From Microbacterium sp. TPD7012 (lineage in GTDB: Bacteria > Actinomycetota > Actinomycetes > Actinomycetales > Microbacteriaceae): a stretch of 64,000 nt of DNA. Position numbers and translations under genes: made by a program. The DNA lies in assembly GCF_003075395.1 (NCBI RefSeq), contig NZ_QDFV01000001.1:310001-374000 (forward strand), written 5' to 3'. Within the stretch, counting starts at the first letter, position 1; every line of letters begins with the position of its first letter. The notes below the pieces were generated by a model that was not told where the DNA came from, did no database searches, and saw only the letters and a program-made list of their open reading frames with translations. This document shows positions 1-64,000 of the stretch, in pieces.

Positions 1-2201
1 TCACTGAGTCACGAACAGAGCGGGCCGGGCTCGATATCGGTTCGCCGCTTGTCGACTTCGTCGAGCGGGAAGCGCTCGAAGGGACCGGAGTTGAGGCCGC
101 GCACTTCTGGCAGGGCTTCGCCGAGATTCTTCGCGATCTCACGCCGACGAACAAGGCACTCCTCGCCGAACGCGACGGGCTCCAAGATGAGATCGACGCG
201 TATCATCGTCGTCACCCCGGGCGCCCGGACGCCGAACACTACCGGAGCCATCTTCAGTCCATCGGCTACTTGGTACCGTCACCCCAATCGGTGAACGTCA
301 CGACGGAGAATGTTGATGCGGAGATCGCCGGTATGGCCGGTCCACAGCTTGTAGTCCCGCTGCTCAACGCTCGGTTCGCAGTGAACGCCGCCAACGCGCG
401 GTGGGGTTCGCTGTACGATGCCCTCTACGGCACCGATGCGATCTCCGAAGAGGGCACGCTCGCCAGGCGCAGGCAATACAACCCGGAGCGAGGAGCTGCC
501 GTCGTGGCGTTCGGACGACGCCTGCTAGACGAGGTCGCGCCGCTGCAGTCAGGATCTCACGCCGACGCCGATGCTTACTGGATCGAAGACGGATCACTGC
601 GGGTGCAGATCGACGACGTCATCTCGGGACTCGCTGATCCGCAGGTCTACGTGGGATTCGCAGGGCAGGCGCAAGCTCCGCGTGGCGTACTGCTGAGGCA
701 CAACGGCCTCCACATCGAGATCGTGATCGACCGCGAGAACCCAATTGGGGCCACCGACCGCGCCGGAATCGCGGACATCGTCGCCGAGTCAGCAATCACG
801 ACGATCATGGACCTCGAAGACTCAGTCGCGGCAGTCGACGTCGAGGACAAGGTTCTCGGGTACCGAAACTGGCTCGGGCTCATGCGCGGTACGTTGAGCG
901 CGGACGTCGACAAGGGCGGACAAACCTTCACGCGCGTTCTGAATCCGGACCGGGAGTACACCGCCAGCGACGGCAACTCGGTGAGCCTGCCCGGTCGCTC
1001 CCTCCTGTGGATCAGAAACGTCGGGCATCTGATGACAACGGATGCCGTTCGAACGGCTGACGGGGAGCCTGTGCCGGAGGGTATCGTCGATGCGGTCGTG
1101 ACCGTGCTCGGGTCGTTGGCCGACTTGCGAGGTCCGACTGCGAAGAACAACTCGCGATCCGGATCCGTCTACATCGTCAAACCCAAGATGCATGGGCCCG
1201 CTGAGGTGGCCTTCGCCGGCGAGCTGTTCTCACGAGTGGAGTCTCTGCTGGGTCTCCCGCACGCGACGGTCAAGATCGGGATCATGGACGAGGAACGCCG
1301 CACCTCCGCGAACCTCGCCGCATGCATCCACGCCGTGGCAGATCGGGTCGCGTTCATCAACACTGGGTTCCTCGACCGCACGGGTGACGAGATCCATACG
1401 TCGATGCACGCGGGGGTCATGATTCCGAAGGGTCGCATGCGCGACGAGACCTGGCTTCGCGCCTATGAAGCTGCGAACGTCGCAGTCGGGACACAGGCTG
1501 GGTTGCGAGGACGCGGTCAAATCGGAAAGGGGATGTGGGCTATGCCCGACCTCATGAACGACATGATCGAGCAGAAGGGAGGCCAGCTCCGCGCGGGCGC
1601 CACCACCGCATGGGTGCCGTCTCCCACAGCCGCGACTCTGCACGCGCTCCACTATCACGAGGTCGACAGTCGCCAGGTCGCAGAAGGATTGGCGGGCCAT
1701 CCGGTTCCCGATCTGGACGAACTGTTGACGCTCCCGCTCGCCGAGGAGGACCTGTCAGGCGCTCTGGTTCGAACTGAGCTCGACAACAACGTCCAGTCGA
1801 TCCTGGGATACGTCGTGCGCTGGGTGGATCAGGGCGTCGGATGTTCGAAGGTGCCAGACATCCATGGCGTCGCCCTCATGGAGGATCGCGCTACTCTGCG
1901 CATCTCGAGCCAGCTCCTCGCGAACTGGTTGCTCCATGGAGTGGTCAGTGAAACTGAGGTGGACGACAGCCTGCGACGCCTTGCAGCTGTTGTGGATGAG
2001 CAGAACGCCGCTGACCCCTCCTACTCGTCTCTGGAGGGCGACAGCGGAGGGAGCTTGGCTTTTCACGCGGCGCGCAGGCTGATTTTTGAAGGAGTGCACC
2101 AGCCGAACGGATACACCGAACCGCTCCTGCACGAGCTGCGGCGAATGAAGAAGAGTCAGGACTCGCTCGCTGCAGCGGGAGCGGAAGTCAGCGCGCGGTA
2201 G
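1..2201 (+). CDS. glcB: Malate synthase G, 5' end outside the window
   Basis: Malate synthase G condenses glyoxylate with acetyl-CoA to malate in the cytoplasm. The frame is already open at base 3 and gives 732 residues; the family is about 720-740, so only a few residues and the start codon are missing. Family blocks run throughout: [31 protein letters not shown], substrate-binding [17 protein letters not shown], metal-site [10 protein letters not shown] and [13 protein letters not shown], and near the C-terminus [19 protein letters not shown] with the conserved cysteine and catalytic aspartate. An in-frame TTG at 270 is not the start, because the residues before it (from [11 protein letters not shown] on) still follow the family. 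The DUF4862 gene follows 144 bp downstream on the same strand. The gene heads a catabolic island, which suggests that glyoxylate is an end product there (inference). Confidence 0.97.
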
Positions 2202-2345
2202 GGAGAGCGGCAGCGATTCCATGCACCGAGCTGAACGGCGCTGTCTGCGCGCACCTCTCGGGTCACCTGGTTGCCCCGCTCGACACAGCGCAGGCGGCTC
2301 AGCCGAGCTCTGTGACGGCGAAACGGATCGAAGGACTGAACGACT

Positions 2346-3302
2346 ATGACCAAGCGCATCGTCTCCGCATACGCAGCCGCGTCGCGCGAGCTGTCGAGCG
2401 ACCCGGAAGCCGAGGCCAAGTGGTACGGGGCCCTCCGCGACTCGGAGCTGGTCGATGGCCTCGAGTTGTCGTACACGAATGGATTCCACCCGGGTGGCAG
2501 TGATCATCTGACGGCCCTCCTCGACCCGGAATGGTCATTGGTAGTGACGAGCATCCGACGAACGCTCGGAGCCGGCTACCGGAACCCGGCATACGGATTG
2601 GCTTCAGCGGATGAAGCTGGACGCCGGGCAGCCGTCGATGACGTTGCGGAGCTCCGGCGTCAAATCGCGCAGCTTGACCGACCGATTCTCGCTGTGGAGC
2701 TCCACTCGGCCCCCAACCGCGGTCGGGCCGAATCAAGCGCCTCTGATCTCAAGCACTCCCTGGAAGAAATCCTGTCCTGGGACTGGGGAGACAGCAAGAT
2801 CGTGCTGGAGCACTGCGACGCCTTCCGTACGTCGAACCACGTCCAAAAGGGCTACCTTTCGCTGGTGGAGGAGCTCGATGTCGTCCGCGACCTGTCGACG
2901 CAGCAAAGCACGAACCTGGCGATGGCTCTGAATTGGGGTCGCTCAGTGATCGAGGTCGAAGATATTCGGGGGGCGCAGGAACATCTGGAGCTCGCACTCG
3001 AATCGGGACTACTGAGTGCCTTCGTCTTTTCCGGCGCAGCCGCGGTCGACAGCGCATTCGGCCCAGCATGGCGAGACGTTCACCTTCCGCTCGCAGAGGA
3101 CGAGCCGACCTCGCTCCTGACAGCCGCGGATATCGAGGCTGCTGTCGAACGGCTGCCGCTCAGTCTGGACTATGTAGGGGTGAAGACCACCTCCCGCCCC
3201 GACCGGCAAGGCATCGACCGTCTCGTCGAGACCTTCAGGTTGCTGGCCGTGACCGACCAGCATGCGCGAAGTGCAGGATTGGTGACCGCCGCCGGATCGT
3301 GA
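2346..3302 (+). CDS. DUF4862 family protein
   Basis: This 318-residue cytoplasmic protein starts MTKRIVSAYAAAS and resembles DUF4862 proteins, an uncharacterised family often found in actinobacterial sugar-acid catabolic loci. No signal peptide or membrane segment is visible. Alternating segments such as PILAVELHSAP, SKIVLEHCDAF and NLAMALNWGRSVIE look like strands of a TIM-barrel fold with acidic and histidine residues at their ends, as in sugar isomerase or epimerase barrels; the fold is an inference. AAGGA at 2331-2335 lies about 10 bases before the ATG. It may be cotranscribed with glcB and converges on the enolase-superfamily gene 33 bp downstream. No reaction can be assigned. Confidence 0.8.
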   Translation: MTKRIVSAYAAASRELSSDPEAEAKWYGALRDSELVDGLELSYTNGFHPGGSDHLTALLDPEWSLVVTSIRRTLGAGYRNPAYGLASADEAGRRAAVDDVAELRRQIAQLDRPILAVELHSAPNRGRAESSASDLKHSLEEILSWDWGDSKIVLEHCDAFRTSNHVQKGYLSLVEELDVVRDLSTQQSTNLAMALNWGRSVIEVEDIRGAQEHLELALESGLLSAFVFSGAAAVDSAFGPAWRDVHLPLAEDEPTSLLTAADIEAAVERLPLSLDYVGVKTTSRPDRQGIDRLVETFRLLAVTDQHARSAGLVTAAGS

Positions 3303-3335
3303 TGGCACCAGCCCGGTGACGCGCGGGCTACGGCT

Positions 3336-4442
3336 TCAGCGCGTCGACGGCTTGTCCGTGATGGCGTGATCCGCGGCCTTGAGGAACTCCGGCAGGATCT
3401 CGACTCCCCATCCAGGAGCGGTGGTCATCTGCACGTGACCGTTCTCCACCTGCGGCATCGGAGAGTAGATTCCCTGGAAGTAGGGAAACTCTTCGATGCC
3501 CCACTCCTGATACCCGCTCGCCGAGGGCTGAGACGCTGCAAGATGCAAGTTGAAAACCTGGATCATCGAGGGGTTCGCGCTGTGGGGGGCAGCGGTCAGG
3601 CCGGCCGCCTCGGCCATCTGCAGAACCTTGCGTGCGCGCGCCAGGCCGCCTACATACCCGATGTCGGGCTGGATGATATCGACCGTCCGCGTTCGGATCA
3701 TGCGGTGGAACTGTGGCAATGAGGTCTCCTGCTCGCCTGCGGCCACGGGGATGTCGAGAACGTCGGCGACGTGCGCAGTGGACTCGAGGTCGGTATACGC
3801 GCACGGTTCCTCGAAATGACCGTAGCCGTTGTCTTCGAGTATGCGACCCACGCGGATGGCCTCAGGAGCGGAGTAGCCGCCGTTCGCGTCGGCGTGCAGG
3901 ACGACGTCAGATCCGAGCATCTCGCGGACGGTCGCGATCATCGAGCGCGAGCGCCCTGGCCAGACGTCGGTGTCGCGCCCCATGACATTGCCGATCCGGA
4001 GTTTGAACGCTTCGAAACCGTGCGACTCCCGCAGCGCGAGCATGCGCTCCGCCTCCGCTTCCGGAGTGGTCTTCCGACTCATGGAGGAGCCGTACACGGG
4101 GATGCTCGTCCGCACCGTCCCGCCCAGTAGCTGGTAGACCGGGCGCTGTACGGACTTGGCCAGCAGGTCGTAGATCGCTGAATCGATGCCGCACAGTGCG
4201 CGCCAGAGAACGGACCCGTACACCTTGTGACTCTTCGACGTGAAGGCGTCCACGAGCGCTTCCCAGTCCCACGGGTCCTTACCGATGAAGAAGGGCGCAA
4301 CGTAGGAATGAAGCATCCCCGTCGAGACGTCCGCGTAGTACGGAGCGGTCTGTCCCCATCCTTCATGACCGTCGTCAGTGCGGACACGCACGACCGCGAG
4401 CAGGGGGCCGCGGGAGAACGTTTCTATGCTGGTGATCTTCAT
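3336..4442 (-). CDS. Enolase-superfamily (mandelate racemase/muconate lactonizing type) acid-sugar dehydratase-like enzyme
   Basis: A 368-residue protein of the mandelate racemase branch, whose members abstract the proton alpha to a carboxylate; most in this setting dehydrate aldonic or aldaric acids. The capping domain begins MKITSIETFS. The barrel shows K-L-R (FKLRIGN) where a KxK pair is usual, the metal ligands in HADANGGY, FEEPCAY and AAGEQE, and a late D...H pair in QPDIGYVGG and AAPHSANPS, so the metal site is complete. The frame could begin at 4523, but the family N-terminus starts at the ATG at 4442; the extra 27 codons lie over the operator region and look untranslated. The exact substrate is unknown. 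Two LacI-type operators lie 52 and 87 bp upstream. Confidence 0.88.
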   Translation of the reverse strand: MKITSIETFSRGPLLAVVRVRTDDGHEGWGQTAPYYADVSTGMLHSYVAPFFIGKDPWDWEALVDAFTSKSHKVYGSVLWRALCGIDSAIYDLLAKSVQRPVYQLLGGTVRTSIPVYGSSMSRKTTPEAEAERMLALRESHGFEAFKLRIGNVMGRDTDVWPGRSRSMIATVREMLGSDVVLHADANGGYSAPEAIRVGRILEDNGYGHFEEPCAYTDLESTAHVADVLDIPVAAGEQETSLPQFHRMIRTRTVDIIQPDIGYVGGLARARKVLQMAEAAGLTAAPHSANPSMIQVFNLHLAASQPSASGYQEWGIEEFPYFQGIYSPMPQVENGHVQMTTAPGWGVEILPEFLKAADHAITDKPSTR

Positions 4443-4493
4443 CGATGCTCCTCGTGTGATCTCTCGTGGCCCTGCTACCAAAGGATAACGAAT

Positions 4494-4509
4494 CGGCAAC
4501 CGGTTGTCA
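4494..4509. promoter_or_regulatory. LacI-type operator 1
   Basis: The core CAACCGGTTG at 4497-4506 is a perfect 10-bp palindrome with a central CG, as LacI-family operators have. It lies in the divergent region between the dehydratase-like gene and the binding-protein gene. The same core recurs at 7461, 15029 and, with one change, at 4531 and 12636. Binding by the LacI protein encoded at 11451-12545 is inferred. Confidence 0.75.
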
Positions 4510-4528
4510 TTATTTTCCTCCACCTATA

Positions 4529-4542
4529 GTCAATCGGTTGCC
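4529..4542. promoter_or_regulatory. LacI-type operator 2
   Basis: The core CAATCGGTTG at 4531-4540 differs by one base from the perfect palindrome and matches the operator before gntK exactly. Its centre is 34 bp from that of operator 1, about three helical turns, so both could be bound on the same face of the DNA. It lies 73 bp before the start of the solute-binding protein gene. Confidence 0.7.
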
Positions 4543-4613
4543 AAGCGCGTATCGTGAGCGTGCATCAGCCATCCGGCATCCGAGGCCGGAGTCACCAACG
4601 AAGGAGTTCGGTT

Positions 4614-6170
4614 GTGCCTATGTCTCTAGTGAAACGCCCGCAGCGGGCAGTCGCGTTCATTGCTGCCCTGGCCGTTGCGGTCGGACTCTCCGGTTGTGCG
4701 GGTGCCGCCGAACCGTCGCCCCAGTCGGGCGAGGGCGCGGACAGCACAGCAACTCTCAGCCTCGCGGTGCAGAGTCCGCCACGCTCGCTCGACCCCGTCG
4801 ACCTCGACGCAGGCCAGCAGGCGTTCGTGTGGTCATCGATCTACGACACGCTTCTCTACCGCGACAACGAGGGCGAGATTCAGCCCAACGCGGCTTCCGC
4901 GTGGGAGTGGAGTGAGGACGGCCTCACCCTGACTTTCACCATCCGCGACGGGATGACTTTCAGCAACGGCGACCCCGTAGACGCTGAGGCGGTGAAGGCG
5001 ACCTTCGAAAGAAATACGGAACGCACGGGTCAGCAGCAGGAAAAGATGCAGTACGTCGACGCGATTGAGGCGCCAGACGCGGAGACTGTCGTCCTGACCT
5101 TCTCGACGCATGACCCCGCGTTTATCTTCAACATGACTCAGGACGGCGGCGTGATCTCACACCCCGCGACCGTCGACGAGGAGCGGACGACCACCAACCC
5201 CATCGGGTCGGGACCGTACACGCTGAACACGGAGAAGAGCGTCAATGGTTCTAGCTACGTCCTCGAGCGCCGAGACGACTACTGGAACGTGGACAAGTAC
5301 CCATTCAAGACGTTCACGGTGAAGGTGCTGCAGGACCAGACGGCGGCTCTCAACGCGCTGCGTTCAGGCCAGGTCGACGTTGCCAGCGTGCCGGCGAACC
5401 AGGTCAGCAGCGTCGAGGGCAACGGGATCTCGACGGTTTTCGTTCCCGCAATCTCCGGTGCCTTCATCAACCTCGCTGACCGCGGCGGAGTCAAGGAGCC
5501 CGCGCTAGCGGACGTTCGGGTGCGCCAGGCCATCAACTTCGCGCTGCCGCGCGAGCAGATGGTGAAGCAGCTGCTCTTCGGGGCCGGGCAGGCCACGGAC
5601 CAGCTCTTCAACGCCAAGGGGTCCGCGTACCTCGAAGAACTCGAGGGCTACTACGACTTTGACGTGGACAAGGCTCAGAAACTGATGAACGAGGCTGGAT
5701 ACGCAGATGGCTTCACGCTGACGATGCCGAGTTCCCCGGTGTCGCTGAACTTCGAGCCGACGATCAGCCAGGCGCTCGCTGACATCGGGATCACAGTGGT
5801 CTGGGACGCAGTGCCTGCTGGCAGTGCCAACGCAGCTGTGGCGACAGGGGAGTACCCCGCATTCTTCGCCACGTCCGCCGCCGTGCCGCCGGAGCGTGAG
5901 GTGGTGCGTCAGCTTCAGAGTGCCGCTCAGAATCCGTTCAGCTGGCATGATCCGGAGCTGGACGCGCTGATTGCAGCGGCGAATGACGAGCTCGACGACG
6001 AGAAGCGAGCTGAGATCTACCAGGACGTCAACCGGTACGTCACCGAGAACGCGCTGTTCGCGCCGCTCTTCTACCTCGGAACCACGTTGGGCATCAAGGA
6101 CGGAATCGAGCGCCTCGGCGATGGAACAACCCCGTTCTCGACCGTGCGCCTTTACGGAGTCGCCGACTGA
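4614..6170 (+). CDS. ABC transporter substrate-binding lipoprotein, family 5 (peptide/opine/glycoside type)
   Basis: This 518-residue extracellular binding protein would deliver a ligand to the permeases encoded from 7654. The lipoprotein signal is clear: KRPQ, a hydrophobic stretch, then lipobox LSGC near residue 28. Mature-protein features of SBP family 5 follow: SLDPVDLDAGQQAFVWSSIYDTLLY, the TFTIRDGMTFSNGDPVDAEAV region, and NPIGSGPYTL. GTG at 4614 is chosen because AAGGAG lies 7 bases upstream; ATG at 4620 is the alternative, and the longer frame from 4554 would start before that Shine-Dalgarno site. The gene is monocistronic and separated from its transporter genes by the divergent dehydrogenase, but shares their operator. 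Substrate unknown; context favours a sugar-acid derivative over a peptide. Confidence 0.92.
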   Translation: MPMSLVKRPQRAVAFIAALAVAVGLSGCAGAAEPSPQSGEGADSTATLSLAVQSPPRSLDPVDLDAGQQAFVWSSIYDTLLYRDNEGEIQPNAASAWEWSEDGLTLTFTIRDGMTFSNGDPVDAEAVKATFERNTERTGQQQEKMQYVDAIEAPDAETVVLTFSTHDPAFIFNMTQDGGVISHPATVDEERTTTNPIGSGPYTLNTEKSVNGSSYVLERRDDYWNVDKYPFKTFTVKVLQDQTAALNALRSGQVDVASVPANQVSSVEGNGISTVFVPAISGAFINLADRGGVKEPALADVRVRQAINFALPREQMVKQLLFGAGQATDQLFNAKGSAYLEELEGYYDFDVDKAQKLMNEAGYADGFTLTMPSSPVSLNFEPTISQALADIGITVVWDAVPAGSANAAVATGEYPAFFATSAAVPPEREVVRQLQSAAQNPFSWHDPELDALIAAANDELDDEKRAEIYQDVNRYVTENALFAPLFYLGTTLGIKDGIERLGDGTTPFSTVRLYGVAD

Positions 6171-6192
6171 GGCCATCCCGAACACCGCCACA

Positions 6193-6232
6193 GCACCGCG
6201 GCCCGCTTCTTTCGTGAAGCGGGCCGCGGTGC
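6193..6232. terminator. Intrinsic terminator-like hairpin after the binding-protein gene
   Basis: A perfect 16-bp stem (6193-6208 with 6217-6232) around an 8-base loop lies 22 bp after the stop at 6170. There is no long T run on either side, so efficiency is uncertain. It also sits in the convergent gap with the dehydrogenase gene. Confidence 0.75.
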
Positions 6233-6387
6233 CGTTGGTGCCAGATCTTCATGTCCCGGGTGAAGTTGGCGGGCAGCACACGGCGCAGTGAAGTCGCCCA
6301 AGCAGGAGCGGTACTCGAGTAAGGCGGACGCCGTCGCATGCTCGACCCGGGTCTCCTCCGCGGGCCGTCGACGGCTTACCCGGGGAG

Positions 6388-7380
6388 TCAGCGGGAGAAG
6401 AGGTCCTCGGGGCGTAGCTGATTGATGAGCTGTTCTCCCGCGCGGTATCGGCGGACGTTCTCCACGATCATCTGCACCGAACGCTGTGTCCGGTCAACCA
6501 GCTTGGGTGTGACGTGCGGCGTGATGATGACGTTGGGCAGGTCCCAGAGCGGCGATTCTGGCGGGAGCGGCTCGGGATCCGTGACGTCCAGCCCTGCGCC
6601 GGCAATACGGTTCTCCATCAGCGCGGCGATGAGCGCCTCTTGATCGATGAGCTGGCCACGTGCGACGTTGATCAGAACGGCCGACCGTTTCATATCGCCG
6701 ATGCGTTCCTCGTCGAAGAGGTGAAAGGTGTCATTGGTCAGCGGCGCTGCGATCATGATGACGTCGGACTGCGACACGAGTTCGCCGATGTCATCGCCCG
6801 ACTGCGAGACGAGAAGGAGGTCGACGAGCCCGTCCGGCACGTTCGCGCTACGCGTGTAGCCCACGACCCTCATGCCGAAGGCACGGCCCAGGCGGGCGAT
6901 CTCTCGCCCCGTACTACCCAGCCCGACCACCCCGAGGGTCTGCCCATGCAGAGCGAGCCGGTCGTGGTATCCGGGAATGCCGCCCCATTCGTGCCTCGAC
7001 TGCTTGTCTGCCAGCGCTCGTGCGTCGAACGCGAGACCGAGGGCGAAGAAGAAGGCGTGCTGTGCAAGCGCCGACGCTGACCGCCCAGCTGAGCCCGTGA
7101 CAATGAGGCCTTTCTCGAAGACTTCGGGTCGCGCTGACTTCGTAAGACCCGCTCGGTCGCAGTGCACCCACTGGAGGTTCGGTGCGGCGAGGAAGCGGTC
7201 GTCGATCTCCCACACGTGCACAGCAACATCCACGTGTTCAAGCGCCTCGGCGATTGCGGCTGAGTCATTGGGTCGCGTCACGACGACATCGGCGGGTGCG
7301 AACGCCTTGCGGAGGTCGTCGAGGTCGGAGTCGGGGAATGGGACCGTCACCAGTACGCTTCGAATCTCTCGGTTGAGCAT
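6388..7380 (-). CDS. D-2-hydroxyacid dehydrogenase family protein (NAD(P)-dependent)
   Basis: A 330-residue cytoplasmic oxidoreductase that interconverts 2-oxo acids and D-2-hydroxy acids. The Rossmann motif is GLGSTGREIA in the middle of the protein. The three catalytic residues of the family are present: arginine in LINVARGQLID, glutamate in DVTDPEPLPP, and histidine in VIITPHVTPK. The N-terminal half is the divergent substrate-binding domain, so the substrate (glyoxylate, hydroxypyruvate or a keto sugar acid) cannot be read from sequence. The gene is divergent from the permease operon, with an operator between them, so it is probably part of the same LacI-controlled pathway. Confidence 0.9.
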   Translation of the reverse strand: MLNREIRSVLVTVPFPDSDLDDLRKAFAPADVVVTRPNDSAAIAEALEHVDVAVHVWEIDDRFLAAPNLQWVHCDRAGLTKSARPEVFEKGLIVTGSAGRSASALAQHAFFFALGLAFDARALADKQSRHEWGGIPGYHDRLALHGQTLGVVGLGSTGREIARLGRAFGMRVVGYTRSANVPDGLVDLLLVSQSGDDIGELVSQSDVIMIAAPLTNDTFHLFDEERIGDMKRSAVLINVARGQLIDQEALIAALMENRIAGAGLDVTDPEPLPPESPLWDLPNVIITPHVTPKLVDRTQRSVQMIVENVRRYRAGEQLINQLRPEDLFSR

Positions 7381-7457
7381 TTCACAGCCTTTCAGGGAGG
7401 TAGAGCGGTAGCCGGGTATCCCGTGCAGAGCTCTGACCTTGCAACCATAACCGATTT

Positions 7458-7473
7458 TGGCAACCGGTTGCGA
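7458..7473. promoter_or_regulatory. LacI-type operator 3
   Basis: The perfect palindrome core CAACCGGTTG is at 7461-7470, flanked by G and C that extend the symmetry. An extra half-site-like GCAACC is at 7441-7446. It lies 81 bp before the dehydrogenase start and about 185 bp before the permease start, so it could control both divergent units. Confidence 0.75.
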
Positions 7474-7653
7474 AGTGACCCGTTGCGTGGTTCACTAGGA
7501 GCGCGGTCACCATCACAGTGCCGCCCGACCCGATGACGAAGGAGTCACTTCCATGGTGGATTGTCCCGCTAGCCGGATCCTGTCGGAGCGCCGCTCCGAC
7601 GCGAGCGGATCGTGCTGGCCCAGCTCTGCCGGTCGGCGGGCGGGAGGAGTGTC

Positions 7654-8595
7654 ATGATCATGTATTCGCTCCGCCGCATCGCCAGTGGTGTGGTGCTCGC
7701 GATCTTGGTTACCTTCATCACCTACTGGCTGCTTAGCTTCTCGTTCGATGGGATCGCCGCGAACCTGCTCGGCGCAGCTGCGTCGCCCGAGGCCATCGAG
7801 GCGAAGAAGACTGAGCTCGGGCTCAACCAACCGCTCATTGTTCAGTACGGCGAGTGGCTCGGCGGGGTCTTCCGCGGTGATTTTGGAGTCTCATACTTCA
7901 CCAGCGAGCCGGTCGCTCCCGCGGTGGCCCAGCGCCTGGGTGTGACATTCTCCATCGTGCTCGTTGCCCTCGCGATCAGCACCGTCCTCAGCGTCGTGCT
8001 CGGTGTGCTCGCAGCTTCTCGCGCAGGAGCGGTCGACCGGGCGGCGCAAGGGATCTCGCTCATCGGGCATCTGTTGCCGAACCTTCTTATCGCTATCGCG
8101 CTTGTCGTCGTGTTCGCAATCAACCTGCGGTGGGTGCCGGCGACCGGCTTCACTCCATTCTCGGAGAGCCCGTCGGCGTGGGCCGCTGCGATCACCATCC
8201 CTGTTGTCGTGCTCGTCATCAATGGCGTTGCGAACATGTCCGCGCAGGTGCGCGGAACGATGATCGGCGAGTTGCAGAAAGACTACGTTCGCGTGTTGCG
8301 GTCACGAGGGATCTCCACCCGCTCCATCGTTTACAAGCACGCGCTGCGGAACGCTGCATCGCCGGCTCTGGTGGTGCTCTCGCTCGAGGTGATCGGCATG
8401 TTCGGCGGCGCGATCATCATCGAGAACGTTTTCGCGCTCCCGGGCTTCGGCTCGTTCGCGTTCAATTCTTCGCTTCAGGGCGACCTGCCAGTGATCCTCG
8501 GGATCATCGTGTTCGGCGTCTCCCTTGTTGTCTTTGTCAACCTCGTGACTGACCTGGTCAATGGTTGGCTCAACCCGAAGGCGAGAGTCCATTGA
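7654..8595 (+). CDS. ABC transporter permease, DppB type
   Basis: A 313-residue inner-membrane permease of the binding-protein-dependent family. It has the DppB layout: N-terminal MYSLRRIASGVVLAILVTF transmembrane helix, an extracellular segment with ELGLNQPLIVQYGEWL and GDFGVSY, then a five-helix core. The cytoplasmic EAA loop, which docks the ATPase, is seen at DYVRVLRSRGISTRSIVYKH. The start is ATG 7654, 4 bases after GGGAGGAG; ATG 7660 is 10 bases after it and equally possible. The stop overlaps the next gene by 4 bases. First gene of a three-gene operon. Confidence 0.93.
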   Translation: MIMYSLRRIASGVVLAILVTFITYWLLSFSFDGIAANLLGAAASPEAIEAKKTELGLNQPLIVQYGEWLGGVFRGDFGVSYFTSEPVAPAVAQRLGVTFSIVLVALAISTVLSVVLGVLAASRAGAVDRAAQGISLIGHLLPNLLIAIALVVVFAINLRWVPATGFTPFSESPSAWAAAITIPVVVLVINGVANMSAQVRGTMIGELQKDYVRVLRSRGISTRSIVYKHALRNAASPALVVLSLEVIGMFGGAIIIENVFALPGFGSFAFNSSLQGDLPVILGIIVFGVSLVVFVNLVTDLVNGWLNPKARVH

Positions 8596-10394
8596 GTACC
8601 GACACGATCTTGATCGAGGCCGAAGCGGCCTCAAAGAGTCCGCGACGCAACGCCTGGCGACGCCTTCTTCGCGATCCGCAGGCAGTCATCACGGGAGTCT
8701 TTCTCGTGCTGGCATTCGCCGCCGGAGTCCTCGCTCCGCTGATCACCCAACACGGTCCGAACGACTCGTCTCTGGACGCCGTGAATGCCCCCGTGGGCAC
8801 CGAGGGATATCTCCTGGGCGGAGACCAGAGTGGTCGTGACATCTTCGCGCGACTGATCTACTCGATCAACACCGCGGCGATCTCCGGCTTGATCGGTGCA
8901 GGTGTGGCCATCGTCATCGGCATGACCGCCGGGCTGATCGGAGGCTACTTCGGTGCCCGACTCCGTGCAGGCGTCGAGTGGCTGTTCAGCTTGATCATGG
9001 CGTTCCCCGGGCTACTGATCCTCATTGCACTCATGCCCCTCACGGGAGGCGATTTCCGTGCGACCATGCTCATCTTCGGAATTCTTCTCTCCCCGGGGAT
9101 CTACCGCATCGTGCGCAACGTCACCGTCGGTGTGAAGGGCGAACTGTTCGTCGACGCGGCTCGTGTATCCGGCGTCAGCACCGTGCGCATCCTCCTACGC
9201 CACGTCATGCCGGTTGTGCGGGGCCCCGTGATCATCGCGACGGCGTTTCTAATCGGAACCTCCATCGGGGTGCAGTCCGGTCTCGCGTTCCTAGGACTCG
9301 GGTCGGCCGAGGAGCCGAGTTTCGGAGCCATGCTCTCCTCCGGGTTCCAAAATCTGTACGTGTACCCATTGCAGTTCATCTGGCCCGCTGCACTGTGGGG
9401 TCTCATGAGCGCGAGCCTTGTACTGTTGGGCAACTCGCTCCGGGACGCATTGGAGGGGGAGCGCCCCAAGGCGGCCAAGTTGGGCTCACGGACGGAGCGG
9501 CGCAAACGGTCGGCGGCAGACGCCGAGGGGGCGACGTCGGCCCGGCCCGAGGACACGGTTCTGTCCATTCGTGACCTGCGGTTGGGGTACCCCAAGCCAG
9601 ACGGCGAGATGCGGGAGATCCTGAAGGGCGTCTCGTTGGATCTCCGGGTTGGAGAGACCCTCGGCCTCGTCGGCGAGTCCGGCTCCGGCAAGACACAGAC
9701 CGCATTCGCCGCGCTGGGGCTACTTCCCCCTGCTGCGCGGATCACTGGCGGGTCGATCCTGCTCGAGGGGCGCGAGGTTCTCGATCTGAGCGAGAAGGAG
9801 CTTCGCTCGGTCAGGGGAGGGACTATCGCGTACGTGCCGCAGGAGCCGATGTCCAGTCTTGACGCGACGTTCACCATTGGCTCGCAGCTCGTAGAAGGCA
9901 TTATGGCGACGACATCCAGGTCCCGAGCCGAAGCGAAGACGTACGCACTGCAGCTGCTCGCGCGTGTCGGTATCGCAGATCCTCGCTCAACGTTCGCCTC
10001 CTACCCGCACCAGATCTCCGGTGGAATGGCCCAGCGAGTTCTGATAGCTGCCGCCGTTGCCGCCAAGCCGCGGGTACTGATTGCGGATGAACCGACGACG
10101 GCGCTGGATGTCACCATCCAGGCAGAGATCCTCGATCTTCTTCGCGACCTTCAGGAAGAGATGGGGATGGCCATCTTGCTGGTGACCCACAACTTCGGAG
10201 TCGTCGCGGATATGTGCGACCGCATTGTAGTGATGCGTCATGGCGAGATCGTCGAGACAGGCGATGTCTTCACCGTGTTCCGCGAACCCTCACATCCGTA
10301 CACGCGCAAGCTTCTCGACTCGATTCTCGACGACGACTTCGTGGAGATTGACGTTGAGGATCTCACCCCCACGACGAGCGGAGCGGCACAATGA
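8592..10394 (+). CDS. ABC transporter permease-ATPase fusion, DppC-DppD type
   Basis: One 600-residue chain joins a DppC permease (about residues 20-290) to a DppD ATPase (about 320-590) through a charged linker rich in R, K, A and E. The permease part has [15 protein letters not shown] and the EAA loop near [18 protein letters not shown]. The ATPase part has Walker A GESGSGKT, an ISGGMAQRV signature, Walker [10 protein letters not shown] and switch histidine VTHNFG. TTG at 8592 is chosen because it overlaps the previous stop (TTGA); the frame extends to TTG 8565 but inside the upstream gene. Such fusions are known in actinobacteria. The signature reads SGGMA, not the usual SGGQ. Confidence 0.92.
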
Positions 10395-11257
10395 ACGAAG
10401 AGCTCTTGCAGGTGGAAGGGCTCAAGGTGGCCTTCCCGGGCCGTGGTTTCCGAGCCAAGCCGACTGAGGTGCTGCATGGCGTTGATCTCAAGATTCGCGC
10501 CGGGGAGGTGCTCGGGCTGGTCGGTGAGTCGGGCTCGGGTAAGACGACCATTGGTCGCGCAGTCCTCGGGCTTGTGAAGGCGTCTGGCGGGAGCATCCGC
10601 TTCCACGATGAAGACATCACGCATGCAAGCCCGAAGCGTCGACGCGAGCTGGCTCGACAGATCCAGGTGATCTTCCAAGATCCGTACTCCTCTCTCAACC
10701 CTGCCCTCAACGTCGGCGACATCCTGAGCGAACCGTTGATCGTGCAGGGTGCAACGGCTCGAGACGCTCGGCAGAGGGTGACTGGACTACTGGACCGGGT
10801 GGGACTGCCGAAGGACGCAGCAGACCGCCTCCCCCGGGAGTTCAGTGGCGGGCAACGTCAGCGGGTCGCTATCGCTCGCGCGCTTGCCCCGGAGCCCGAA
10901 CTCATCGTGTGCGATGAGGCCGTCTCAGCCCTTGACCTGTCGACGCAGGCCATCGTGCTGGAGTTGCTGCAGGATATCCAGCGAAACACCGGCGTCGCTT
11001 TGCTGTTCATCTCGCATGATCTTGCGGTCGTGCGGCACGTTAGTGATCGAGTGGCCGTTATCTATAAGGGAAACATTGTCGAGGAGGGCGAGGCCGAAGC
11101 GGTTACCTCCAAACCAGAGCATCCCTACACGCGCAGGCTGCTCTTCGCCTCCCCCGTTGCCGACCCCGTGCTGCAGCGGGAGCGTCGTGCGACGAGACGC
11201 CGCCTTCAGGAGGCCGGCCTCCTCGACACGCGCAGCTCGATCACGATACCGACATAG
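10391..11257 (+). CDS. ABC transporter ATP-binding protein, DppF type
   Basis: A 288-residue ATPase that pairs with the fused ATPase to drive import. Walker [11 protein letters not shown]-loop FQDPYSSLNPAL, signature FSGGQRQRV, Walker B LIVCDEAVSALD and H-loop ISHDLAVVRH are all present. The C-terminal HPYTRRLL segment is typical of oligopeptide-type ATPases. The ATG overlaps the preceding stop (ATGA), which implies coupled translation. Last gene of the operon. Confidence 0.95.
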   Translation: MNEELLQVEGLKVAFPGRGFRAKPTEVLHGVDLKIRAGEVLGLVGESGSGKTTIGRAVLGLVKASGGSIRFHDEDITHASPKRRRELARQIQVIFQDPYSSLNPALNVGDILSEPLIVQGATARDARQRVTGLLDRVGLPKDAADRLPREFSGGQRQRVAIARALAPEPELIVCDEAVSALDLSTQAIVLELLQDIQRNTGVALLFISHDLAVVRHVSDRVAVIYKGNIVEEGEAEAVTSKPEHPYTRRLLFASPVADPVLQRERRATRRRLQEAGLLDTRSSITIPT

Positions 11258-11405
11258 GTAGCACCGCGCGCGCAGGGCGCCCTGAGAGCATGAGATCATC
11301 CCAGTCTCTGCCCAGGGCGTCTCCGTGTGCGACGAATCGACCGTGGGCCTGACTCTCTGACAGACATCAGCGTCCTGCTAATCCACGGTCAACCGGGTCA
11401 CCGTT

Positions 11406-11457
11406 GCGTCGCGAGCGGGATGCTCATCTTATGCGTGGCGAGCGGCACGCTCATCTC
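11406..11457. repeat. Imperfect tandem repeat in a convergent gap
   Basis: Two 25-bp copies (11406-11430 and 11433-11457), offset by 27 bp, share the pattern GCGT-GCGAGCGG then GCTCATCT. The right copy runs into the 3' end of the lacI gene. A perfect 12-bp palindrome, CAGGGCGCCCTG, lies at 11273-11284 in the same gap. No function is evident. Confidence 0.6.
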
Positions 11458-12545
11458 AGGATTTCTTTTGGCGCAAGAGCTGCCGTGGACTCACGCAGAA
11501 GCAGGCTTGTGTCGAGCAACTCGCTCAAGGGTACCGACGCCTCAGATACTCCCAGTGTTGCGAGCAATTGCTCGACGGCACGCTCGCCTGCCTTCTCCAG
11601 GTCCGACCGCACAGTGGTCAGAGCGGGAACGATGAGCTCACTGCCGAAGATGTTGTCGAAACCCGCCACACTGAGATCTTGCGGCACGTTCATGCCATCA
11701 GAGGCCGCAGCGCGCATCAGGCCGATGGCGATGAGATCGTTGAAAGCGATGACTGCCGTCGACCGCGCGGCCTTGACGCGGGAGAGCGCATCCGCCCCTC
11801 CTTCAATAGTCGGGGCGTTCGGTCCGATCTCGACTGCAGCGACGTCGGCTTCGACGGCCCGTTGAACCACTCGCTCCCATCGACGCTGACTCACCCAGGA
11901 GGATGCGGGTCCCGAAAGGTAAGCGATGGTTTGATGACCGCCCTCCAAAAGATGGTCCATCAACTGGTCGACGCCCTTATTCACATCGGGGAGTATGCCG
12001 GGAACATCGTCCACGGCGCGATTGATCAGCACCACCGGACGCCGCGAGGCAATATCGCGGATTCGCAGGTCCGATAAGCGCGTGGTCGCGAGTACGAAAC
12101 CGTCAACGCTTGGGATCAAGCGCTGGATCGCCTCAGCCTCGGCGAGGCCCGATTCCTGTGACTCCGCGATGACAAGTGCATACCCGGAAGCGGCCGCCGC
12201 CTGCTCAGCGCCACGCAGGATACCGAAAACCATCGGATTGGTGATGTCCGAGACGACCACCGCAAGCATGTGGTTCCGCCCAGTCGGTAGGGCGCGAGCC
12301 GCCGCATTGAAGCGGAAGTCGAGTCTCTCGGCGGCGGCTCGAACCCGCGCCTCTGTCTTCTCGCTGATGCGTCCGGGTTTCGAGAGCGCCCGTGAAACGG
12401 TCGAGGGATTGACGTTCGCAAGTTCGGCGATGTCGTAGATCGTGGCTCCGGATCCACGTCGAGCGATGCGCTCAGCCAACGTGGCGGGAATCTCATCGAA
12501 CTCTTTCGACGGGTTCGCGTCAGTGGGTTGCTGTGGGTCGCCCAT
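11451..12545 (-). CDS. LacI-family transcriptional regulator
   Basis: A 364-residue repressor-type regulator. After an unusual N-terminal extension of about 33 residues, the helix-turn-helix is at residues 35-60 (TIYDIAELANVNPSTVSRAL), followed by the hinge (FNAAARALPTGR) and a periplasmic-binding-like effector domain (MLAVVVSDITNPMVFGILRG to the end). The ATG at 12545 is preserved behind AGGAAGG; the longer frame to 12638 would run into the operator. The gene is divergent from gluconokinase, with a copy of the shared operator between them, so autoregulation and control of the whole island are likely. The inducer is probably a sugar acid (inference). Confidence 0.93.
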   Translation of the reverse strand: MGDPQQPTDANPSKEFDEIPATLAERIARRGSGATIYDIAELANVNPSTVSRALSKPGRISEKTEARVRAAAERLDFRFNAAARALPTGRNHMLAVVVSDITNPMVFGILRGAEQAAAASGYALVIAESQESGLAEAEAIQRLIPSVDGFVLATTRLSDLRIRDIASRRPVVLINRAVDDVPGILPDVNKGVDQLMDHLLEGGHQTIAYLSGPASSWVSQRRWERVVQRAVEADVAAVEIGPNAPTIEGGADALSRVKAARSTAVIAFNDLIAIGLMRAAASDGMNVPQDLSVAGFDNIFGSELIVPALTTVRSDLEKAGERAVEQLLATLGVSEASVPLSELLDTSLLLRESTAALAPKEILR

Positions 12546-12631
12546 TCGCCGCCTTCCTGTGTGCGAGATCCACGCTACCGGGAGACGGCCCCAACGCGGA
12601 GACGACCGTTCAGGTTTTCCCGGGAGCGCGG

Positions 12632-12649
12632 TTGGCAATCGGTTGTCAA
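12632..12649. promoter_or_regulatory. LacI-type operator 4
   Basis: An 18-bp interrupted palindrome, TTGGCAATCGGTTGTCAA, with core CAATCGGTTG at 12636-12645. It is 87 bp before lacI and 62 bp before gntK. A possible -10 hexamer TATACT at 12651-12656 abuts it on the gntK side, so a bound repressor would block RNA polymerase. Confidence 0.75.
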
Positions 12650-12710
12650 TTATACTCTATTTGCGGCATACTCGAGGGGTGCAGGCGCTGCCGTCGGGAG
12701 GAGCTCAACC

Positions 12711-13238
12711 GTGAACGAAACGGACAAGTTGCAGGTCGTGGTAATGGGTGTTGCAGGGTGCGGTAAGACAACCGTTGGGCGCCTGCTCGCTGAGCGGTTG
12801 GGCGCGGCATTCGCGGACGCGGACGGTTTGCACTCTCCCGAATCGGTTGCGAAGATGGCGGCCGGGCGGCCTCTGACAGACGAAGATCGGTACCCATGGT
12901 TGGAGCGTGTGGGGCAGCTGTTGGGCCGGGAAACGGAGGGGCAATTGGTGATGGCTTGCTCAGCGCTCCGCCGCGACTATCGAGACCGACTCCGCAGCGC
13001 ATCGGGCCGGCCTCTGTTCTTCGTGCACTTGACGGGCGATGCCGATTTGCTGGCCCACCGGATGCAGGAGCGCGACTCGCATTTCATGCCTGTGTCTCTG
13101 CTACGTTCACAGCTCGACACGCTCGAGCCTCTGGATATCGACGAGGATGGGGCGACGGTCTCGATCACCGCTCACCCGTCCGAGATCGTGACGGAGGCCG
13201 AGCTTTATCTCCGCCTCCAGGCCACCTCTTCGTCATAG
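12711..13238 (+). CDS. gntK: Gluconokinase
   Basis: A 175-residue thermoresistant-type gluconokinase, which phosphorylates gluconate to 6-phosphogluconate with ATP. Features are Walker A GVAGCGKTTVGRLLAERLG, the DADGLHSPESVAKMAAGRPLTDEDR substrate region (the family has DxDxxHxxxNxxKMxxGxPLxDxDR), MACSALRRDYRD, and FVHLTGD. GTG at 12711 has GGGAGGAG 7 bases upstream; the longer frame from 12528 lies over the operator. Position 4 after the conserved H is SPES where many homologues have an N. Its presence suggests that gluconate is a pathway intermediate or inducer. Confidence 0.92.
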   Translation: MNETDKLQVVVMGVAGCGKTTVGRLLAERLGAAFADADGLHSPESVAKMAAGRPLTDEDRYPWLERVGQLLGRETEGQLVMACSALRRDYRDRLRSASGRPLFFVHLTGDADLLAHRMQERDSHFMPVSLLRSQLDTLEPLDIDEDGATVSITAHPSEIVTEAELYLRLQATSSS

Positions 13239-13571
13239 GCACGCGGACACCCTGCGAGCGCTCCGCCCGTCCTCCTGGGTGGCTAAGCACATAGGCGACA
13301 TCGCATGTACGCCCTGTGATCCACGTCCCGCAATACGGTTCCCTGGCCGTGGAGTCGTATCGCGGCTTCTGCGGGACCACCCCATGTGTCGTCCGGCGAG
13401 GCGCTGCCTTGTCCCGCAGGCGACGGGAGTCTTGTCCGGCCTCGCAGCCTTAGGGGCGGGGTTGTCCGTGCCGCGGGTACGCCTCGGCCGAGCGCACGCT
13501 CAAGTGTGCTGCGGCCTCGAGTGTGAGCCGGGGCGTGAAACACTGCCCCTGCTCGGGTCCCGCAGCGCGAA
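13239..13571. other. 333-bp gap between gntK and the MFS gene, nothing recognised
   Basis: Open frames here overlap both neighbours and show no recognisable motif or ribosome binding site. The two flanking genes converge on this gap, but I see no clear terminator hairpin with a T tract. It may be relic sequence. Confidence 0.5.
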
Positions 13572-14990
13572 CTACCGGACACCTCGCACCATGACCGCTA
13601 TGGTTCCCGATCCGCACGCGAGCAATAGGCCTGCTGTGATGTAGAGAACGGCGAAGTTTCCAGATTCCGGCCCCCCGGGAACCGCGAGTAGCGCAGGTGA
13701 TATCAGTGGGACGATAACGGCAGGGATGCGTTGGGCGAACATGGTGATGGCCATGAATCTACCGGCCTGAGCGTCTCTCTCCGGAAGAACGTCGAGGCCG
13801 ATGGCCGCGCTCGCGGTCGTGAACATAGCGACACCGAGAGACATCATGAATGAACCCGTGAGCAGCAACGGCAGATCGGTTGCGGTGGCCGACAGGATGC
13901 AGCCACAAGCCGAAGTGAGACCTCCAATAGCAACGAATGGACGTCGCCGGCCGAGCCGGTCGGACAACCACCCGGAGCCGAGCGACCCTGTCCCCAAACT
14001 CACGATGCTCAGCATGGACGTAACAGCGAGGATCGCGGCCACCTCCGCCACGGAGAGGTCGAGTCGTTGTGCGTAGAAGAAGGTCGTGTAACTCGTTGTC
14101 ATCGTGAGCCCGGAGAAGACGACGAACCGACCGAGCCACAGCCACGCAAAATCGGGTTGCCGTCGAGGTGAAAATCCATAGCTGCGAATGATGCCGGTTA
14201 GTGAGAGAGGACGCTCAACGACCCGGTCTCGACTTGACGGCTCTGGCACCAGTACTACGAACACGAGCAAACAAGCGGCGCCGAGGGAGGCCGGCACGGC
14301 AAACAAGAATGCGACGTTCTGCACGAGCGTGCCTGCCAACAGGATGCCGAGGACTGGAGCCACCTGGGTAGTCAGGCTGGCAAGCCCGACGACCTTCCCG
14401 CGTTGGGCGGGAGCCAAGTAGTCCGCCTGAAAGTTCCGGACGGATGAGCTCGCGGTGCCAAAGCCGACCGCGCAGACCACCCATGCGAGCGCGAGGGTGA
14501 GCACGTCGTCTGCGAGAATCAGCGCGGGCACCGCCGCAATGCCGACGACCACACCTCCCAACGTGAATGGTCGTCTCCTGCCCCATCGAGAGCGGGTTCG
14601 GTCGCTCAGCATTCCCGACAGGGGGGCGGTCAGTAGCGCAGCTGCTGCACTGGACGCAAGGACGAACCCCAGCAGTTCGGGCTGCCCGGGGGTCAACTGG
14701 TCGATACGAAGCGCGAGCGAGAACGCCATCGGAACCAGCGCGGATACTGCACCGCCGAAGGTGGCGATGAGAACTAAAGTCACCTCCGCGGACGATAGAC
14801 CTCGCGCGCGGTTGGGGGTCCGCGACGGTGAGGCCCCCGGCAGGACAGGCAGGCTGAGATTGCCGTCATGGCCGACATGCGATTCGTCATCATGGTCATC
14901 ATCGTCGGGCGCATCCGCCGCGGGTGGCTTCACCAATTGCTCAGTTCCATCGAGACATCGGTAGTCCACCTGGCGTATGACGCGTAGCAA
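13572..14990 (-). CDS. MFS transporter (glycoside/cation symporter-like)
   Basis: A protein of up to 472 residues with about 12 hydrophobic segments. Loop motifs SDRTRSRWGRRRPFTLGG after helix 2 and SDRLGRRRPF in the second half identify a major facilitator. The GRRRPF pattern is common in sugar/cation symporters of the GPH and SLC45-like type. The first 60 residues are hydrophilic and Asp-rich, so the start is uncertain: TTG 14990 is the furthest, and GTG 14969 or GTG 14933 are alternatives. It is divergent from the glycosidase-like gene with an operator between them, so it may be a second route for the island's substrate or an exporter of a product. Confidence 0.82.
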   Translation of the reverse strand: MLRVIRQVDYRCLDGTEQLVKPPAADAPDDDDHDDESHVGHDGNLSLPVLPGASPSRTPNRARGLSSAEVTLVLIATFGGAVSALVPMAFSLALRIDQLTPGQPELLGFVLASSAAAALLTAPLSGMLSDRTRSRWGRRRPFTLGGVVVGIAAVPALILADDVLTLALAWVVCAVGFGTASSSVRNFQADYLAPAQRGKVVGLASLTTQVAPVLGILLAGTLVQNVAFLFAVPASLGAACLLVFVVLVPEPSSRDRVVERPLSLTGIIRSYGFSPRRQPDFAWLWLGRFVVFSGLTMTTSYTTFFYAQRLDLSVAEVAAILAVTSMLSIVSLGTGSLGSGWLSDRLGRRRPFVAIGGLTSACGCILSATATDLPLLLTGSFMMSLGVAMFTTASAAIGLDVLPERDAQAGRFMAITMFAQRIPAVIVPLISPALLAVPGGPESGNFAVLYITAGLLLACGSGTIAVMVRGVR

Positions 14991-15025
14991 CTCACGATAA
15001 GTACGTTATGATTCCCAAAGGATGT

Positions 15026-15041
15026 TGTCAACCGGTTGCCA
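15026..15041. promoter_or_regulatory. LacI-type operator 5
   Basis: TGTCAACCGGTTGCCA with the perfect core CAACCGGTTG at 15029-15038. It lies about 40 bp before each of the two divergent genes (MFS transporter and glycosidase-like protein), where a bound repressor would cover both promoters. Confidence 0.75.
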
Positions 15042-15078
15042 GTCCGGATAAAGCTGTTTCGGCCAAGGGGCTCTCACC

Positions 15079-17700
15079 ATGCGGAATTCAATGCAGGTTC
15101 ATGGTCTTACCGCTGTCGCTGACGCCGCCCCCATCGCGTGGGCGCTCGAGCTGGTCAAGCAAGCGCTTGAGTCCCGCACGTCTGCGCCGGAAGACGATGA
15201 ACGCGGCACGCTTCATGTGCACTTGGCGCGTGCGACAGACGTGCGTGAGTTGGATTCCGTCGGGCTCCCCGTCCCGCCGCGGGGGGAGGAGTCGTATTGC
15301 ATCGGCGTTACTCGAGGGGCCGCGAGCGCGGGATGCGACCGGCGCGCCGTCGTTGCGGCGACAGATCATCGAGGGTACGCCTACGCCTTGGTCGAGCTCA
15401 GCGAGCGCATCCGTTCACAAGGCCTGTCGGCGCTCGACGGCTGGCGCGATGTTGGGTCTCCCGCCGTCTCCGTTCGCGGCATTCAGCGAAACTTCTCAAG
15501 CGTCCACGAGGATCTGCCGTGGTTTCACGACCGCGCGTTCTGGACCGAGTATCTCGACCACCTGGCGTCTCAACGCTTCAATCGATTCCATCTCGCCTTC
15601 GGTATGCAGTACAACTACGGCACCGGTTGGGAGAGTAGAGCAGCCACTGACAATTACCTCGTCTTCGCCTATCCGTTCCTAACGGCCGTGCCTGGCTTCG
15701 ATGTGCGCGCCGCCGGGGTCGACGATGTCGAAAGGCAGCGCAACCTCGAGTCGCTCGCTCACATCGCTCGCGAGACAACCCGTCGCGGCATGAGCTTCCA
15801 ACTCGGCCTGTGGAATCACGCGTACGACTTCGGGTATGAATCCAAAGAGTGGTACCCGATCACGGGCGTCGGCCCGTCCTCGCATGCCGACTACTGTGCG
15901 GCTGCCCTCAGCACACTCTTGGAGGCCGTTCCTGAAATAGCGGGCATAACCTTCCGCGTACACCACGAAGGAGGAATACCGGAGGGCGACCGAGAGGCCT
16001 TCTGGGGGAAGATCTTCGACGCAGCCTCCGCGGTCGGCCGGCCACTGCAGATCGACCTCCATGCGAAGGGTGTCGACGATGCTCTCGTGCGTGCCACGCG
16101 TAGGCCGAACCTCGTCCCGATGATCTCGGCCAAGTACTTGTCCGAGCATATGGGACTCGCCTACCACCAAGCGTCAATCCGTCCCCGTGAACAGACTCCT
16201 CTGCAGTTTGCCGGGCAGGACACGTCCGTGACCGGGGTCACGGACGGTGCACGCAGGTTCACCCGGTATGGCTACGCCGACTACCTCGATGAAGATCGAG
16301 GCACCGATGTCATGTTCAGAATGTGGCCCGGAACTCAGAAGCTACTGTTGTGGGGGGACCCAGCACTAGCCAGCGGCTACGGGCGCTACGCGACCATCGG
16401 CGGCGCCAAGGGGCTTGAGTTTTGTGAACCCCTGACGTTCAAGGGAAGGCGCGGGAGCGGCCAGTTGGGGTGCAGGGACCCGTATCTCAGCGAACACCTT
16501 CGGTTGGGCCTGGCGGACTGGAAGAAGTATCGGTACACGTACGTGCTGTGGGGGCAGTTGATGTACAACCCCGATGCGAACGCTGAGGTCTGGCAACGGT
16601 CTTTGCGAGCAGACCACGGGTCTGACGCCGCGCCACATCTTGAGGTCGCGTTGGCTAGCTTGAGCCGCGTGCTACCGCTGGTCGCCCACGTCCACGGAGT
16701 GAGCGCGGCGAACAACTTCTACTCTCCAGAGCTCTATGTCGACTTGCCGATTTCCGAGCAGATCAAGTGCATGCACTACGCATGGGACACTCCGGATCCG
16801 CGGACGTGGGAAGGCGTGAGCAGTTTCGATCCGACGCTCTTCTATAGCGTCGGCGAGTATGCCGATGCAGTGATGTCCAACAGTCTGAGCGCGAGGTACT
16901 CGCCTCTCGAGGTGGCACGCTGGCTCGAGGACCTCGTTGTCGAGGGCGAGGCCGCTCTCGACAACGTCGCCGCGTCATCGATGGTCGACAATCCACAAAC
17001 TCAGCGGACGGTCACCGATCTTCGGATCGTCGCTCATCTGGGCCGCTTCTTCGCAGACAAGTTTCGTGCTGCGGTTCAGTACGCTCTCCACCGTCGAACG
17101 GGAGACCCCTCACACCTAGAGTCGAGCATTACTTTTCTCGATGCTGCACACGACCAGTACGCGCGCATCCCCGAAGTAGCCGCGGGCGTCTATCGAGACG
17201 ACATCGCTTTTGGTATCGGACCATCTGATCGCGGAACCTGGGCGGACCGGCTCCCCTCGATGCTTCGAGACTTGGACGCTTTGAAGGCGCAACTACGGGC
17301 CATGGCTTTGGTCGCCCCTCAGAAGCGGGAGAGGCTTGTTCATCGCTCGGGCCGCTGGGCTGCTGACGCAGTGTTCGAGGTTCCGGCGACATTCGAACGA
17401 GGCTCAGAAATGCCAGTGCAACTTCGTTGCGAAGACACATCGATTGACGCGGCAGTGTTGCATTTCCGTCATCTCAATCAGGGTGAACGCTGGCAGAGTA
17501 TGCCGATGCGCAGAACCGGAACCGACTATGCCATATCCGTCCCGGGCGACTACACCGGGTCCGGGTACCCGCTCGCCTTTTTCGCGGAGGTGTATCGAGA
17601 AGGCGACCACCCCGTGTTCGTCCCAGCACTCGGATCAACGTTGGCGAACCAGCCGTACATCGTTATCTACAGTTCAGCGGCAGAACGGCTGATACGCTGA
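15079..17700 (+). CDS. Glycoside hydrolase-like protein, family unassigned (GH20/GH67-like architecture)
   Basis: An 873-residue protein with no signal peptide, so it should act in the cytoplasm. Residues 1-115 look like the alpha/beta domain that precedes the barrel in hexosaminidases and alpha-glucuronidases (RAVVAATDHRGYAYALVELSERI). A barrel then starts at SVRGIQRNF and FWTEYLDHLASQRFNRFHLAF, recalling the first strand of GH20 and GH67. Candidate acidic residues occur in FRVHHEGGIPEGDREAF and LQIDLHAKGVDD. A beta-sandwich-like C-terminus follows about residue 770 (VLHFRHLNQGERWQSMPM). ATG 15079 has AAGGGG 8 bases upstream. With an importer and sugar-acid enzymes nearby, hydrolysis of an imported glycoside is inferred; substrate and mechanism are unknown. 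An alpha-glucuronidase or a non-catalytic homologue are alternatives. Confidence 0.65.
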   Translation: MRNSMQVHGLTAVADAAPIAWALELVKQALESRTSAPEDDERGTLHVHLARATDVRELDSVGLPVPPRGEESYCIGVTRGAASAGCDRRAVVAATDHRGYAYALVELSERIRSQGLSALDGWRDVGSPAVSVRGIQRNFSSVHEDLPWFHDRAFWTEYLDHLASQRFNRFHLAFGMQYNYGTGWESRAATDNYLVFAYPFLTAVPGFDVRAAGVDDVERQRNLESLAHIARETTRRGMSFQLGLWNHAYDFGYESKEWYPITGVGPSSHADYCAAALSTLLEAVPEIAGITFRVHHEGGIPEGDREAFWGKIFDAASAVGRPLQIDLHAKGVDDALVRATRRPNLVPMISAKYLSEHMGLAYHQASIRPREQTPLQFAGQDTSVTGVTDGARRFTRYGYADYLDEDRGTDVMFRMWPGTQKLLLWGDPALASGYGRYATIGGAKGLEFCEPLTFKGRRGSGQLGCRDPYLSEHLRLGLADWKKYRYTYVLWGQLMYNPDANAEVWQRSLRADHGSDAAPHLEVALASLSRVLPLVAHVHGVSAANNFYSPELYVDLPISEQIKCMHYAWDTPDPRTWEGVSSFDPTLFYSVGEYADAVMSNSLSARYSPLEVARWLEDLVVEGEAALDNVAASSMVDNPQTQRTVTDLRIVAHLGRFFADKFRAAVQYALHRRTGDPSHLESSITFLDAAHDQYARIPEVAAGVYRDDIAFGIGPSDRGTWADRLPSMLRDLDALKAQLRAMALVAPQKRERLVHRSGRWAADAVFEVPATFERGSEMPVQLRCEDTSIDAAVLHFRHLNQGERWQSMPMRRTGTDYAISVPGDYTGSGYPLAFFAEVYREGDHPVFVPALGSTLANQPYIVIYSSAAERLIR

Positions 17701-18107
17701 CACCCCCCGGGGATGGCCTAAGCGTCGCCGTAATGAGCGCGGCAATGGGGAAGATCGACACCATCCACACTGTCTATACCGCACAGGCTGGAACCGCAGA
17801 AGGCTGTGGCGGAGACCATCGCTGCGCCGCAGGTTGACTACGCGAGGGCCCACTTCCCGTGCGTCGCCGACCGTCGTCGCGTAGGGAAGGATCCTAAGGC
17901 GAGTCGACCTCTTCCTGGACCCGATGTCCACTGTTTCCGGGGGTGCTGCACCGGATCACATAGTTTGACGATTCCGGCTTGCTGGACTTCTTGGCGATGT
18001 CAGTGCTCGTCTGGATCACATCGGACAGTTCCGGAGCAGGATAAAGGCCGACCCATAACTGACTCTCCGCCGCATGCGACCCGGCTCACCGCCGCATGCG
18101 ACCCGGC
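17701..18107. other. 407-bp gap at a composition boundary, no gene recognised
   Basis: The gap separates the lower-GC island from high-GC sequence. Only short frames lacking starts or ribosome sites are open here. Two loosely similar segments (GGATCACAT...TTCCGG at about 17956 and 18013) are present. The right end holds the tandem 22-bp repeat listed separately. It may be the relic of an insertion or recombination event, but no transposase or integrase motif could be read. Confidence 0.5.
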
Positions 18108-18110
18108 TCA
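18067..18110. repeat. Perfect 22-bp tandem repeat, two copies
   Basis: Copies at 18067-18088 and 18089-18110 are identical and begin CCGCCGCATGCGACCCGG. The second copy ends with the stop codon of the SDR gene (reverse strand), so a segment containing the 3' terminus of that gene appears to have been duplicated. It marks the edge of the composition change. Confidence 0.85.
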
Positions 18111-18851
18111 CCGCAGCGAGTACCCGCCGTCGACGTAGAGCGTCGAGCCGGTCGTGTAGCCGTTCACGAGCAGGTGGATGACGGCATCCGCCACTTCGCC
18201 CTCGGTCCCGGGGCGACCGAGCAGAGTGTCGGCGCTGAACTGCGTGAACGCAGCCGCGCGGGCGGCCTCGTCGCGGTTCGCCCAGAGGTTCCCGTCGATC
18301 GTCCCGGGCGACACCGCGTTGACGCGGACCGGTGCGAGTTCCACGGCCAGACCACGAGCGAGCCCTTCGATCGCCGCATTCGCGGCGACGTACGCGGGCG
18401 CCGAAGCGGGCGGGCGCACGCTCGCCGCCCCGGACATCAGCACGATCGAGGCATCGGGGGAGAGCAGGTCCAGGGCGGCGCGCACGACCCGGTACTGACC
18501 CCAGAACTTCGACTCGAACGGGGATGCCGCCGCTTCATGGTCGAGCGTCCGCATCGACCCGACGACATAGTCGGCCGCGGTGGTGAAGACGCCGTCGACG
18601 GTCGGGATGTCGGCGAAGAAGCGGGTGATCGACTCCTCGTCGGAGGTGTCGACCGCGCTCCAGCGCGCCCGCGGACCGAGTTCGGCGACGGCCGCCTCGA
18701 GACGGCTCGGCGTGCGCCCGCCCAGCACGACCTCGGCCCCGAGGGCGAGGGATCGTCGCGCGACCTCGAGGCCGATTCCGGAGCCGCCGCCGATCAAGAC
18801 GATCGTCCGATCACGCAGGCGGGTGTCGAGGGGGTCTGTGGAGAGGGACAT
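18108..18851 (-). CDS. SDR-family protein with asparagine in place of the catalytic lysine
   Basis: A 247-residue short-chain dehydrogenase/reductase. The cofactor motif is GGGSGIG (residues 21-27), then an arginine in GGRTPSR that favours NADP, MSGAAS around the catalytic serine, and tyrosine 154. The usual YxxxK reads YVAAN, so the lysine expected at 158 is asparagine. The C-terminal SPGTID and YVDGGYSL blocks are standard. The start at 18851 fits the family N-terminus; ATG 18875 is possible. It is divergent from the NCS1 permease, so it may belong to that pathway. Loss of the lysine suggests weak or altered catalysis. Confidence 0.85.
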   Translation of the reverse strand: MSLSTDPLDTRLRDRTIVLIGGGSGIGLEVARRSLALGAEVVLGGRTPSRLEAAVAELGPRARWSAVDTSDEESITRFFADIPTVDGVFTTAADYVVGSMRTLDHEAAASPFESKFWGQYRVVRAALDLLSPDASIVLMSGAASVRPPASAPAYVAANAAIEGLARGLAVELAPVRVNAVSPGTIDGNLWANRDEAARAAAFTQFSADTLLGRPGTEGEVADAVIHLLVNGYTTGSTLYVDGGYSLR

Positions 18852-18995
18852 GCTCCCATTCTGCGACGCCTTCATCGACGTGCGGATATGCGGTGTGCAC
18901 ATCCCTCACGAGAATCAGGGCACTCTGCACGTTCCTGTGCGATGGCTGCACGGATACCGTGGCCGCAACCCGTCCACATGACTCTGGAGAACACC

Positions 18996-20360
18996 ATGGC
19001 CACCACGGCACACGCCGACGATTTCGCCCTCAGTCGCGTCCGTCCGGAAGCGCAGAAGCCCTGGTTCGGGATCGCGGTTCAGCGATTCGGTCAGGTCTCC
19101 GCCCTCTCGCAGTTCCTGCTGGGCGCCACGCTCGGCTACAGCATGACGTTCGGCGAGGCCTTCCTCGCCCTCCTCCTCGGTTCGATCATCCTCGAGGTGA
19201 TCATGTGCATCGTCGGCATCATCGGTCAGAAGGAAGGGCTCAACACGGCCCTGCTGGCCCGATGGACCGGCTTCGGAGAGGTCGGCGCCTCCCTCGTCGG
19301 GCTCGCTATCGGCATCAGCCTGATCGGGTGGTTCGGCATCCAGAGCGCGATCTCGGCCGAGTCGCTCGATGCGCTGCTGCCCGGTGTCATGCCGATCTGG
19401 GCCTGGAGCCTGCTCTTCGGCCTCGCGGTCACCGCGATCGTCGCCTTCGGATTCAAGGGCATGCAGTGGCTCGCGAACATCACGGTGCCGCTCTTCCTGA
19501 TCCTCGTCGGATGGTCGATCATCAGCGAACTCGTCGACCACGATCTCGGCGAGCTGATCACCGGACCCGCTCCCGGCCCCACGATGAGCGTCTTCGCCGG
19601 CACGGGCATCGTCGCCGGAGGGCTCATCGTCGGCGCGATCATCACCGCCGACATGACGCGCTTCAACCGGTCCCGTGCCGACGTGATCAAGCAGACGGTG
19701 GTCGGCGTCTCGCTCGGCGAGTTCGTCATCGGGCTCGCGGGAGTGCTCCTGGCGCACGCCGCGGCCTCGGGCAACATCGTGGCCATCGTCACCTCGTCGA
19801 TCGGCTTCGTGGGTCTGATCATCGTGATCACGGGCACGCTCAAGATCAACGACTGGAACCTGTACTCGTCGACGCTCGGACTGGTCAACTTCATCTCGAC
19901 CGCGTTCAGCAAGAACCTCCACCGCGTCACCACGACGATCGTCCTCGGCGTCGTCGGCTCGGTGCTCGCCGCCGTCGGCATCCTCGGCCAGTTCTCGGGC
20001 TTCCTCATCATCCTCGGCGTCGCCTTCCCGCCGATCGCGGGCATCATGGTCGCCGAGTACTTCATCGTGCGCCGCTGGCGTCCCGAGCTCGATGCGAGCA
20101 GGGAGACCGGACGCCTCCCCGACACGGCACCGCGGATCGTCCCGGCCACGCTCGTGATCTGGCTGGTGTCGGCCGTCGTCGGCTACGTCGTCACGTGGGG
20201 CATCCCGCCCGTGCTGTCGCTGCTCCTCTCGATGGTCCTGTACGTGATCGCGGGCAAGCTCGGCTGGGTGCGCGGCATCGGCACCGCCCGCACGGCGCAG
20301 CCGGAGCTCGAGACGGATGCCGCCACCGACGCGGTCCCCGGTCTCGGCGCCACCAACTGA
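18996..20360 (+). CDS. NCS1-family cytosine/hydantoin-type permease
   Basis: A 454-residue membrane protein with about 12 hydrophobic segments. It resembles cytosine permease CodB and related NCS1 symporters that import nucleobases, hydantoins or allantoin with H+ or Na+. Typical blocks are a charged N-terminus then SALSQFLLGATLGYSMTFGE, GWFGIQ, DMTRFNRSRAD, and NDWNLYSSTLG. ATG 18996 has CTGGAGA 6 bases upstream; ATG 18978 is an alternative. The hydantoinase gene follows 56 bp later, so uptake of a hydantoin-like ring compound is inferred. Confidence 0.88.
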   Translation: MATTAHADDFALSRVRPEAQKPWFGIAVQRFGQVSALSQFLLGATLGYSMTFGEAFLALLLGSIILEVIMCIVGIIGQKEGLNTALLARWTGFGEVGASLVGLAIGISLIGWFGIQSAISAESLDALLPGVMPIWAWSLLFGLAVTAIVAFGFKGMQWLANITVPLFLILVGWSIISELVDHDLGELITGPAPGPTMSVFAGTGIVAGGLIVGAIITADMTRFNRSRADVIKQTVVGVSLGEFVIGLAGVLLAHAAASGNIVAIVTSSIGFVGLIIVITGTLKINDWNLYSSTLGLVNFISTAFSKNLHRVTTTIVLGVVGSVLAAVGILGQFSGFLIILGVAFPPIAGIMVAEYFIVRRWRPELDASRETGRLPDTAPRIVPATLVIWLVSAVVGYVVTWGIPPVLSLLLSMVLYVIAGKLGWVRGIGTARTAQPELETDAATDAVPGLGATN

Positions 20361-20416
20361 CCCACCGCAAGAGAAGCAACACACGCAGCAGAAGCAACAG
20401 AAAGAGAACCACCCTC

Positions 20417-21970
20417 ATGCACATCGGAATCGATGTCGGCGGAACCAATACCGATGCCGTGCTCATGGACGGCACCCTCACCCTGGCGGCGGTGAAGCAC
20501 GCCACGACGGAGGATGTCACGAGCGGCATCGTCCAGGCGATCGACGCCCTGCGGTCCGGGCACCACTTCGACGGGGACCACATCTCCGCCGTGATGATCG
20601 GCACGACGCACTTCATCAACGCGCTCGTGGAGGCCAAGCGGCTCGCGCCGACCGCGGCGCTCCGGCTGGGCCTCCCCGCCACGAAGGCCCTTCCGCCGCT
20701 CGTGGACTGGCCCGCCGGACTCGTCGAGGCGATCCAGGGCCGGAGCTACCTCGCCCACGGCGGCTACGAGTTCGACGGGCGGCCCATCTCCCCGCTCGAC
20801 CCGGACGAACTCCGCGCGCACGCCGCTGACATGCGCGCCAACGGCATCCGCTCCGTCGCCATCTCTTCAGTCTTCAGCCCGGTCAATCACGACCTGGAGG
20901 TCGAGGCGGCGCAGATCATCGCCGAGGAGCTCGGCGATGACGTCGCCATCTCGCTCTCTCATGAGATCGGACGGATCGGGCTCCTCGAGCGGGAGAACGC
21001 CACGATCATCAACGCCGCCCTGCGCGAGCTCGCGTCGGAGATCGTCGACGGCCTCACGGCCGCGGTGCGCCGGCAGGGGATCGAGGCCCCGATCTTCCTC
21101 AGCCAGAACGACGGCACGCTGATGGACGAGGACTACGTGCGCCTGTATCCGGTGGCGACCTTCGCGTCGGGGCCGACGAACTCGATGCGAGGCGCCGCCC
21201 TGACCAGCGGTCTCGCGACGTGCGCGGTCGTCGACATCGGCGGTACCACCACCGACATCGGACTGCTCATCAACGGCTTCCCCCGCGAGACGGCGAACGA
21301 GGTGAAGGTGGCCGGCATCCGCACCAACTTCCGGATGCCGGATGTGCTGTCCATCGGAATCGGCGGCGGATCCATCGTCGACGAGGAGACCGGCGAGGTG
21401 GGGCCGGAATCCGTGGGCTACCGGCTCACGACCGAGGCTCTCGTCTTCGGCGGGTCGACGCTCACCGCGACCGACATCGCCGTCGCAGCCGGTCGGGCCG
21501 ACATCGGCGACGCCTCGAAGGTCGCTCACCTCGATCGCGCGTTCGTCGAGCGGGTGCTCGAGCGGATCGGCGAGCGGGTCGCTGAGGCGGTGGATCGCAT
21601 GCGCACCTCGCCCGAGCCGATCCCGGTGGTCGCCGTCGGTGGCGGATCGATCCTCGTCTCCGGCGAGCTGCCGATCTTCGGTGCCGTGCAGCGGCCCGAG
21701 AACTACGCGGTCGCGAACGCGATCGGCGCCTCCATCGCCCAGGTCGGCGGCGAGATCGACAAGGTCTACGCGATCGAGCCCGGTCGCCGCGAGGAGGCCA
21801 TCGCCGCGGTGCGGGCGGAAGCCGTCGACAAGGCCATCGCCGCCGGCGCCTTCCCCGCCTCGGTCGACATCGTCGACTTCGACGAGGTCCCGATCCCGTA
21901 TCTCCCCGGCAACGCCACCCGCATCCGGGTCAAGGCCGTGGGCGACCTCGACATGGGCGGTGTGCGATGA
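20417..21970 (+). CDS. Hydantoinase/oxoprolinase family protein (HyuA type)
   Basis: A 517-residue member of the hydantoinase A/oxoprolinase family, which uses ATP to open five-membered cyclic amides. N-terminal MHIGIDVGGTNTDAVLMDG is the phosphate-binding start of the actin-like fold. The second phosphate loop is VVDIGGTTTDIGLL, then GIGGGSIVDEETG and VAVGGGSIL. The protein is shorter than full HyuA-HyuB fusions, and no separate HyuB gene is present; DUF917 genes take that place. Its stop overlaps the next start by 4 bases. Confidence 0.9.
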   Translation: MHIGIDVGGTNTDAVLMDGTLTLAAVKHATTEDVTSGIVQAIDALRSGHHFDGDHISAVMIGTTHFINALVEAKRLAPTAALRLGLPATKALPPLVDWPAGLVEAIQGRSYLAHGGYEFDGRPISPLDPDELRAHAADMRANGIRSVAISSVFSPVNHDLEVEAAQIIAEELGDDVAISLSHEIGRIGLLERENATIINAALRELASEIVDGLTAAVRRQGIEAPIFLSQNDGTLMDEDYVRLYPVATFASGPTNSMRGAALTSGLATCAVVDIGGTTTDIGLLINGFPRETANEVKVAGIRTNFRMPDVLSIGIGGGSIVDEETGEVGPESVGYRLTTEALVFGGSTLTATDIAVAAGRADIGDASKVAHLDRAFVERVLERIGERVAEAVDRMRTSPEPIPVVAVGGGSILVSGELPIFGAVQRPENYAVANAIGASIAQVGGEIDKVYAIEPGRREEAIAAVRAEAVDKAIAAGAFPASVDIVDFDEVPIPYLPGNATRIRVKAVGDLDMGGVR

Positions 21971-23061
21971 GCTGGACGATCACCCGCGACCTGATCCCCG
22001 GGCTCGCCCGCGGTGCCGCCGTGCTCGGCACGGGCGGCGGCGGCGACCCGTACATCGGTGCCCTGCTCGCCTCGCAGGCCCTGCGCCTGCACGGCGATGT
22101 CACGGTCGTGTCGCTCGACGAGGTGCCGGACGACGCGCTCGTGCTGACCGTGGCGATGATGGGTGCGCCCACGGTCATGGTCGAGAAGCTGCCGAGTCTC
22201 GACGAGGTCACCGCCCCGGTGCGAGCGCTGGGGGCGGCCCTCGGCCGCGCCGTCACGCACATCGCGTGCGCGGAGGTCGGCGGCGTCAACTCGACGATCC
22301 CGATCGCCGCGGCCGCCGCGCTCGGTCTGCCGCTCATCGACGGCGACGGCATGGGCCGCGCGTTCCCGGAGCTCCAGATGGTGCTGCCGACGCTGTACGG
22401 CATCGAAGCGTCGCCGCTCGCGTTCAGCGATGAGAAGGGCAACGTGGGCGTGCTGAACACCGTCGACAACAGCTGGACCGAGCGCATCGCCCGCGTCGCC
22501 TGCGTGGAGATGGGCTGTTCTGTGATGATCTCCGGCTTCCGGATGTCGGGGGCGCAGGCGCGCGAGGCGCTCGTCGCCGACTCCCTGTCGCTGTGCCGCG
22601 AGATCGGCGAGGGCATCGACTCCGCGCGGGAGGCCAAGACGGATCCCGTCGCGCGGGTGGTGGCTCTTCTCGGCGGACGGGAGCTGTTCGAGGGGAAGGT
22701 CGTCGACGTGGAGCGCGCGACCACCACGGGCTTCGCCCGCGGCAGGGCGAGGATCGAGGGTGCGGACTCGGCACTGGAGCTCTCGTTCCAGAACGAGCAC
22801 CTCATCGCGACGCTCGACGGACAGACCCTCGTGACGACACCGGACCTCATCATCGTGCTCGACCATGACTCGGGTGAGCCGATCACGACGGAGGGACTGC
22901 GCTACGGGCAGCGGGTCCGCGTGATCGCCGCACCGAGCGACGAGCGCTGGCACGGCGCCGCCGCGCTGGCGATGGTCGGGCCCGGCTACTTCGGGTACGA
23001 CCTGCCCTCCCATCGATTCGACGGCCGGGTCGAGACCCTCGTCGAGGAGGATGCCGCGTGA
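21967..23061 (+). CDS. DUF917 family protein (S-methyl-thiohydantoin desulfurase-like), copy 1
   Basis: A 364-residue protein of DUF917, a family now linked to S-methyl-thiohydantoin desulfurase in ergothioneine breakdown. It has LGTGGGGDPYIG near the N-terminus, MGAPTVMVEK, EVGGVNST, IDGDGMGRAFPEL, FQNEHLIA and EPITTEGLRYGQRVRV. ATGA overlap with hydantoinase and GTGA overlap with copy 2 imply translational coupling. The cell substrate is not known; it could act on the ring compound before or with hydantoinase. Confidence 0.88.
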   Translation: MSWTITRDLIPGLARGAAVLGTGGGGDPYIGALLASQALRLHGDVTVVSLDEVPDDALVLTVAMMGAPTVMVEKLPSLDEVTAPVRALGAALGRAVTHIACAEVGGVNSTIPIAAAAALGLPLIDGDGMGRAFPELQMVLPTLYGIEASPLAFSDEKGNVGVLNTVDNSWTERIARVACVEMGCSVMISGFRMSGAQAREALVADSLSLCREIGEGIDSAREAKTDPVARVVALLGGRELFEGKVVDVERATTTGFARGRARIEGADSALELSFQNEHLIATLDGQTLVTTPDLIIVLDHDSGEPITTEGLRYGQRVRVIAAPSDERWHGAAALAMVGPGYFGYDLPSHRFDGRVETLVEEDAA

Positions 23062-24170
23062 GCTGGCAGCTGACCGGTGCGGATCTTTCCGACCTCGCTC
23101 GCGGCGCCACGCTGCTCGGAACCGGCGGTGGAGGGGACCCGTACATCGGCAAGATGCTGGTCGAACAGGTCCTCGGCGATCGGTCCATCACGATCCTCGA
23201 CCCCGAGGATCTGACCGACGACATGTTCGTGATCCCGACGGCGCAGATGGGAGCGCCGACCGTGATGATCGAGAAGATCCCGGCCGGCTTCGAGGCCACG
23301 CTCGCCCTGCGCACGCTCGAGGAGCACCTCGGGCGGACGGCGGATGCGACGATGCCGATCGAGTGCGGCGGCATCAACTCGATGATCCCCCTCATGGTCG
23401 CCGCCGAGACCGGCCTTCCGGTCGTCGATGCGGACGGGATGGGGCGCGCGTTCCCCGAGCTGTCGATGGAGACCTTCGCGGTCTACGGTGTGCACGGCTC
23501 CCCGCTCGCTCTGGCGGGCGAACGGGGCGAGCGCGTGATCATCGACACAGGGGATGACGACCGGCAGATGGAGTGGCTGGCGCGCGGGATCACCATCCGC
23601 CTCGGCGGCGTCGGTCACATCGCGGAGTACGCGATGTCGGGCGCGGATGTGAAGCGTACGGCGGTCCCGCGCACCATCTCGATGGCGCTCGCGCTGGGGC
23701 GGACGATCCGGGAGGCGCGAGAGGCGCATCGATCCCCGTTCGAGGCGATCGCGGCGACGCTGTCCACGACGCTCTACCCGCACGTGCGTGAGCTGTTCGT
23801 CGGGAAGGTGACCGACGTGGAGCGCCGCACGACCGAGGGGTTCGCCAGAGGCACCGCGATCGTCTCGGCATCCGATCCGTCGAGTGACGACCGTCTGGAG
23901 ATCTCCTTCCAGAACGAGAACCTCATCGCGCGCCGCAACGGCGAGGTGGTCGCCATCGTGCCCGACCTGATCTGCGTGGTGGACCACGAGTCCGCGGAGC
24001 CGATCACGACGGAGGGGCTGCGCTACGGGCAGCGCGTGCGCGTGCTCGGCATCTCGACGCCGGAGATGATGCGCACGCCGGAGGCTCTGCAGGCATTCGG
24101 GCCCGGGGCGTTCGGGTTGACCGAGCCTTTCTCGCCGGTGGAGGCAGCGGAGGTGGCGAGCCTAGGCTGA
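23058..24170 (+). CDS. DUF917 family protein (S-methyl-thiohydantoin desulfurase-like), copy 2
   Basis: A 370-residue paralogue of copy 1, with the same landmarks: LGTGGGGDPYIGKML, MGAPTVMIEK, ECGGINSM, VDADGMGRAFPEL, FQNENLIARRNG and EPITTEGLRYGQRVRVLG. The GTG start overlaps the previous stop. The two copies differ widely between these blocks, so the duplication is old and the two may form a hetero-oligomer or act on different substrates (inference). Confidence 0.88.
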   Translation: MSWQLTGADLSDLARGATLLGTGGGGDPYIGKMLVEQVLGDRSITILDPEDLTDDMFVIPTAQMGAPTVMIEKIPAGFEATLALRTLEEHLGRTADATMPIECGGINSMIPLMVAAETGLPVVDADGMGRAFPELSMETFAVYGVHGSPLALAGERGERVIIDTGDDDRQMEWLARGITIRLGGVGHIAEYAMSGADVKRTAVPRTISMALALGRTIREAREAHRSPFEAIAATLSTTLYPHVRELFVGKVTDVERRTTEGFARGTAIVSASDPSSDDRLEISFQNENLIARRNGEVVAIVPDLICVVDHESAEPITTEGLRYGQRVRVLGISTPEMMRTPEALQAFGPGAFGLTEPFSPVEAAEVASLG

Positions 24171-24174
24171 GCCC

Positions 24175-25212
24175 ATGCCGGTCACCCTCGATCTCGACAG
24201 CCTCCCCGCGCTGGCAACGGGGTTCGCGCTGCTCGGCTCGGGCGGTGGCGGCGGGACGACCATGCTCGAGCTCGTGCTGCGGGATTCCCCGGACTGGCCG
24301 ATCACCCTGCATGACGTCGACGAGCTGGATCCCGACCTCCCGGTCCTCGGGGCCGCTTTCGTCGGTTCGACCATCCTCCTGGGCGAGCGGCTCCCGGGAA
24401 CCGCCCCCTTCGCTCGGCTCATCGCCGCGGCGGAGCGCTGGTTGGGATATCGCGTTCCGGTGGTCTGCTCGCTCGAGGGCGGCGGACTCAACGGCCTCGC
24501 GTCGTTCACGCTGGCCGGCGAGCGGATCATCGTCGACGCCGATCTGACCGGCCGGGCCGTTCCGGCGCTCGACCAGATGTCGCTCCTGGTCGACGGCGTC
24601 CCGAACATCATCGTCACGTGCGACACGGGTGCCGGCGGAGTCGCCCTCGTCGAGACCGACCGCGCGCTCGACATCGAACGCATCGTGAGGGCGGCGACCG
24701 TCCAGGCGGGCGGTGCCGGCGGCATGGTCTTCGCGGGCTTCACCGTCGGGTCCCTGCGCGAGCACGCGATCGTCGGCAATGCCGCGCACGCGCTGCGGCT
24801 GGGAAAGGCGTTCCTCGGCGCCGAGACCGGGCCGCTCGATCATCTGGCCGGGACGCTGGGCGGGCGGCTGCTCGCGGAGGGGCGCATCACCGCGATCGAG
24901 ATCGACGAGCGGGATCCGCACGTCACCGTCTTCGGAATCGAGGGGAGCGCGGGCGAGGTGCACAGACTCGTGGCCCGGTCCGAGAGCCTCGCGCTGATGA
25001 CCGACGGAAGGCTCGAGGCCGCAGCCCCGGATCTGGTGGTCGTGCTCGACGCGATCTCGCGCGACATCCTCGAGGTCCCCAGTCTGTCGATGGGCCGGTA
25101 CGTCGCCGTGATGCAGCTGGATGGACCGGCGTGGTGGTCGCACTCCACCGAGCGCCTTCGCCATGTGGTCCCCTCGGTCTACGGGCTGGATGAATTGGAC
25201 GGCCTCTCATGA
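24175..25212 (+). CDS. DUF917 family protein, divergent copy 3
   Basis: A 345-residue third paralogue, shorter and more divergent. The N-terminal loop reads LGSGGGGGTTMLEL, so the DPY residues shared by copies 1 and 2 are gone. The second block is VDADLTGRAVPALDQM where the others have DGMGRAFPEL. The EPITTEGLRYG segment is replaced by DILEVPSLSMGRYV. The gene starts 5 bp after copy 2 and overlaps pucR by 4 bases. It may be a regulatory or structural subunit; enzymatic activity is doubtful. Confidence 0.8.
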   Translation: MPVTLDLDSLPALATGFALLGSGGGGGTTMLELVLRDSPDWPITLHDVDELDPDLPVLGAAFVGSTILLGERLPGTAPFARLIAAAERWLGYRVPVVCSLEGGGLNGLASFTLAGERIIVDADLTGRAVPALDQMSLLVDGVPNIIVTCDTGAGGVALVETDRALDIERIVRAATVQAGGAGGMVFAGFTVGSLREHAIVGNAAHALRLGKAFLGAETGPLDHLAGTLGGRLLAEGRITAIEIDERDPHVTVFGIEGSAGEVHRLVARSESLALMTDGRLEAAAPDLVVVLDAISRDILEVPSLSMGRYVAVMQLDGPAWWSHSTERLRHVVPSVYGLDELDGLS

Positions 25213-26717
25213 GCGACGCCCTCCTGCTGAGCGCCCTGCTCGCCCATCCCGAGAACGGGGGCGTCCGTGCGATCGCCGGACCGGAGGATGTCGAGTGGAC
25301 CGGCGTCGTCGTGGAGTCGGACGAGACCCTGCTGCCGTCGGACGGTGCCGGGCGCCTGGTCATCCTCACCGAGTCGCCGCCCGACCGCTCCTGGCAGCAG
25401 GACGCGCTCATCCGCCGCACGCGCGATCGCGGCTTCCGGGCACTCGCGGTGCCCCGCGCCGAGGGGTTCGGCCCGGGTACCCGCGCGCTCGCCGCGCGGC
25501 TCGGGTTCACCGTGCTGCACGTCGATCGACCGATCCTGCTGGCGAAGGCCTGCTGGCAGCTGGTCGAAGCGCGCGATGCGCTCGCCCTGCACTACGTGCG
25601 GAAGGTCGCGCAGTCGATCGAGTACCACGCGGACAGCCTTGCCGACCTGCTCCGCCACCTCTCCACGAGCGTGCGGCACGGCGTCGCTCTGCTCGATGCC
25701 GAGGGCGTGCTGCTCGAATCCGGAGGAGCACTGGCCCCGGACGTGCACGCGTCGATCGATTTCGCCCCGTGGCTCGACATCGTGCGTGCGCCGGGCGGCT
25801 CCGCGGCCTCCGTGCGTGTCGACAGTCCGAGCAGAGAGGGTCTGCGACTGGCGTTCTTCGGCGAAGGCCTCGACGAGCGCCAGGTCACCGCGCTCGCGGT
25901 CGCCGCCGAGGTGGCGATGCCCGCCGTCGCCGCCCGGATCCTGATCGACGAGGTGGAGGAGGTCAACGACGCCTCGGTGTCGTCGGGAGTGCTGCGGGAT
26001 TTCGTCGATCTGCGCGGCACACCGGATCTCGATGTGGAGCGCCGCATGCTCGAGCGCGGATGGCGGACGAGCGGATACCACCTCGGCTTCCGGCTCATCG
26101 GGCGCACCCGTGTGGACGCGCTCCAGCTCCTCCGTTTCGTGATCGGCGAGCTCGGTCGCATCTCCGTCGATTCGCACGCGACCACGGGTGGTCGCGGCGT
26201 GACCGGCTGGCTGACCTTCACCGAGCCGCCGGCGCCGCCGCAGATCGAGCAGTGCGTGGCGGCCCTGCGGGAGCTCCACGTCGCCGCCCGACGCTCGTTC
26301 AACGTCGCGACCGGGGTCGGGTCGGTGGCGAACGGCTCCGCGGGGCTCACGACATCGTTGAGCGAGGCGTCCGATGCTTCGAAGATCGCCGTGAACCGCT
26401 CGGCCACCGGCTGGTTCGTGCGTGTCGACGGACTCGGGCTCGAACGGCTCCTGCTCGCATGGACCGGCAACGACACGTTCGTCCCGGCGGCGCAGTCGCT
26501 CCTCGCGCCGTTGCAGGAGGGACGCGGCGAGTTGTTGACGACCCTGTCGGCGTACCTGGATCATGAGTCGGCCCTCGCTCCGACCGCGGCCGCCCTCGGT
26601 CTCCACCGGAACACCGTCGCCAGTCGCATCCATCGCGCACAGGAGCTGCTCGGCGTGGACATGAGCGATCCCGAGGTGCGGTTGGCGCTGCATCTCGCCT
26701 GCCGCGCGGTGCGCTGA
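25209..26717 (+). CDS. PucR-family transcriptional regulator
   Basis: A 502-residue regulator with the PucR/CdaR layout. An N-terminal sensory part (about 1-130) and a middle domain end in the C-terminal helix-turn-helix at about 440-495: TLSAYLDHESALAPTAAALG and LHRNTVASRIHRAQELLG. PucR-type proteins regulate purine, allantoin and hydantoin breakdown. The ATG overlaps the stop of DUF917 copy 3, so the regulator is the last gene of the operon and probably senses its substrate. A TGTGCACA palindrome at 18894-18901, in the SDR-permease intergenic region, is a possible but weak binding site. Confidence 0.88.
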   Translation: MSDALLLSALLAHPENGGVRAIAGPEDVEWTGVVVESDETLLPSDGAGRLVILTESPPDRSWQQDALIRRTRDRGFRALAVPRAEGFGPGTRALAARLGFTVLHVDRPILLAKACWQLVEARDALALHYVRKVAQSIEYHADSLADLLRHLSTSVRHGVALLDAEGVLLESGGALAPDVHASIDFAPWLDIVRAPGGSAASVRVDSPSREGLRLAFFGEGLDERQVTALAVAAEVAMPAVAARILIDEVEEVNDASVSSGVLRDFVDLRGTPDLDVERRMLERGWRTSGYHLGFRLIGRTRVDALQLLRFVIGELGRISVDSHATTGGRGVTGWLTFTEPPAPPQIEQCVAALRELHVAARRSFNVATGVGSVANGSAGLTTSLSEASDASKIAVNRSATGWFVRVDGLGLERLLLAWTGNDTFVPAAQSLLAPLQEGRGELLTTLSAYLDHESALAPTAAALGLHRNTVASRIHRAQELLGVDMSDPEVRLALHLACRAVR

Positions 26718-26842
26718 CGGCTCGCGCCCCGAGTCGCGGAAACCAGACGGAGGTGGCGACCTGCGTCTATGGAGAGCGCCTCGGCAGCGGATCACACTGG
26801 GGACGGCGAGCGCACGAGGCGTCGCCTGCGTGAGGAGACGAC

Positions 26843-27010
26843 ATGTCCGACGAGAAGAAGATCCCTGCCGACGCCGGCGCCGGCGCGACAGCGTCCGCCG
26901 AACTGACCGACGAGCAGCTCGCCGAGGTCGCCGGCGGCAACGGCCATCCGATTCCGGGGCGGCACATGGACAAAGCCGAGATCGAGAAGGCCCTCCGCGG
27001 CGGGAATTAG
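26843..27010 (+). CDS. Small double-glycine-leader peptide, copy A
   Basis: A 55-residue peptide starting MSDEKKIPADAG. It has the form of a double-glycine leader (LTDEQLAEVAGG) like those cut by C39 peptidases or used for bacteriocins and other RiPP precursors. The putative core after GG is 23 residues, with PIPGRHMDKAEIEKALRG and no cysteine, serine or threonine, so it cannot form lanthionine or thiazole rings. GAGGAG is 7 bases before the ATG. No modification, protease or export gene is adjacent. Confidence 0.75.
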   Translation: MSDEKKIPADAGAGATASAELTDEQLAEVAGGNGHPIPGRHMDKAEIEKALRGGN

Positions 27011-27118
27011 CGCGCCCGACGCGGCAGAGGAGGCGACCTGCGTCTATGGAGGCGGCTTCGCCGGCGGAACACACTTGTTCTGCGAGTGCACAAGGCCTCG
27101 CCTGCGTGAGGAGACGAC

Positions 27119-27292
27119 ATGTCCGACGAGAAGAAGATCGCTGCGGAAGCCCCCGCCCCCGAAGAGACGGCAGCGGCAGAGCTGACCGAAGAGCAGCTCG
27201 AGCAGGTCGCCGGCGGCGGCGCCTACCCGGACCAGGGGCGCGGGGGTGGGAACATCTCCCTCGAGGAGAAGGTCCTCCGCGGCTGGAAGTAG
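27119..27292 (+). CDS. Small double-glycine-leader peptide, copy B
   Basis: A 57-residue paralogue of copy A starting MSDEKKIAAEAP, with leader LTEEQLEQVAGG and a core of about 24 residues that contains DQGRGGGNISLEEKVLRGWK. The leader is better conserved than the core, but both cores keep P-x-x-G-R, a later E-K, and L-R-G near the C-terminus. There is no cysteine. The gene converges on the ROK gene 19 bp away. Confidence 0.75.
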   Translation: MSDEKKIAAEAPAPEETAAAELTEEQLEQVAGGGAYPDQGRGGGNISLEEKVLRGWK

Positions 27293-27311
27293 AGGAAGCC
27301 GGAGGCCGAGG

Positions 27312-28532
27312 CTAGGCGCGCATGCGGAGACGCTGCTCCGCGAGCCTCGGCACCGCCTGCTCCCGCGCGGCCCGGCGGGCGGTCGCGACGGCGCCGACCG
27401 ACACGACCTCGGCGCCAAGCTGGGAGGCGAGGATCTCGGGTGCCGGCAGGTGCAGCTCCCCGGGGAGCACGCGGCGCGCCGCGGCCAGCACGGGCTCGAC
27501 GCTCTCGGCGACGGCGCCGCACACGATGACGCGCGCCGGGTCGTACATGCTGCCGAGCACACCCACGACGCGGGCGACCGTGCCGCCGACGCGGTCGGTG
27601 ACGAGCATCGCGTCCTCGTCGCCTGACGCGGCGAGGGTCAGGACCAGTCGGGGGTCGATGCGCTCCGCCGCGACGAGGCGCCCGACCGCGCTGTCACGAT
27701 CGATCTCACCGGCGTCGACGGCCGCCTGCGCGTGGTTGCGCACGGCGTACGAGAGCCCGAACGCCGAGCCGACGCCGATGATGTGGTCGAACACGACACC
27801 CTCGCCGACACCGCCGTGCGCCCCGTGCAGGACGTGGCCGTCGACGACGACTCCGCCGCCGAAGCGCTCGCTGGCGAGCAGAGCGACGTAGTCCCGGCAT
27901 CCGATCGCGGCTCCGACCGCGCCCTCGGCGATCGCGGCGAGCTGGGCGTCGTTCTTGATCTCGACGACCGGCGCCCAGTCGCGCAGGGCATCGGCGAGTC
28001 CCGGGTTGGTGCGCTCCCAGAAGCCGTCAGGGTGCGGCGGTGAGATGCCGTTGCGGTCGACGGGAGCGGCGACCCCGACGCACAGGGCCAGGACCTGCTC
28101 GCGGGTCACTCCGGCTTCCGCGAGCGCCGCGCGCAGACTCTCGATGATCGTCGCGCGCCGCTCTTCGGCGGAGTGGGTCGGGTCGACCTCGATGCGATGG
28201 TGCACGAGCGTCGTCTCGAGCGGATCGGCGACGGTCACCGCGAGATGCGTGTCGCCCGCGTCGATGCCGACGACGACGCCGAGGTCGGGGGAGAGGGAGA
28301 AGCGGCGAGCGGGGCGGCCGGAGCGGTAGCTGCCGACCGCGCGGGCGTTGGGGAGCTCGCGCAGCACCTCGGCGTCGAGCAGCGTGTCCATCGCGTCGAT
28401 CGCGGTGGAGCGGGTCAACGACGTGCCCGCCATGACCTCGGTCGCCGTGAACTCGCCCGCTGCCCAGGCGAAGTCGAGCACCGCTCCGACGCTTGCGCGC
28501 CCGGTGCCGAGATCCGCCGAGACTTCTGTCAC
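27312..28532 (-). CDS. ROK-family transcriptional regulator
   Basis: A 406-residue ROK repressor. A winged helix occupies the first 75 residues (GAVLDFAWAAGEFTATEVMA, LTRSTAIDAMDTLLDAEVL), followed by a sugar-kinase-like domain (VVVGIDAGDTHLAVTVAD, EIKNDAQLAAIAEG, GAHGGVGEG). The cysteine-rich zinc motif of many ROK proteins is absent. The longer frame to 28910 overlaps the divergent gene; the GTG at 28532 matches the family start. It is divergent from a sugar importer and alpha-glucosidase, which it probably represses in the absence of sugar. Confidence 0.9.
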   Translation of the reverse strand: MTEVSADLGTGRASVGAVLDFAWAAGEFTATEVMAGTSLTRSTAIDAMDTLLDAEVLRELPNARAVGSYRSGRPARRFSLSPDLGVVVGIDAGDTHLAVTVADPLETTLVHHRIEVDPTHSAEERRATIIESLRAALAEAGVTREQVLALCVGVAAPVDRNGISPPHPDGFWERTNPGLADALRDWAPVVEIKNDAQLAAIAEGAVGAAIGCRDYVALLASERFGGGVVVDGHVLHGAHGGVGEGVVFDHIIGVGSAFGLSYAVRNHAQAAVDAGEIDRDSAVGRLVAAERIDPRLVLTLAASGDEDAMLVTDRVGGTVARVVGVLGSMYDPARVIVCGAVAESVEPVLAAARRVLPGELHLPAPEILASQLGAEVVSVGAVATARRAAREQAVPRLAEQRLRMRA

Positions 28533-28561
28533 GCCCCTTGACCTTTCTGTCGTGCCAATGA

Positions 28562-28604
28562 GAGAGTACCTCTCGACAGAGTAAATTCGCTCACTAGATT
28601 TAGT
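28562..28604. promoter_or_regulatory. Candidate ROK operators in the divergent region
   Basis: Two inverted repeats lie between the divergent genes. GAGAG-TAC-CTCTC is at 28562-28574, and TAAAT at 28582-28586 pairs with ATTTA at 28598-28602 across 11 bases, resembling the AT-rich half-sites of NagC/XylR-type ROK repressors. Binding is inferred. Confidence 0.5.
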
Positions 28605-28632
28605 ACGCGGATATACGGGGACCGAGAGGACG

Positions 28633-29979
28633 ATGGTGTCTGAGAAACGAACACGCGCACTGCGGACGATCGCGGGAGCCCTCGGGCTCACCCTGGTCGG
28701 AGCCGCACTCACGAGCTGTGCGGCCGGCTCGGGGGCGGAGACCATCCGCTTCACCTTCAGCAAGCGCGAGGCCATCGAGTTCATGACCGAGCTCGTCGCG
28801 GAGTACAACTCCTCGCAGGACGACGTGAAGGTCGAGATCGACACCTCGGGTGTCGACGTCGTCTCCGCCAGCTTCGTGCGGGGCAACCCGCCCGACATCA
28901 TGCTCGCCAACTACAACTACGAGATCGCCCGGTTCGTGCAGCGCTGCGCCCTCACCGATCTCTCCGACACCGATGCCGCCGCCGGCATCCGCGACGACCT
29001 GCAGCCTCTGATGGACCAGTACGGCTCCTGCGAGGGCCGCACCAGCGCACTCCCGTACTCCGTGATGGCGGCATCCGTCATCTACAACAAGGAGATCTTC
29101 GACGCGCAGGGTCTCGACGTCCCGCAGACCTGGGACGAGCTGCTCGCCGTGTGCGACCAGCTGAAGCAGGCGGGCATCGACCCGTTCTACGCCACCTTCA
29201 AGGACGACTGGACCGTCGCGCAGGGCTGGTACGACTACACGGCCGGCGGGTCGGTCGACGTGATCGACTTCTTCGACGCGCTCGCCGAAGAGGGCACGGA
29301 CGTCGGCCCCGACTCCCCGGTGTCCTTCCAGCAGGACTTCGCCGAGCCCATGGACCGGATGATGCAGCTCGCGAGCGAGTACACGAACACGGATGCCGAG
29401 AGCCGCGGCTATGGCGACGGCAACCTCGCGTTCGGCAAGGGCGAGGCGGCGATGTATCTGCAGGGCCCATGGGCCTTCAGCGAGATCGAGAAGACCGCGC
29501 CGGACCTCGACCTCGGCACCTTCCCGCTGCCGATGACCGACGACCCCGCGGACCTGGGCGTGCGGGTCAACATGGACCTCGCCGCGATGATCCCCGAGGA
29601 GTCTCGTCACCAGGAAGCCGCGCGGGACTTCCTCGAGTACCTCTACCTCCCCGAGAACATCGAGGCCTACAACGCCTCGCAGCTCGGATTCACGCCGACG
29701 ACCGGTGCACCGGCGCCGGACGATCCGCGGGTCGAGGGGATGATCGAGTACTACGACAACGGCCAGATCTACCAGGGGCCGTCGGTGCTCGTGCCCAAGA
29801 CGCTCCCGATGTTCAACTACGCGCAGGCCATGGTCCTCGGCGCATCGCCCGAGTCGACGCTGCGCACGATGGACGCCGACTGGGCGCGGATCGCCTTCCG
29901 CGCACCGATACCCACCACTCAGGATTCCGCATCCGGCGAGACATCCTCATCCGGCGAGACAGAGGAGTCGACGCCATGA
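28633..29979 (+). CDS. Sugar ABC transporter substrate-binding lipoprotein (family 1)
   Basis: A 448-residue extracellular sugar-binding protein. The lipoprotein signal ends in lipobox LTSC around residue 29. Family-1 features include DIMLANYNYEIARF, LPYSVMAASVIYNKEIFDAQGL, PQTWDELLAVCDQLKQAGI and FGKGEAAMYLQGPWAF. The C-terminal tail is Ser/Glu-rich. ATG 28633 follows GAGAGGACG. The next gene overlaps by 4 bases. With the alpha-glucosidase downstream, an alpha-glucoside (maltose, trehalose or isomaltose type) is the likely ligand. Confidence 0.93.
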   Translation: MVSEKRTRALRTIAGALGLTLVGAALTSCAAGSGAETIRFTFSKREAIEFMTELVAEYNSSQDDVKVEIDTSGVDVVSASFVRGNPPDIMLANYNYEIARFVQRCALTDLSDTDAAAGIRDDLQPLMDQYGSCEGRTSALPYSVMAASVIYNKEIFDAQGLDVPQTWDELLAVCDQLKQAGIDPFYATFKDDWTVAQGWYDYTAGGSVDVIDFFDALAEEGTDVGPDSPVSFQQDFAEPMDRMMQLASEYTNTDAESRGYGDGNLAFGKGEAAMYLQGPWAFSEIEKTAPDLDLGTFPLPMTDDPADLGVRVNMDLAAMIPEESRHQEAARDFLEYLYLPENIEAYNASQLGFTPTTGAPAPDDPRVEGMIEYYDNGQIYQGPSVLVPKTLPMFNYAQAMVLGASPESTLRTMDADWARIAFRAPIPTTQDSASGETSSSGETEESTP

Positions 29980-30947
29980 CGAACACCGCTCTGCCGAACC
30001 CGGCAGTCCCGAGCATCACTAAGCCTCCGGCGCCGTCGACCGACACGACGTCGGTCATCACCGGCGGCGCGCGCGGGCTGCGTCGCCGCACCAAGCGCGT
30101 CGAGCCGATCTACTACCTGTTCCTGCTTCCGACCCTGGTGCTCTTCACGCTCGCGATCACCGTGCCGGGCGTGGTGGGCATCTTCTTCAGCTTCACCGAC
30201 TCGATCGGCATCGGCGAGTGGAGCTTCAACGGGCTCACCAACTACATCGCGATGTTCAGCGACCCGGCGATCCTGCAGAGCTATCTGTTCACCTTCGGCT
30301 TCTCGATCGCCACCGTGATCGTGGTCAACGTGGTCGCCTTCCTGCTCGCGGTCGGCCTGACCTCGCGCATCCGCTTCAAGACCGGCCTGCGGACGATCTT
30401 CGTGATCCCGATGGTGATCTCGGGCATCATCATCGCCTACGTCTTCAACTTCCTGTTCTCGAACTCGATCCCGGCCGCAGGTGCCGTCACCGGCATCCCG
30501 TGGCTGCAGACCAGCCTGCTCGCGAACCCGGATCTCGCCTGGATCGCGATCGTGATCGTGACCGCCTGGCAGGCGGTTCCCGGCACGCTGCTGATCTACA
30601 TCGCCGGACTCCTGTCGGTGCCCGGCGAGGTGTACGAGGCCGCGAGCATCGACGGCGCGAACAAGAGGCAGCAGCTTCTGCGCATCACGCTCCCGCTCGT
30701 CGCCGGCTACGTGGTGATCAACGTGATCCTCGGCTTCAAGGGCTTCCTCAACGCCTACGACATCATCGTCGGGCTCACCAACGGCGGCCCCGGCACCTCG
30801 ACCCGCAGCGTCGCCATGACGATCATCGCGGGCTTCAACGGCGGCGACTACGCCTACCAGATGGCCAACGCGACCATCTTCTTCATCGTCGCCGTGCTCA
30901 TCTCCCTCCTCCAGCTGTCGCTGACGCGCGGAAGGAACGCACTCTGA
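29976..30947 (+). CDS. Sugar ABC transporter permease, MalF type
   Basis: A 323-residue membrane permease with a Pro/Thr-rich cytoplasmic N-terminus of about 40 residues and six hydrophobic segments. The EAA docking loop is EVYEAASIDGANKRQQLLRITLP (cited in part here as YEAASIDGANKRQQLL). DIIVGLTNGGPGTST is a typical MalF-like loop. It starts inside the previous stop (ATGA). Confidence 0.93.
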   Translation: MTNTALPNPAVPSITKPPAPSTDTTSVITGGARGLRRRTKRVEPIYYLFLLPTLVLFTLAITVPGVVGIFFSFTDSIGIGEWSFNGLTNYIAMFSDPAILQSYLFTFGFSIATVIVVNVVAFLLAVGLTSRIRFKTGLRTIFVIPMVISGIIIAYVFNFLFSNSIPAAGAVTGIPWLQTSLLANPDLAWIAIVIVTAWQAVPGTLLIYIAGLLSVPGEVYEAASIDGANKRQQLLRITLPLVAGYVVINVILGFKGFLNAYDIIVGLTNGGPGTSTRSVAMTIIAGFNGGDYAYQMANATIFFIVAVLISLLQLSLTRGRNAL

Positions 30948-31822
30948 TGTCGACGCAGACGATCACCACCCAGACCGCGGGCAAGAAGCCCCGCATCAAG
31001 ATGGAGCGGCCCAACTGGTCGGGCACGATCATCCTGATCCTGTGCACGGTCACCGTTCTCCTCCCGCTCTACGTCACCATCTCGATGGCGTTCAAGACGA
31101 CAGGGCAGGCCGTCGACGGCAACGCCTTCTCGCTCCCCGCGCCGTTCAGCATCGACGGGTTCGTCGAGGCGTGGAACCTGACGAGGTTCCCGGTCGGCGC
31201 CGGCATCTCGCTGCTGGTCACCGCGGGCACGGTCGCGGCGACCATCATCCTCGCGGCGTTCGCGTCCTATGCGATCGTGCGCAACTGGGACCGCAGGCTG
31301 TTCCGCTGGTCGTTCTTCTACCTGCTCGCGGCGATGTTCATCCCGTTCCCGGTCGTGGCACTGCCGCAGATCCAGCTCACGGGACGCGTCGGGCTCGACA
31401 ATCCGTTCGGCGTGATCATCCTGGCCACGATGTTCCAGCTGAGCTTCAGCGTGCTGCTGTTCACCGCGTTCCTGCGGTCGATCCCGATCGAGCTCGAGGA
31501 GAGCGCGCGGATCGACGGCGCCACGACCTGGCAGACGTTCTGGCGGCTGATCTTCCCGCTGCTGGCTCCGATGAGCGCGACGGTCGGCATCTTCGCGTTC
31601 CTCTACGCCTGGAACGACTTCATGATGCCGTCGCTGATCATCTCGGATCCCGCGATGCAGACGCTCCCGGTGCGGCAGAACCTGTTCCAGAACCAGTTCA
31701 GCAACAACTACAACGTCGCCTTCGCCTCGTACCTGATGGCGATGGCCCCCGCGATCCTGGCGTACCTGTTCACGCAGCGCTTCGTCATGGAGGGCGTCAC
31801 GCAGGGCGCCGTCAAGGGCTGA
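30947..31822 (+). CDS. Sugar ABC transporter permease, MalG type
   Basis: A 291-residue permease with six hydrophobic segments and the EAA loop ELEESARIDGATTWQTFWRL. Its start overlaps the previous stop by one base (TGATG). No ATPase gene is in the operon, so a shared MsiK-like ATPase encoded elsewhere is expected, as is usual in actinobacteria. Confidence 0.93.
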   Translation: MSTQTITTQTAGKKPRIKMERPNWSGTIILILCTVTVLLPLYVTISMAFKTTGQAVDGNAFSLPAPFSIDGFVEAWNLTRFPVGAGISLLVTAGTVAATIILAAFASYAIVRNWDRRLFRWSFFYLLAAMFIPFPVVALPQIQLTGRVGLDNPFGVIILATMFQLSFSVLLFTAFLRSIPIELEESARIDGATTWQTFWRLIFPLLAPMSATVGIFAFLYAWNDFMMPSLIISDPAMQTLPVRQNLFQNQFSNNYNVAFASYLMAMAPAILAYLFTQRFVMEGVTQGAVKG

Positions 31823-31831
31823 CGACCCATG

Positions 31832-31855
31832 GGTCCCTGAGCCCGTCGAAGGGCC
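31832..31855 (+). repeat. Dispersed intergenic element, short form
   Basis: The stretch with CCTGAGCCCGTCGAAGGG between the permease and alpha-glucosidase genes matches 43666-43698 apart from three changes and a 9-base deletion. The same motif family is common between genes in many actinobacteria. It lies in a transcribed spacer. Confidence 0.6.
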
Positions 31856-31890
31856 ACCGACCGCAACAAGAAAGAAGGAGTTCTCCCCTC

Positions 31891-33573
31891 ATGACCGACG
31901 CGCTTCTCGTCGAGACCCGCAAGGCCGATTCCGCCGCCTGGTGGCGGCAGGCCGCCGTGTACCAGATCTATCCGCGGAGCTTCGCCGACGCGAACGGCGA
32001 CGGGCTGGGTGACATCCCCGGCATCGTCTCCCGCGCCGACTACCTCAGAGACCTCGGCATCGACGCGGTGTGGCTGAGCCCGTTCTACCCCTCGGCGCTC
32101 GCCGACGGCGGCTACGACGTGGCCGACTACCGGAACGTCGATCCCCGCCTCGGAACGCTCGACGACTTCGACGCGATGGTCGAGGCGCTGCATGCCCGCG
32201 GCATCCGGGTCGTGGTCGACATCGTGCCGAACCACAGCTCCGATCTGCACGTGTGGTTCCAGGAGGCGCTCGCCGCGGGCCGCGGTTCGGCGGCGCGCGA
32301 GCGCTACATCTTCCGCGAGGGGGCAGGTCCCGAGGGATCCGAGCCCCCGACGGACTGGGGCGCGGCGTTCGGCGGCAGCGCCTGGGAGCGTGTCGAGGAC
32401 GGGCAGTGGTACCTGCACAGCTTCGCGGTGGAGCAGCCCGATCTGAACTGGGATCACCCGGAGGTGCGCGCCGACTTCCTCGAGACGCTGCGCTTCTGGT
32501 CGGACCGCGGAGTCGACGGCTTCCGCATCGACGTCGCCCACATGCTCACGAAGGACCTCACCGAGCCGCTGCCGAGTCAGGCGGAGCTCGATGCGATGGA
32601 TCGCACGTCGGGCCGGCATCCGCTCCTCGATCGCGACGAGGTGCACGAGATCTACGCCGAGTGGCGTGCGGTGTTCGACGAGTACGATCCGCCGCGCACC
32701 GCGGTCGCCGAGGCCTGGGTCGAGACCCCGGAGCGCCGCGCCCGCTACGCCTCGGCCGAAGGGCTCGGGCAGGCGTTCAACTTCGACCTGCTCGTCGCCG
32801 AGTTCGTCGCCGAGGACTTCCGCGACGTCATCACCGAGAACCTCGAGCAGGCGCAGGCGAGCGGTTCGTCGACGACCTGGGTTCTGTCGAACCACGACGT
32901 GACCCGGCACGCCACCCGCTATGGGCTGCCGTCGCTGCGCGGCCGCGCGGTCAAGCAGGGCACGGAGTGGGTCGCCGCGGGCGGCCCGTCGGACCAGCTC
33001 GACCGCGAGGGCGGGCTGCGCCGTGCGCACGCCGCGACCCTGATGCTGCTCGGCCTTCCCGGCAGCACCTACCTCTACCAGGGCGAGGAGCTCGGGCTGC
33101 ACGAGGTCGCTCAGATCGCGCCCGAGCAGCGCCAGGACCCGGCGTTCCTGCGCGAGGAGGCGTTCGACGGACTCGGGCGAGACGGATGCCGCGTGCCGCT
33201 GCCGTGGACGGCATCCGGCTCTTCCTTCGGTTTCGGCTCGGGTGACGCGCACCTCCCGCAGCCCTCCTGGTTCGCGGAGTACGCGGTCGACGTCGAGGCG
33301 GCCGACCCGACATCGACGCTCTCCCTCTACCGAGAGGCGCTGCGCCTGCGGCATGTGCTGCAGGCCGAGGAGCGTCTGGAGTGGATCGAGACCGGACGCG
33401 ATGACGTGCTGCGCTTCGCCCGCCCCAACGGGTGGCAGGTCGTGACGAACTTCGGCGTCGAGCCGTTCGACCTCGGGGCGGATGCCGCTGACGTCGTGCT
33501 GGGTGAGGTCGTCGACGGGGCCGTTCCGGGAGAGACGACGGTCTGGATCGCGCCGGCGGGTCTCGTCGGCTGA
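31891..33573 (+). CDS. Alpha-glucosidase, glycoside hydrolase family 13
   Basis: A 560-residue cytoplasmic GH13 enzyme that hydrolyses alpha-glucosidic bonds of imported oligosaccharides. The N-terminal AVYQIYPRSFADANGDG is typical of the oligo-1,6-glucosidase/alpha-glucosidase subfamily. Conserved regions are DIVPNHSSD, GFRIDVAHM (nucleophile aspartate), VAEAWVE (acid/base glutamate) and LSNHDVTR (stabilising aspartate). ATG 31891 follows AAGAAGGAG. No signal peptide. It ends the sugar operon. Confidence 0.95.
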   Translation: MTDALLVETRKADSAAWWRQAAVYQIYPRSFADANGDGLGDIPGIVSRADYLRDLGIDAVWLSPFYPSALADGGYDVADYRNVDPRLGTLDDFDAMVEALHARGIRVVVDIVPNHSSDLHVWFQEALAAGRGSAARERYIFREGAGPEGSEPPTDWGAAFGGSAWERVEDGQWYLHSFAVEQPDLNWDHPEVRADFLETLRFWSDRGVDGFRIDVAHMLTKDLTEPLPSQAELDAMDRTSGRHPLLDRDEVHEIYAEWRAVFDEYDPPRTAVAEAWVETPERRARYASAEGLGQAFNFDLLVAEFVAEDFRDVITENLEQAQASGSSTTWVLSNHDVTRHATRYGLPSLRGRAVKQGTEWVAAGGPSDQLDREGGLRRAHAATLMLLGLPGSTYLYQGEELGLHEVAQIAPEQRQDPAFLREEAFDGLGRDGCRVPLPWTASGSSFGFGSGDAHLPQPSWFAEYAVDVEAADPTSTLSLYREALRLRHVLQAEERLEWIETGRDDVLRFARPNGWQVVTNFGVEPFDLGADAADVVLGEVVDGAVPGETTVWIAPAGLVG

Positions 33574-33620
33574 GGCCTGGTGAACGGGGCTTTCCGGTTC
33601 CGGTTGTTCCGTAGGCGGTG

Positions 33621-33679
33621 AAGACAATTGCAGGTCGAAAACCCGGTTTTCGACCTGCAATTGTCTTTTCGACCTGCAA
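33621..33679. repeat. 23-bp perfect inverted repeat with a third partial copy
   Basis: Arms 33621-33643 and 33645-33667 are exact reverse complements around a single base (33644). A 14-base piece of the right arm, TTTTCGACCTGCAA, is repeated directly at 33666-33679. It lies between alpha-glucosidase and znuA. It may work as a terminator, but the single-base spacer and repeated arm suggest a mobile or recombination-derived palindrome. Confidence 0.85.
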
Positions 33680-33708
33680 ACCGTCAGCACCCACCCATGC
33701 TGATTTGA

Positions 33709-33723
33709 TAATGGTTCTCATTA
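33709..33723. promoter_or_regulatory. Zur box in the znuA promoter
   Basis: TAATGGTTCTCATTA is a 5-5-5 inverted repeat (TAATG at 33709, CATTA at 33719), close to Zur boxes of actinobacteria and related Fur-family sites. It lies just upstream of a -10 hexamer TAGAGT at 33729-33734, seven bases before the ATG at 33741, so a bound repressor would block transcription of a nearly leaderless znu mRNA. Confidence 0.8.
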
Positions 33724-33740
33724 GCGTTTAGAGTGAGGGC

Positions 33741-34724
33741 ATGAAGAAGCCCGTCCACGCTCTCGCCCTCGCATCCGTCGCCGCTCTCGCGCTCGCCGGA
33801 TGTTCCACCCCCGCTGCGGGCGGGAGCGAAGACGGCAAGGTCCAGGTCGTGGCGAGCACCAACGTCTACGGCTCGCTCGCCGCGCAGATCGGCGGCGACC
33901 GCGTCGACGTGACCTCGATCATCACCTCCGTGACGCAGGACCCGCACTCCTACGAGGCGACCGCCCGCGATCGCCTGACCGTGCAGAAGGCCGACCTCGT
34001 GATCGAGAACGGCGGCGGCTACGACGCGTTCATCGACGACCTGCTCGACGGATCGGATGCCGAGGTGCTCACGGCCGTCGAGTTCTCGCACGACTTCCCC
34101 GGCAACGAAGGCCATGAGGAGGGCGACGCCGACGCGGAGGAGCACGACCACGATCACGCCGAGGGCGAAGAGGGTCACGAGGGCCACAACCACATCGAGG
34201 GCTTCAACGAGCACGTGTGGTTCGACCCGCACACGATGATCCACGTCGTGGAGGACATCGCGGCCGACCTGGCGGAGCTCGACCCCGAGGGCAAGGCCGA
34301 CTTCACCGCCGCGGCCGACGCGATCGTCGCCGAGCTGGAGGGGTTCGAGACCGACCTCGAGACGATCAAGACGGAGGTCGCCGGCGCGAAGGTCTTCATG
34401 CCCGAGCCGCTCCCCGGCTACATCGCCGCAGCCGCCGGACTGACCGACGTCACCCCCGAGGGCTTCGCCGAGGCCGTCGAGGAGGGCACGGATGTCGCCC
34501 CTGCCGTGCTGCTGGAGGCGCTGAACGTGATCGACAGCGGCGAGGTCACCGCGCTGCTCACCAACGCGCAGACCGGCGGTGCCGAGACGGACCGCGTGGA
34601 GACGGCCGCGAACGACGCCGGTATCCCGGTCGTGGCCTTCACCGAGCTCCTGGAGGACGGATCGTCGTACTCTGAGTGGATGCGTGACGCGATCAAGAGC
34701 CTCGCCGCCGCCGTCCAGCCGTGA
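33741..34724 (+). CDS. znuA: Zinc ABC transporter substrate-binding lipoprotein ZnuA
   Basis: A 327-residue cluster-9 metal-binding lipoprotein. Signal peptide and lipobox LAGC come first. Metal ligands are expected in QDPHSYEAT, EHVWFDPHT and the C-terminal acidic residue of the ZnuA site. Between them is a charged loop rich in histidine, aspartate and glutamate (EEHDHDHAEGEEGHEGHNH), characteristic of zinc-specific members. A Zur box precedes it, and the ATPase gene overlaps by 4 bases. Zinc is the most likely metal; manganese is less likely given the His-rich loop. Confidence 0.95.
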   Translation: MKKPVHALALASVAALALAGCSTPAAGGSEDGKVQVVASTNVYGSLAAQIGGDRVDVTSIITSVTQDPHSYEATARDRLTVQKADLVIENGGGYDAFIDDLLDGSDAEVLTAVEFSHDFPGNEGHEEGDADAEEHDHDHAEGEEGHEGHNHIEGFNEHVWFDPHTMIHVVEDIAADLAELDPEGKADFTAAADAIVAELEGFETDLETIKTEVAGAKVFMPEPLPGYIAAAAGLTDVTPEGFAEAVEEGTDVAPAVLLEALNVIDSGEVTALLTNAQTGGAETDRVETAANDAGIPVVAFTELLEDGSSYSEWMRDAIKSLAAAVQP

Positions 34725-35575
34725 CGGCGCCCGGTCGAGAGGGTCAGGGACCCGACTCGGGCGACCGCCCGGTGCTGGAGATCTCCGGCGCCGCCCTCCA
34801 CCGCGGGGACCGTGAGCTGTGGTCGGGGCTCGACCTGAGGGTGGAGCCGGGCGAGTTCATCGCCGTGCTCGGCCCGTCGGGATCCGGCAAGACCACGCTG
34901 CTGCGCAGCATCCTGGGTCTCCAGCCTCTGTCGTCGGGGACGATCACCGTCGCGGGTCAGCCCGTGCACCGCGGCAACGCGCGCATCGGCTACATCCCGC
35001 AGCAGCGCTCGCTCGCGCCCGACACGAGCATGCGGGCGCGCGACCTGGTGGCGCTCGGCGTGCAGGGGAGCCGCTTCGGATTCCCGATCCCGCACCGCGG
35101 CGACCGGGCCAAAGTCGATGGCCTCCTCGAGGCGGTGGGCGCCGCGCACTTCGCCGATCGTCGCGTCGGCCTGCTCTCCGGCGGCGAGCAGCAGCGGCTG
35201 CGCGTCGGCCAGGCGCTCGCGGACGAGCCGTCGCTGCTCCTGTGCGACGAGCCGCTGTCGAACCTCGACCTGGCGAACCAGCTCGGCGTGACCGACATCA
35301 TCGATCGGCAGCGCCGCGAGCGCGGCGCCGCGGTGCTCTTCGTCACGCACGACATCAACCCGATCCTCAACCGCGTCGACCGGATCCTGTACATCGCGGG
35401 CGGGCGCTTCCTCCTCGGCACCCCGGAAGAGGTGCTGCAGACGCGCGTGCTCACGGACCTCTACGGGACACCCGTCTTCGTGCTCCGCGCCGGGGATCGC
35501 CTGGTCGTCGTCGGAGTACCGGATGCCGAGCCGCACCACGACCACGGCGACCACGAGCACGGAGCAGACGCATGA
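34721..35575 (+). CDS. znuC: Zinc ABC transporter ATP-binding protein ZnuC
   Basis: A 284-residue ATPase. Walker A GPSGSGKTTLLRS, Q-loop IPQQRSL, signature LSGGEQQRLRVGQAL, Walker B LLLCDEPLSNLD and H-loop VTHDIN are present. The C-terminus is His-rich (PHHDHGDHEHG), possibly a metal sensor or chaperone tail. GTG 34721 overlaps the previous stop. Confidence 0.95.
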   Translation: MTAPGREGQGPDSGDRPVLEISGAALHRGDRELWSGLDLRVEPGEFIAVLGPSGSGKTTLLRSILGLQPLSSGTITVAGQPVHRGNARIGYIPQQRSLAPDTSMRARDLVALGVQGSRFGFPIPHRGDRAKVDGLLEAVGAAHFADRRVGLLSGGEQQRLRVGQALADEPSLLLCDEPLSNLDLANQLGVTDIIDRQRRERGAAVLFVTHDINPILNRVDRILYIAGGRFLLGTPEEVLQTRVLTDLYGTPVFVLRAGDRLVVVGVPDAEPHHDHGDHEHGADA

Positions 35576-36447
35576 TCGCGTCGGCGGGCCTCGTGCCGAT
35601 GGTCGACTGGAGCGACGTCTTCTCCTTCCAGGACTACGGCGAGCTCGTGGCCCTTCTCGCCAACTCGATCATCGCCGGCGCCGTGCTCGGCATCGTCGGC
35701 GGTCTCATCGGCGTCTTCGTCATGCAGCGGGACCTCGCGTTCGCGGTGCACGGGGTGAGCGAGCTGTCGTTCGCGGGTGCAGCCGCCGCCCTCCTGTTCG
35801 GCGGCAGCGTCGTCGCCGGGTCGCTCGGCGGAGCACTCGTGGCAGCGATCTTCATCGGCGTGCTCGGGGCGAAGGCGAGAGACCGCAACTCGATCGTCGG
35901 CGTGCTCATGCCGTTCGGCCTCGGCCTCGGCATCCTGTTCCTCTCGCTGTACGACGGGCGCAGCGCCAACCGCTTCAGCCTGTTGACCGGACAGATCGTC
36001 TCGGTCTCGAGCCCGGACCTCGGCTGGCTGATCGGCATCAGCATCGTCGTGCTGCTCGGGCTGCTCGTGATGTGGAACCCGCTGCGCTTCGACTCGCTCG
36101 ACCCGGAGTCGGCCGCCGCGCGAGGAGTGCCCACCCGTGCCGTCAGCCTGATCTTCATGGTGCTGCTCGGACTCATCGTCGCAGTCAGCGTGCACATCAT
36201 CGGCGCGCTGCTCGTCATGGCGCTGCTCGTGACACCGGCCGCTGCCGCGATGCGCATCACGGCGGGGCCCGTCGCGGTGCCGCTGCTCGCCGCGCTGTTC
36301 GGCTTCGTCTCGGCCGTCGGCGGCATCCTGCTCGCCCTCGCCGGCACACTCCCCGTGAGCCCGTACATCACGACCCTGTCGTTCACGATCTACGTCGTGT
36401 GCTGGATCGTGCAGCGCGTCCGGGCCCGCGTGCGCCGCGTGGCCTGA
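35572..36447 (+). CDS. znuB: Zinc ABC transporter permease ZnuB
   Basis: A 291-residue ABC-3 family membrane permease with about eight hydrophobic segments. It carries the family blocks VFVMQRDLAFAVHGVSELSF, GAKARDRNSIVGVLMPFGLG and VHIIGALLVMALLVTPAAAA. ATGA overlap with znuC. Completes the zinc importer. Confidence 0.95.
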   Translation: MIASAGLVPMVDWSDVFSFQDYGELVALLANSIIAGAVLGIVGGLIGVFVMQRDLAFAVHGVSELSFAGAAAALLFGGSVVAGSLGGALVAAIFIGVLGAKARDRNSIVGVLMPFGLGLGILFLSLYDGRSANRFSLLTGQIVSVSSPDLGWLIGISIVVLLGLLVMWNPLRFDSLDPESAAARGVPTRAVSLIFMVLLGLIVAVSVHIIGALLVMALLVTPAAAAMRITAGPVAVPLLAALFGFVSAVGGILLALAGTLPVSPYITTLSFTIYVVCWIVQRVRARVRRVA

Positions 36448-36498
36448 CCGCTGCGGGCATGCGCATGGTGGGAATATCGCTACGCGTGTGGCGGGTTG

Positions 36499-36513
36499 CT
36501 ACACTGTAGTGCA
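36499..36513 (+). promoter_or_regulatory. Promoter and operator of the toxin-antitoxin pair
   Basis: A -10 hexamer TACACT at 36500-36505 lies 7 bases before the ATG at 36513, so the mRNA is probably leaderless. The palindrome CTACA-C-TGTAG at 36499-36509 covers that -10 box and is a likely binding site for the ribbon-helix-helix antitoxin (autorepression, inferred). Confidence 0.65.
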
Positions 36514-36935
36514 TGGTAGCTCCCACGAACGTTCGCTTCAGTGAGCCTGTCCATGAGGCCCTGACCCGATACGTGCACCTCACCGGTCAGACGAAGTCCG
36601 GGGTCATCAACAGTGCCGTCGAAGAGTGGTTGAGGATGCAGGTGCACACCGGCATCCGGTTCGTCACGATCGAGACCGGTGAGAGGCGCGCGCGACTTGT
36701 TGACGGACCCGAGGTATGGACCATCGCGGAAGCATGGCTGGCGCACGAACCGGAGAGGCGCAGGGTTCCGGAGCTGGTGGACCTTCTCGGGTTGCCGGAG
36801 CGGTCGATCGAGGCTGCTCTGAGCTACTGGGCGGACTTTCGCGCTGAGATCGACGGCGTGATCGAGCGGCATCGCGCTGCCCAAGACGAGGCGCTCGCGG
36901 CCTGGGAGAGGCGCCGCGCGATTGACGCCGCCTGA
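36513..36935 (+). CDS. Antitoxin with ribbon-helix-helix and DUF433-like domain
   Basis: A 140-residue antitoxin. The N-terminus NVRFSEPVHEALTRYVHLTG and TKSGVINSAVEEWLRMQ look like a ribbon-helix-helix DNA-binding domain. The C-terminal half (VWTIAEAWLAHEPERR, VPELVDLLGLPERSIEAALSYWADF) fits the DUF433-type winged helix found in antitoxins of PIN-like toxins. Its 3' end overlaps the toxin by 14 bases. The fusion of two DNA-binding types in one antitoxin is notable. Confidence 0.8.
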   Translation: MVAPTNVRFSEPVHEALTRYVHLTGQTKSGVINSAVEEWLRMQVHTGIRFVTIETGERRARLVDGPEVWTIAEAWLAHEPERRRVPELVDLLGLPERSIEAALSYWADFRAEIDGVIERHRAAQDEALAAWERRRAIDAA

Positions 36936-37284
36936 CGTCCGATTTCTCCTCGACGAGCATTACCCGGCGTGGCTGGCCGACGCGCTTCGCGACGGAGGCA
37001 TCGACGCAGAAGCCGTCGTCGAGCGGGAGGACCTTGTCGGCGCCCCCGACACGACCGTCCTCCAGGTCGCCACCGATGAGCATCGGCTCGTGATCACCGA
37101 GGATGTGAATACCTTTGCGCTCGCCATGCATCGCATCCCTGAGCACGGCGGAGTCGTCTTCAGCCACCACAGGCGCTTCCCTCGGAACCGGCATGGGCTC
37201 GAAGGTCTGAGGCTGGCCCTGATCGCCTTTGCGGCGACGCCGCCTTCGTCGAGCGGTGAGCCGTCCTTCGTGTGGTGGTTGTGA
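36922..37284 (+). CDS. PIN-like toxin, DUF5615 family
   Basis: A 120-residue protein with the DUF5615/Mut7-C-like PIN fold. Acidic landmarks are FLLDEHYPAWLADALRDGGI near the N-terminus, LVITEDVNTFALA in the middle and a basic PRNRHG stretch. Toxins of this type are predicted RNases. TTG 36922 overlaps the antitoxin stop, so it is translationally coupled. A Type II toxin-antitoxin pair is inferred from gene order, size and overlap. Confidence 0.8.
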   Translation: MTPPDVRFLLDEHYPAWLADALRDGGIDAEAVVEREDLVGAPDTTVLQVATDEHRLVITEDVNTFALAMHRIPEHGGVVFSHHRRFPRNRHGLEGLRLALIAFAATPPSSSGEPSFVWWL

Positions 37285-37319
37285 AAGCGAATCGTCGGGT
37301 CGGGGGCGGATGCCGCGAC

Positions 37320-38621
37320 TCACACCCGGGCGAGCGCCTCGATGTCCTCGAGGAACTGGGCGGCGGTCTCCGGCGACACCGTCGTGCGCGTGCCGGCGAT
37401 CGCGTCGAGGTAGTCCTGCGTGCTCGGGCCGACGGCATCCGCTGCCGCGTCCGCGATGCCCGGCGTCCGTGACCCGACAGCCGCCTCGAATGCCCGCTGC
37501 GAGGCGCTGCGGGCGGCGAACTCGATGTCGGCCGGCGAGAATCCGTCGGTGCGCTGGACGAGCACGTCGATGTCGACGGCATCGCGGGTGATGTCGGGGA
37601 TGTAGCGGCTCCAGATGGCGGCACGCGCGGCACGGTCGGGCAGCCCGATCGGGATCACGTAGTCGAACCGGCCGTGGCGCAGGAACGCGCTGTCGAGGGC
37701 GCGGATGAAGTTCGTCGCGCACACCAGCAGGCGGCCGGGCTGCTCGCGGAACGCCGGGATGATCTTCAGCAGCTCGTTCGTCACGCCTTGCAGCGGCGAC
37801 GGCGGCTCCCCGGAGCGCTGGGCCGCGATCTCCTCGACCTCGTCGATGAAGACCACCGCGTGCTCGAGCTCCGAGATCTTGGTGAAGGTCTCGCGCAGCG
37901 CCCCCGCCAGCCCCTTCGGGTCGGCCGCGAGGCGCGAGGGGAACACCTCGACGAACGACCATTCGAGCCGCGAGGCGATGGCCTTGGCGAACGTGGTCTT
38001 GCCGGTGCCGGGAGGGCCGAACAGCACCACCGCGCGCGGGGGCACGACGCCGAAGCTCTCGGCGAGATCCTGCTCGGCCAGCGGCAGCACGAGTCTCTGC
38101 TCGAGGATGTCCTTCTCGCGACGCATACCCGACACCGACTCCCACAGGTCGCGCGGCATCTGCCGGCCGCCCAGCTCGGCGAGCGAGGTGAGCTCCTGCC
38201 GCTGCACGGGGATGCGGCGCTCGAAGTAGCGGAGGTGATGCTTCTGCTCGAATCCCCGGGCGTCGAACGCCGCCAGACGCGTCTCGACCTCGGGCATCAG
38301 CGCAGACAGCTTGGTCAGGCCGTACGGGGCCATGCTCTTCTCGAGCGCGGCGAGCAGCGCCGATCCGATCCCGCGATCGCGCCAGGCGTCGTCGATGGCG
38401 AAGAACACCACCCAGCCCTGATCGTGGGCCGCACGTCCCACCACGGCCGCGATCACCTCGTCGCCGTGGACCGCGACGATCGCGTGATCCTTCTGGCAGG
38501 AGGCGACGACCTCGCTGAGGTCGTACACCGGCTCGGAGCCCGAGCGCTTCAGCTCCTCCCAGAGATGGAGGATGCCGCCCAGATCGTCGTTGTGGAACTC
38601 GCGCAGTCGCCAGCCGGTCAT
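37320..38621 (-). CDS. GNAT acetyltransferase-AAA+ ATPase fusion
   Basis: A 433-residue cytoplasmic protein. Residues 1-135 form a GNAT N-acetyltransferase domain with the acetyl-CoA site RDRGIGSALLAALEKSM. From about residue 175 follows an AAA+ ATPase: Walker A GPPGTGKTTFAKAIASRLEW, Walker B AVVFIDEVEEIAA, sensor 1 LLVCATNFIRALD and arginine finger region FLRHGRFDYVIPI, with a helical lid at the end. Both halves look intact. It converges on the toxin-antitoxin pair 36 bp away. The function is unknown; a remodelling ATPase with a regulated acetyltransferase is one possibility. Confidence 0.88.
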   Translation of the reverse strand: MTGWRLREFHNDDLGGILHLWEELKRSGSEPVYDLSEVVASCQKDHAIVAVHGDEVIAAVVGRAAHDQGWVVFFAIDDAWRDRGIGSALLAALEKSMAPYGLTKLSALMPEVETRLAAFDARGFEQKHHLRYFERRIPVQRQELTSLAELGGRQMPRDLWESVSGMRREKDILEQRLVLPLAEQDLAESFGVVPPRAVVLFGPPGTGKTTFAKAIASRLEWSFVEVFPSRLAADPKGLAGALRETFTKISELEHAVVFIDEVEEIAAQRSGEPPSPLQGVTNELLKIIPAFREQPGRLLVCATNFIRALDSAFLRHGRFDYVIPIGLPDRAARAAIWSRYIPDITRDAVDIDVLVQRTDGFSPADIEFAARSASQRAFEAAVGSRTPGIADAAADAVGPSTQDYLDAIAGTRTTVSPETAAQFLEDIEALARV

Positions 38622-38739
38622 CGGGACTCCCTCGTCTCGGATGCCGCCACGATACCGGCGCGGTGCGCCATCACCCAGACGGGTGCGTAATACGAGACGC
38701 TCCCAGCCCTCGCCAACCCCCGCCGCCTAGACTTGTCCC

Positions 38740-39156
38740 ATGGCTCAACGGAACACCTGGCAGCGCGAACGCGTGCGCGAAGCGCTCGCCGACGCGCGTG
38801 GTTTCGTGAGCGCGCAGAACCTGCACGCCGCGCTGCGTGACGACAACACCGGGATCGGACTCGCGACCGTGTACCGCGCGCTCGCCGGACTCGCCGCATC
38901 CGGCGACGCCGACTCGCTGCAGAGTCCGGAGGGCGAGGCGCTCTATCGCGCCTGCACCACCCAGGCCCACCACCACCACCTCATCTGCCGTTCCTGCGGT
39001 CTGACGGTCGAGATCGAGGCGAAGGACGTCGAGCAGTGGGCGCACCGCACCGCCGCTCTCCACGGGTTCACCGAAGCCGCGCACGTGGTCGACATCTTCG
39101 GACTGTGCACGCCCTGCACGAACAAGCGCGACGCCGAACGGGCAGCGAACGCGTGA
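38740..39156 (+). CDS. zur: Fur-family metal regulator, probably Zur
   Basis: A 138-residue Fur-family repressor. The winged helix is residues 1-75 (QRERVREALADARGFVSAQ, GIGLATVYRALAGLAASG). The metal part has HHHHLICRSCGLTVEIE and a second CxxC in CTPC, the structural zinc site. A -10 box TAGACT at 38728-38733 lies just upstream of the ATG, suggesting leaderless mRNA. The next gene overlaps by 4 bases. Zur is favoured over Fur because zinc uptake genes with a Zur box and a YraQ-type permease are nearby. Confidence 0.88.
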   Translation: MAQRNTWQRERVREALADARGFVSAQNLHAALRDDNTGIGLATVYRALAGLAASGDADSLQSPEGEALYRACTTQAHHHHLICRSCGLTVEIEAKDVEQWAHRTAALHGFTEAAHVVDIFGLCTPCTNKRDAERAANA

Positions 39157-40199
39157 GCCCCTCGGCAGGCACGGCGACCCGCCCGGGGCATACGCACGCG
39201 CACCGCCCGACACGCTCGCCGCGTTCCGCGTGGGTCGGCCTCGGCCTCGGCGTCGCGATCATCGCGGCGCTCTTCCTCGTCGACCGATTCCTGCCGTCCC
39301 TCTTCCCCGCGTCGCTGCCGACCCGCGCGCAGGACGGGCTCACGCTCGCCCTCAGCGTGCTCATCGAGGCTCTGCCGTTCGTGGTCCTCGGCGTTCTGCT
39401 CTCGATCGTGGTGCAGGTCTGGCTCCCGGCCGACGTCATCCACCGGTGGCTGCCGAAGCGCGCCTGGGCACGTCGTGCGGTGCTGTCGCTGCTCGGGATG
39501 CTGATCCCGGTCTGCGAGTGCGGCAACGTGCCGTTCGCGCGCGGCCTCATGATGCGCGGGCTCGCTCCGGCCGAGGCGCTGACGTTCCTCATCGCCGCGC
39601 CGATCGTCAATCCGATCGTGATCCTCACCACCCATGCGGCATTCGGGTGGGACGGCGGCATCCTCATCGCCCGCCTCGTCGGCGGGTACCTGATCGCCAA
39701 CCTCATCGGCTGGATCTATAGCCGGCATCCGTCGCCCGACTCCCTGCTGACGCAGCGCTTCGTCGACACGTGCGACCGTGTCACGCACGAGCCGGGCACG
39801 CCGGTGCGCCGCAGCCTCACGCAGTTCCTCGTCGAGCTGCGTGCCGTCATGCCCGCGCTCGTGATCGGATCCGCGCTCGCCGGAGCCGTGCAGGTGCTCA
39901 TCCCGCGTGACATGCTCCTCGCGATCGGATCGAATCCGGTGCTCTCGATCGTCGCCATGATGGTGCTCGCGATGACCGTCGCCATCTGCTCGAACGTCGA
40001 CGCGTTCTTCGCCCTGTCCTTCGCGTCGACGTTCTCGTCCGGCGCGCTGGTCGCGTTCCTGCTGGTCGGGCCGCTCGTCGACATCAAGATGCTCGCGCTC
40101 ATGCGCACCACGTTCACCGGACGCACACTGGCCGGCATCGTCGGCGTCGTGGTGGCGGCGGCCTTCGCGATCGGGATCGGGGTGAACGTCCTTGTCTGA
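39153..40199 (+). CDS. YraQ/UPF0718 family permease
   Basis: A 348-residue membrane protein of the YraQ (DUF318) family. The signature LLGMLIPVCECGNVPFARGL holds a conserved CxCG pair in the first half, and VAICSNVDAFFALSFASTF is the matching block in the second. There are about eight hydrophobic segments. GTG 39153 overlaps the Zur stop, and the upstream part of the open frame belongs to the Zur gene. It is usually paired with TIGR03943; a role in metal handling is inferred from linkage. Confidence 0.88.
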   Translation: MSPSAGTATRPGHTHAHRPTRSPRSAWVGLGLGVAIIAALFLVDRFLPSLFPASLPTRAQDGLTLALSVLIEALPFVVLGVLLSIVVQVWLPADVIHRWLPKRAWARRAVLSLLGMLIPVCECGNVPFARGLMMRGLAPAEALTFLIAAPIVNPIVILTTHAAFGWDGGILIARLVGGYLIANLIGWIYSRHPSPDSLLTQRFVDTCDRVTHEPGTPVRRSLTQFLVELRAVMPALVIGSALAGAVQVLIPRDMLLAIGSNPVLSIVAMMVLAMTVAICSNVDAFFALSFASTFSSGALVAFLLVGPLVDIKMLALMRTTFTGRTLAGIVGVVVAAAFAIGIGVNVLV

Positions 40200-41010
40200 G
40201 CAGACGACATCGCGAGCGCGGGCCCTCGGCACGCGCTGGCTCGGCGTCGGCCTTGCCGCGGTCATCGCCGTCGTCACGCTCGGTCTCGGCATCACCGGAC
40301 GGCTGACCCTCTACATCAGCCCCGAATCGGTGTGGTTCGCGTGCGCCGCGGCCGTCGTGACCCTGGCCGGAGCGATCTGGTCGTTCGCGCTTCCCCTCGG
40401 CGAGGAGGGCGACCACGATCACGGGCACGGCCACGATCACGGGCACGGAGCGGATGCCGCAGACGACGCGCATGACGCGCCGCGACCGGCGGCCTCGCCC
40501 CGGCGAACCCTCGCCGCCGTCGGCGCGGTCACCGGCGGAGTCGTCGCCACGGGCGTGGTCGCCGCCGCCCTCGTGCTGCCGCCGGCGTCGCTGTCGGTGG
40601 AACTGGCGATGTCGCGCGCGGGGGAGCAGACCGCACTCTTCGCCGGGGCCGACACCGTCGCTCTCGGCGTCGCGGACACCACGACCTTCGGCATCGGCGA
40701 CTGGGCGAGCGTCTTCGCCACCGCGACGAACACGACCGCGTACGACGGGGCCGCGGTCACCCTCACCGGCTTCGTCACGCCCGGTGCTTCGGGCGACGAC
40801 GGCGTGAACCTCACCCGTCTGGTCATCACGCACTGCGTGATCGACGCGCAGACCGCCACCCTGCCGGTCTCGGTCGATCCCGACGAGTACCCCACCGGCC
40901 AGTGGGTCGAGATCACCGGAACCGTCAGAGCGGATGCCGACGGCGACCTCCACATCGAGCCGACCGACGTCGTCGCGATCGATGAGCCGGGGGATCCGTA
41001 TGAGTACTGA
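40192..41010 (+). CDS. TIGR03943-family partner of the YraQ permease
   Basis: A 272-residue membrane protein with an N-terminal hydrophobic pair, a cytoplasmic His-rich loop (DHDHGHGHDHGHG), another membrane segment and a soluble C-terminal domain with LTRLVITHCVIDAQTA. TTG 40192 overlaps the permease stop. The histidine loop suggests metal binding. It overlaps the next gene by 11 bases. Confidence 0.85.
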   Translation: MSEQTTSRARALGTRWLGVGLAAVIAVVTLGLGITGRLTLYISPESVWFACAAAVVTLAGAIWSFALPLGEEGDHDHGHGHDHGHGADAADDAHDAPRPAASPRRTLAAVGAVTGGVVATGVVAAALVLPPASLSVELAMSRAGEQTALFAGADTVALGVADTTTFGIGDWASVFATATNTTAYDGAAVTLTGFVTPGASGDDGVNLTRLVITHCVIDAQTATLPVSVDPDEYPTGQWVEITGTVRADADGDLHIEPTDVVAIDEPGDPYEY

Positions 41011-42877
41011 GGACGAGCGGCCGGAGATCCCCGCCGTCCCGCGCACGCGCGCGGAGATGCGCGCCGCCCGTGAGGCCGCAGAGGCCGCGGAGGCGGAGCG
41101 GATCACTCGCGCGGCCGCGCCCGCGGAGCAGACCGAACGGAGCGCCGAACAGCCGGATGCCGGCGCGGACGAGGCGGCTGTTCGAGAAGCGGCTGCCCGG
41201 GAGGCGGCTGCCCGTGAGGCTGTTCGCCTGGCCGGTGAGCGCGAGATCGCCGAGCAGGAAGCCGCTGCCCGGAAGATGGCCGCCTTCGAAGCCGCGGCTC
41301 GGGAGGATGTCGAGGCGACTGCTCAGGAGGATGTCGAGGCGGCTGTCGCGGCCGACCTCGGTGAAGGGCTCGAGAGGGACGCGGTTTCCGCGGTTCCCGT
41401 CGCCCCCGAGTCGGTGCTGGCCGGGCTGACGCCGGTCGCCCCGGACGCTGCCCCACGACCCGTCCCGGGGACCGACACCGCGACATCGGTCCCTCGCGGG
41501 CCGGTGCGGAACCCGCGCCGCTTCCTCATCGCCCTCGGCGCCGTCCTCGGCGTGCTGGTGCTGGTCGGAACCGGCCTCGGCATCGTCAGCCTCCTGCAGG
41601 GACCGCGCATCTCCGAGGTGCAGGTCGATCCGGCGCAGGCGATCGAGTCCTCGGGCAGCCGAGTCATCATCACCGCGAACCAGGCGCTCGCCGACATCGA
41701 CCCCGAACAGGTCACGGTCGAGCCCGCGGTGCCGTTCACGGTCGACGCGTCCGGCCGCGGAGTCGGCATCCGCTTCACCGTGCCGCTCGACGAGTCGACG
41801 AAGTACACGGTGCGCGTCGCCGATGTCGCGGGAAGGGGCGGCGGGCCGTCGACCGACCTCCGCACGACGTTCACGACCCCGGCCTCGAACATCTTCCTGC
41901 TCCGGCGAGACGCCTCCGGCGATGACACCATCTTCCGCACCGACCTCAGCGGCGAGAACGCCGTGCCCGTGTTCTCGCACGAGGAGATCAACGACTTCCG
42001 GGCGACGTCGACCCAGCTGGTCGTCTCCGTCGCGGAAGACGACGGCTCCCGGCTGCTCGTGATGGACCGCGACGGCACGGACGAGCGCGAGCTGAAACTC
42101 CCCGGCGTGGGATTCGTCGGGGCGATCCAGGTCTCCGAGCGCGGCGGGCTCGTCGGCTACAGCTACTCGGACCGCGAGCTCAGCGACACCGAGGGCCGTG
42201 CCAGCGTGCTCGTCACCCAGTCGCTGAGCGGGGACGACGATCCGCAGATCATCGAGGTCGGCGACGCCGAGGCGAGCGTCTTCGTCTGGCAGTTCGTCCC
42301 CGACAGCGCCGCCGTGCTGTTCATCGACTTCGACGGTGCGCTGTCGCTCGTCGACCGTTCGACCGATGCGGGAGTGCAGTCGCTGGGACTCGCATCCACG
42401 ATCCAGGGGATCTCCCGCGGAACGTACACCGCGATCGTGGAGCGCGTCGACGGCTCCGTGGTGGAGATCAACCTCGCCGACGGGTCGGAGGCGCCGCTCG
42501 CGGCATCCGATCCCGACTACGGCACGGCGACGTCGATCACCCCCTTCCCCGGCGGCACTCTCCGCCATGTCGTGCAGCGCGACGCGAACGGCATCCCGGT
42601 GGGGCAGGCGGTCATCCGCGTGGACGAGGACGGAACGGCGACGCCGCTGGTCGAGGTCGGCTCGTCCGACCGGATCCTCCAGGCCTGCGCATCGCCGAGC
42701 GGACAGTACGCCGCGGTGGCCCTCGCCGCCGACATGGCGAACAACCCGTACGACGGGATGCTCCTGCCGCTGCCCGAGAACGTCGAGACGCACCTCATCG
42801 ACATGGATTCCGGCAAGGAGCTCGTCGCTCTCACGGGCTTCGACGCCTCCTGGTGCCAGACGGCTCCGCGGTTCTGA
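41000..42877 (+). CDS. Membrane-anchored protein with Ala-rich helix and beta-propeller-like ectodomain
   Basis: A 625-residue protein of unknown function. Residues about 15-130 are rich in Ala, Glu and Arg with repeats such as REAAAREAAAREAVR, probably a long helix in the cytoplasm. One membrane segment follows (FLIALGAVLGVLVLVGTGLG). Outside, an Ig-like domain (ISEVQVDPAQAIESSGSRVI, FTVPLDESTKYTVRVADVAG) leads into a repeated beta-strand region (NIFLLRRDASGDDTIFRTD; LLVMDRDGTDERELKLPG) that looks like a beta-propeller. The ATG at 41000 overlaps the upstream gene by 11 bases. It may be a sensor or scaffold at the envelope. Confidence 0.8.
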   Translation: MSTEDERPEIPAVPRTRAEMRAAREAAEAAEAERITRAAAPAEQTERSAEQPDAGADEAAVREAAAREAAAREAVRLAGEREIAEQEAAARKMAAFEAAAREDVEATAQEDVEAAVAADLGEGLERDAVSAVPVAPESVLAGLTPVAPDAAPRPVPGTDTATSVPRGPVRNPRRFLIALGAVLGVLVLVGTGLGIVSLLQGPRISEVQVDPAQAIESSGSRVIITANQALADIDPEQVTVEPAVPFTVDASGRGVGIRFTVPLDESTKYTVRVADVAGRGGGPSTDLRTTFTTPASNIFLLRRDASGDDTIFRTDLSGENAVPVFSHEEINDFRATSTQLVVSVAEDDGSRLLVMDRDGTDERELKLPGVGFVGAIQVSERGGLVGYSYSDRELSDTEGRASVLVTQSLSGDDDPQIIEVGDAEASVFVWQFVPDSAAVLFIDFDGALSLVDRSTDAGVQSLGLASTIQGISRGTYTAIVERVDGSVVEINLADGSEAPLAASDPDYGTATSITPFPGGTLRHVVQRDANGIPVGQAVIRVDEDGTATPLVEVGSSDRILQACASPSGQYAAVALAADMANNPYDGMLLPLPENVETHLIDMDSGKELVALTGFDASWCQTAPRF

Positions 42878-42897
42878 GATGGGCTCGCGGCTCTGAG

Positions 42898-43611
42898 ATG
42901 ACCGACCACGATGCGCGGCGTCGCGCCACGCGCGCGGAGCTGAGCGGCTCGGCGGTCGATGTCGCGCCTCGTCTGCTCGACGCGGAGCTGCGCACGGTGC
43001 TCACGGCACCCGGTGCCGACCCCGTCGAGGTGCGTCTGCGCATCACCGAGGTCGAGGCCTATCACGGGCAGGGCACGGGCGACTTCGCGGACCCGGGATC
43101 CCATGCCCGGATGGGGCGGACGGCGCGCAACGCCACGATGTGGGGCGAACCCGGGCATCTGTACGTGTACCTGAGCCACGGCATCCATTCCTGCGTCAAC
43201 GTCGTCGCCGGTCCCGAGGGGCAGGGCGACGGGGTGCTGCTCCGCGCCGGCGAGGTCGTCTTCGGGACGGATGCCGCAGCCCGGCGCCGTGGCGCGACAC
43301 TGCCGCTCGGACGCACGGCGCTGCGCGATCTCGCGAGAGGACCCGGTCGGCTCGGGCAGGCCGTGGGCCTTCAGCATCCGCTGCATGACGGGATCGACGC
43401 GATCACCGGCGAGGAACAGCACGGCGCGCGGGCGGAGCTGTGGCTCGCGGAGCGCCGCACCGACATCGCCACCGGCCCTCGTGTCGGCGTGGCCGGCGTC
43501 GCCGGAACGGACGCCTTCCCGTGGCGGTTCTGGCTCGACGGGGATCCGACGGTGTCGCCGTTCCGCTGGGGACGCGGGGCGCAGGCGGCCTCTTCCGGCG
43601 TGCTAGACTGA
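42898..43611 (+). CDS. DNA-3-methyladenine glycosylase (AAG/MPG type)
   Basis: A 237-residue base-excision enzyme that releases alkylated purines. Family blocks are [40 protein letters not shown] and [20 protein letters not shown], with the catalytic glutamate in TEVEAY. ATG 42898 lies 20 bp after the preceding stop. The stop codon overlaps the promoter of the ribosomal gene cluster. Confidence 0.93.
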
Positions 43612-43641
43612 CTCTTTGTCTGCGCACACTCCTGTGCGCAG
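43604..43641 (+). promoter_or_regulatory. Promoter and 5' hairpin of the ribosomal protein operon
   Basis: The -10 hexamer TAGACT is at 43604-43609, at the end of the glycosylase gene. A perfect 9-bp stem (43620-43628 with 43633-43641) with loop CTCC follows, near the expected 5' end of the mRNA. It may stabilise the transcript or regulate it. No Zur box is visible here. Confidence 0.6.
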
Positions 43642-43665
43642 TTCGCGTGCCGGTTGGGTTTTCTC

Positions 43666-43698
43666 GGTTCCTGAGCTTGTCGAAGGAGTCGAAGGGCC
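43666..43698 (+). repeat. Dispersed intergenic element, long form
   Basis: The stretch with CCTGAGCTTGTCGAAGGAG in the 5' untranslated region of rpmB is the longer counterpart of 31832-31855 and itself has an internal repeat (GTCGAAGG twice, 9 bp apart). It sits between the hairpin and the rpmB ribosome site. Confidence 0.6.
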
Positions 43699-43765
43699 CG
43701 CGGCGTGCAGACAAGGGATCTTGGGTGGAGCCGTCCGGCCCCACGGTAGAGAAGGAGTCACCATC

Positions 43766-44002
43766 ATGGCAGCAGTGTGCCAGGTGACCGGAGCTGTTCC
43801 CGGTTTCGGTCACAACGTCTCGCACTCGCACCGCCGGACGAAGCGCCGCTTCGACCCGAACGTGCAGAAGAAGACCTATTTCGTGCCGTCGCTCGGCCGT
43901 AAGATCACGCTCAACGTGTCCGCCAAGGGCATCAAGGTGATCGACGTCCGCGGCATCGAGAACGTGGTCAAGGACCTCCAGGCGAAGGGTGTGAAGCTCT
44001 AA
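43766..44002 (+). CDS. rpmB: 50S ribosomal protein L28, without zinc ribbon
   Basis: A 78-residue L28: [20 protein letters not shown] and [19 protein letters not shown]. The zinc form has CxxC near the N-terminus and another pair later; here only one cysteine remains, so this is a zinc-independent (C-) type. GAAGGAG is 9 bases upstream. The stop overlaps rpmG by one base. Confidence 0.96.
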
Positions 44003-44172
44003 TGGCCAAGAAGGCTCAGGACGTCCGTCCGATCATCAAGCTGCGTTCGACGGCGGGTACGGGTTACACGTACGTGACCAAGAAGAACCGCCGCAACACC
44101 CCCGACCGCCTCGTGCTGAAGAAGTACGACCCGGTCGTCCGCAAGCACGTCGAATTCCGAGAGGAGCGTTGA
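44002..44172 (+). CDS. rpmG: 50S ribosomal protein L33, without zinc ribbon
   Basis: A 56-residue L33 beginning [20 protein letters not shown], followed by [20 protein letters not shown]. No cysteine is present, so it is a zinc-free type. The start overlaps the rpmB stop by one base and rpsN follows 3 bp later. Confidence 0.96.
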
Positions 44173-44175
44173 TCA

Positions 44176-44481
44176 ATGGCTAAGAAGAGCAAGATCGCTC
44201 GCAACGAGCAGCGCAAGGTCATCGTGGAGCGTTACGCCGAGCGTCGCGCCGAGCTGAAGAAGACCCTGGTCGACCCGAACGCCACCGACGAGGCCCGCGA
44301 GGCCGCACGCGTCGGCCTGCAGAAGCTGCCGCGCAACGCGTCGCCTGCTCGCGTGCGTTCGCGCGACGTCATCGACGGCCGCCCCCGCGGTGTCCTCACG
44401 AAGTTCGGCATCTCGCGTGTCCGCTTCCGTGACATGGCACACCGTGGCGAGCTGCCCGGCGTGACCAAGTCGAGCTGGTAA
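44176..44481 (+). CDS. rpsN: 30S ribosomal protein S14, long zinc-independent type
   Basis: A 101-residue S14 of the long type: [59 protein letters not shown]. No CxxC pairs are present. The L28-L33-S14 set is a known actinobacterial arrangement, and elsewhere such cysteine-free paralogues are induced by zinc limitation; here no Zur box was found, so they may be the constitutive copies. Confidence 0.96.
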
Positions 44482-44491
44482 GCACCCGCTG

Positions 44492-44527
44492 AAAAGGGGC
44501 GAGGATCTTCGGATCCTCGCCCCTTTT
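44492..44527 (+). terminator. Intrinsic terminator after rpsN
   Basis: A perfect 16-bp stem (44492-44507 with 44512-44527) capped by a TTCG tetraloop and ending in TTTT lies 10 bp after the S14 stop. A textbook rho-independent terminator. Confidence 0.95.
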
Positions 44528-44553
44528 CGCGTTTCCTGGGTCAGGCACCTGCG

Positions 44554-44589
44554 GCATCCGCATCCGCATCGGCATCCGCATCCGCATCC
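44554..44589. repeat. Six tandem GCATCC-type hexamers
   Basis: Six hexamers in a row (five GCATCC and one GCATCG) fill 44554-44589, downstream of the terminator. They resemble simple-sequence slippage products. The remaining 44590-44798 shows no gene or clear site. Confidence 0.8.
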
Positions 44590-44798
44590 CGCGCGCAGCG
44601 GCGCGGTGTCGGGCTGACTTCGCAACCTCGGGCTGAAGATCGAGGCGGCAGGTTCCGCCTGACGCGGTGTCTTCCTCCCGACGGTGAGCCTCCGACTTCT
44701 CGTCCACAGTGGGCGCTGTCACTCAGCTCTGCACATGCTCCGCGGAGCGACGGGCGAAGCTCCGCAGGAAATGCGCACGCCGGGCAATATCGGCACCC

Positions 44799-45623
44799 AT
44801 GGATCCGGTATCTGCGCTGCGAGCGCGCGATGGGGTAGCGAGAGTCAGAACGCTTCGGCGAGTCGGCGTCAGCGATCACGATCTGCGTCGAGCGCGAGAA
44901 CGAGGGGTGATCTTCTCGGTGTGCCGGGGCTGGGTCGCGTTGCGCGGAGCCGATGGGATGCTGGTGGCCGCGGCACGACGGGGGGTCGTGCTCAGCTGCG
45001 TGACGCTCGCCGCTCGCAAGGGGCTGTGGGTGCTCGACGATTCGCGGCCCCATCTCGCGGCGCCACCGCGGTCAGGCCACGCGTCGGCTGCGCGCGGAGT
45101 CATCCATTGGAACACGCCGACCTTCCCTCGCGATCCGGATTCCTGCGAGGACTCGCTCGAGAACGCGTTGGTGATCCTTGCCCGGTGCCAACCGTACGAG
45201 AGCGCCTTGGCGACATGGGAGTCGGCCTTCAGGCAGAGGCTGGTCGATCCAGCGGAGCTCGAGCGAGCCCCGTTGCCGCCCATCGCCCGTCGGCTGGTCG
45301 AGGAAGCGCGACCGTTCGCCGACTCGGGCACCGAGACGATCTTCCTCACGCGGCTCGCCTGGCTCGACCTGGCGATCACCCCGCAGGTGTGGATTCTGGG
45401 ACACCGGGTGGACTTCCTGATCGGCGAGCGCCTCATAGTCCAGGTCGACGGAGGTCATCACGTCGGCGCGCAGCGCTCCAGTGACATCGCGCACGATGCT
45501 CTGTTGACGCTGCATGGTTATCACGTGATCCGCATCGGCTACGACCAGCTCATGAATCAATGGCTGTGGGTGCAGCGGACCATCCTCGCCGCCATCGGGC
45601 AGCGGCTTCATCGTGCAGCCTGA
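44799..45623 (+). CDS. AbiEi-like/DUF559 domain protein
   Basis: A 274-residue protein common in actinobacteria. Residues 1-50 look like the AbiEi-type winged helix (RVRTLRRVGVSDHDLRRA). The C-terminal part is a DUF559 endonuclease-like (PD-D/ExK) domain with SGTETIFL, HRVDFLIGERLIVQVDGGHH and LLTLHGYHVIRIGYDQL. ATG 44799 fits the domain start; the longer frame from 44709 lies in low-content upstream sequence. Its role (toxin-antitoxin component or DNA repair) is unproven. Confidence 0.85.
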   Translation: MDPVSALRARDGVARVRTLRRVGVSDHDLRRARERGVIFSVCRGWVALRGADGMLVAAARRGVVLSCVTLAARKGLWVLDDSRPHLAAPPRSGHASAARGVIHWNTPTFPRDPDSCEDSLENALVILARCQPYESALATWESAFRQRLVDPAELERAPLPPIARRLVEEARPFADSGTETIFLTRLAWLDLAITPQVWILGHRVDFLIGERLIVQVDGGHHVGAQRSSDIAHDALLTLHGYHVIRIGYDQLMNQWLWVQRTILAAIGQRLHRAA

Positions 45624-45646
45624 TGCGTTCGCGAGCCTCACATCGA

Positions 45647-45721
45647 GTCGGGCGGAGATCTCGCCGATGGGCGGAGGATGCATTCGCAAACCTCCGCCCA
45701 TCGATGAGATCTCCGCCCGAC
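45647..45721. repeat. Large hairpin between converging genes
   Basis: Arms of 31 bp (45647-45677 and 45691-45721) match at 29 positions around a 13-base loop. Within each arm the GGCGGAG motif occurs twice. The gap lies between the DUF559 gene and the converging alpha/beta hydrolase, so it could act as a bidirectional terminator. No T tract. Confidence 0.85.
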
Positions 45722-45758
45722 AAGGTGCGGGAAGCGCGCGGCGCGCAGCGCCCGGGCA

Positions 45759-46586
45759 TCAGGCGACGGATGCCGTCGCGTGCGCCTCGGCCCAGGCGAG
45801 GGCCTCGTCGGCGATCTGCTCCCAGCCGTCCTGGCTGACGAGCCGGTGCGTGCGGCCGGAGTACTCCTTGCGCTCGACGATCGCGGGGCTGCCGGTGGAG
45901 AGGTACTTCTTCTCGATCGCCCGCACGATGGCCGGCGGCACGACGTGGTCGATCTCGCCCGCGATCAGAAGCAGCGGGGCGCGGTCGGCGCGGCTGTAGT
46001 CGACGTGGGTCACGCCGCCCTTCTCGTTGAGCACCGAGGTGACGCCCTCGAAGAAGACGCGGTTGTACGAGTTCACCGCGTACTCCTCCCACAGGGCGTC
46101 GGATGCCGCGCGGGGCAGGTCGTTGCCGAACGTGAAGTGGAAGTGGCGCTTCGACAGCGGCTTCGCGCCGTTGCGTCCGAAGGGGTTCGAGAGGATCGGC
46201 GTGCCGGTCCACAGAGTGGAGAGGGGGAGCGCCGTGACGCCGGCCGTCTGCCCCGGTGCGACGCCGACGTACGCGACGCCGAGTCCGCGATCGGCGAGCA
46301 TCTGGGTGATCACTCCGCCGAACGAGTGGCCCATGATGATCGGCTTGGCCGGGAGGGCGCGGATGATGCGCTCGTAGTGGTCGGCGATCTGCTTCAGGCC
46401 GATGCCCTTGAGAGCTGCCGGGTTGCGACGGATGTCCTCGACCGTGCGGTCGTCGATGCCGGGCCACCCGGGAACGATGACCTCGTGGCCCTTCGCGCGG
46501 AAGCGCTCTGCCCAGGTGTCCCAGCTCTTCGGCGTCATCCACAGTCCGTGGATCAGGACGATCGGGGTCTTGTCGGTGCTGTTCAT
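45759..46586 (-). CDS. Alpha/beta hydrolase
   Basis: A 275-residue hydrolase with an alpha/beta fold. The oxyanion HGLW motif is in VLIHGLWMTPKSW, the nucleophile elbow is GHSFGG, the catalytic acid is in AGEIDHVVPP and the histidine in YSGRTHRLVS. No signal peptide. The TetR gene is divergent, with a palindrome between them, so this gene is probably its target. Substrate unknown. Confidence 0.92.
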   Translation of the reverse strand: MNSTDKTPIVLIHGLWMTPKSWDTWAERFRAKGHEVIVPGWPGIDDRTVEDIRRNPAALKGIGLKQIADHYERIIRALPAKPIIMGHSFGGVITQMLADRGLGVAYVGVAPGQTAGVTALPLSTLWTGTPILSNPFGRNGAKPLSKRHFHFTFGNDLPRAASDALWEEYAVNSYNRVFFEGVTSVLNEKGGVTHVDYSRADRAPLLLIAGEIDHVVPPAIVRAIEKKYLSTGSPAIVERKEYSGRTHRLVSQDGWEQIADEALAWAEAHATASVA

Positions 46587-46639
46587 GATTTCTTCTCCTG
46601 TCTGCGGCCCCGCCCTCTGCGGTGGCTGTACAGTGATAG

Positions 46640-46655
46640 TAGACCGACCGTTCTA
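46640..46655. promoter_or_regulatory. Candidate TetR operator
   Basis: TAGACCGACCGTTCTA, an imperfect palindrome of 16 bp, occurs in the divergent region between the hydrolase and TetR genes. Sites with TAGACCG-N-CGTTCTA-like symmetry are typical of TetR-family repressors. Confidence 0.6.
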
Positions 46656-46748
46656 TCTACCGCAACCCCTTCGACAAACTTCTTTTCCGCGATCGGATTC
46701 GAGGGGCGGATGCGGGGGATCGGATGCGACGATGAGAGGAGAGAGATC

Positions 46749-47330
46749 ATGAACACCACCACGAAGCGCCCCAGTCCCGCCCGCGCCCGATTGATCGACG
46801 CCGCCACCCGCCTCTTCTACGAGGAGGGCATCCATGCGGTGGGTGTCGATCGCGTGATCGAGGAGGCCGCGGTGACGCGCGCCACCCTCTACAAGCAGTT
46901 CGGCGGCAAGGAGAATCTCGTGCTCGCGTACCTCGCGGGCGAGGACGAGGCGCTCCGAAGCATGTTCGCGGATGCCGGAGCCGCCGTCGCCGATCCCGAT
47001 GACCTGCTGACCGCCGTGATCGACGGCATCGCCGCCGACATCAGCCACCGCCACACGCGCGGATGCCCGTTCATCAACGCGGCAGCCGAGTACCCCGATG
47101 CCGCGGGCGCCGTGCGCCGGCTCATCGGCGAGCATCGGGAGTGGTTCCGGGCGACCCTCCAGGCCGTGGCCGAGGGGGCGGGTCTCACGCGTCCGGCCGA
47201 CGTCGCCGCATCGCTCGTCCTGCTGCGGGATGCCGCCCTCGTCGGCGGCTATCTCGACGGCGACGACCGCGTGACGCCGGCGTTCGAGCGCACCGCGCGG
47301 TCGGTGATCGACGCGCACCGGCGGGCGTGA
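46749..47330 (+). CDS. TetR-family transcriptional regulator
   Basis: A 193-residue repressor. The helix-turn-helix occupies residues 10-55 (ARARLIDAATRLFYEEGIHA, VIEEAAVTRATLYKQFGGKE). The ligand domain contains TRGCPFINAAAEYP. The ATG is at 46749; the longer frame belongs to shadow sequence. It probably represses the divergent hydrolase. Confidence 0.92.
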   Translation: MNTTTKRPSPARARLIDAATRLFYEEGIHAVGVDRVIEEAAVTRATLYKQFGGKENLVLAYLAGEDEALRSMFADAGAAVADPDDLLTAVIDGIAADISHRHTRGCPFINAAAEYPDAAGAVRRLIGEHREWFRATLQAVAEGAGLTRPADVAASLVLLRDAALVGGYLDGDDRVTPAFERTARSVIDAHRRA

Positions 47331-47512
47331 ACGGCCTGAAACGTGTGACTGGAGTGACCAAAGTGGTGCGACACGCCCAGTAATTGCCCAAAACCCGCGA
47401 AATGACGCGGAAATGTGGGCGGTCGTTGATACATTCGAGGCGGTCGCAAGACCAGGAGCATCCGCTCCGAACCCACAACGATGCGACGGGATCTCGTCGC
47501 TGGAGGAGTGAC

Positions 47513-47800
47513 ATGGCTGACAAGTCCATCACCAAGACCGAGCTCGTCGCGAGCATCGCAAGCGCCACGGGCCAGAGCCAGGCCACCGTCTCCGGTGTCC
47601 TCGACTCGCTGTTCGCCACGGTCTCCGACGCCGTTGCCAAGGGCAGCAAGGTCTCGATCCCGGGCTGGATCTCGTTCGAGCAGGTCGACACGGCCGCACG
47701 CACGGGCCGCAACCCGCAGACCGGCGCCGAGATCAAGATCCCGGCCGGCAAGCGCGTCAAGGTGACCGCTGGCTCCAAGCTCAAGGCTGCCGTCAAGTAA
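47513..47800 (+). CDS. DNA-binding protein HU
   Basis: A 95-residue nucleoid protein of the HU/IHF family: SITKTELVASIASATGQSQA, VSIPGWISFEQVDTAARTGRN and the C-terminal TGAEIKIPAGKRVKVTAGSK. It has no Lys/Ala-rich tail of the mycobacterial type. TGGAGGAG lies 5 bases upstream. A possible -10 TACATT at 47430-47435 gives a leader of about 75 nt. Confidence 0.96.
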   Translation: MADKSITKTELVASIASATGQSQATVSGVLDSLFATVSDAVAKGSKVSIPGWISFEQVDTAARTGRNPQTGAEIKIPAGKRVKVTAGSKLKAAVK

Positions 47801-47816
47801 TTCGACGCACCTTCAC

Positions 47817-47849
47817 GAAGGCCGCCGCCCCACTCGGGTGGCGGCCTTC
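47817..47849 (+). terminator. Terminator-like hairpin after HU
   Basis: A 14-bp stem with one G-T pair (47817-47830 with 47836-47849) and loop CACTC lies 16 bp after the HU stop. The T tract is short, but position supports termination. Confidence 0.85.
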
Positions 47850-47903
47850 TGCGTCTGCCGACGGCGGTCAGCCAGGACGGATGCCGCGGCTTAGGCTGGA
47901 GGG

Positions 47904-49916
47904 GTGACTTCCGGCACCGAGACGACCACCCGGTCCTCGGCGTATCGACTCGCCGGGATCGCGATCCTCCTCGTCGCAGCCGTCATCGCCACGGTGATCG
48001 CCCTCGCGCTCGGCGGCGGAGCGAAACCTCCGCTGCTGCAGGACCCCGGGCCCTTCGTGCTCTGGGGCACGCCGATCGCGAAGCTCGTGATGAACATCGC
48101 CGGTGCCGCGATGCTCGGGTCGCTGGTGCTCGCGCTCTTCGCGCTGCGGGCGGGGGAGCGGGCCTTCGACGCCGCGCTGAACATCGCCTCGGTCGGCGCC
48201 GCGGTCTTCACTGTCGCATCGGGGCTGGCCGGATTCCTCGCGTTCATGGCGGCGTTCAACCCCAAGCTCAGCATCGAACGCGAGTTCGGCGCGCAGCTCG
48301 GCCGGTTCCTTCTCGACCTGCCGCTCGGGCAGTCATGGCTGATCACCACGATCTTCGGCGCGGTCATCACGGTGCTCGCGTTCGCCTGGCGCACCTGGAC
48401 GCCGACGCTCATCACGGCGCTCCTCGCCGCGGCATCCTTCCTGCCGCTCGCGACGCAGGGCCACGCGGGAGATCTCGCCGGCCACAACGTCGCGGTGAAC
48501 TCGATCCTGCTGCACATGATCGCGGCGGCGGTCTGGCTCGGCGGGCTGCTGCTGCTCGTGCTGCTGCGCGGCCGCACCGACGTCGACACCCCACGGCTGG
48601 TGGCGCGGTACTCCTCGCTCGCGATCGCCGCGTTCGCCGTCGTCGCCGTGTCGGGTGTCACCCGCTCGATCGTCGCCGTCGGCAGCTGGGACGCCCTGTG
48701 GGCCACTCCCTACGGGGCGATCGTGCTCGCGAAGGTCGCGTTGCTCGTCGGCATGGGGCTGCTCGGCGCCTGGTATCGCACGCGCCTCATCCCGAAGCTC
48801 GAGGGGGAGCGCGCCACGCGCTGGTTCTGGATGCTGGTGCTCGGCGAGGTCGCGCTGATGGGGCTGGCCTCCGGTGCCGCAGCCGCGCTCGCGCGCACGC
48901 CGCCGCCGACCGGGGAGACCGCCGCGTTCGCCCAGACGCCGGCCGAGATCCTGACAGGCGCCAAGCTCCCGCCGGAGCTCACCCTCGAGCGCTGGTTCAC
49001 CGCGTGGAACATCGACGTGCTCTGGCTGGTCGCCGCAGGATTCGGCCTGTTCCTCTACCTCGCGGGTGTGATCCGCCTGCACCGCCGCGGCGATCGCTGG
49101 CCGATCTACCGGACCGTGTTCTGGGTGCTCGGCATGCTGATGCTCGTCTGGGTCACGGGCGGACCGATCAACGCCTACCAGGAGTACCTCTTCAGCGTGC
49201 ACATGCTCGGGCACATGATGCTGTCGATGGCGATCCCCCTGCTGCTCGTCTCCGGCGCCCCGATCACGCTGGCGCTGCGTGCCGTCCGCAAGCGCGACGA
49301 CGGCACCCGCGGCGGCCGCGAGTGGATCATGTGGGCCGTGCATTCGCCCTTCGCCCGGGTGGTCACCCATCCGTTCGTCGCGGCGGCGATCTTCATCCTG
49401 TCGCTGTGGGCGTTCTACTTCACCGACCTCGTGCGCTGGTCGATGTACGAGCATCTCGGACACGAGTGGATGGTCATCCACTTCCTCCTGTCCGGCTACC
49501 TCTTCGTGATGAGCCTGATCGGCGCCGATCCCGTGCCGTACCGGCTGCCGTACCCCGGACGCCTCATCACGCTCATCGCCGTCATGGCCATGCACGCGTT
49601 CTTCGGCATCGCGATCATGATGCAGGAGGGGCTCATGGTCGCGGACTGGTTCGGTTCGATGGGCCGCGACTGGGGGGTCGACCCGCTGGCCGATCAGTAC
49701 GTCGGCGGCGGCATCGCCTGGTCCATCGGCGAGATCCCCACGCTGATCCTCGCCATCACGGTCGCGATCCAGTGGAGCCGCAGCGACACGAAGCTGCAGC
49801 GCCGGAACGATCGGCATGCCGACCGCACCGGCGACGCCGAGCTCGAGGAGTACAACGCCAAGCTCGCCGCCCTCGCCGAGCGCGACCTGCGGGACGCGCA
49901 GCGAGAGCGCCGCTAG
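47904..49916 (+). CDS. CopD-CtaG fusion membrane protein
   Basis: A 670-residue protein with about 15 hydrophobic segments. The first half (to about 330) is a CopD-like copper resistance domain (ATQGHAGDLAGHNVAVNSIL, MIAAAVWLGGLLLLVLL). The second half (from about 350) is a CtaG (Caa3-type cytochrome oxidase assembly) domain with HMLGHMMLSMAIPLLLVSGAP, EHLGHEWMVIHFLLSGYLF and HAFFGIAIMMQEGLM. Such fusions are common in actinobacteria and serve copper delivery to the respiratory oxidase. GTG 47904 follows a -10-like TAGGCT by 6 bases, suggesting a leaderless mRNA. Confidence 0.92.
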   Translation: MTSGTETTTRSSAYRLAGIAILLVAAVIATVIALALGGGAKPPLLQDPGPFVLWGTPIAKLVMNIAGAAMLGSLVLALFALRAGERAFDAALNIASVGAAVFTVASGLAGFLAFMAAFNPKLSIEREFGAQLGRFLLDLPLGQSWLITTIFGAVITVLAFAWRTWTPTLITALLAAASFLPLATQGHAGDLAGHNVAVNSILLHMIAAAVWLGGLLLLVLLRGRTDVDTPRLVARYSSLAIAAFAVVAVSGVTRSIVAVGSWDALWATPYGAIVLAKVALLVGMGLLGAWYRTRLIPKLEGERATRWFWMLVLGEVALMGLASGAAAALARTPPPTGETAAFAQTPAEILTGAKLPPELTLERWFTAWNIDVLWLVAAGFGLFLYLAGVIRLHRRGDRWPIYRTVFWVLGMLMLVWVTGGPINAYQEYLFSVHMLGHMMLSMAIPLLLVSGAPITLALRAVRKRDDGTRGGREWIMWAVHSPFARVVTHPFVAAAIFILSLWAFYFTDLVRWSMYEHLGHEWMVIHFLLSGYLFVMSLIGADPVPYRLPYPGRLITLIAVMAMHAFFGIAIMMQEGLMVADWFGSMGRDWGVDPLADQYVGGGIAWSIGEIPTLILAITVAIQWSRSDTKLQRRNDRHADRTGDAELEEYNAKLAALAERDLRDAQRERR

Positions 49917-49922
49917 GCCCGC

Positions 49923-50993
49923 TCAGTCGGCGATGGGTTCGCCCGGGGAGCCGACCCGGATCGACGCGGACCCGTCCGGCAGGATCGTGATCGTGCCGTT
50001 GACCTGGAAGGGCACGTCCTCGGACACCGGCTCGATCGAGCCGTCGAACAGCGACTGGATCTCGACCTCGACGTGAGCCACGGCATCCGTCGTCGGGATC
50101 TGCCAGTTGCCGCCGTCCGGTGCGACCGTGACCTGCGGCTGGGCGCTGATCGACCACTGCGGCGGGGAGGCGATGCGGTCGCGGACCTCCAGGCCGAACG
50201 GGCACGCGGCCGGCATCAGCACCTGCTGCGTCGTGCACTGTGTCAGGAACTCCTCGACGCGCTGCTGCACGACGCCGACGAACTCCTCGGTCGGCGTCGT
50301 CTGCACGTCGAGCGGCGTGATCGCCAGAGGCGTGTCGGCCAGCACCCCGGTGCCGGAGGCCTGCGCGATGGGGGTGTCGACCGTGACCGAGTACAGGCCG
50401 GGCGTGAAGACCAGGAGGGGCAGCGGGTCGATCGCGGTCGCTTCCGCTCCGGCGGCCGACACCTGACGGCGATCGACCTCGAAGCCGTTCACCGCGAAGC
50501 GGTCGGCTCCCAGGACCGTGAGGTCCACGACAGCCAGCGGGCTGGTGGTGAAGCGCCAGTCGGGGGTGACTCCTGCCCAGCCGTCCTGCTCGACGAGGAA
50601 CGTGGTGGTGCCCGCATGGCCGCCGGCCTTGTAGCTGACGGTCACGGCCGTCTTGCCGTCGGCGGGCTCCTCCGACTCGATCTCGACATCGGTCAGCGGT
50701 GCGAGCGCGGCATGACGGAGCATCGCCTCGGATGCCGCGGCGTCGATGCCCGCCGCATCGAGCGTCTCGCGGTCGACGGCGACGCCGGGGATGCGCAGGG
50801 CGTCCGCGGCGCGACCGGCGGCGAGGAGGTCGAGGTAGCGGGTCACGAACGCCGAGGGGCCGTAGAACTGCTGGTAGAGCGTCGCGCCGCCGGCGCCGAG
50901 GGCGGCGAGGAGAAGCACGCCGACGAGCGCGAGCATCGTCAGATCGGCACCGAGACGGGCGCGCCGGGGCACCGCGGTGTCGACCTGCTGCAT
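49923..50993 (-). CDS. Membrane-anchored protein, function unknown
   Basis: A 356-residue protein with a short cytoplasmic N-terminus, one membrane anchor (LTMLALVGVLLLAALGAGGA) and an exported ectodomain. The exterior has beta-rich segments (TAVTVSYKAGGHAGTTTFLV, PLLVFTPGLYSVTVDTPI) and a pair of cysteines in EFLTQCTTQQVLMPAACPFG. It resembles secreted actinobacterial proteins of unknown role. It converges on the CopD-CtaG gene with a 6-bp gap. Confidence 0.8.
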   Translation of the reverse strand: MQQVDTAVPRRARLGADLTMLALVGVLLLAALGAGGATLYQQFYGPSAFVTRYLDLLAAGRAADALRIPGVAVDRETLDAAGIDAAASEAMLRHAALAPLTDVEIESEEPADGKTAVTVSYKAGGHAGTTTFLVEQDGWAGVTPDWRFTTSPLAVVDLTVLGADRFAVNGFEVDRRQVSAAGAEATAIDPLPLLVFTPGLYSVTVDTPIAQASGTGVLADTPLAITPLDVQTTPTEEFVGVVQQRVEEFLTQCTTQQVLMPAACPFGLEVRDRIASPPQWSISAQPQVTVAPDGGNWQIPTTDAVAHVEVEIQSLFDGSIEPVSEDVPFQVNGTITILPDGSASIRVGSPGEPIAD

Positions 50994-51099
50994 GGCGTCA
51001 GTCTAGAAGGGCGTCCTGGGACGACGCCGAGCGTCGGCGACTCCGGGCGGATGCCGGGACGTAGCATGGGTGGGCGCCCCGTGTCCGTCCGCTGCCCCT

Positions 51100-52530
51100 G
51101 TGAGAACCGTGTCCCTTCCCGCCCTGTCCGAGGAGCAGCAAGAGCTGTTCCGGCTCATCGAGGACACCGGCGAGCACGTCTTCATCACCGGCCGCGCCGG
51201 CACCGGGAAGTCGACGCTCCTGCAGCACTTCGCCTGGAACACGAAGAAGCAGATCGCGATCTGCGCCCCGACCGGCGTCGCCGCGCTGAACGTGGAGGGG
51301 CAGACGATCCACTCCCTCTTCCGCCTGCCGATCGGGCTCATCGGCGACGCCGACATCGACCAGAACGATGCCACGCGCCGCATCCTCAACGCCATCGAGA
51401 CCCTGGTGATCGATGAGATCTCGATGGTCAACGCCGATCTGATGGATGCGATCGACCGTTCGCTGCGTCAGGCTCGGGGTCGGCGCGGTGAGCCCTTCGG
51501 CGGCGTGCAGGTGGTGATGTTCGGCGACCCGTACCAGCTGGCTCCGGTGCCGCCCCGCGGTGACGAGGCCCGCTACGTGCAGGATCACTACCGTTCGTTC
51601 TGGTTCTTCGACGCGAAGGTCTGGGCGGGGCCGTGGACCGCTTCGGGCACGCGGGCCGAGGCGCACGGCTACGGTTCGTCGGACCAGGCCGGCCTGTTCG
51701 AGGTCGACACCAGAGCCGAGCTGCACGTGCGCGAGCTGGTGCAGATCCATCGGCAGTCCGATGACGGATTCAAGGCGATGCTCAACGCGGTGCGGTACGG
51801 GCGGGTGACGGCCGAGATCGCCGGAGTGCTCAACGCCCAGGGGGCCCGCACACCGCCGGATCCCGAGCCCGGCGAGGTGCCGATGATCACGCTCGCGACC
51901 CGCAACGACATCGTGAACAAGATCAACAGTCAGCACCTGAACGCCCTGCCCGGGAAGGAGCAGACGGCGCGGGCCGAGGTCAGCGGCGACTTCGGCCGGG
52001 GCGAGGCCTCGCTGCCGGCGGAGTCGGAGCTGAAGCTCAAGGTCGGCGCGCAGGTGATGTTCCTCCGCAACGACACGGCGATGTCCGGCGAGCCCCCGCG
52101 GTGGGTGAACGGCACGATCGGCACGGTGATCCGCATCCTCGGCGGTGCCGTGCGCGTCGACATCGACGGCGAGGAGGTCGACGTCGAGCCCGCGGTCTGG
52201 GAGCGATTCCGCTACGCGTACGACCAGAGCACCAAGAAGCTCTCCCGTGACGTGGTGGCCGAGTTCACGCAGTTCCCGCTGCGCCTCGCGTGGGCCGTCA
52301 CGATCCACAAGTCGCAGGGGAAGACCTACGAGCGCGCGATCATCGACCTGGGTTCTGGAGCGTTCGCTCCCGGCCAGACCTATGTCGCGCTCAGTCGTCT
52401 GACGTCGCTGGACGGCCTGTACCTTTCGCGGGCGCTGCGCCCCACCGACATCCGGGTCGACGAGGACGTGCGGCGGTTCATGCGCGAGGCATGGCTCGCG
52501 AAGTCGACGCCGGAGCTGCCGACGAGCTGA
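51100..52530 (+). CDS. PIF1/RecD-like DNA helicase
   Basis: A 476-residue superfamily 1B helicase. Motif I is FITGRAGTGKSTLL, then ICAPTGVAALNV, VIDEISMVNADL (motif II), MFGDPYQLAPV (motif III), WAVTIHKSQGKTYERAI (motif V) and YVALSRLTSL (motif VI). A region at 190-215 carries substitutions typical of bacterial PIF1 homologues. GTG 51100 is chosen, though GTG 51070 and GTG 51109 are in frame; a -10-like TAGCAT at 51062-51067 leaves too little leader for 51070. Role in recombination or replication-fork processing is inferred from family. Confidence 0.9.
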   Translation: MRTVSLPALSEEQQELFRLIEDTGEHVFITGRAGTGKSTLLQHFAWNTKKQIAICAPTGVAALNVEGQTIHSLFRLPIGLIGDADIDQNDATRRILNAIETLVIDEISMVNADLMDAIDRSLRQARGRRGEPFGGVQVVMFGDPYQLAPVPPRGDEARYVQDHYRSFWFFDAKVWAGPWTASGTRAEAHGYGSSDQAGLFEVDTRAELHVRELVQIHRQSDDGFKAMLNAVRYGRVTAEIAGVLNAQGARTPPDPEPGEVPMITLATRNDIVNKINSQHLNALPGKEQTARAEVSGDFGRGEASLPAESELKLKVGAQVMFLRNDTAMSGEPPRWVNGTIGTVIRILGGAVRVDIDGEEVDVEPAVWERFRYAYDQSTKKLSRDVVAEFTQFPLRLAWAVTIHKSQGKTYERAIIDLGSGAFAPGQTYVALSRLTSLDGLYLSRALRPTDIRVDEDVRRFMREAWLAKSTPELPTS

Positions 52531-52574
52531 CGCGGCGTTTCGTCTCGCCGCGCTCGCTCAACGACCGTGGATGG

Positions 52575-53222
52575 TCAGGCGGCGACGCGCGCGCGGTCGA
52601 GGTCTTCGAACAGCTCGGTGTTGAAGCGGTAGGCGAGCAGGACCTCGTCGATCACGCGCTCCCGCTCGGCGTCATCCCAGGGGGCGGCATCGAGCTGCTC
52701 GCGGTAGACGTCCTTGAAGGCCGCCGGGTCGGCGATGTCGTCGAACAGGTAGAAGCCGATGCCGTTCGTCTCGAACCCGAAGCGCCGCGCCATCACGCGG
52801 CCGATGAAGATGCCGCCGGAGAGATCGCCGAGGTAGCGCGTGTAGTGGTGGGCGACGAATCCGCCGGCCCAGGTCGCGCCGACCTGACGGATGCGCTCGA
52901 CGTAGCGCTCGGTGGTGGGAAGCGGCGTGATGCGCTCGCGCCAGTCGGCCCCGAGCAGGAACTCGAGATCGGCCTCGAGCGCGGGCAGGCGGGTCAGCTT
53001 GTCGCTGAGGAAGACGGATGCCACGGGGTCCTGCCGCATCCGCTCGCCGGCGCCCTCGAGCGCCTCGTAGATGAAGTAGTGCTGCGAGACCAGCGAGATG
53101 TAGTCCTCGCGCGAGCCCTCGCCCTTCAGCAGGTCGGACATGAAGCCGGCGCCCTCGCTGCGGGAATGCGACCCGGAGGATCGTTCGCGCAGGGCGGCGG
53201 AGAAGGAGAGGATCTCGGACAT
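52575..53222 (-). CDS. hmuO: Heme oxygenase
   Basis: A 215-residue biliverdin-producing heme oxygenase that opens heme to release iron. The proximal histidine region is SGSHSRSEGAGFMSDLLKG, and the distal helix has YTRYLGDLSGG with the glycine pair that lets heme bind. The C-terminal segment (VLLAYRFNTELFEDLDR) is standard. An iron box lies just upstream, so iron starvation should induce it. The DUF2470 gene precedes it on the same strand. Confidence 0.94.
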   Translation of the reverse strand: MSEILSFSAALRERSSGSHSRSEGAGFMSDLLKGEGSREDYISLVSQHYFIYEALEGAGERMRQDPVASVFLSDKLTRLPALEADLEFLLGADWRERITPLPTTERYVERIRQVGATWAGGFVAHHYTRYLGDLSGGIFIGRVMARRFGFETNGIGFYLFDDIADPAAFKDVYREQLDAAPWDDAERERVIDEVLLAYRFNTELFEDLDRARVAA

Positions 53223-53227
53223 GGGAT

Positions 53228-53246
53228 CAGTGTAAGGCTTACCTAA
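53228..53246 (-). promoter_or_regulatory. IdeR/DtxR-like iron box upstream of heme oxygenase
   Basis: On the minus strand the site reads TTAGGTAAGCCTTACACTG and matches the 19-bp IdeR/DtxR consensus at about 13 positions, with the TTAGGT half intact. It lies 6 bases before the hmuO start codon, so it may overlap the promoter. Iron-dependent repression is inferred. Confidence 0.65.
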
Positions 53247-53273
53247 CCTCCTGCGGAAGTCAGATATGCGGCA

Positions 53274-53594
53274 TCAGGCGTGCGGACGCGGCTCGAGCCC
53301 GAGGCGTGCGCACGCGGCGTCGTAGAGCGCGACGACCTCGCGGCGCACGGCGGGCCGGTCATCGATCGGGCCGCCCGGCCACGGCACGCGGAGCTCGGAC
53401 ACCGCGGCGTCACGGGTGATCTCCCACACCCCGCCGTCTCCGTCGAAGCCGACCATCACGGCATCCGTGATCGTCGCATCGGCCGGTTCGGCGAATGCGC
53501 GGGCGATGAGGAGATTGTCGTCGGTGTGGTCTCCGTTCATGTGTCGGAGGACGGCGGAGAGCACATCGGCATCGAAGGCATGGGGCACATTCAC
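53274..53594 (-). CDS. DUF2470 domain protein
   Basis: A 106-residue protein (NVPHAFDADVLSAVLRHMNG and DHTDDNLLIARAFAE) with the DUF2470 fold, found at the C-terminus of HugZ-type heme oxygenases and beside heme enzymes. GTG 53594 abuts a -10-like TAAGGT, so the true start may be an internal codon such as 53588. Placement directly before hmuO suggests heme handling. Confidence 0.8.
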   Translation of the reverse strand: MNVPHAFDADVLSAVLRHMNGDHTDDNLLIARAFAEPADATITDAVMVGFDGDGGVWEITRDAAVSELRVPWPGGPIDDRPAVRREVVALYDAACARLGLEPRPHA

Positions 53595-53684
53595 ACCTTA
53601 GGACGCCCGCCGGAGGGGCCGCCGGTGCAGAATTTCAGCATCCGCGTTCTAGACTCGGGAGACACGTCTTCGGGGGTACTTTCC

Positions 53685-54968
53685 ATGCAGCATCTCTCGT
53701 CGCGCCGGTGGCGCGCCGTCGCGGCCACTGCGGCCGTGCTCGGTCTTGTCCTCACCGGCTGTTCCTCCGGTGAGACCTTCACCTACACGCCACCCGCGCA
53801 GGTCGACGGCGCACTGCCCGACGACACGGTCGCCGCGATGCAGGAAGCGGTCGACAGCGCGATCGCGGCCTCGGGCGCCTCCGGCGCCATCGTCGGGGTG
53901 TGGGTGCCCTGGAGCGGCAGCTGGGTCACGGCGAGCGGCACGCAGGAGCGCAGCGGTGAGACGCCGCTCGATACCGAGATGTCCTTCCGCATCGCCGACG
54001 TGACGCGGCTGATGACCTGCGACGTGCTCTACGCCCTCGCCGACGAGGGGACGGTCAAGCTCGACGCGAAGGTCCCGAAGTATGTGTCGGGCGTCGCCGA
54101 CATGCAGGACATCACCCTGCTCGACCTCTGCAACGGCACCAGCGGCGCCGGATCGTCCGAGGCCACCGTGAAGAACGCCTGGCTGAACACCCCCGACCGC
54201 GTCTGGGCTCCCCTGGAGCTCGCCGGGTTCGGGCTGGGGCGTCCGCGAGTCGCTGCGCACACCACCTACCGCGACTCGGACTCGGGCTACCTGCTGCTCG
54301 GCCTGGCGCTCGAACGCGCCTCGGGCATGACGGCATCCGAGCTGATCGCCGAGTACGTCACCGAGCCCCTCGGCCTCCCGAACACGTCGCTTCCCGGCCC
54401 CACCGCCGCTCCGCCGTCCGGGGGGCCGTCGATGAACGGGCACTTCATCAACGTCGTCGAAGGCGGATACGGCTGCGCCGCACCGGTCGACATCACCGAG
54501 CTCTCGTCGAGCTCGGGCTTCACCGACTCCGGTGTCGTCTCGACGATCACCGACCTCGGCCGCTACGCACAGGCGGAAGCGGCTCAGGTGCTCCGCACGA
54601 AGGACAAGCCGGCGCGCTTCGGTGCACCGCTCCCGGTCGCCGCGGACGCCCCGTCCTGGTACCAGGCGACGGGGGGCGCCTACCTCGTGGGATCGCTGGT
54701 CGGCCAGCACGGCTGGACCCCCGGCTACGCGACGGCGGCGTACTCCGACCCGGCGACCGGCTTCACGGTGGCGGTTGTGCTCAACGACTCCACGGCGGGC
54801 CCGCTCTTCGCGCAGTACCTCTCGTGGGAGCTCGCGGCGATCGCGTCCAAGGCGCCGGCGGCCTCCGGGGAGACCGCTCCGGAGTTCGGCCTGCCGTTCA
54901 CGGCCGGTCAGTACCACCAGGCCATCATCGACGCCGCGCTCGTCTGCGTCGACCCGCCCGTGGAGTGA
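53685..54968 (+). CDS. Beta-lactamase/PBP-fold lipoprotein with degenerate active site
   Basis: A 427-residue lipoprotein (lipobox LTGC, cysteine 26) with the serine beta-lactamase fold. The motif that carries the catalytic SxxK is FRIADVTRLM, so serine is D105 and lysine is R108. The second motif (YxN) reads YRDSDSGY, and the third is GQHGWTPG. Without serine and lysine, hydrolase activity is unlikely. It may bind peptidoglycan or a partner. A -10 box TAGACT lies at 53650-53655. The gene precedes corA but has a different codon frame and no overlap. Confidence 0.85.
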   Translation: MQHLSSRRWRAVAATAAVLGLVLTGCSSGETFTYTPPAQVDGALPDDTVAAMQEAVDSAIAASGASGAIVGVWVPWSGSWVTASGTQERSGETPLDTEMSFRIADVTRLMTCDVLYALADEGTVKLDAKVPKYVSGVADMQDITLLDLCNGTSGAGSSEATVKNAWLNTPDRVWAPLELAGFGLGRPRVAAHTTYRDSDSGYLLLGLALERASGMTASELIAEYVTEPLGLPNTSLPGPTAAPPSGGPSMNGHFINVVEGGYGCAAPVDITELSSSSGFTDSGVVSTITDLGRYAQAEAAQVLRTKDKPARFGAPLPVAADAPSWYQATGGAYLVGSLVGQHGWTPGYATAAYSDPATGFTVAVVLNDSTAGPLFAQYLSWELAAIASKAPAASGETAPEFGLPFTAGQYHQAIIDAALVCVDPPVE

Positions 54969-55008
54969 TCTGCGGCGCATCCGGCAGAGCGAGCGAGGGG
55001 CGGCGACG

Positions 55009-56025
55009 ATGGCGATCATCGACAACGCGATCTATGTGAACGGCGTCCGCACCGAGAATCCGCAGAGCCTCAGCGAGACGTTCGAGCGGATGCGCGAGCG
55101 CGGCGGGATGAGCTGGATCGGCCTGTACCGTCCCAGCGAGGAGGAGATCCGCGAGGTCGCCGACGAGTTCGGCATCCATGCCCTCGTGGTCGAGGACGCG
55201 CTCGCGGGCCATCAGCGCTCGAAGCTGGAGCGCTACGGTGACGTGCTGTTCATGGTGCTGCGACCGGCGCGCTATCTCGATGCCTCGGAGGAGGTCGAGT
55301 TCGGCGAGGTGCACGTGCTCGTCGGCCCTGATTTCGTGGTGACCATCCGGCACGCCGAGTCTCCCGATCTCGGGAGGGTGCGCAGGCGCCTGGAGAGCGA
55401 TCCGACGCTGCTCGGCCACGGGCCCGAGGCGGTGCTCTACGCCATCCTCGACGAGGTCGTCGACGAGTACACGCCGGTGCTGGCGGGGCTCGAGAACGAC
55501 ATCGACGAGATCGAGAGCCAGCTGTTCGAGGAGGATGTCGACGCGACCCAGCGCATCTACGACCTCGGCAGGGAGGTCATCGACTTCCAGCGTGCGACGC
55601 AGCCGCTGTCGGGGATGCTGGAGGCGCTGCTGCGCGGATCCGACAAGTACCGGGTGAGCGAGGAGCTCCAGAAGTACCTGCGTGACGTCCTCGACCACAC
55701 GCTGCGCGTCACGGATCGCGCGACCACGTTCCGCACGGTGCTGGACAACGCGCTCACGGTCGAGTCGACCATCGTCGCACGCCGGCAGAACGAGGAGATG
55801 CGGCGGATGACCGAGCTGAGCATCCGTCAGAACGACGAGGTCAAGAAGATCTCCGGATGGGCAGCGATCCTGTTCGCGCCGACGCTGGTCGGCACGATCT
55901 ACGGCATGAACTTCGACCACATGCCCGAGCTGCACTGGGTGCTCGGCTATCCGATGGCGATCGGCCTGATGCTCGCCATGGGGATCGGGCTGTACGCGGC
56001 CTTCAAGCGCAAGGGGTGGCTCTAG
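55009..56025 (+). CDS. corA: CorA-family magnesium/cobalt transporter
   Basis: A 338-residue channel with a large cytoplasmic domain (from AIIDNAIYVNGVR) and two C-terminal membrane helices. The signature is IYGMNFDHMPELHW, where GMN forms the selectivity filter. ATG 55009 fits the family start; the upstream 54532 frame belongs to the lipoprotein gene. The stop codon overlaps that of the converging MarR-like gene (CTAG). Confidence 0.95.
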   Translation: MAIIDNAIYVNGVRTENPQSLSETFERMRERGGMSWIGLYRPSEEEIREVADEFGIHALVVEDALAGHQRSKLERYGDVLFMVLRPARYLDASEEVEFGEVHVLVGPDFVVTIRHAESPDLGRVRRRLESDPTLLGHGPEAVLYAILDEVVDEYTPVLAGLENDIDEIESQLFEEDVDATQRIYDLGREVIDFQRATQPLSGMLEALLRGSDKYRVSEELQKYLRDVLDHTLRVTDRATTFRTVLDNALTVESTIVARRQNEEMRRMTELSIRQNDEVKKISGWAAILFAPTLVGTIYGMNFDHMPELHWVLGYPMAIGLMLAMGIGLYAAFKRKGWL

Positions 56026-56417
56026 CCGCGCAGGAGCATCGTCGTCTGCGCCAGCACACTGCGGAGTGCTCGCGCGGCGGCCTCGGCATCGGCCGCGTCG
56101 ATGCCCGCCCAGATCGGCTCGGTCAGGGCTCTGATCTCGCGGCCGATCTCGTCGACCAGGTCCGCTCCGGCGACGCTGAGCGCGTCGTCGACGATCAGGC
56201 CGCGCCTCTCGAGGCCCGACAGGAGGTCGGCCGCGTCCGCGAACTGCGCTCTGTCCCTGATCGTCTCGGCAAGAGCGTCAGGTCCGTCGAACTGCGAGGT
56301 GAGGCGCAGGGCGACCCACTCGCGCTCGGAGAGCTGCCGGTCGACCAGCACCGTGCGCAGGAGGGCGTTCAGGGCCTTCTCCGTCTGTCCGATGAGCTGT
56401 GAGCCGAAAGGAAGCAT
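56022..56417 (-). CDS. MarR-like winged-helix protein
   Basis: A 131-residue protein with a MarR-type helix arrangement (DRQLSEREWVALRLTSQF, FADAADLLSGLERRGLIVDD), more divergent than its neighbour. It is divergent from the second MarR gene with a shared operator, and may be its partner, a co-regulator, or a regulated effector. Low confidence on DNA binding. Confidence 0.7.
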   Translation of the reverse strand: MLPFGSQLIGQTEKALNALLRTVLVDRQLSEREWVALRLTSQFDGPDALAETIRDRAQFADAADLLSGLERRGLIVDDALSVAGADLVDEIGREIRALTEPIWAGIDAADAEAAARALRSVLAQTTMLLRG

Positions 56418-56431
56418 GATTCCTCCTAATA

Positions 56432-56446
56432 GTTGGTGACGCCAAC
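56432..56446. promoter_or_regulatory. MarR-type operator
   Basis: GTTGG-TGACG-CCAAC at 56432-56446 is a perfect 5-bp inverted repeat, extended by AT on both sides. It sits 14 bp before the MarR-like gene start and about 42 bp before the second. A half-site, ACCAAC, is repeated at 56467-56472. Confidence 0.7.
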
Positions 56447-56487
56447 GATATCAGATCGTAGGTAGAACCAACGAGTAGGGTGGTGGC

Positions 56488-56919
56488 ATGGGACGTCTCG
56501 ACGGTCGGGCGACGTGGCAGGTGAGCCGCGCGCACCTTCGTGCACACTCCCTTCTGCAGGAGCTGTTCGCCGATGCGGGAGCGCGGGCGTATCACTACCG
56601 CCTGCTCGCAGCGCTCGAAGAGGCAGGCGCCGTGAGTCAAGCCGAGCTCGGGCGCGTGACCGGTCTCGATCGCAGCGATGTCTCGGTCGCGTTGAGTGCG
56701 CTGGGAGAGGGCGCGCTCATCGTGCGCGCCGCGCACCCCACCGACCGGCGCCGGAATCTCGTCTCCCTCACCGCGCGAGGGCGCGACGAGCTCGCGCGGC
56801 TCGACGCCGTCGTCGAACGGGCGCAGGCCCTGTTTATGGCGCCTCTGGCCGAGGAGGAGCGCGACGTGTTCCTCGACATGATCACCCGTCTCGGGCGTGG
56901 GCCCGGTACCGGGGTCTGA
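56488..56919 (+). CDS. MarR-family transcriptional regulator
   Basis: A 143-residue MarR regulator with the classic winged helix: YHYRLLAALEEAGAVSQAEL, LGRVTGLDRSDVSVALSALG and PTDRRRNLVSLTARGRDE (wing with DRR). The inverted repeat at 56432 is its probable site, giving control of both divergent genes. Confidence 0.9.
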   Translation: MGRLDGRATWQVSRAHLRAHSLLQELFADAGARAYHYRLLAALEEAGAVSQAELGRVTGLDRSDVSVALSALGEGALIVRAAHPTDRRRNLVSLTARGRDELARLDAVVERAQALFMAPLAEEERDVFLDMITRLGRGPGTGV

Positions 56920-57000
56920 GCGCGAGGACTGGCGGGATCCCTCCCTTCGTTGACCGTTCCGCGTCTTGCCGGATGCAGCGGGCGGACCGAGGCTGAACGG

Positions 57001-57579
57001 ATGACCGCATCCTCCGACACCGCCCTTCTCGTCATCGACGCCCAGGAGTCCTTCCGCCAGAGAGCCGACGATTGGGCGGCCACCGCGAACCCGGAGGTGC
57101 TCAACAACATCGCCCACCTCGTCGAGCACGCCAGGACCGTCGGCGACCCGGTCGTGTGGATCACCCACTCCGAACCAGGGACCGGGGGAGTCTTCGATCC
57201 CGCGTTCGGGTTCGTGCGCGTGATCTCGGAGCTCGGCCCGAGAGACGAGGAGGCAGCGGTCACGAAGACCACGATCAATGCCTTCACGTCGACCGATCTC
57301 CAGGAGCGGCTCGAGGGCACCGGCATCCGTCGGGTCGTGATCTGCGGCATCCGCACCGAGCAGTGCTGCGAGACGACGGCGCGCGTGGCCGCCGACCTCG
57401 GATTCGATGTCGAGTTCGTCACCGACGCGACGACGACCTCGGCCATCCCGAGCCGGGGTGCGCTCGCCGCGGTGTCGGGCGACGACATCATGCGCCGCAC
57501 CGAGAGCATCCTCTCGGCCCGCGGATTCGCCACGATCACCGACACGAAGACGAGGATCGGAGCGAGCGCTGCCGCCTGA
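57001..57579 (+). CDS. Isochorismatase-family cysteine hydrolase
   Basis: A 192-residue hydrolase of the isochorismatase fold. The catalytic triad is visible: aspartate in LLVIDAQESF, lysine in AVTKTTINAF, and cysteine in GIRTEQCCETTARVA. Family members hydrolyse amides such as N-carbamoyl compounds, nicotinamide or ureides. ATG at 57001; an upstream in-frame GTG at 56950 is unlikely. Confidence 0.9.
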   Translation: MTASSDTALLVIDAQESFRQRADDWAATANPEVLNNIAHLVEHARTVGDPVVWITHSEPGTGGVFDPAFGFVRVISELGPRDEEAAVTKTTINAFTSTDLQERLEGTGIRRVVICGIRTEQCCETTARVAADLGFDVEFVTDATTTSAIPSRGALAAVSGDDIMRRTESILSARGFATITDTKTRIGASAAA

Positions 57580-57761
57580 GCGGAGCGGCTCCGTTCGCGT
57601 CGCCCTGGGCCTCCGTGGGCCCCAGAGTCGTGGAACGTTCGCACATTCCGTTCGCGTCACTGTGGACGATCACCCCATAGTCGAGACTTCGCCGCCGCCC
57701 GCACACTGACAGCAGCGAGCCGGTGGCATGCACCGGACGCCGCGAGAGAAGCGGAGCATCC

Positions 57762-58931
57762 ATGGAGTCCTTCGAGGTGGCCGTCGTGGGAATGGGGGCG
57801 ATCGGCAGCGCGACCGCGTACCACCTGGCTCGCCGCGGCGCCAGGGTGGTCGCGCTGGAGCAGTACGAGCTCGGACACGTGCGCGGCGCTTCGCACGACA
57901 CCTCGCGGATCGTCCGCACGTCGTACGGCTCATCGGCCTACGTGCGTCTCGCCCAGTCCGCCTACCGCGATTGGGCGGACCTCGAACAGGAGTCGGGCGA
58001 GCGTCTGCTGACCATCACGGGCGGGGTGATCCTGATCCCGACCGACGGACCGTACTCGGCCGCCGACTTCACCGTCGCGCTCACCGAGTGCGGTGTCGAG
58101 CATGAGCTGCTGTCACCGGCAGAGGTGCAGGCGCGCTGGCCGCAGTTCCGGGTGCCGGAGAACGTCGAGACCGTCTACACCGCCGATACCGGGATCGCCC
58201 ATGCGTCGCGGACGGTCGCGACGCTGCAGATGCGCGCGCGGATGCTCGGCGCCGACATCCGCGACCGCACAGCAGTCCTCTCGCTCAGCCCCGATGCCGA
58301 CGGTGTCGTCGTGCACACCGCGAGCGGCGACATCCGCGCCGGCAAGGTGGTCATCGCGGCCGACGCCTGGACGAACACTCTGCTCGAGCCCCTCGGCGCT
58401 GCGATCCCGCTCGACATCATGCAGGAGCAGGTCACCTACTTCCGCCCCGCCGAACCCGACGACTACGACCGGGCGCGCTTTCCCGTGTGGATCTGGGAGG
58501 ACGACGAGTGCTACTACGGATTCCCGACCTTCGGCGAACCGAGCATCAAGGCCGCTCGTGACGTGTCGGAGAACCGCATGATCCCGGAACGACGGTCGTT
58601 CGCTCCCTCGCCAGATCTCACCGCGGAGCTGTCCGACTTCATGGACAGGCTGATCCCGGGAAAGGGTGAGGAGCTGCGCACGGTGACCTGCCAGTACGCC
58701 CTCACCACGGACCGCCGGTTCGTGCTCAGCTCCCTGCCGCAGCATCCCGACATCATCGTCGGTCTCGCCGCAGGGCATGGCTTCAAGTTCACGCCCACGC
58801 TCGGACGGGTGCTGGCGGAGCTGGCGCTGGACGGCGAGTCGACCGACGACCTGACGGAGTTCGGCGCCGCGGATGCCATGGTCGGCCAGCTTGCGGGAGG
58901 CGCCGACAGTCCGTTCCTCACAGAGAGGTGA
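57762..58931 (+). CDS. Sarcosine oxidase-like FAD-dependent amine oxidase
   Basis: A 389-residue flavoenzyme of the monomeric sarcosine oxidase/N-methyl-tryptophan oxidase group, which oxidises N-methyl amino acids and secondary amines. The FAD motif is VVGMGAIGSATAYHLARRGA and then EQYELGHVRGASHDTSRIVR. The cysteine that binds FAD covalently is in TVTCQYALTTDRRF at residue 310. LAAGHGFKFTPTLGRVLAEL is near the C-terminus. It is 7 bp before the permease genes, so its substrate is probably what they import. Confidence 0.92.
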   Translation: MESFEVAVVGMGAIGSATAYHLARRGARVVALEQYELGHVRGASHDTSRIVRTSYGSSAYVRLAQSAYRDWADLEQESGERLLTITGGVILIPTDGPYSAADFTVALTECGVEHELLSPAEVQARWPQFRVPENVETVYTADTGIAHASRTVATLQMRARMLGADIRDRTAVLSLSPDADGVVVHTASGDIRAGKVVIAADAWTNTLLEPLGAAIPLDIMQEQVTYFRPAEPDDYDRARFPVWIWEDDECYYGFPTFGEPSIKAARDVSENRMIPERRSFAPSPDLTAELSDFMDRLIPGKGEELRTVTCQYALTTDRRFVLSSLPQHPDIIVGLAAGHGFKFTPTLGRVLAELALDGESTDDLTEFGAADAMVGQLAGGADSPFLTER

Positions 58932-58938
58932 GCTCTCG

Positions 58939-59889
58939 ATGACCCGATACATCATCTCGCGTCTCTTCTCATCGCTGTTCGTCCTGTTCGTCCTGTCGAT
59001 CCTGGTCTTCTCGATGGTCCGGATCATCCCCGGCGACCCGTTGGCCGCGTTCGCCGATCCGGCGAACCCCGACCCGGCGAAGCTCGACGCCCTGCGCACC
59101 CAGCTCGGTCTCGACCAGCCGTGGATCACGCAGTACTTCGTCTGGCTGCTCGGCGTCGTCCAGGGCGACTTCGGCCGTGCGATCACGATCCCGGGTGCCG
59201 TCTCCGACCTGATCGCCACGCGGCTGCCGCTGAGCATCGCGCTCGCCGTGATGGCGACGCTGATAGGCACGGCCCTCGGCATCCCCGCCGGTGTGCTCGC
59301 CGCGACGCGCTGGCGCCGACTGCCCGACACCGTGGTGCGCGGACTCTCCTTCGTGCTCCTCGCCACACCGCCGTTCGTCCTCGGCACGGTGCTGATCCTC
59401 GTCAACTCCCTGACCCTCCGCCTGCCCCTGGTCGGCTACGCCGGCGCGGCCGGCGATCCGCTGCGCGCCTTCGGGGTGCTGCTCCTCCCGTCGTTCCTGA
59501 TCGGGATCGTGCTGGCGGCGATCATCGCGCGGTATACCCGGGGGACACTCCTCGACACTCTCGGGCAGGACTTCGTGCGCACGGCCAGGGCGAAGGGCGC
59601 CTCACCGGGGCGACTCGTCACCCGGCACGCGCTGCGCAACGCCCTGATCCCGGTGACCACCGTGATCGGCATCGAGCTCGCGGCCCTCGTCGGCGGCACC
59701 GTCGTCATCGAAGCGGTGTTCTCGCTCCCCGGCATGGGCTCGCTGCTGCTCACCGGCATCCGCTCCTCCGACTACCCGATCATCCAGGCGACCGTCCTCC
59801 TCATCGGCGTCGTGTACGTCGTGATCAACTTCGCCGTCGACCTGCTGTATCCGCTGATCGACCCCAGAGTGAGGGTGCACACGCGATGA
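58939..59889 (+). CDS. ABC transporter permease, DppB type (second system)
   Basis: A 316-residue permease with six hydrophobic segments, RIIPGDPLAAFA in the first extracellular segment, and LGLDQPWITQYFVWL. The EAA loop is DFVRTARAKGASPGRLVTRH. ATGA overlap with the next gene. Confidence 0.94.
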   Translation: MTRYIISRLFSSLFVLFVLSILVFSMVRIIPGDPLAAFADPANPDPAKLDALRTQLGLDQPWITQYFVWLLGVVQGDFGRAITIPGAVSDLIATRLPLSIALAVMATLIGTALGIPAGVLAATRWRRLPDTVVRGLSFVLLATPPFVLGTVLILVNSLTLRLPLVGYAGAAGDPLRAFGVLLLPSFLIGIVLAAIIARYTRGTLLDTLGQDFVRTARAKGASPGRLVTRHALRNALIPVTTVIGIELAALVGGTVVIEAVFSLPGMGSLLLTGIRSSDYPIIQATVLLIGVVYVVINFAVDLLYPLIDPRVRVHTR

Positions 59890-60872
59890 CCGTCACACGA
59901 GAACTCGCCCTCGCCAAGGTCGCGGGCAAGCGCCCGGCACGTCGCCGCTTCGGCCCGGCGTTCTGGGGCGGCGCCGGCATCCTCGGCGCCATCCTGATCC
60001 TCGCCGCCTGGATGAGCCTCTGGCCGCCGTACGACCCGTTCGCCGCGTCAGGTGCGCCTCTCGCCGCGCCTTCCGGCGAGCACATCCTCGGCACCGACAA
60101 CCTCGGACGGGACACCTTCACCCGTCTCGCTCTCGCGGCCAGGACGAGCCTGCTCATCTCGGGTGCCGCTGCTCTGCTCGGGGCGGTGATCGGCACCTTC
60201 TTCGGACTCGTCGCCGGGTACGTCGGCGGTTGGGTCGATGCGGTCATCATGCGTGTGGTCGACGCCGTGCTCGCACTTCCGGCCATCCTCGTCGCCCTCG
60301 TCGTCGGCGTCGTGATCGGCAACGGCCCCTGGCCGCTGATCCTCGCGCTGGGGCTGGTGTTCGCGCCCGGATTCGCGCGCGTCATGCGGGCCCCCGTCAT
60401 CGCGCTGCGGGAACGTGACTTCGTGCTCGCGGCGACGCTCAGCGGGGTGCGCTCTCATCGCGTGATCGCCGAGCACCTGCTGCCGAACGTGCTCACGCCG
60501 CTCTTCGTGCAGTTCGCGTCGGTCGCCTCGCAGGTGGTCCTGATCGAGGCCGCCCTCAGCTACCTCGGTCAGGGCGTGCAGGCGCCGGAGCCGTCGGCCG
60601 GCCGCATGATCAGCGAGTTCACCCGCTTCATGCAGGTGCAGCCGCTGCTCATCATCCTTCCCTCCATCGTGATCATCCTGCTCTCGGCCGCCTGGAACCT
60701 CCTCGCCGACGGGATGCAGGACTACCTCGCACCGCGCCGCGAGCCGGCGTTCTCGCTCGGCGGCCGCTCGACGCGCCGCTCCAAGCCCGTGGCATCCGAC
60801 AGCCCCCTTCCTTCCGTGCACGACACCCGACCCCAGAAACAGCAGTCCCGAACCGAGAAGAGGCCCTCATGA
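59886..60872 (+). CDS. ABC transporter permease, DppC type (second system)
   Basis: A 328-residue permease: LGTDNLGRDTFTRLALAART, six hydrophobic segments and EAA loop LAATLSGVRSHRVIAEHLLP. The C-terminal tail is basic and serine-rich. It overlaps the binding protein start by 4 bases. Confidence 0.94.
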   Translation: MTVTRELALAKVAGKRPARRRFGPAFWGGAGILGAILILAAWMSLWPPYDPFAASGAPLAAPSGEHILGTDNLGRDTFTRLALAARTSLLISGAAALLGAVIGTFFGLVAGYVGGWVDAVIMRVVDAVLALPAILVALVVGVVIGNGPWPLILALGLVFAPGFARVMRAPVIALRERDFVLAATLSGVRSHRVIAEHLLPNVLTPLFVQFASVASQVVLIEAALSYLGQGVQAPEPSAGRMISEFTRFMQVQPLLIILPSIVIILLSAAWNLLADGMQDYLAPRREPAFSLGGRSTRRSKPVASDSPLPSVHDTRPQKQQSRTEKRPS

Positions 60873-62446
60873 ACAGACGACACTGGGCAGGGACGGCGGC
60901 AGCACTCGCCGTCGTGACCCTGACGATCGCCGGATGCACGTCCGGTGGTGGCGGTACCGGAACCGGTGAGCCTGCGGGCGACCCGGTCGCGGGCGGCACC
61001 CTCACCTGGGGCGTCCCCGCAGAACCCTCGGCCGGTGGCATCGACCCGATGGTCGCCTCGGCCATCGCCGCCGAGGTGATCGACTCGATGGCATACGACA
61101 CGCTCCTCACCCGCGACGACGACAACAAGATCGAGCCGGCCCTCGCGACCGAGTACGAGCAGGTCGACGAGCTCACCTGGGTGTTCCAGCTGCGCGACGA
61201 CGTCACCTTCGCCGACGGCTCGCCGTTCGACGCCGGCGACGTGGTCTACTCCTTCGAGACGCGCAAGGACGGCGGCACGAACGCCACCTACCTCAGCCTC
61301 ATGGAGAGCGTGGAGGCCACCGGCGACCACGAGGTGACCTTCCACTTCAGCGCACCGGACGGCACGTTCCTCGACGCGGTCTCGGCACGCCAGACCTTCC
61401 TCATCGTCAGCGAAGAGGGATACGGCAACGCCACGGAGGAGGAGCGTCAGACGACTACCTTCGGCACCGGCGCCTTCCAGGTGACCGAGTGGAACCAGGG
61501 CGTCTCGGTGACGATGGAGAAGAACGAGGACTACTGGGGCGACGAGCCCTACCTCGACGAGATCGTCTTCGAGCTCTATCCCGACGAGAACACGCTCCTG
61601 GCCGCCGTGCAGCAGGGGAGCGTCCAGGCCGCATCGTTCATCGACGGCAGCCTCGCCCAGCAGGCGGAATCCTCGGGCTTCACTCTCGGCGACGCGGCTT
61701 TCCGCCAGAACCTCGCCGTCTACGTGAACCCGGAATCGGGTCCGCTCTCCGACGTGAACGTGCGCCGCGCGTTCTCGCTCGCGCTCGACCGGCAGGCCAT
61801 CGTCGACACCGCGCTGCTCGGGAATGCCGGTGTCTCGTTCGTCCCGCCCGCCGGAGACCCCGGTGCGACCGACGCGAAGACGCTGCCGTACCACGAGCGC
61901 GACGTCGAGGAGGCGAAGCGCCTGCTCGAAGAGGCCGGCCAGCCGAACCCCGAGATCACGTTGAGCTACATGGGCGACGTGGCCGCGGCCCACCATCCGG
62001 CATACGAGATGATGCAGCAGCAGCTCGCCGAGGCGGGTATCACGCTGAACCTCAAGTCGACGCCGCTCGCCGAGATCGCCCCGATCTTCACCACGGGTGA
62101 ATCGTGGACCGACCTCGTCGCCATCCCGGGCAGCCCGCGTGCTTCGGCTGCGTACTACCTCGAGCCGGTCCTCCTCGAGGGCGGCTACTACAACCACTGG
62201 GACGGCAACCCCGACGCCGACAAGGCCCGGGAGCTGCTGGCCGCGGCGAAGTCCGCAGCAACTCCGGAGGAGTACAACGACCTCGTCGCGCAGCTCGCGA
62301 CCGAGACCGCCGACAAGGCGCTCGAGTTCGTGCCCGCCGCAGTGCCGGTCTACTTCGAGGTCTGGGACAGCAGCAAGCTGCACGATTACGAGAACGACGC
62401 GTTCTACTCGCGCTCGGCTCTCGATCACGCCTGGCTCTCGCAGTGA
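60869..62446 (+). CDS. ABC transporter substrate-binding lipoprotein, family 5 (second system)
   Basis: A 525-residue lipoprotein: hydrophobic signal, lipobox IAGC around residue 23, then Gly-rich linker. Family-5 blocks: PSAGGIDPMVASAIAAEVID, FADGSPFDAGDVVYSFETRK, FGTGAFQVTEWNQGVSVTME. ATG overlaps the permease stop. It has little similarity to the binding protein at 4614-6170 outside these blocks, so the two systems transport different substrates. Confidence 0.94.
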   Translation: MNRRHWAGTAAALAVVTLTIAGCTSGGGGTGTGEPAGDPVAGGTLTWGVPAEPSAGGIDPMVASAIAAEVIDSMAYDTLLTRDDDNKIEPALATEYEQVDELTWVFQLRDDVTFADGSPFDAGDVVYSFETRKDGGTNATYLSLMESVEATGDHEVTFHFSAPDGTFLDAVSARQTFLIVSEEGYGNATEEERQTTTFGTGAFQVTEWNQGVSVTMEKNEDYWGDEPYLDEIVFELYPDENTLLAAVQQGSVQAASFIDGSLAQQAESSGFTLGDAAFRQNLAVYVNPESGPLSDVNVRRAFSLALDRQAIVDTALLGNAGVSFVPPAGDPGATDAKTLPYHERDVEEAKRLLEEAGQPNPEITLSYMGDVAAAHHPAYEMMQQQLAEAGITLNLKSTPLAEIAPIFTTGESWTDLVAIPGSPRASAAYYLEPVLLEGGYYNHWDGNPDADKARELLAAAKSAATPEEYNDLVAQLATETADKALEFVPAAVPVYFEVWDSSKLHDYENDAFYSRSALDHAWLSQ

Positions 62447-62534
62447 CACCGGGCCCGGGTGTCGTCGTGAGCGAACGCGGCGGCGCCCGGGCGTTCCCCT
62501 CCACTTCCGTACCAGAGAGAAAGCCGAGTCGCGC

Positions 62535-63404
62535 ATGACCGACGACCTCGACGCCCTCCGCGTCGAAGACCTCAGCATCGCCTACGGCACCGCCCCGCCG
62601 TCGGTGTCCGGAGTCTCGTTGCGCGTACGCCGCGGCGAGATCGTCGGCGTGATCGGCGAATCGGGCAGCGGCAAGTCCAGCATCGCCCTGGCGATGATGG
62701 GCCTGCTGCCCGACTCGGCCCGCGTGACGGCCGCCCGCATGACGGTCGCCGGTGCCGACATGCAGGATGCGACCGAGCGCGACTGGGGAGAGGTGCGCGG
62801 CGTCAAGGCATCGATGGTCTTCCAGGAGCCCATGGCCGCGCTCAACCCCTGCATGCGCATCGGCGCCCAGATCGCCGAGGTGCTGCAGATCCACGGCAAG
62901 GCCGACAAGAGGCAGGCCAGGGCGCGGGCGCTCGAGATCCTGAAGCTGGTGCAGATGCCGGATGCCGAGAAGCGCCTCGGCTATTACCCGCATCAGCTCT
63001 CGGGCGGTCAGCGCCAGCGAGTCGTGATCGCCATCGCGGTCGCGGCTGGTCCCGATCTGCTGGTGGCCGATGAGCCGACGACCGCGCTCGACGTCACGGT
63101 GCAGGCGCAGATCCTCGACCTGATCAAGAGCCTCCGCGACGAGACGGGCATGGGCGTGCTGTTCATCAGCCATGACCTCGGCGTGATCGGCCAGCTCTGC
63201 GAACGGGTCGCCGTAATGTACCGCGGCCGGGTCGTCGAATCGGGCTCGGCGCGACGGGTGCTGGAGGACCCTCGGCATCCGTACACGCGGGCCCTCCTGG
63301 AGAGCATTCCGCGTCCGTCGGTGCCGGTCAGGTCGCCGCTCGCCGTGATCCCCGCACTCAACGACTTCGCCGAGGCGCCCGCCGAACTCGAGGAGGCATC
63401 ATGA
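62535..63404 (+). CDS. ABC transporter ATP-binding protein, DppD type (second system)
   Basis: A 289-residue ATPase with Walker [11 protein letters not shown]-loop [10 protein letters not shown], signature [20 protein letters not shown], Walker [13 protein letters not shown] and H-loop ISHDLG. ATGA overlap with the next ATPase gene. AGAGAGAAAG precedes it at 62514-62523. Confidence 0.94.
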
Positions 63405-64000
63405 GCGACGACGTGCTCCGGGTGGGGAGCATCACCCAGCGATTCGGTCACGGCGAAAACGCCATGGTGGCGCTCGACGACGTGAGTCTGTCGGTTCCCC
63501 GTGGTGAGACCCTCGGCCTGGTCGGCGAATCCGGTTCGGGCAAGAGCACGCTCGCCCGCGCGATCCTGCTCATGCGCAAGCCCTCCGCGGGCACGATCGA
63601 ATTCGACGGCGAGGACGTGACCGGTCTGCGCGGCCGGGCGCTGCGGACGCACCGCCGCCGGATCCAGATGGTGTTCCAGGATCCCAACGACTCGCTCGAT
63701 CCGCGGTTCACGGTGGCACGCTCGATCGCGGAGCCTCTCGTGGCCGCCGGCGTCGGATCGAAGGAGCGTCGCCGTCGTCTCGCCGACGCTCTCGATCGCG
63801 TGGGCCTGCCGATGGACTCGGCCGAGCGCTACCCGCACGAGTTCTCCGGCGGGCAGCGCCAGCGCATCGCGATCGCCAGGGCGATGGCGGCCGAGCCGGA
63901 GTTCGTCGTGCTCGACGAGCCGACCTCGGCCCTCGACGTCTCGGTGCAGGCGCAGGTGCTGAACCTGCTCGTGCAGCTGCAGAAGGACACCGGCGTCACC
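63401..64000 (+). CDS. ABC transporter ATP-binding protein, DppF type, 3' end outside the window
   Basis: The first 200 codons of the second ATPase of this importer. Walker [22 protein letters not shown]-loop [12 protein letters not shown], signature [16 protein letters not shown] and Walker [13 protein letters not shown] are present; the H-loop lies beyond the end. It completes a five-subunit Dpp-type system. Confidence 0.94.

Follow-up and report, generated by a model that had tools for sequence, protein, structure and literature searches.

We consider it likely that pepA and pepB, two small tandem genes in the 64,000-nt stretch of Microbacterium sp. TPD7012 DNA analysed here (the window), encode short and probably unmodified peptides that belong to a two-component regulon and are cleaved and exported in trans by an NHLP exporter. 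The two genes would be secreted-peptide precursors in a regulon split over two loci. The remote locus is an island whose LuxR/NarL-type two-component system would activate a palindromic box, which would then drive pepA, pepB, a third gene (pepC) and the hlyD-ABC1(C39)-ABC2 operon of an NHLP-type RiPP cluster, with candidate weaker copies of the box preceding the NHLP precursor gene and two serine hydrolase genes. The C39 domain of the sole exporter is predicted to recognise ELTxEQLxxVAGG and to cut after GG, and the exporter would release unmodified cores of 23 and 24 residues. Once released, the cores would act outside the cell, where we lean towards signalling rather than killing.

Tandem peptide genes and their repeat

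pepA and pepB are each preceded by their own box (GACCTGCGTCTATGG), and the order within each copy is the same: the box CGACCTGCGTCTATGG, CACACT, GAGGAG, the ATG, the leader and the core. The features, as read from the sequence, are listed below.

26757-26772, + strand: promoter box of pepA, CGACCTGCGTCTATGG, proposed response-regulator site, recurring at pepB, pepC, the exporter operon and a surface-protein gene
26793-26798, + strand: putative -10-like CACACT of pepA, 20 nt 3' of the box
26832-26837, + strand: ribosome-binding site GAGGAG of pepA
26843-27010, + strand: pepA, 55-aa double-glycine peptide (leader 26843-26938, core 26939-27007)
27034-27049, + strand: promoter box of pepB, CGACCTGCGTCTATGG, proposed response-regulator site
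27070-27075, + strand: putative -10-like CACACT of pepB, 20 nt 3' of the box
27108-27113, + strand: ribosome-binding site GAGGAG of pepB
27119-27292, + strand: pepB, 57-aa double-glycine peptide (leader 27119-27217, core 27218-27289)

Hexamers resembling CACACT follow many of 18 aligned boxes at about equal spacing, as judged by eye. The leaders are 32 or 33 residues long with VAGG at the end (...ELTDEQLAEVAGG in pepA and ...ELTEEQLEQVAGG in pepB, both finishing in GG), and the cores, NGHPIPGRHMDKAEIEKALRGGN with 23 residues and GAYPDQGRGGGNISLEEKVLRGWK with 24, contain no cysteine; their computed average masses, unmodified, are 2497.8 and 2587.8. The sequence-only reading had described two ORFs of 55 and 57 aa with double-glycine leaders and cysteine-free cores on a 276-bp repeat, and all of these were recovered. 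The repeat aligns in four blocks, 26750-26798/27027-27075 (84% identity), 26806-26881/27082-27157 (89%), 26874-26961/27153-27240 (73%) and 26984-27010/27266-27292 (89%). Its middle is thus less conserved than the 5' blocks and the final 27 nt, and its spacing varies from 276 to 282 because of small indels.

The pair is flanked by a PucR-type regulator gene (25209-26717; Pfam HTH_30) and, on the opposite strand, by a ROK-like gene (by reading), and no immunity-like gene was seen adjoining it. The Pfam scan in the window covered five ORFs, pepA, pepB and three neighbours. Upstream of the PucR regulator, window positions 21967-25212 hold three consecutive genes, the last two of which match S-Me-THD-like families. 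Two other readings of the conserved 5' region were rejected. As to a structured RNA, five Rfam matches were obtained at E<=10, all far below the gathering score, and single-sequence folds of seven 5' regions had no common fold by eye. For an upstream small ORF, the frames are unlike between the copies and the box also precedes unrelated genes.

A remote island with a single C39 exporter

When the own genome (4.08 Mb, 17 contigs) was searched with pepA, a third leader was found at C4:233478-233546 (E 9.8e-4), and the 5' region of pepA had a match immediately upstream of this gene, pepC (E 0.21). The pepC product consists of ELTDEQLAEVAGG followed by STAPSTPMPDANRMKPYPPWPGSLQSTETEPT, and in this genome (G000) the gene overlaps by ATGA a gene whose 113-residue product has two hydrophobic segments. 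Divergent to pepC lies an NHLP precursor gene (TIGR03793, 76.1 bits, cut-off 50.9). It is followed, in this order, by genes for a fused cyclodehydratase/YcaO protein (TIGR03882, 108 bits; TIGR03604, 281 bits), a SagB dehydrogenase (TIGR03605, 139.6 bits), HlyD (TIGR03794, 203 bits), a C39 peptidase-ABC protein (TIGR03796, 962 bits, cut-off 853) and a second ABC protein (TIGR03797, 795 bits), all of which score above cut-off. Farther along the island are a kinase/regulator pair, the surface-protein gene and a Peptidase_S13 gene, followed by two divergent beta-lactamase-fold hydrolase genes and a second kinase/regulator pair. The core of the island NHLP precursor, FYYPQLSRPEDYGKLGKK (L035 8837-9124, C4), has no Cys and one Ser, though YcaO and SagB genes follow it.

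A PF03412 scan of the own genome identified one C39 protein, the NHLP exporter (121 bits), and no further one. The earlier statement that no export gene lies in the window therefore holds for C39 exporters, the sole PF03412 protein being encoded on another contig. The full-genome check for C39-peptidase exporters that had been proposed along with it led to this protein, whose operon bears the promoter box of pepA and pepB. Since the shared box links the pair to the sole matching exporter, the seemingly orphan genes can be assigned to a system.

Occurrence of the box

Exact GACCNNSGTCYATGG occurs at five sites in the whole own genome, those of pepA, pepB, pepC, the exporter operon and the surface-protein gene, three of them in the remote island. 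The reversed pattern, used as a control, had no match in the own genome and three in all 13 genomes scanned. The box can be read as part of the palindrome CCATGGACC-NN-GGTCCATGG, and with this reading weaker sites appear before the NHLP precursor gene (two mismatches) and two hydrolase genes (one mismatch). Box-to-start distances in G000 lie between 69 and 104 nt (pepB 69, pepA 70, pepC 80, hlyD 81, NHLP precursor 89 from its two-mismatch box, surface protein 104).

With the consensus GGACCTGSGTCYATGG and at most one mismatch, exactly four sites each were found in G000, G250 and G116, at pepA, pepB, pepC and the exporter operon; the fourth lies between sagB and hlyD, upstream of that operon. 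Over the 13 genomes the scan gave 25 sites, compared with two matches for the reversed pattern. Twenty-one of them precede regulon-type genes or, in one case (G193), a lipoprotein gene, and no recognisable regulon-type gene lies downstream of the other four (G252, G273 C1, G182 C6 and G156 C3). A scan of 295 genus genomes with GCGACCTGCGTCYATGG at up to one mismatch gave 22 sites in 14 genomes versus 15 reversed-pattern matches over all 295. Three sites each are those of pepA, pepB and pepC in G000, G250 and G116. The 13 further sites sit in 11 other genomes. Three of them lie before pepC of G182 and hydrolase genes of G113 and G210, a fourth lies before a gene for a secreted protein in G113, and nine were judged unrelated by eye. 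In a family-wide sample of 299 genomes, also at up to one mismatch, seven had one match each, the own genome among them. A two-mismatch box at G113 C1:502031 (L081 6033) precedes a secreted-protein gene, away from the regulator locus.

Controls on shorter stretches were less discriminating. At up to one mismatch, two sites were found in the window alone versus 0.60 expected (12 of 100 shuffles reach two), and two in the 20-kb stretch L035 versus 0.18 expected (2 of 200 shuffles). A wider pattern with two mismatches gave two sites in the window versus 1.4 expected, with 0 to 8 for 20 permuted patterns; in the 35-kb island it gave seven versus 0 to 2. Because of the in-window controls, weak sites were counted only when they recur in relatives. 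It is the whole-genome counts and the recurrence that carry the weight, and the two exact boxes in the window are weak evidence.

Distribution of peptides and exporter

The pepA/pepB pair was found in three of the 295 genus genomes, a sample drawn from a larger group: the own genome, G250 of the same species, and G116. Both boxes are intact in G250 and G116, and this joint conservation argues that pepA and pepB are not chance ORFs. The pepB search matched six genomes at E<=0.01, from which G189, G208 and G255 were dropped (E 0.007-0.009, frames of 339-755 aa). A scan of 84,980 species, from which records of the own genome may be absent, returned four loci, in EST19A, one Chryseobacterium and two coriobacterial MAGs. 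A leader-profile search matched 20 of the 295 genomes at E<=0.01; we accepted the matches in G000, G250, G116, G182 and G156 and two NHLP genes of G273, set aside two internal to larger frames and four without the leader motif, and judged the remaining eight spurious on frame length and score alone. The leader search in related genomes suggested earlier recovered the pair in three genomes, and the search of the own genome added pepC as a third gene that shares the leader. The sequence-only reading had made its case depend on homologues conserved in relatives; these proved rare, two of the three genomes being of one species, but where they are present, exporter and box accompany them.

A C39 exporter (E<=1e-120) is encoded in seven of the 295 genomes, and all three genomes with pepA and pepB are among these seven. 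The chance of three falling within seven would be 35 in about 4.2 million if genomes were independent, which G000 and G250, as one species, are not. By PF03412, seven of the 13 genomes scanned have one C39 protein each. The exporter-operon box was also found in G250, G116 and G193. One contig of G250 carries both loci, with pepA and pepB at 1.280 Mb and the sites of the island at 2.011-2.024 Mb; the 731-kb separation is therefore not an assembly artefact. Both loci also share one contig in G116, about 0.8 Mb apart. G182 has pepC, its box and the two-component genes, and no C39 protein was found in its assembly (96% complete) by PF03412; the coupling of peptide and exporter is thus not strict. 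The core of the G182 pepC homologue (L077 9620-9793) consists of TP repeats and a conserved LKPYPPW end.

Two-component systems associated with the box

The island encodes two LuxR/NarL-type two-component systems, the second regulator being 88% identical to the first; the regulator genes lie at C4:243711-244376 (RR1) and C4:252713-253378 (RR2). RR1 has Response_reg and GerE domains, HK1 has eight hydrophobic segments (with its start codon chosen by eye) and HK2 has HisKA_3. Matches to the island response regulator at E<=1e-70 occur in 41 of the 295 genomes, and the regulator is at least 85% identical in nine (G000, G250, G116, G182, G210, G113, G141, G186 and G252). In G182, G210, G113 and G141, the box precedes a beta-lactamase-fold hydrolase gene adjoining this regulator, in genomes that have no C39 exporter, and in G186 and G252 two-mismatch sites occupy the same position. 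In G047, which encodes the exporter and a regulator of 76% identity, neither the exporter nor the precursor genes are preceded by a box within two mismatches; one site with two mismatches lies near the expected kinase start and one with three before the precursor gene. Gene neighbourhood and co-occurrence point to the island response regulator as the protein that may act on the box, which is guilt by association and not proof.

A second split cluster

G273 encodes an exporter and regulator at C2:532-541 kb, and no NHLP, YcaO or SagB match was found in this 19-kb exporter stretch. The leader-profile search located two NHLP precursors at C2:1,173.8 and 1,187.2 kb, with boxes GGACCTAGACCCATGG and GGACGTAGACCCATGG lying 79 and 80 nt before the ATGs (two and three mismatches). 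The first precursor gene is followed by YcaO and SagB genes, the three spanning 1170-1174 kb, and the second NHLP gene lies 13 kb on. The TOMM cluster is thus about 0.63 Mb from the exporter, with box-like sites at both (L076, L212, L213), so that a precursor-exporter separation bridged by the box seems to have arisen more than once in the genus.

In the exporter locus of G156, one short GG peptide (ELTDEELDSIAGG-DGAWGDEISRLRNGGIT) is encoded directly 5' of hlyD. Neither a TOMM or SagB match nor a box within two mismatches was found in this 19-kb locus, and no island-type regulator was found in the genome at E<=1e-70.

Properties of the leaders and cores

The pepA and pepB leaders match NCBIfam and Pfam leader models below cut-off throughout. 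With the TIGR01847 leader model (cut-off 15.7 bits) they score 13.2 and 13.7, the motif being visible by eye. With the NHLP leader domain (TIGR03793, about 77 positions, cut-off 50.9), pepA scores 12.6 and pepB 15.8 bits, and only the profile end, positions 63-77, is matched. A C-terminal leader segment with a GG site, as in NHLP precursors, is present, as can be seen by comparing ELTDEQLAEVAGG and ELTEEQLEQVAGG with ELSDEALDSVAGG of the island NHLP precursor. Cys, Ser and Thr are all absent from the pepA core in G000 and G250, and the G116 core has one Ser and one Thr; the pepB core has one Ser in G000, replaced in G116 by Pro, which leaves no Cys, Ser or Thr. Heterocyclisable core residues, as expected of a TOMM substrate, are therefore lacking in G000 pepA and scarce in the others. 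Considering the few modifiable residues, the missing NHLP domain and the G156 locus without TOMM or SagB matches, we think that both peptides probably leave the cell without modification. With GRAVY values of -1.18 and -0.97 the cores are strongly hydrophilic, which would suit a signal better than a pore former.

The earlier proposal of a cysteine-free, unmodified peptide with a distant exporter gains support from the sole C39 exporter sharing the box, but its claim of diversifying selection on the cores finds no support. Both cores are identical in G000 and G250. Between G000 and G116, pN/pS is 0.47 for pepB (core 0.41, from four nonsynonymous and three synonymous changes) and 0.95 for pepA (core 1.0, from seven and two), so the cores are largely kept between species; they are divergent only in the older comparison of pepA with pepB (cores 1.43, leaders 0.50). 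Counts are small in all of these comparisons. An old duplication with later retention of both copies would account for this pattern better than ongoing diversification.

Alternative explanations

pepA and pepB could form a two-peptide, class IIb-like bacteriocin, with the box regulon as a competition programme and immunity supplied by the co-regulated hydrolases or by an unlinked gene. In keeping with this are the two adjacent paralogous GG peptides, weak hits, under the cut-offs, of class IIb and bacteriocin leader models, and pepC of G000, since an ATGA overlap of a peptide gene with a small membrane-protein gene is typical of bacteriocin-immunity pairs. However, such a membrane ORF is present only beside pepC, with no immunity-like gene seen adjoining the pair itself, and the hydrophilic cores also speak against it; we regard a bacteriocin as possible but doubtful. 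Modification in trans by the island TOMM enzymes appears improbable. The YcaO/cyclodehydratase and SagB genes do lie in the box-linked island, and distally encoded TOMM precursors are known (PMC4603692, PMC2887384), but G000 pepA offers no Cys, Ser or Thr, the single Ser of pepB gives way to Pro in G116, and the 77-position NHLP leader domain is absent. That the genes are relics or spurious ORFs without function is very improbable: they are patchy in occurrence and pepA has a pN/pS near 1, but in three genomes neither gene is disrupted and each keeps its box and GG leader, the pN/pS of pepB is 0.47, and the cores are the same in both genomes of the species.

The box itself might belong to a different regulator, or to a sigma factor, controlling the same genes by coincidence. 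The regulator assignment comes from neighbourhood and co-occurrence, and G047 has a related regulator yet no clear exporter box. Against this, the box adjoins regulators of at least 85% identity across genomes, some of them without a C39 exporter, and it was not found at the exporter of G156, which has no such regulator; an inverted repeat would also suit a dimeric GerE-domain protein. We therefore think coincidental control rather unlikely. As for the signal, pepA and/or pepB might be autoinducing pheromones, exported by the RiPP exporter 0.7-0.8 Mb away and sensed by the 8-segment kinase beside it, the box switching on peptides, exporter, RiPP pathway and producer-protecting D,D-peptidase-like hydrolases. 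A pheromone regulon has a polytopic kinase with its regulator and a box before peptide and exporter genes, and these are present here (pepA, pepB and hlyD). Kinase/regulator pairs also occur in genomes without pepA and pepB, however, and since the two-component/hydrolase module is found without peptides or C39 exporter, the original signal cannot be these peptides. This speaks against kinase sensing of the exported peptide for the ancestral state, and we hold this pheromone circuit to be unlikely. Our preferred reading remains that of probably unmodified peptides exported in trans as members of the regulon.

Relation to known systems

NHLP-type RiPP systems in which TIGR03794, TIGR03796 and TIGR03797 make up the export cassette were described by Haft and colleagues in 2010 (PMC2887384), where precursors far from modification and export genes were already noted and leader conservation was said to follow the transporter. 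The own genome resembles them in its exporter, YcaO/SagB enzymes and NHLP precursor, all above NCBIfam cut-offs; pepA and pepB differ in their length of 55-57 aa, the missing NHLP domain, the near absence of modifiable residues and the promoter box as the link to the exporter. Streptococcus Blp/Com regulons combine GG peptides, a C39 exporter, a two-component system and regulator sites in promoters, and ComAB can serve BlpC, a peptide from another locus (PMC4739728). The own genome likewise combines several GG peptides with a C39 exporter, a two-component system and shared promoter sites, but the pepA/pepB system is actinobacterial, with a predicted GerE-type regulator, a palindromic box, an NHLP RiPP exporter and co-regulated beta-lactamase-fold hydrolases. 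Heterocycloanthracins have TOMM precursor genes distant from maturation genes (PMC4603692); pepA and pepB share the distance but are without Cys.

The double-glycine leaders of class II and IIb bacteriocins have their motif positions at L-12, L-7, V-4 and GG. The pepA and pepB leaders have the same layout and their genome a C39 exporter; in contrast, they fall below the model cut-offs (TIGR01847, TIGR03949), their cores are hydrophilic and no immunity-like gene was seen beside them.

An account of two Microbacterium isolates lists no RiPP for them (PMC10456417). Our literature search found no description of the peptide pair, the box or the regulon, and none of an actinobacterial NHLP exporter that also serves short non-NHLP peptides. 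Distant precursors, the NHLP export cassette and streptococcal GG-peptide regulons with promoter sites are thus known already; new are short non-NHLP peptides tied to an NHLP exporter by a shared box, and a regulon that includes envelope hydrolases. In RiPP and bacteriocin mining, precursors are usually sought next to enzymes or exporters, whereas here a box, not gene order, assigns two orphans. The related box at the second split cluster in G273 offers a cheap, testable route to remote precursors, and the role of short, probably unmodified peptides on an NHLP exporter becomes directly testable.

Hydrolases and surface protein

The beta-lactamase-fold hydrolase genes lie at C4:248431-252679 in the own genome (L036), with others in L077, L079, L080, L105, L106 and L107. 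They adjoin regulator and box even where the genome has no C39 exporter, and a Peptidase_S13 gene accompanies them in G000, G116, G182, G210 and G113. The hydrolase/regulator module is possibly an ancestral envelope-response or resistance module. The surface protein (box at L036 1241-1256, gene from 1361) has a sorting-signal-like C-terminus and no Pfam hit, and by eye its alternating Thr/Ser-rich stretch recalls beta-pore proteins.
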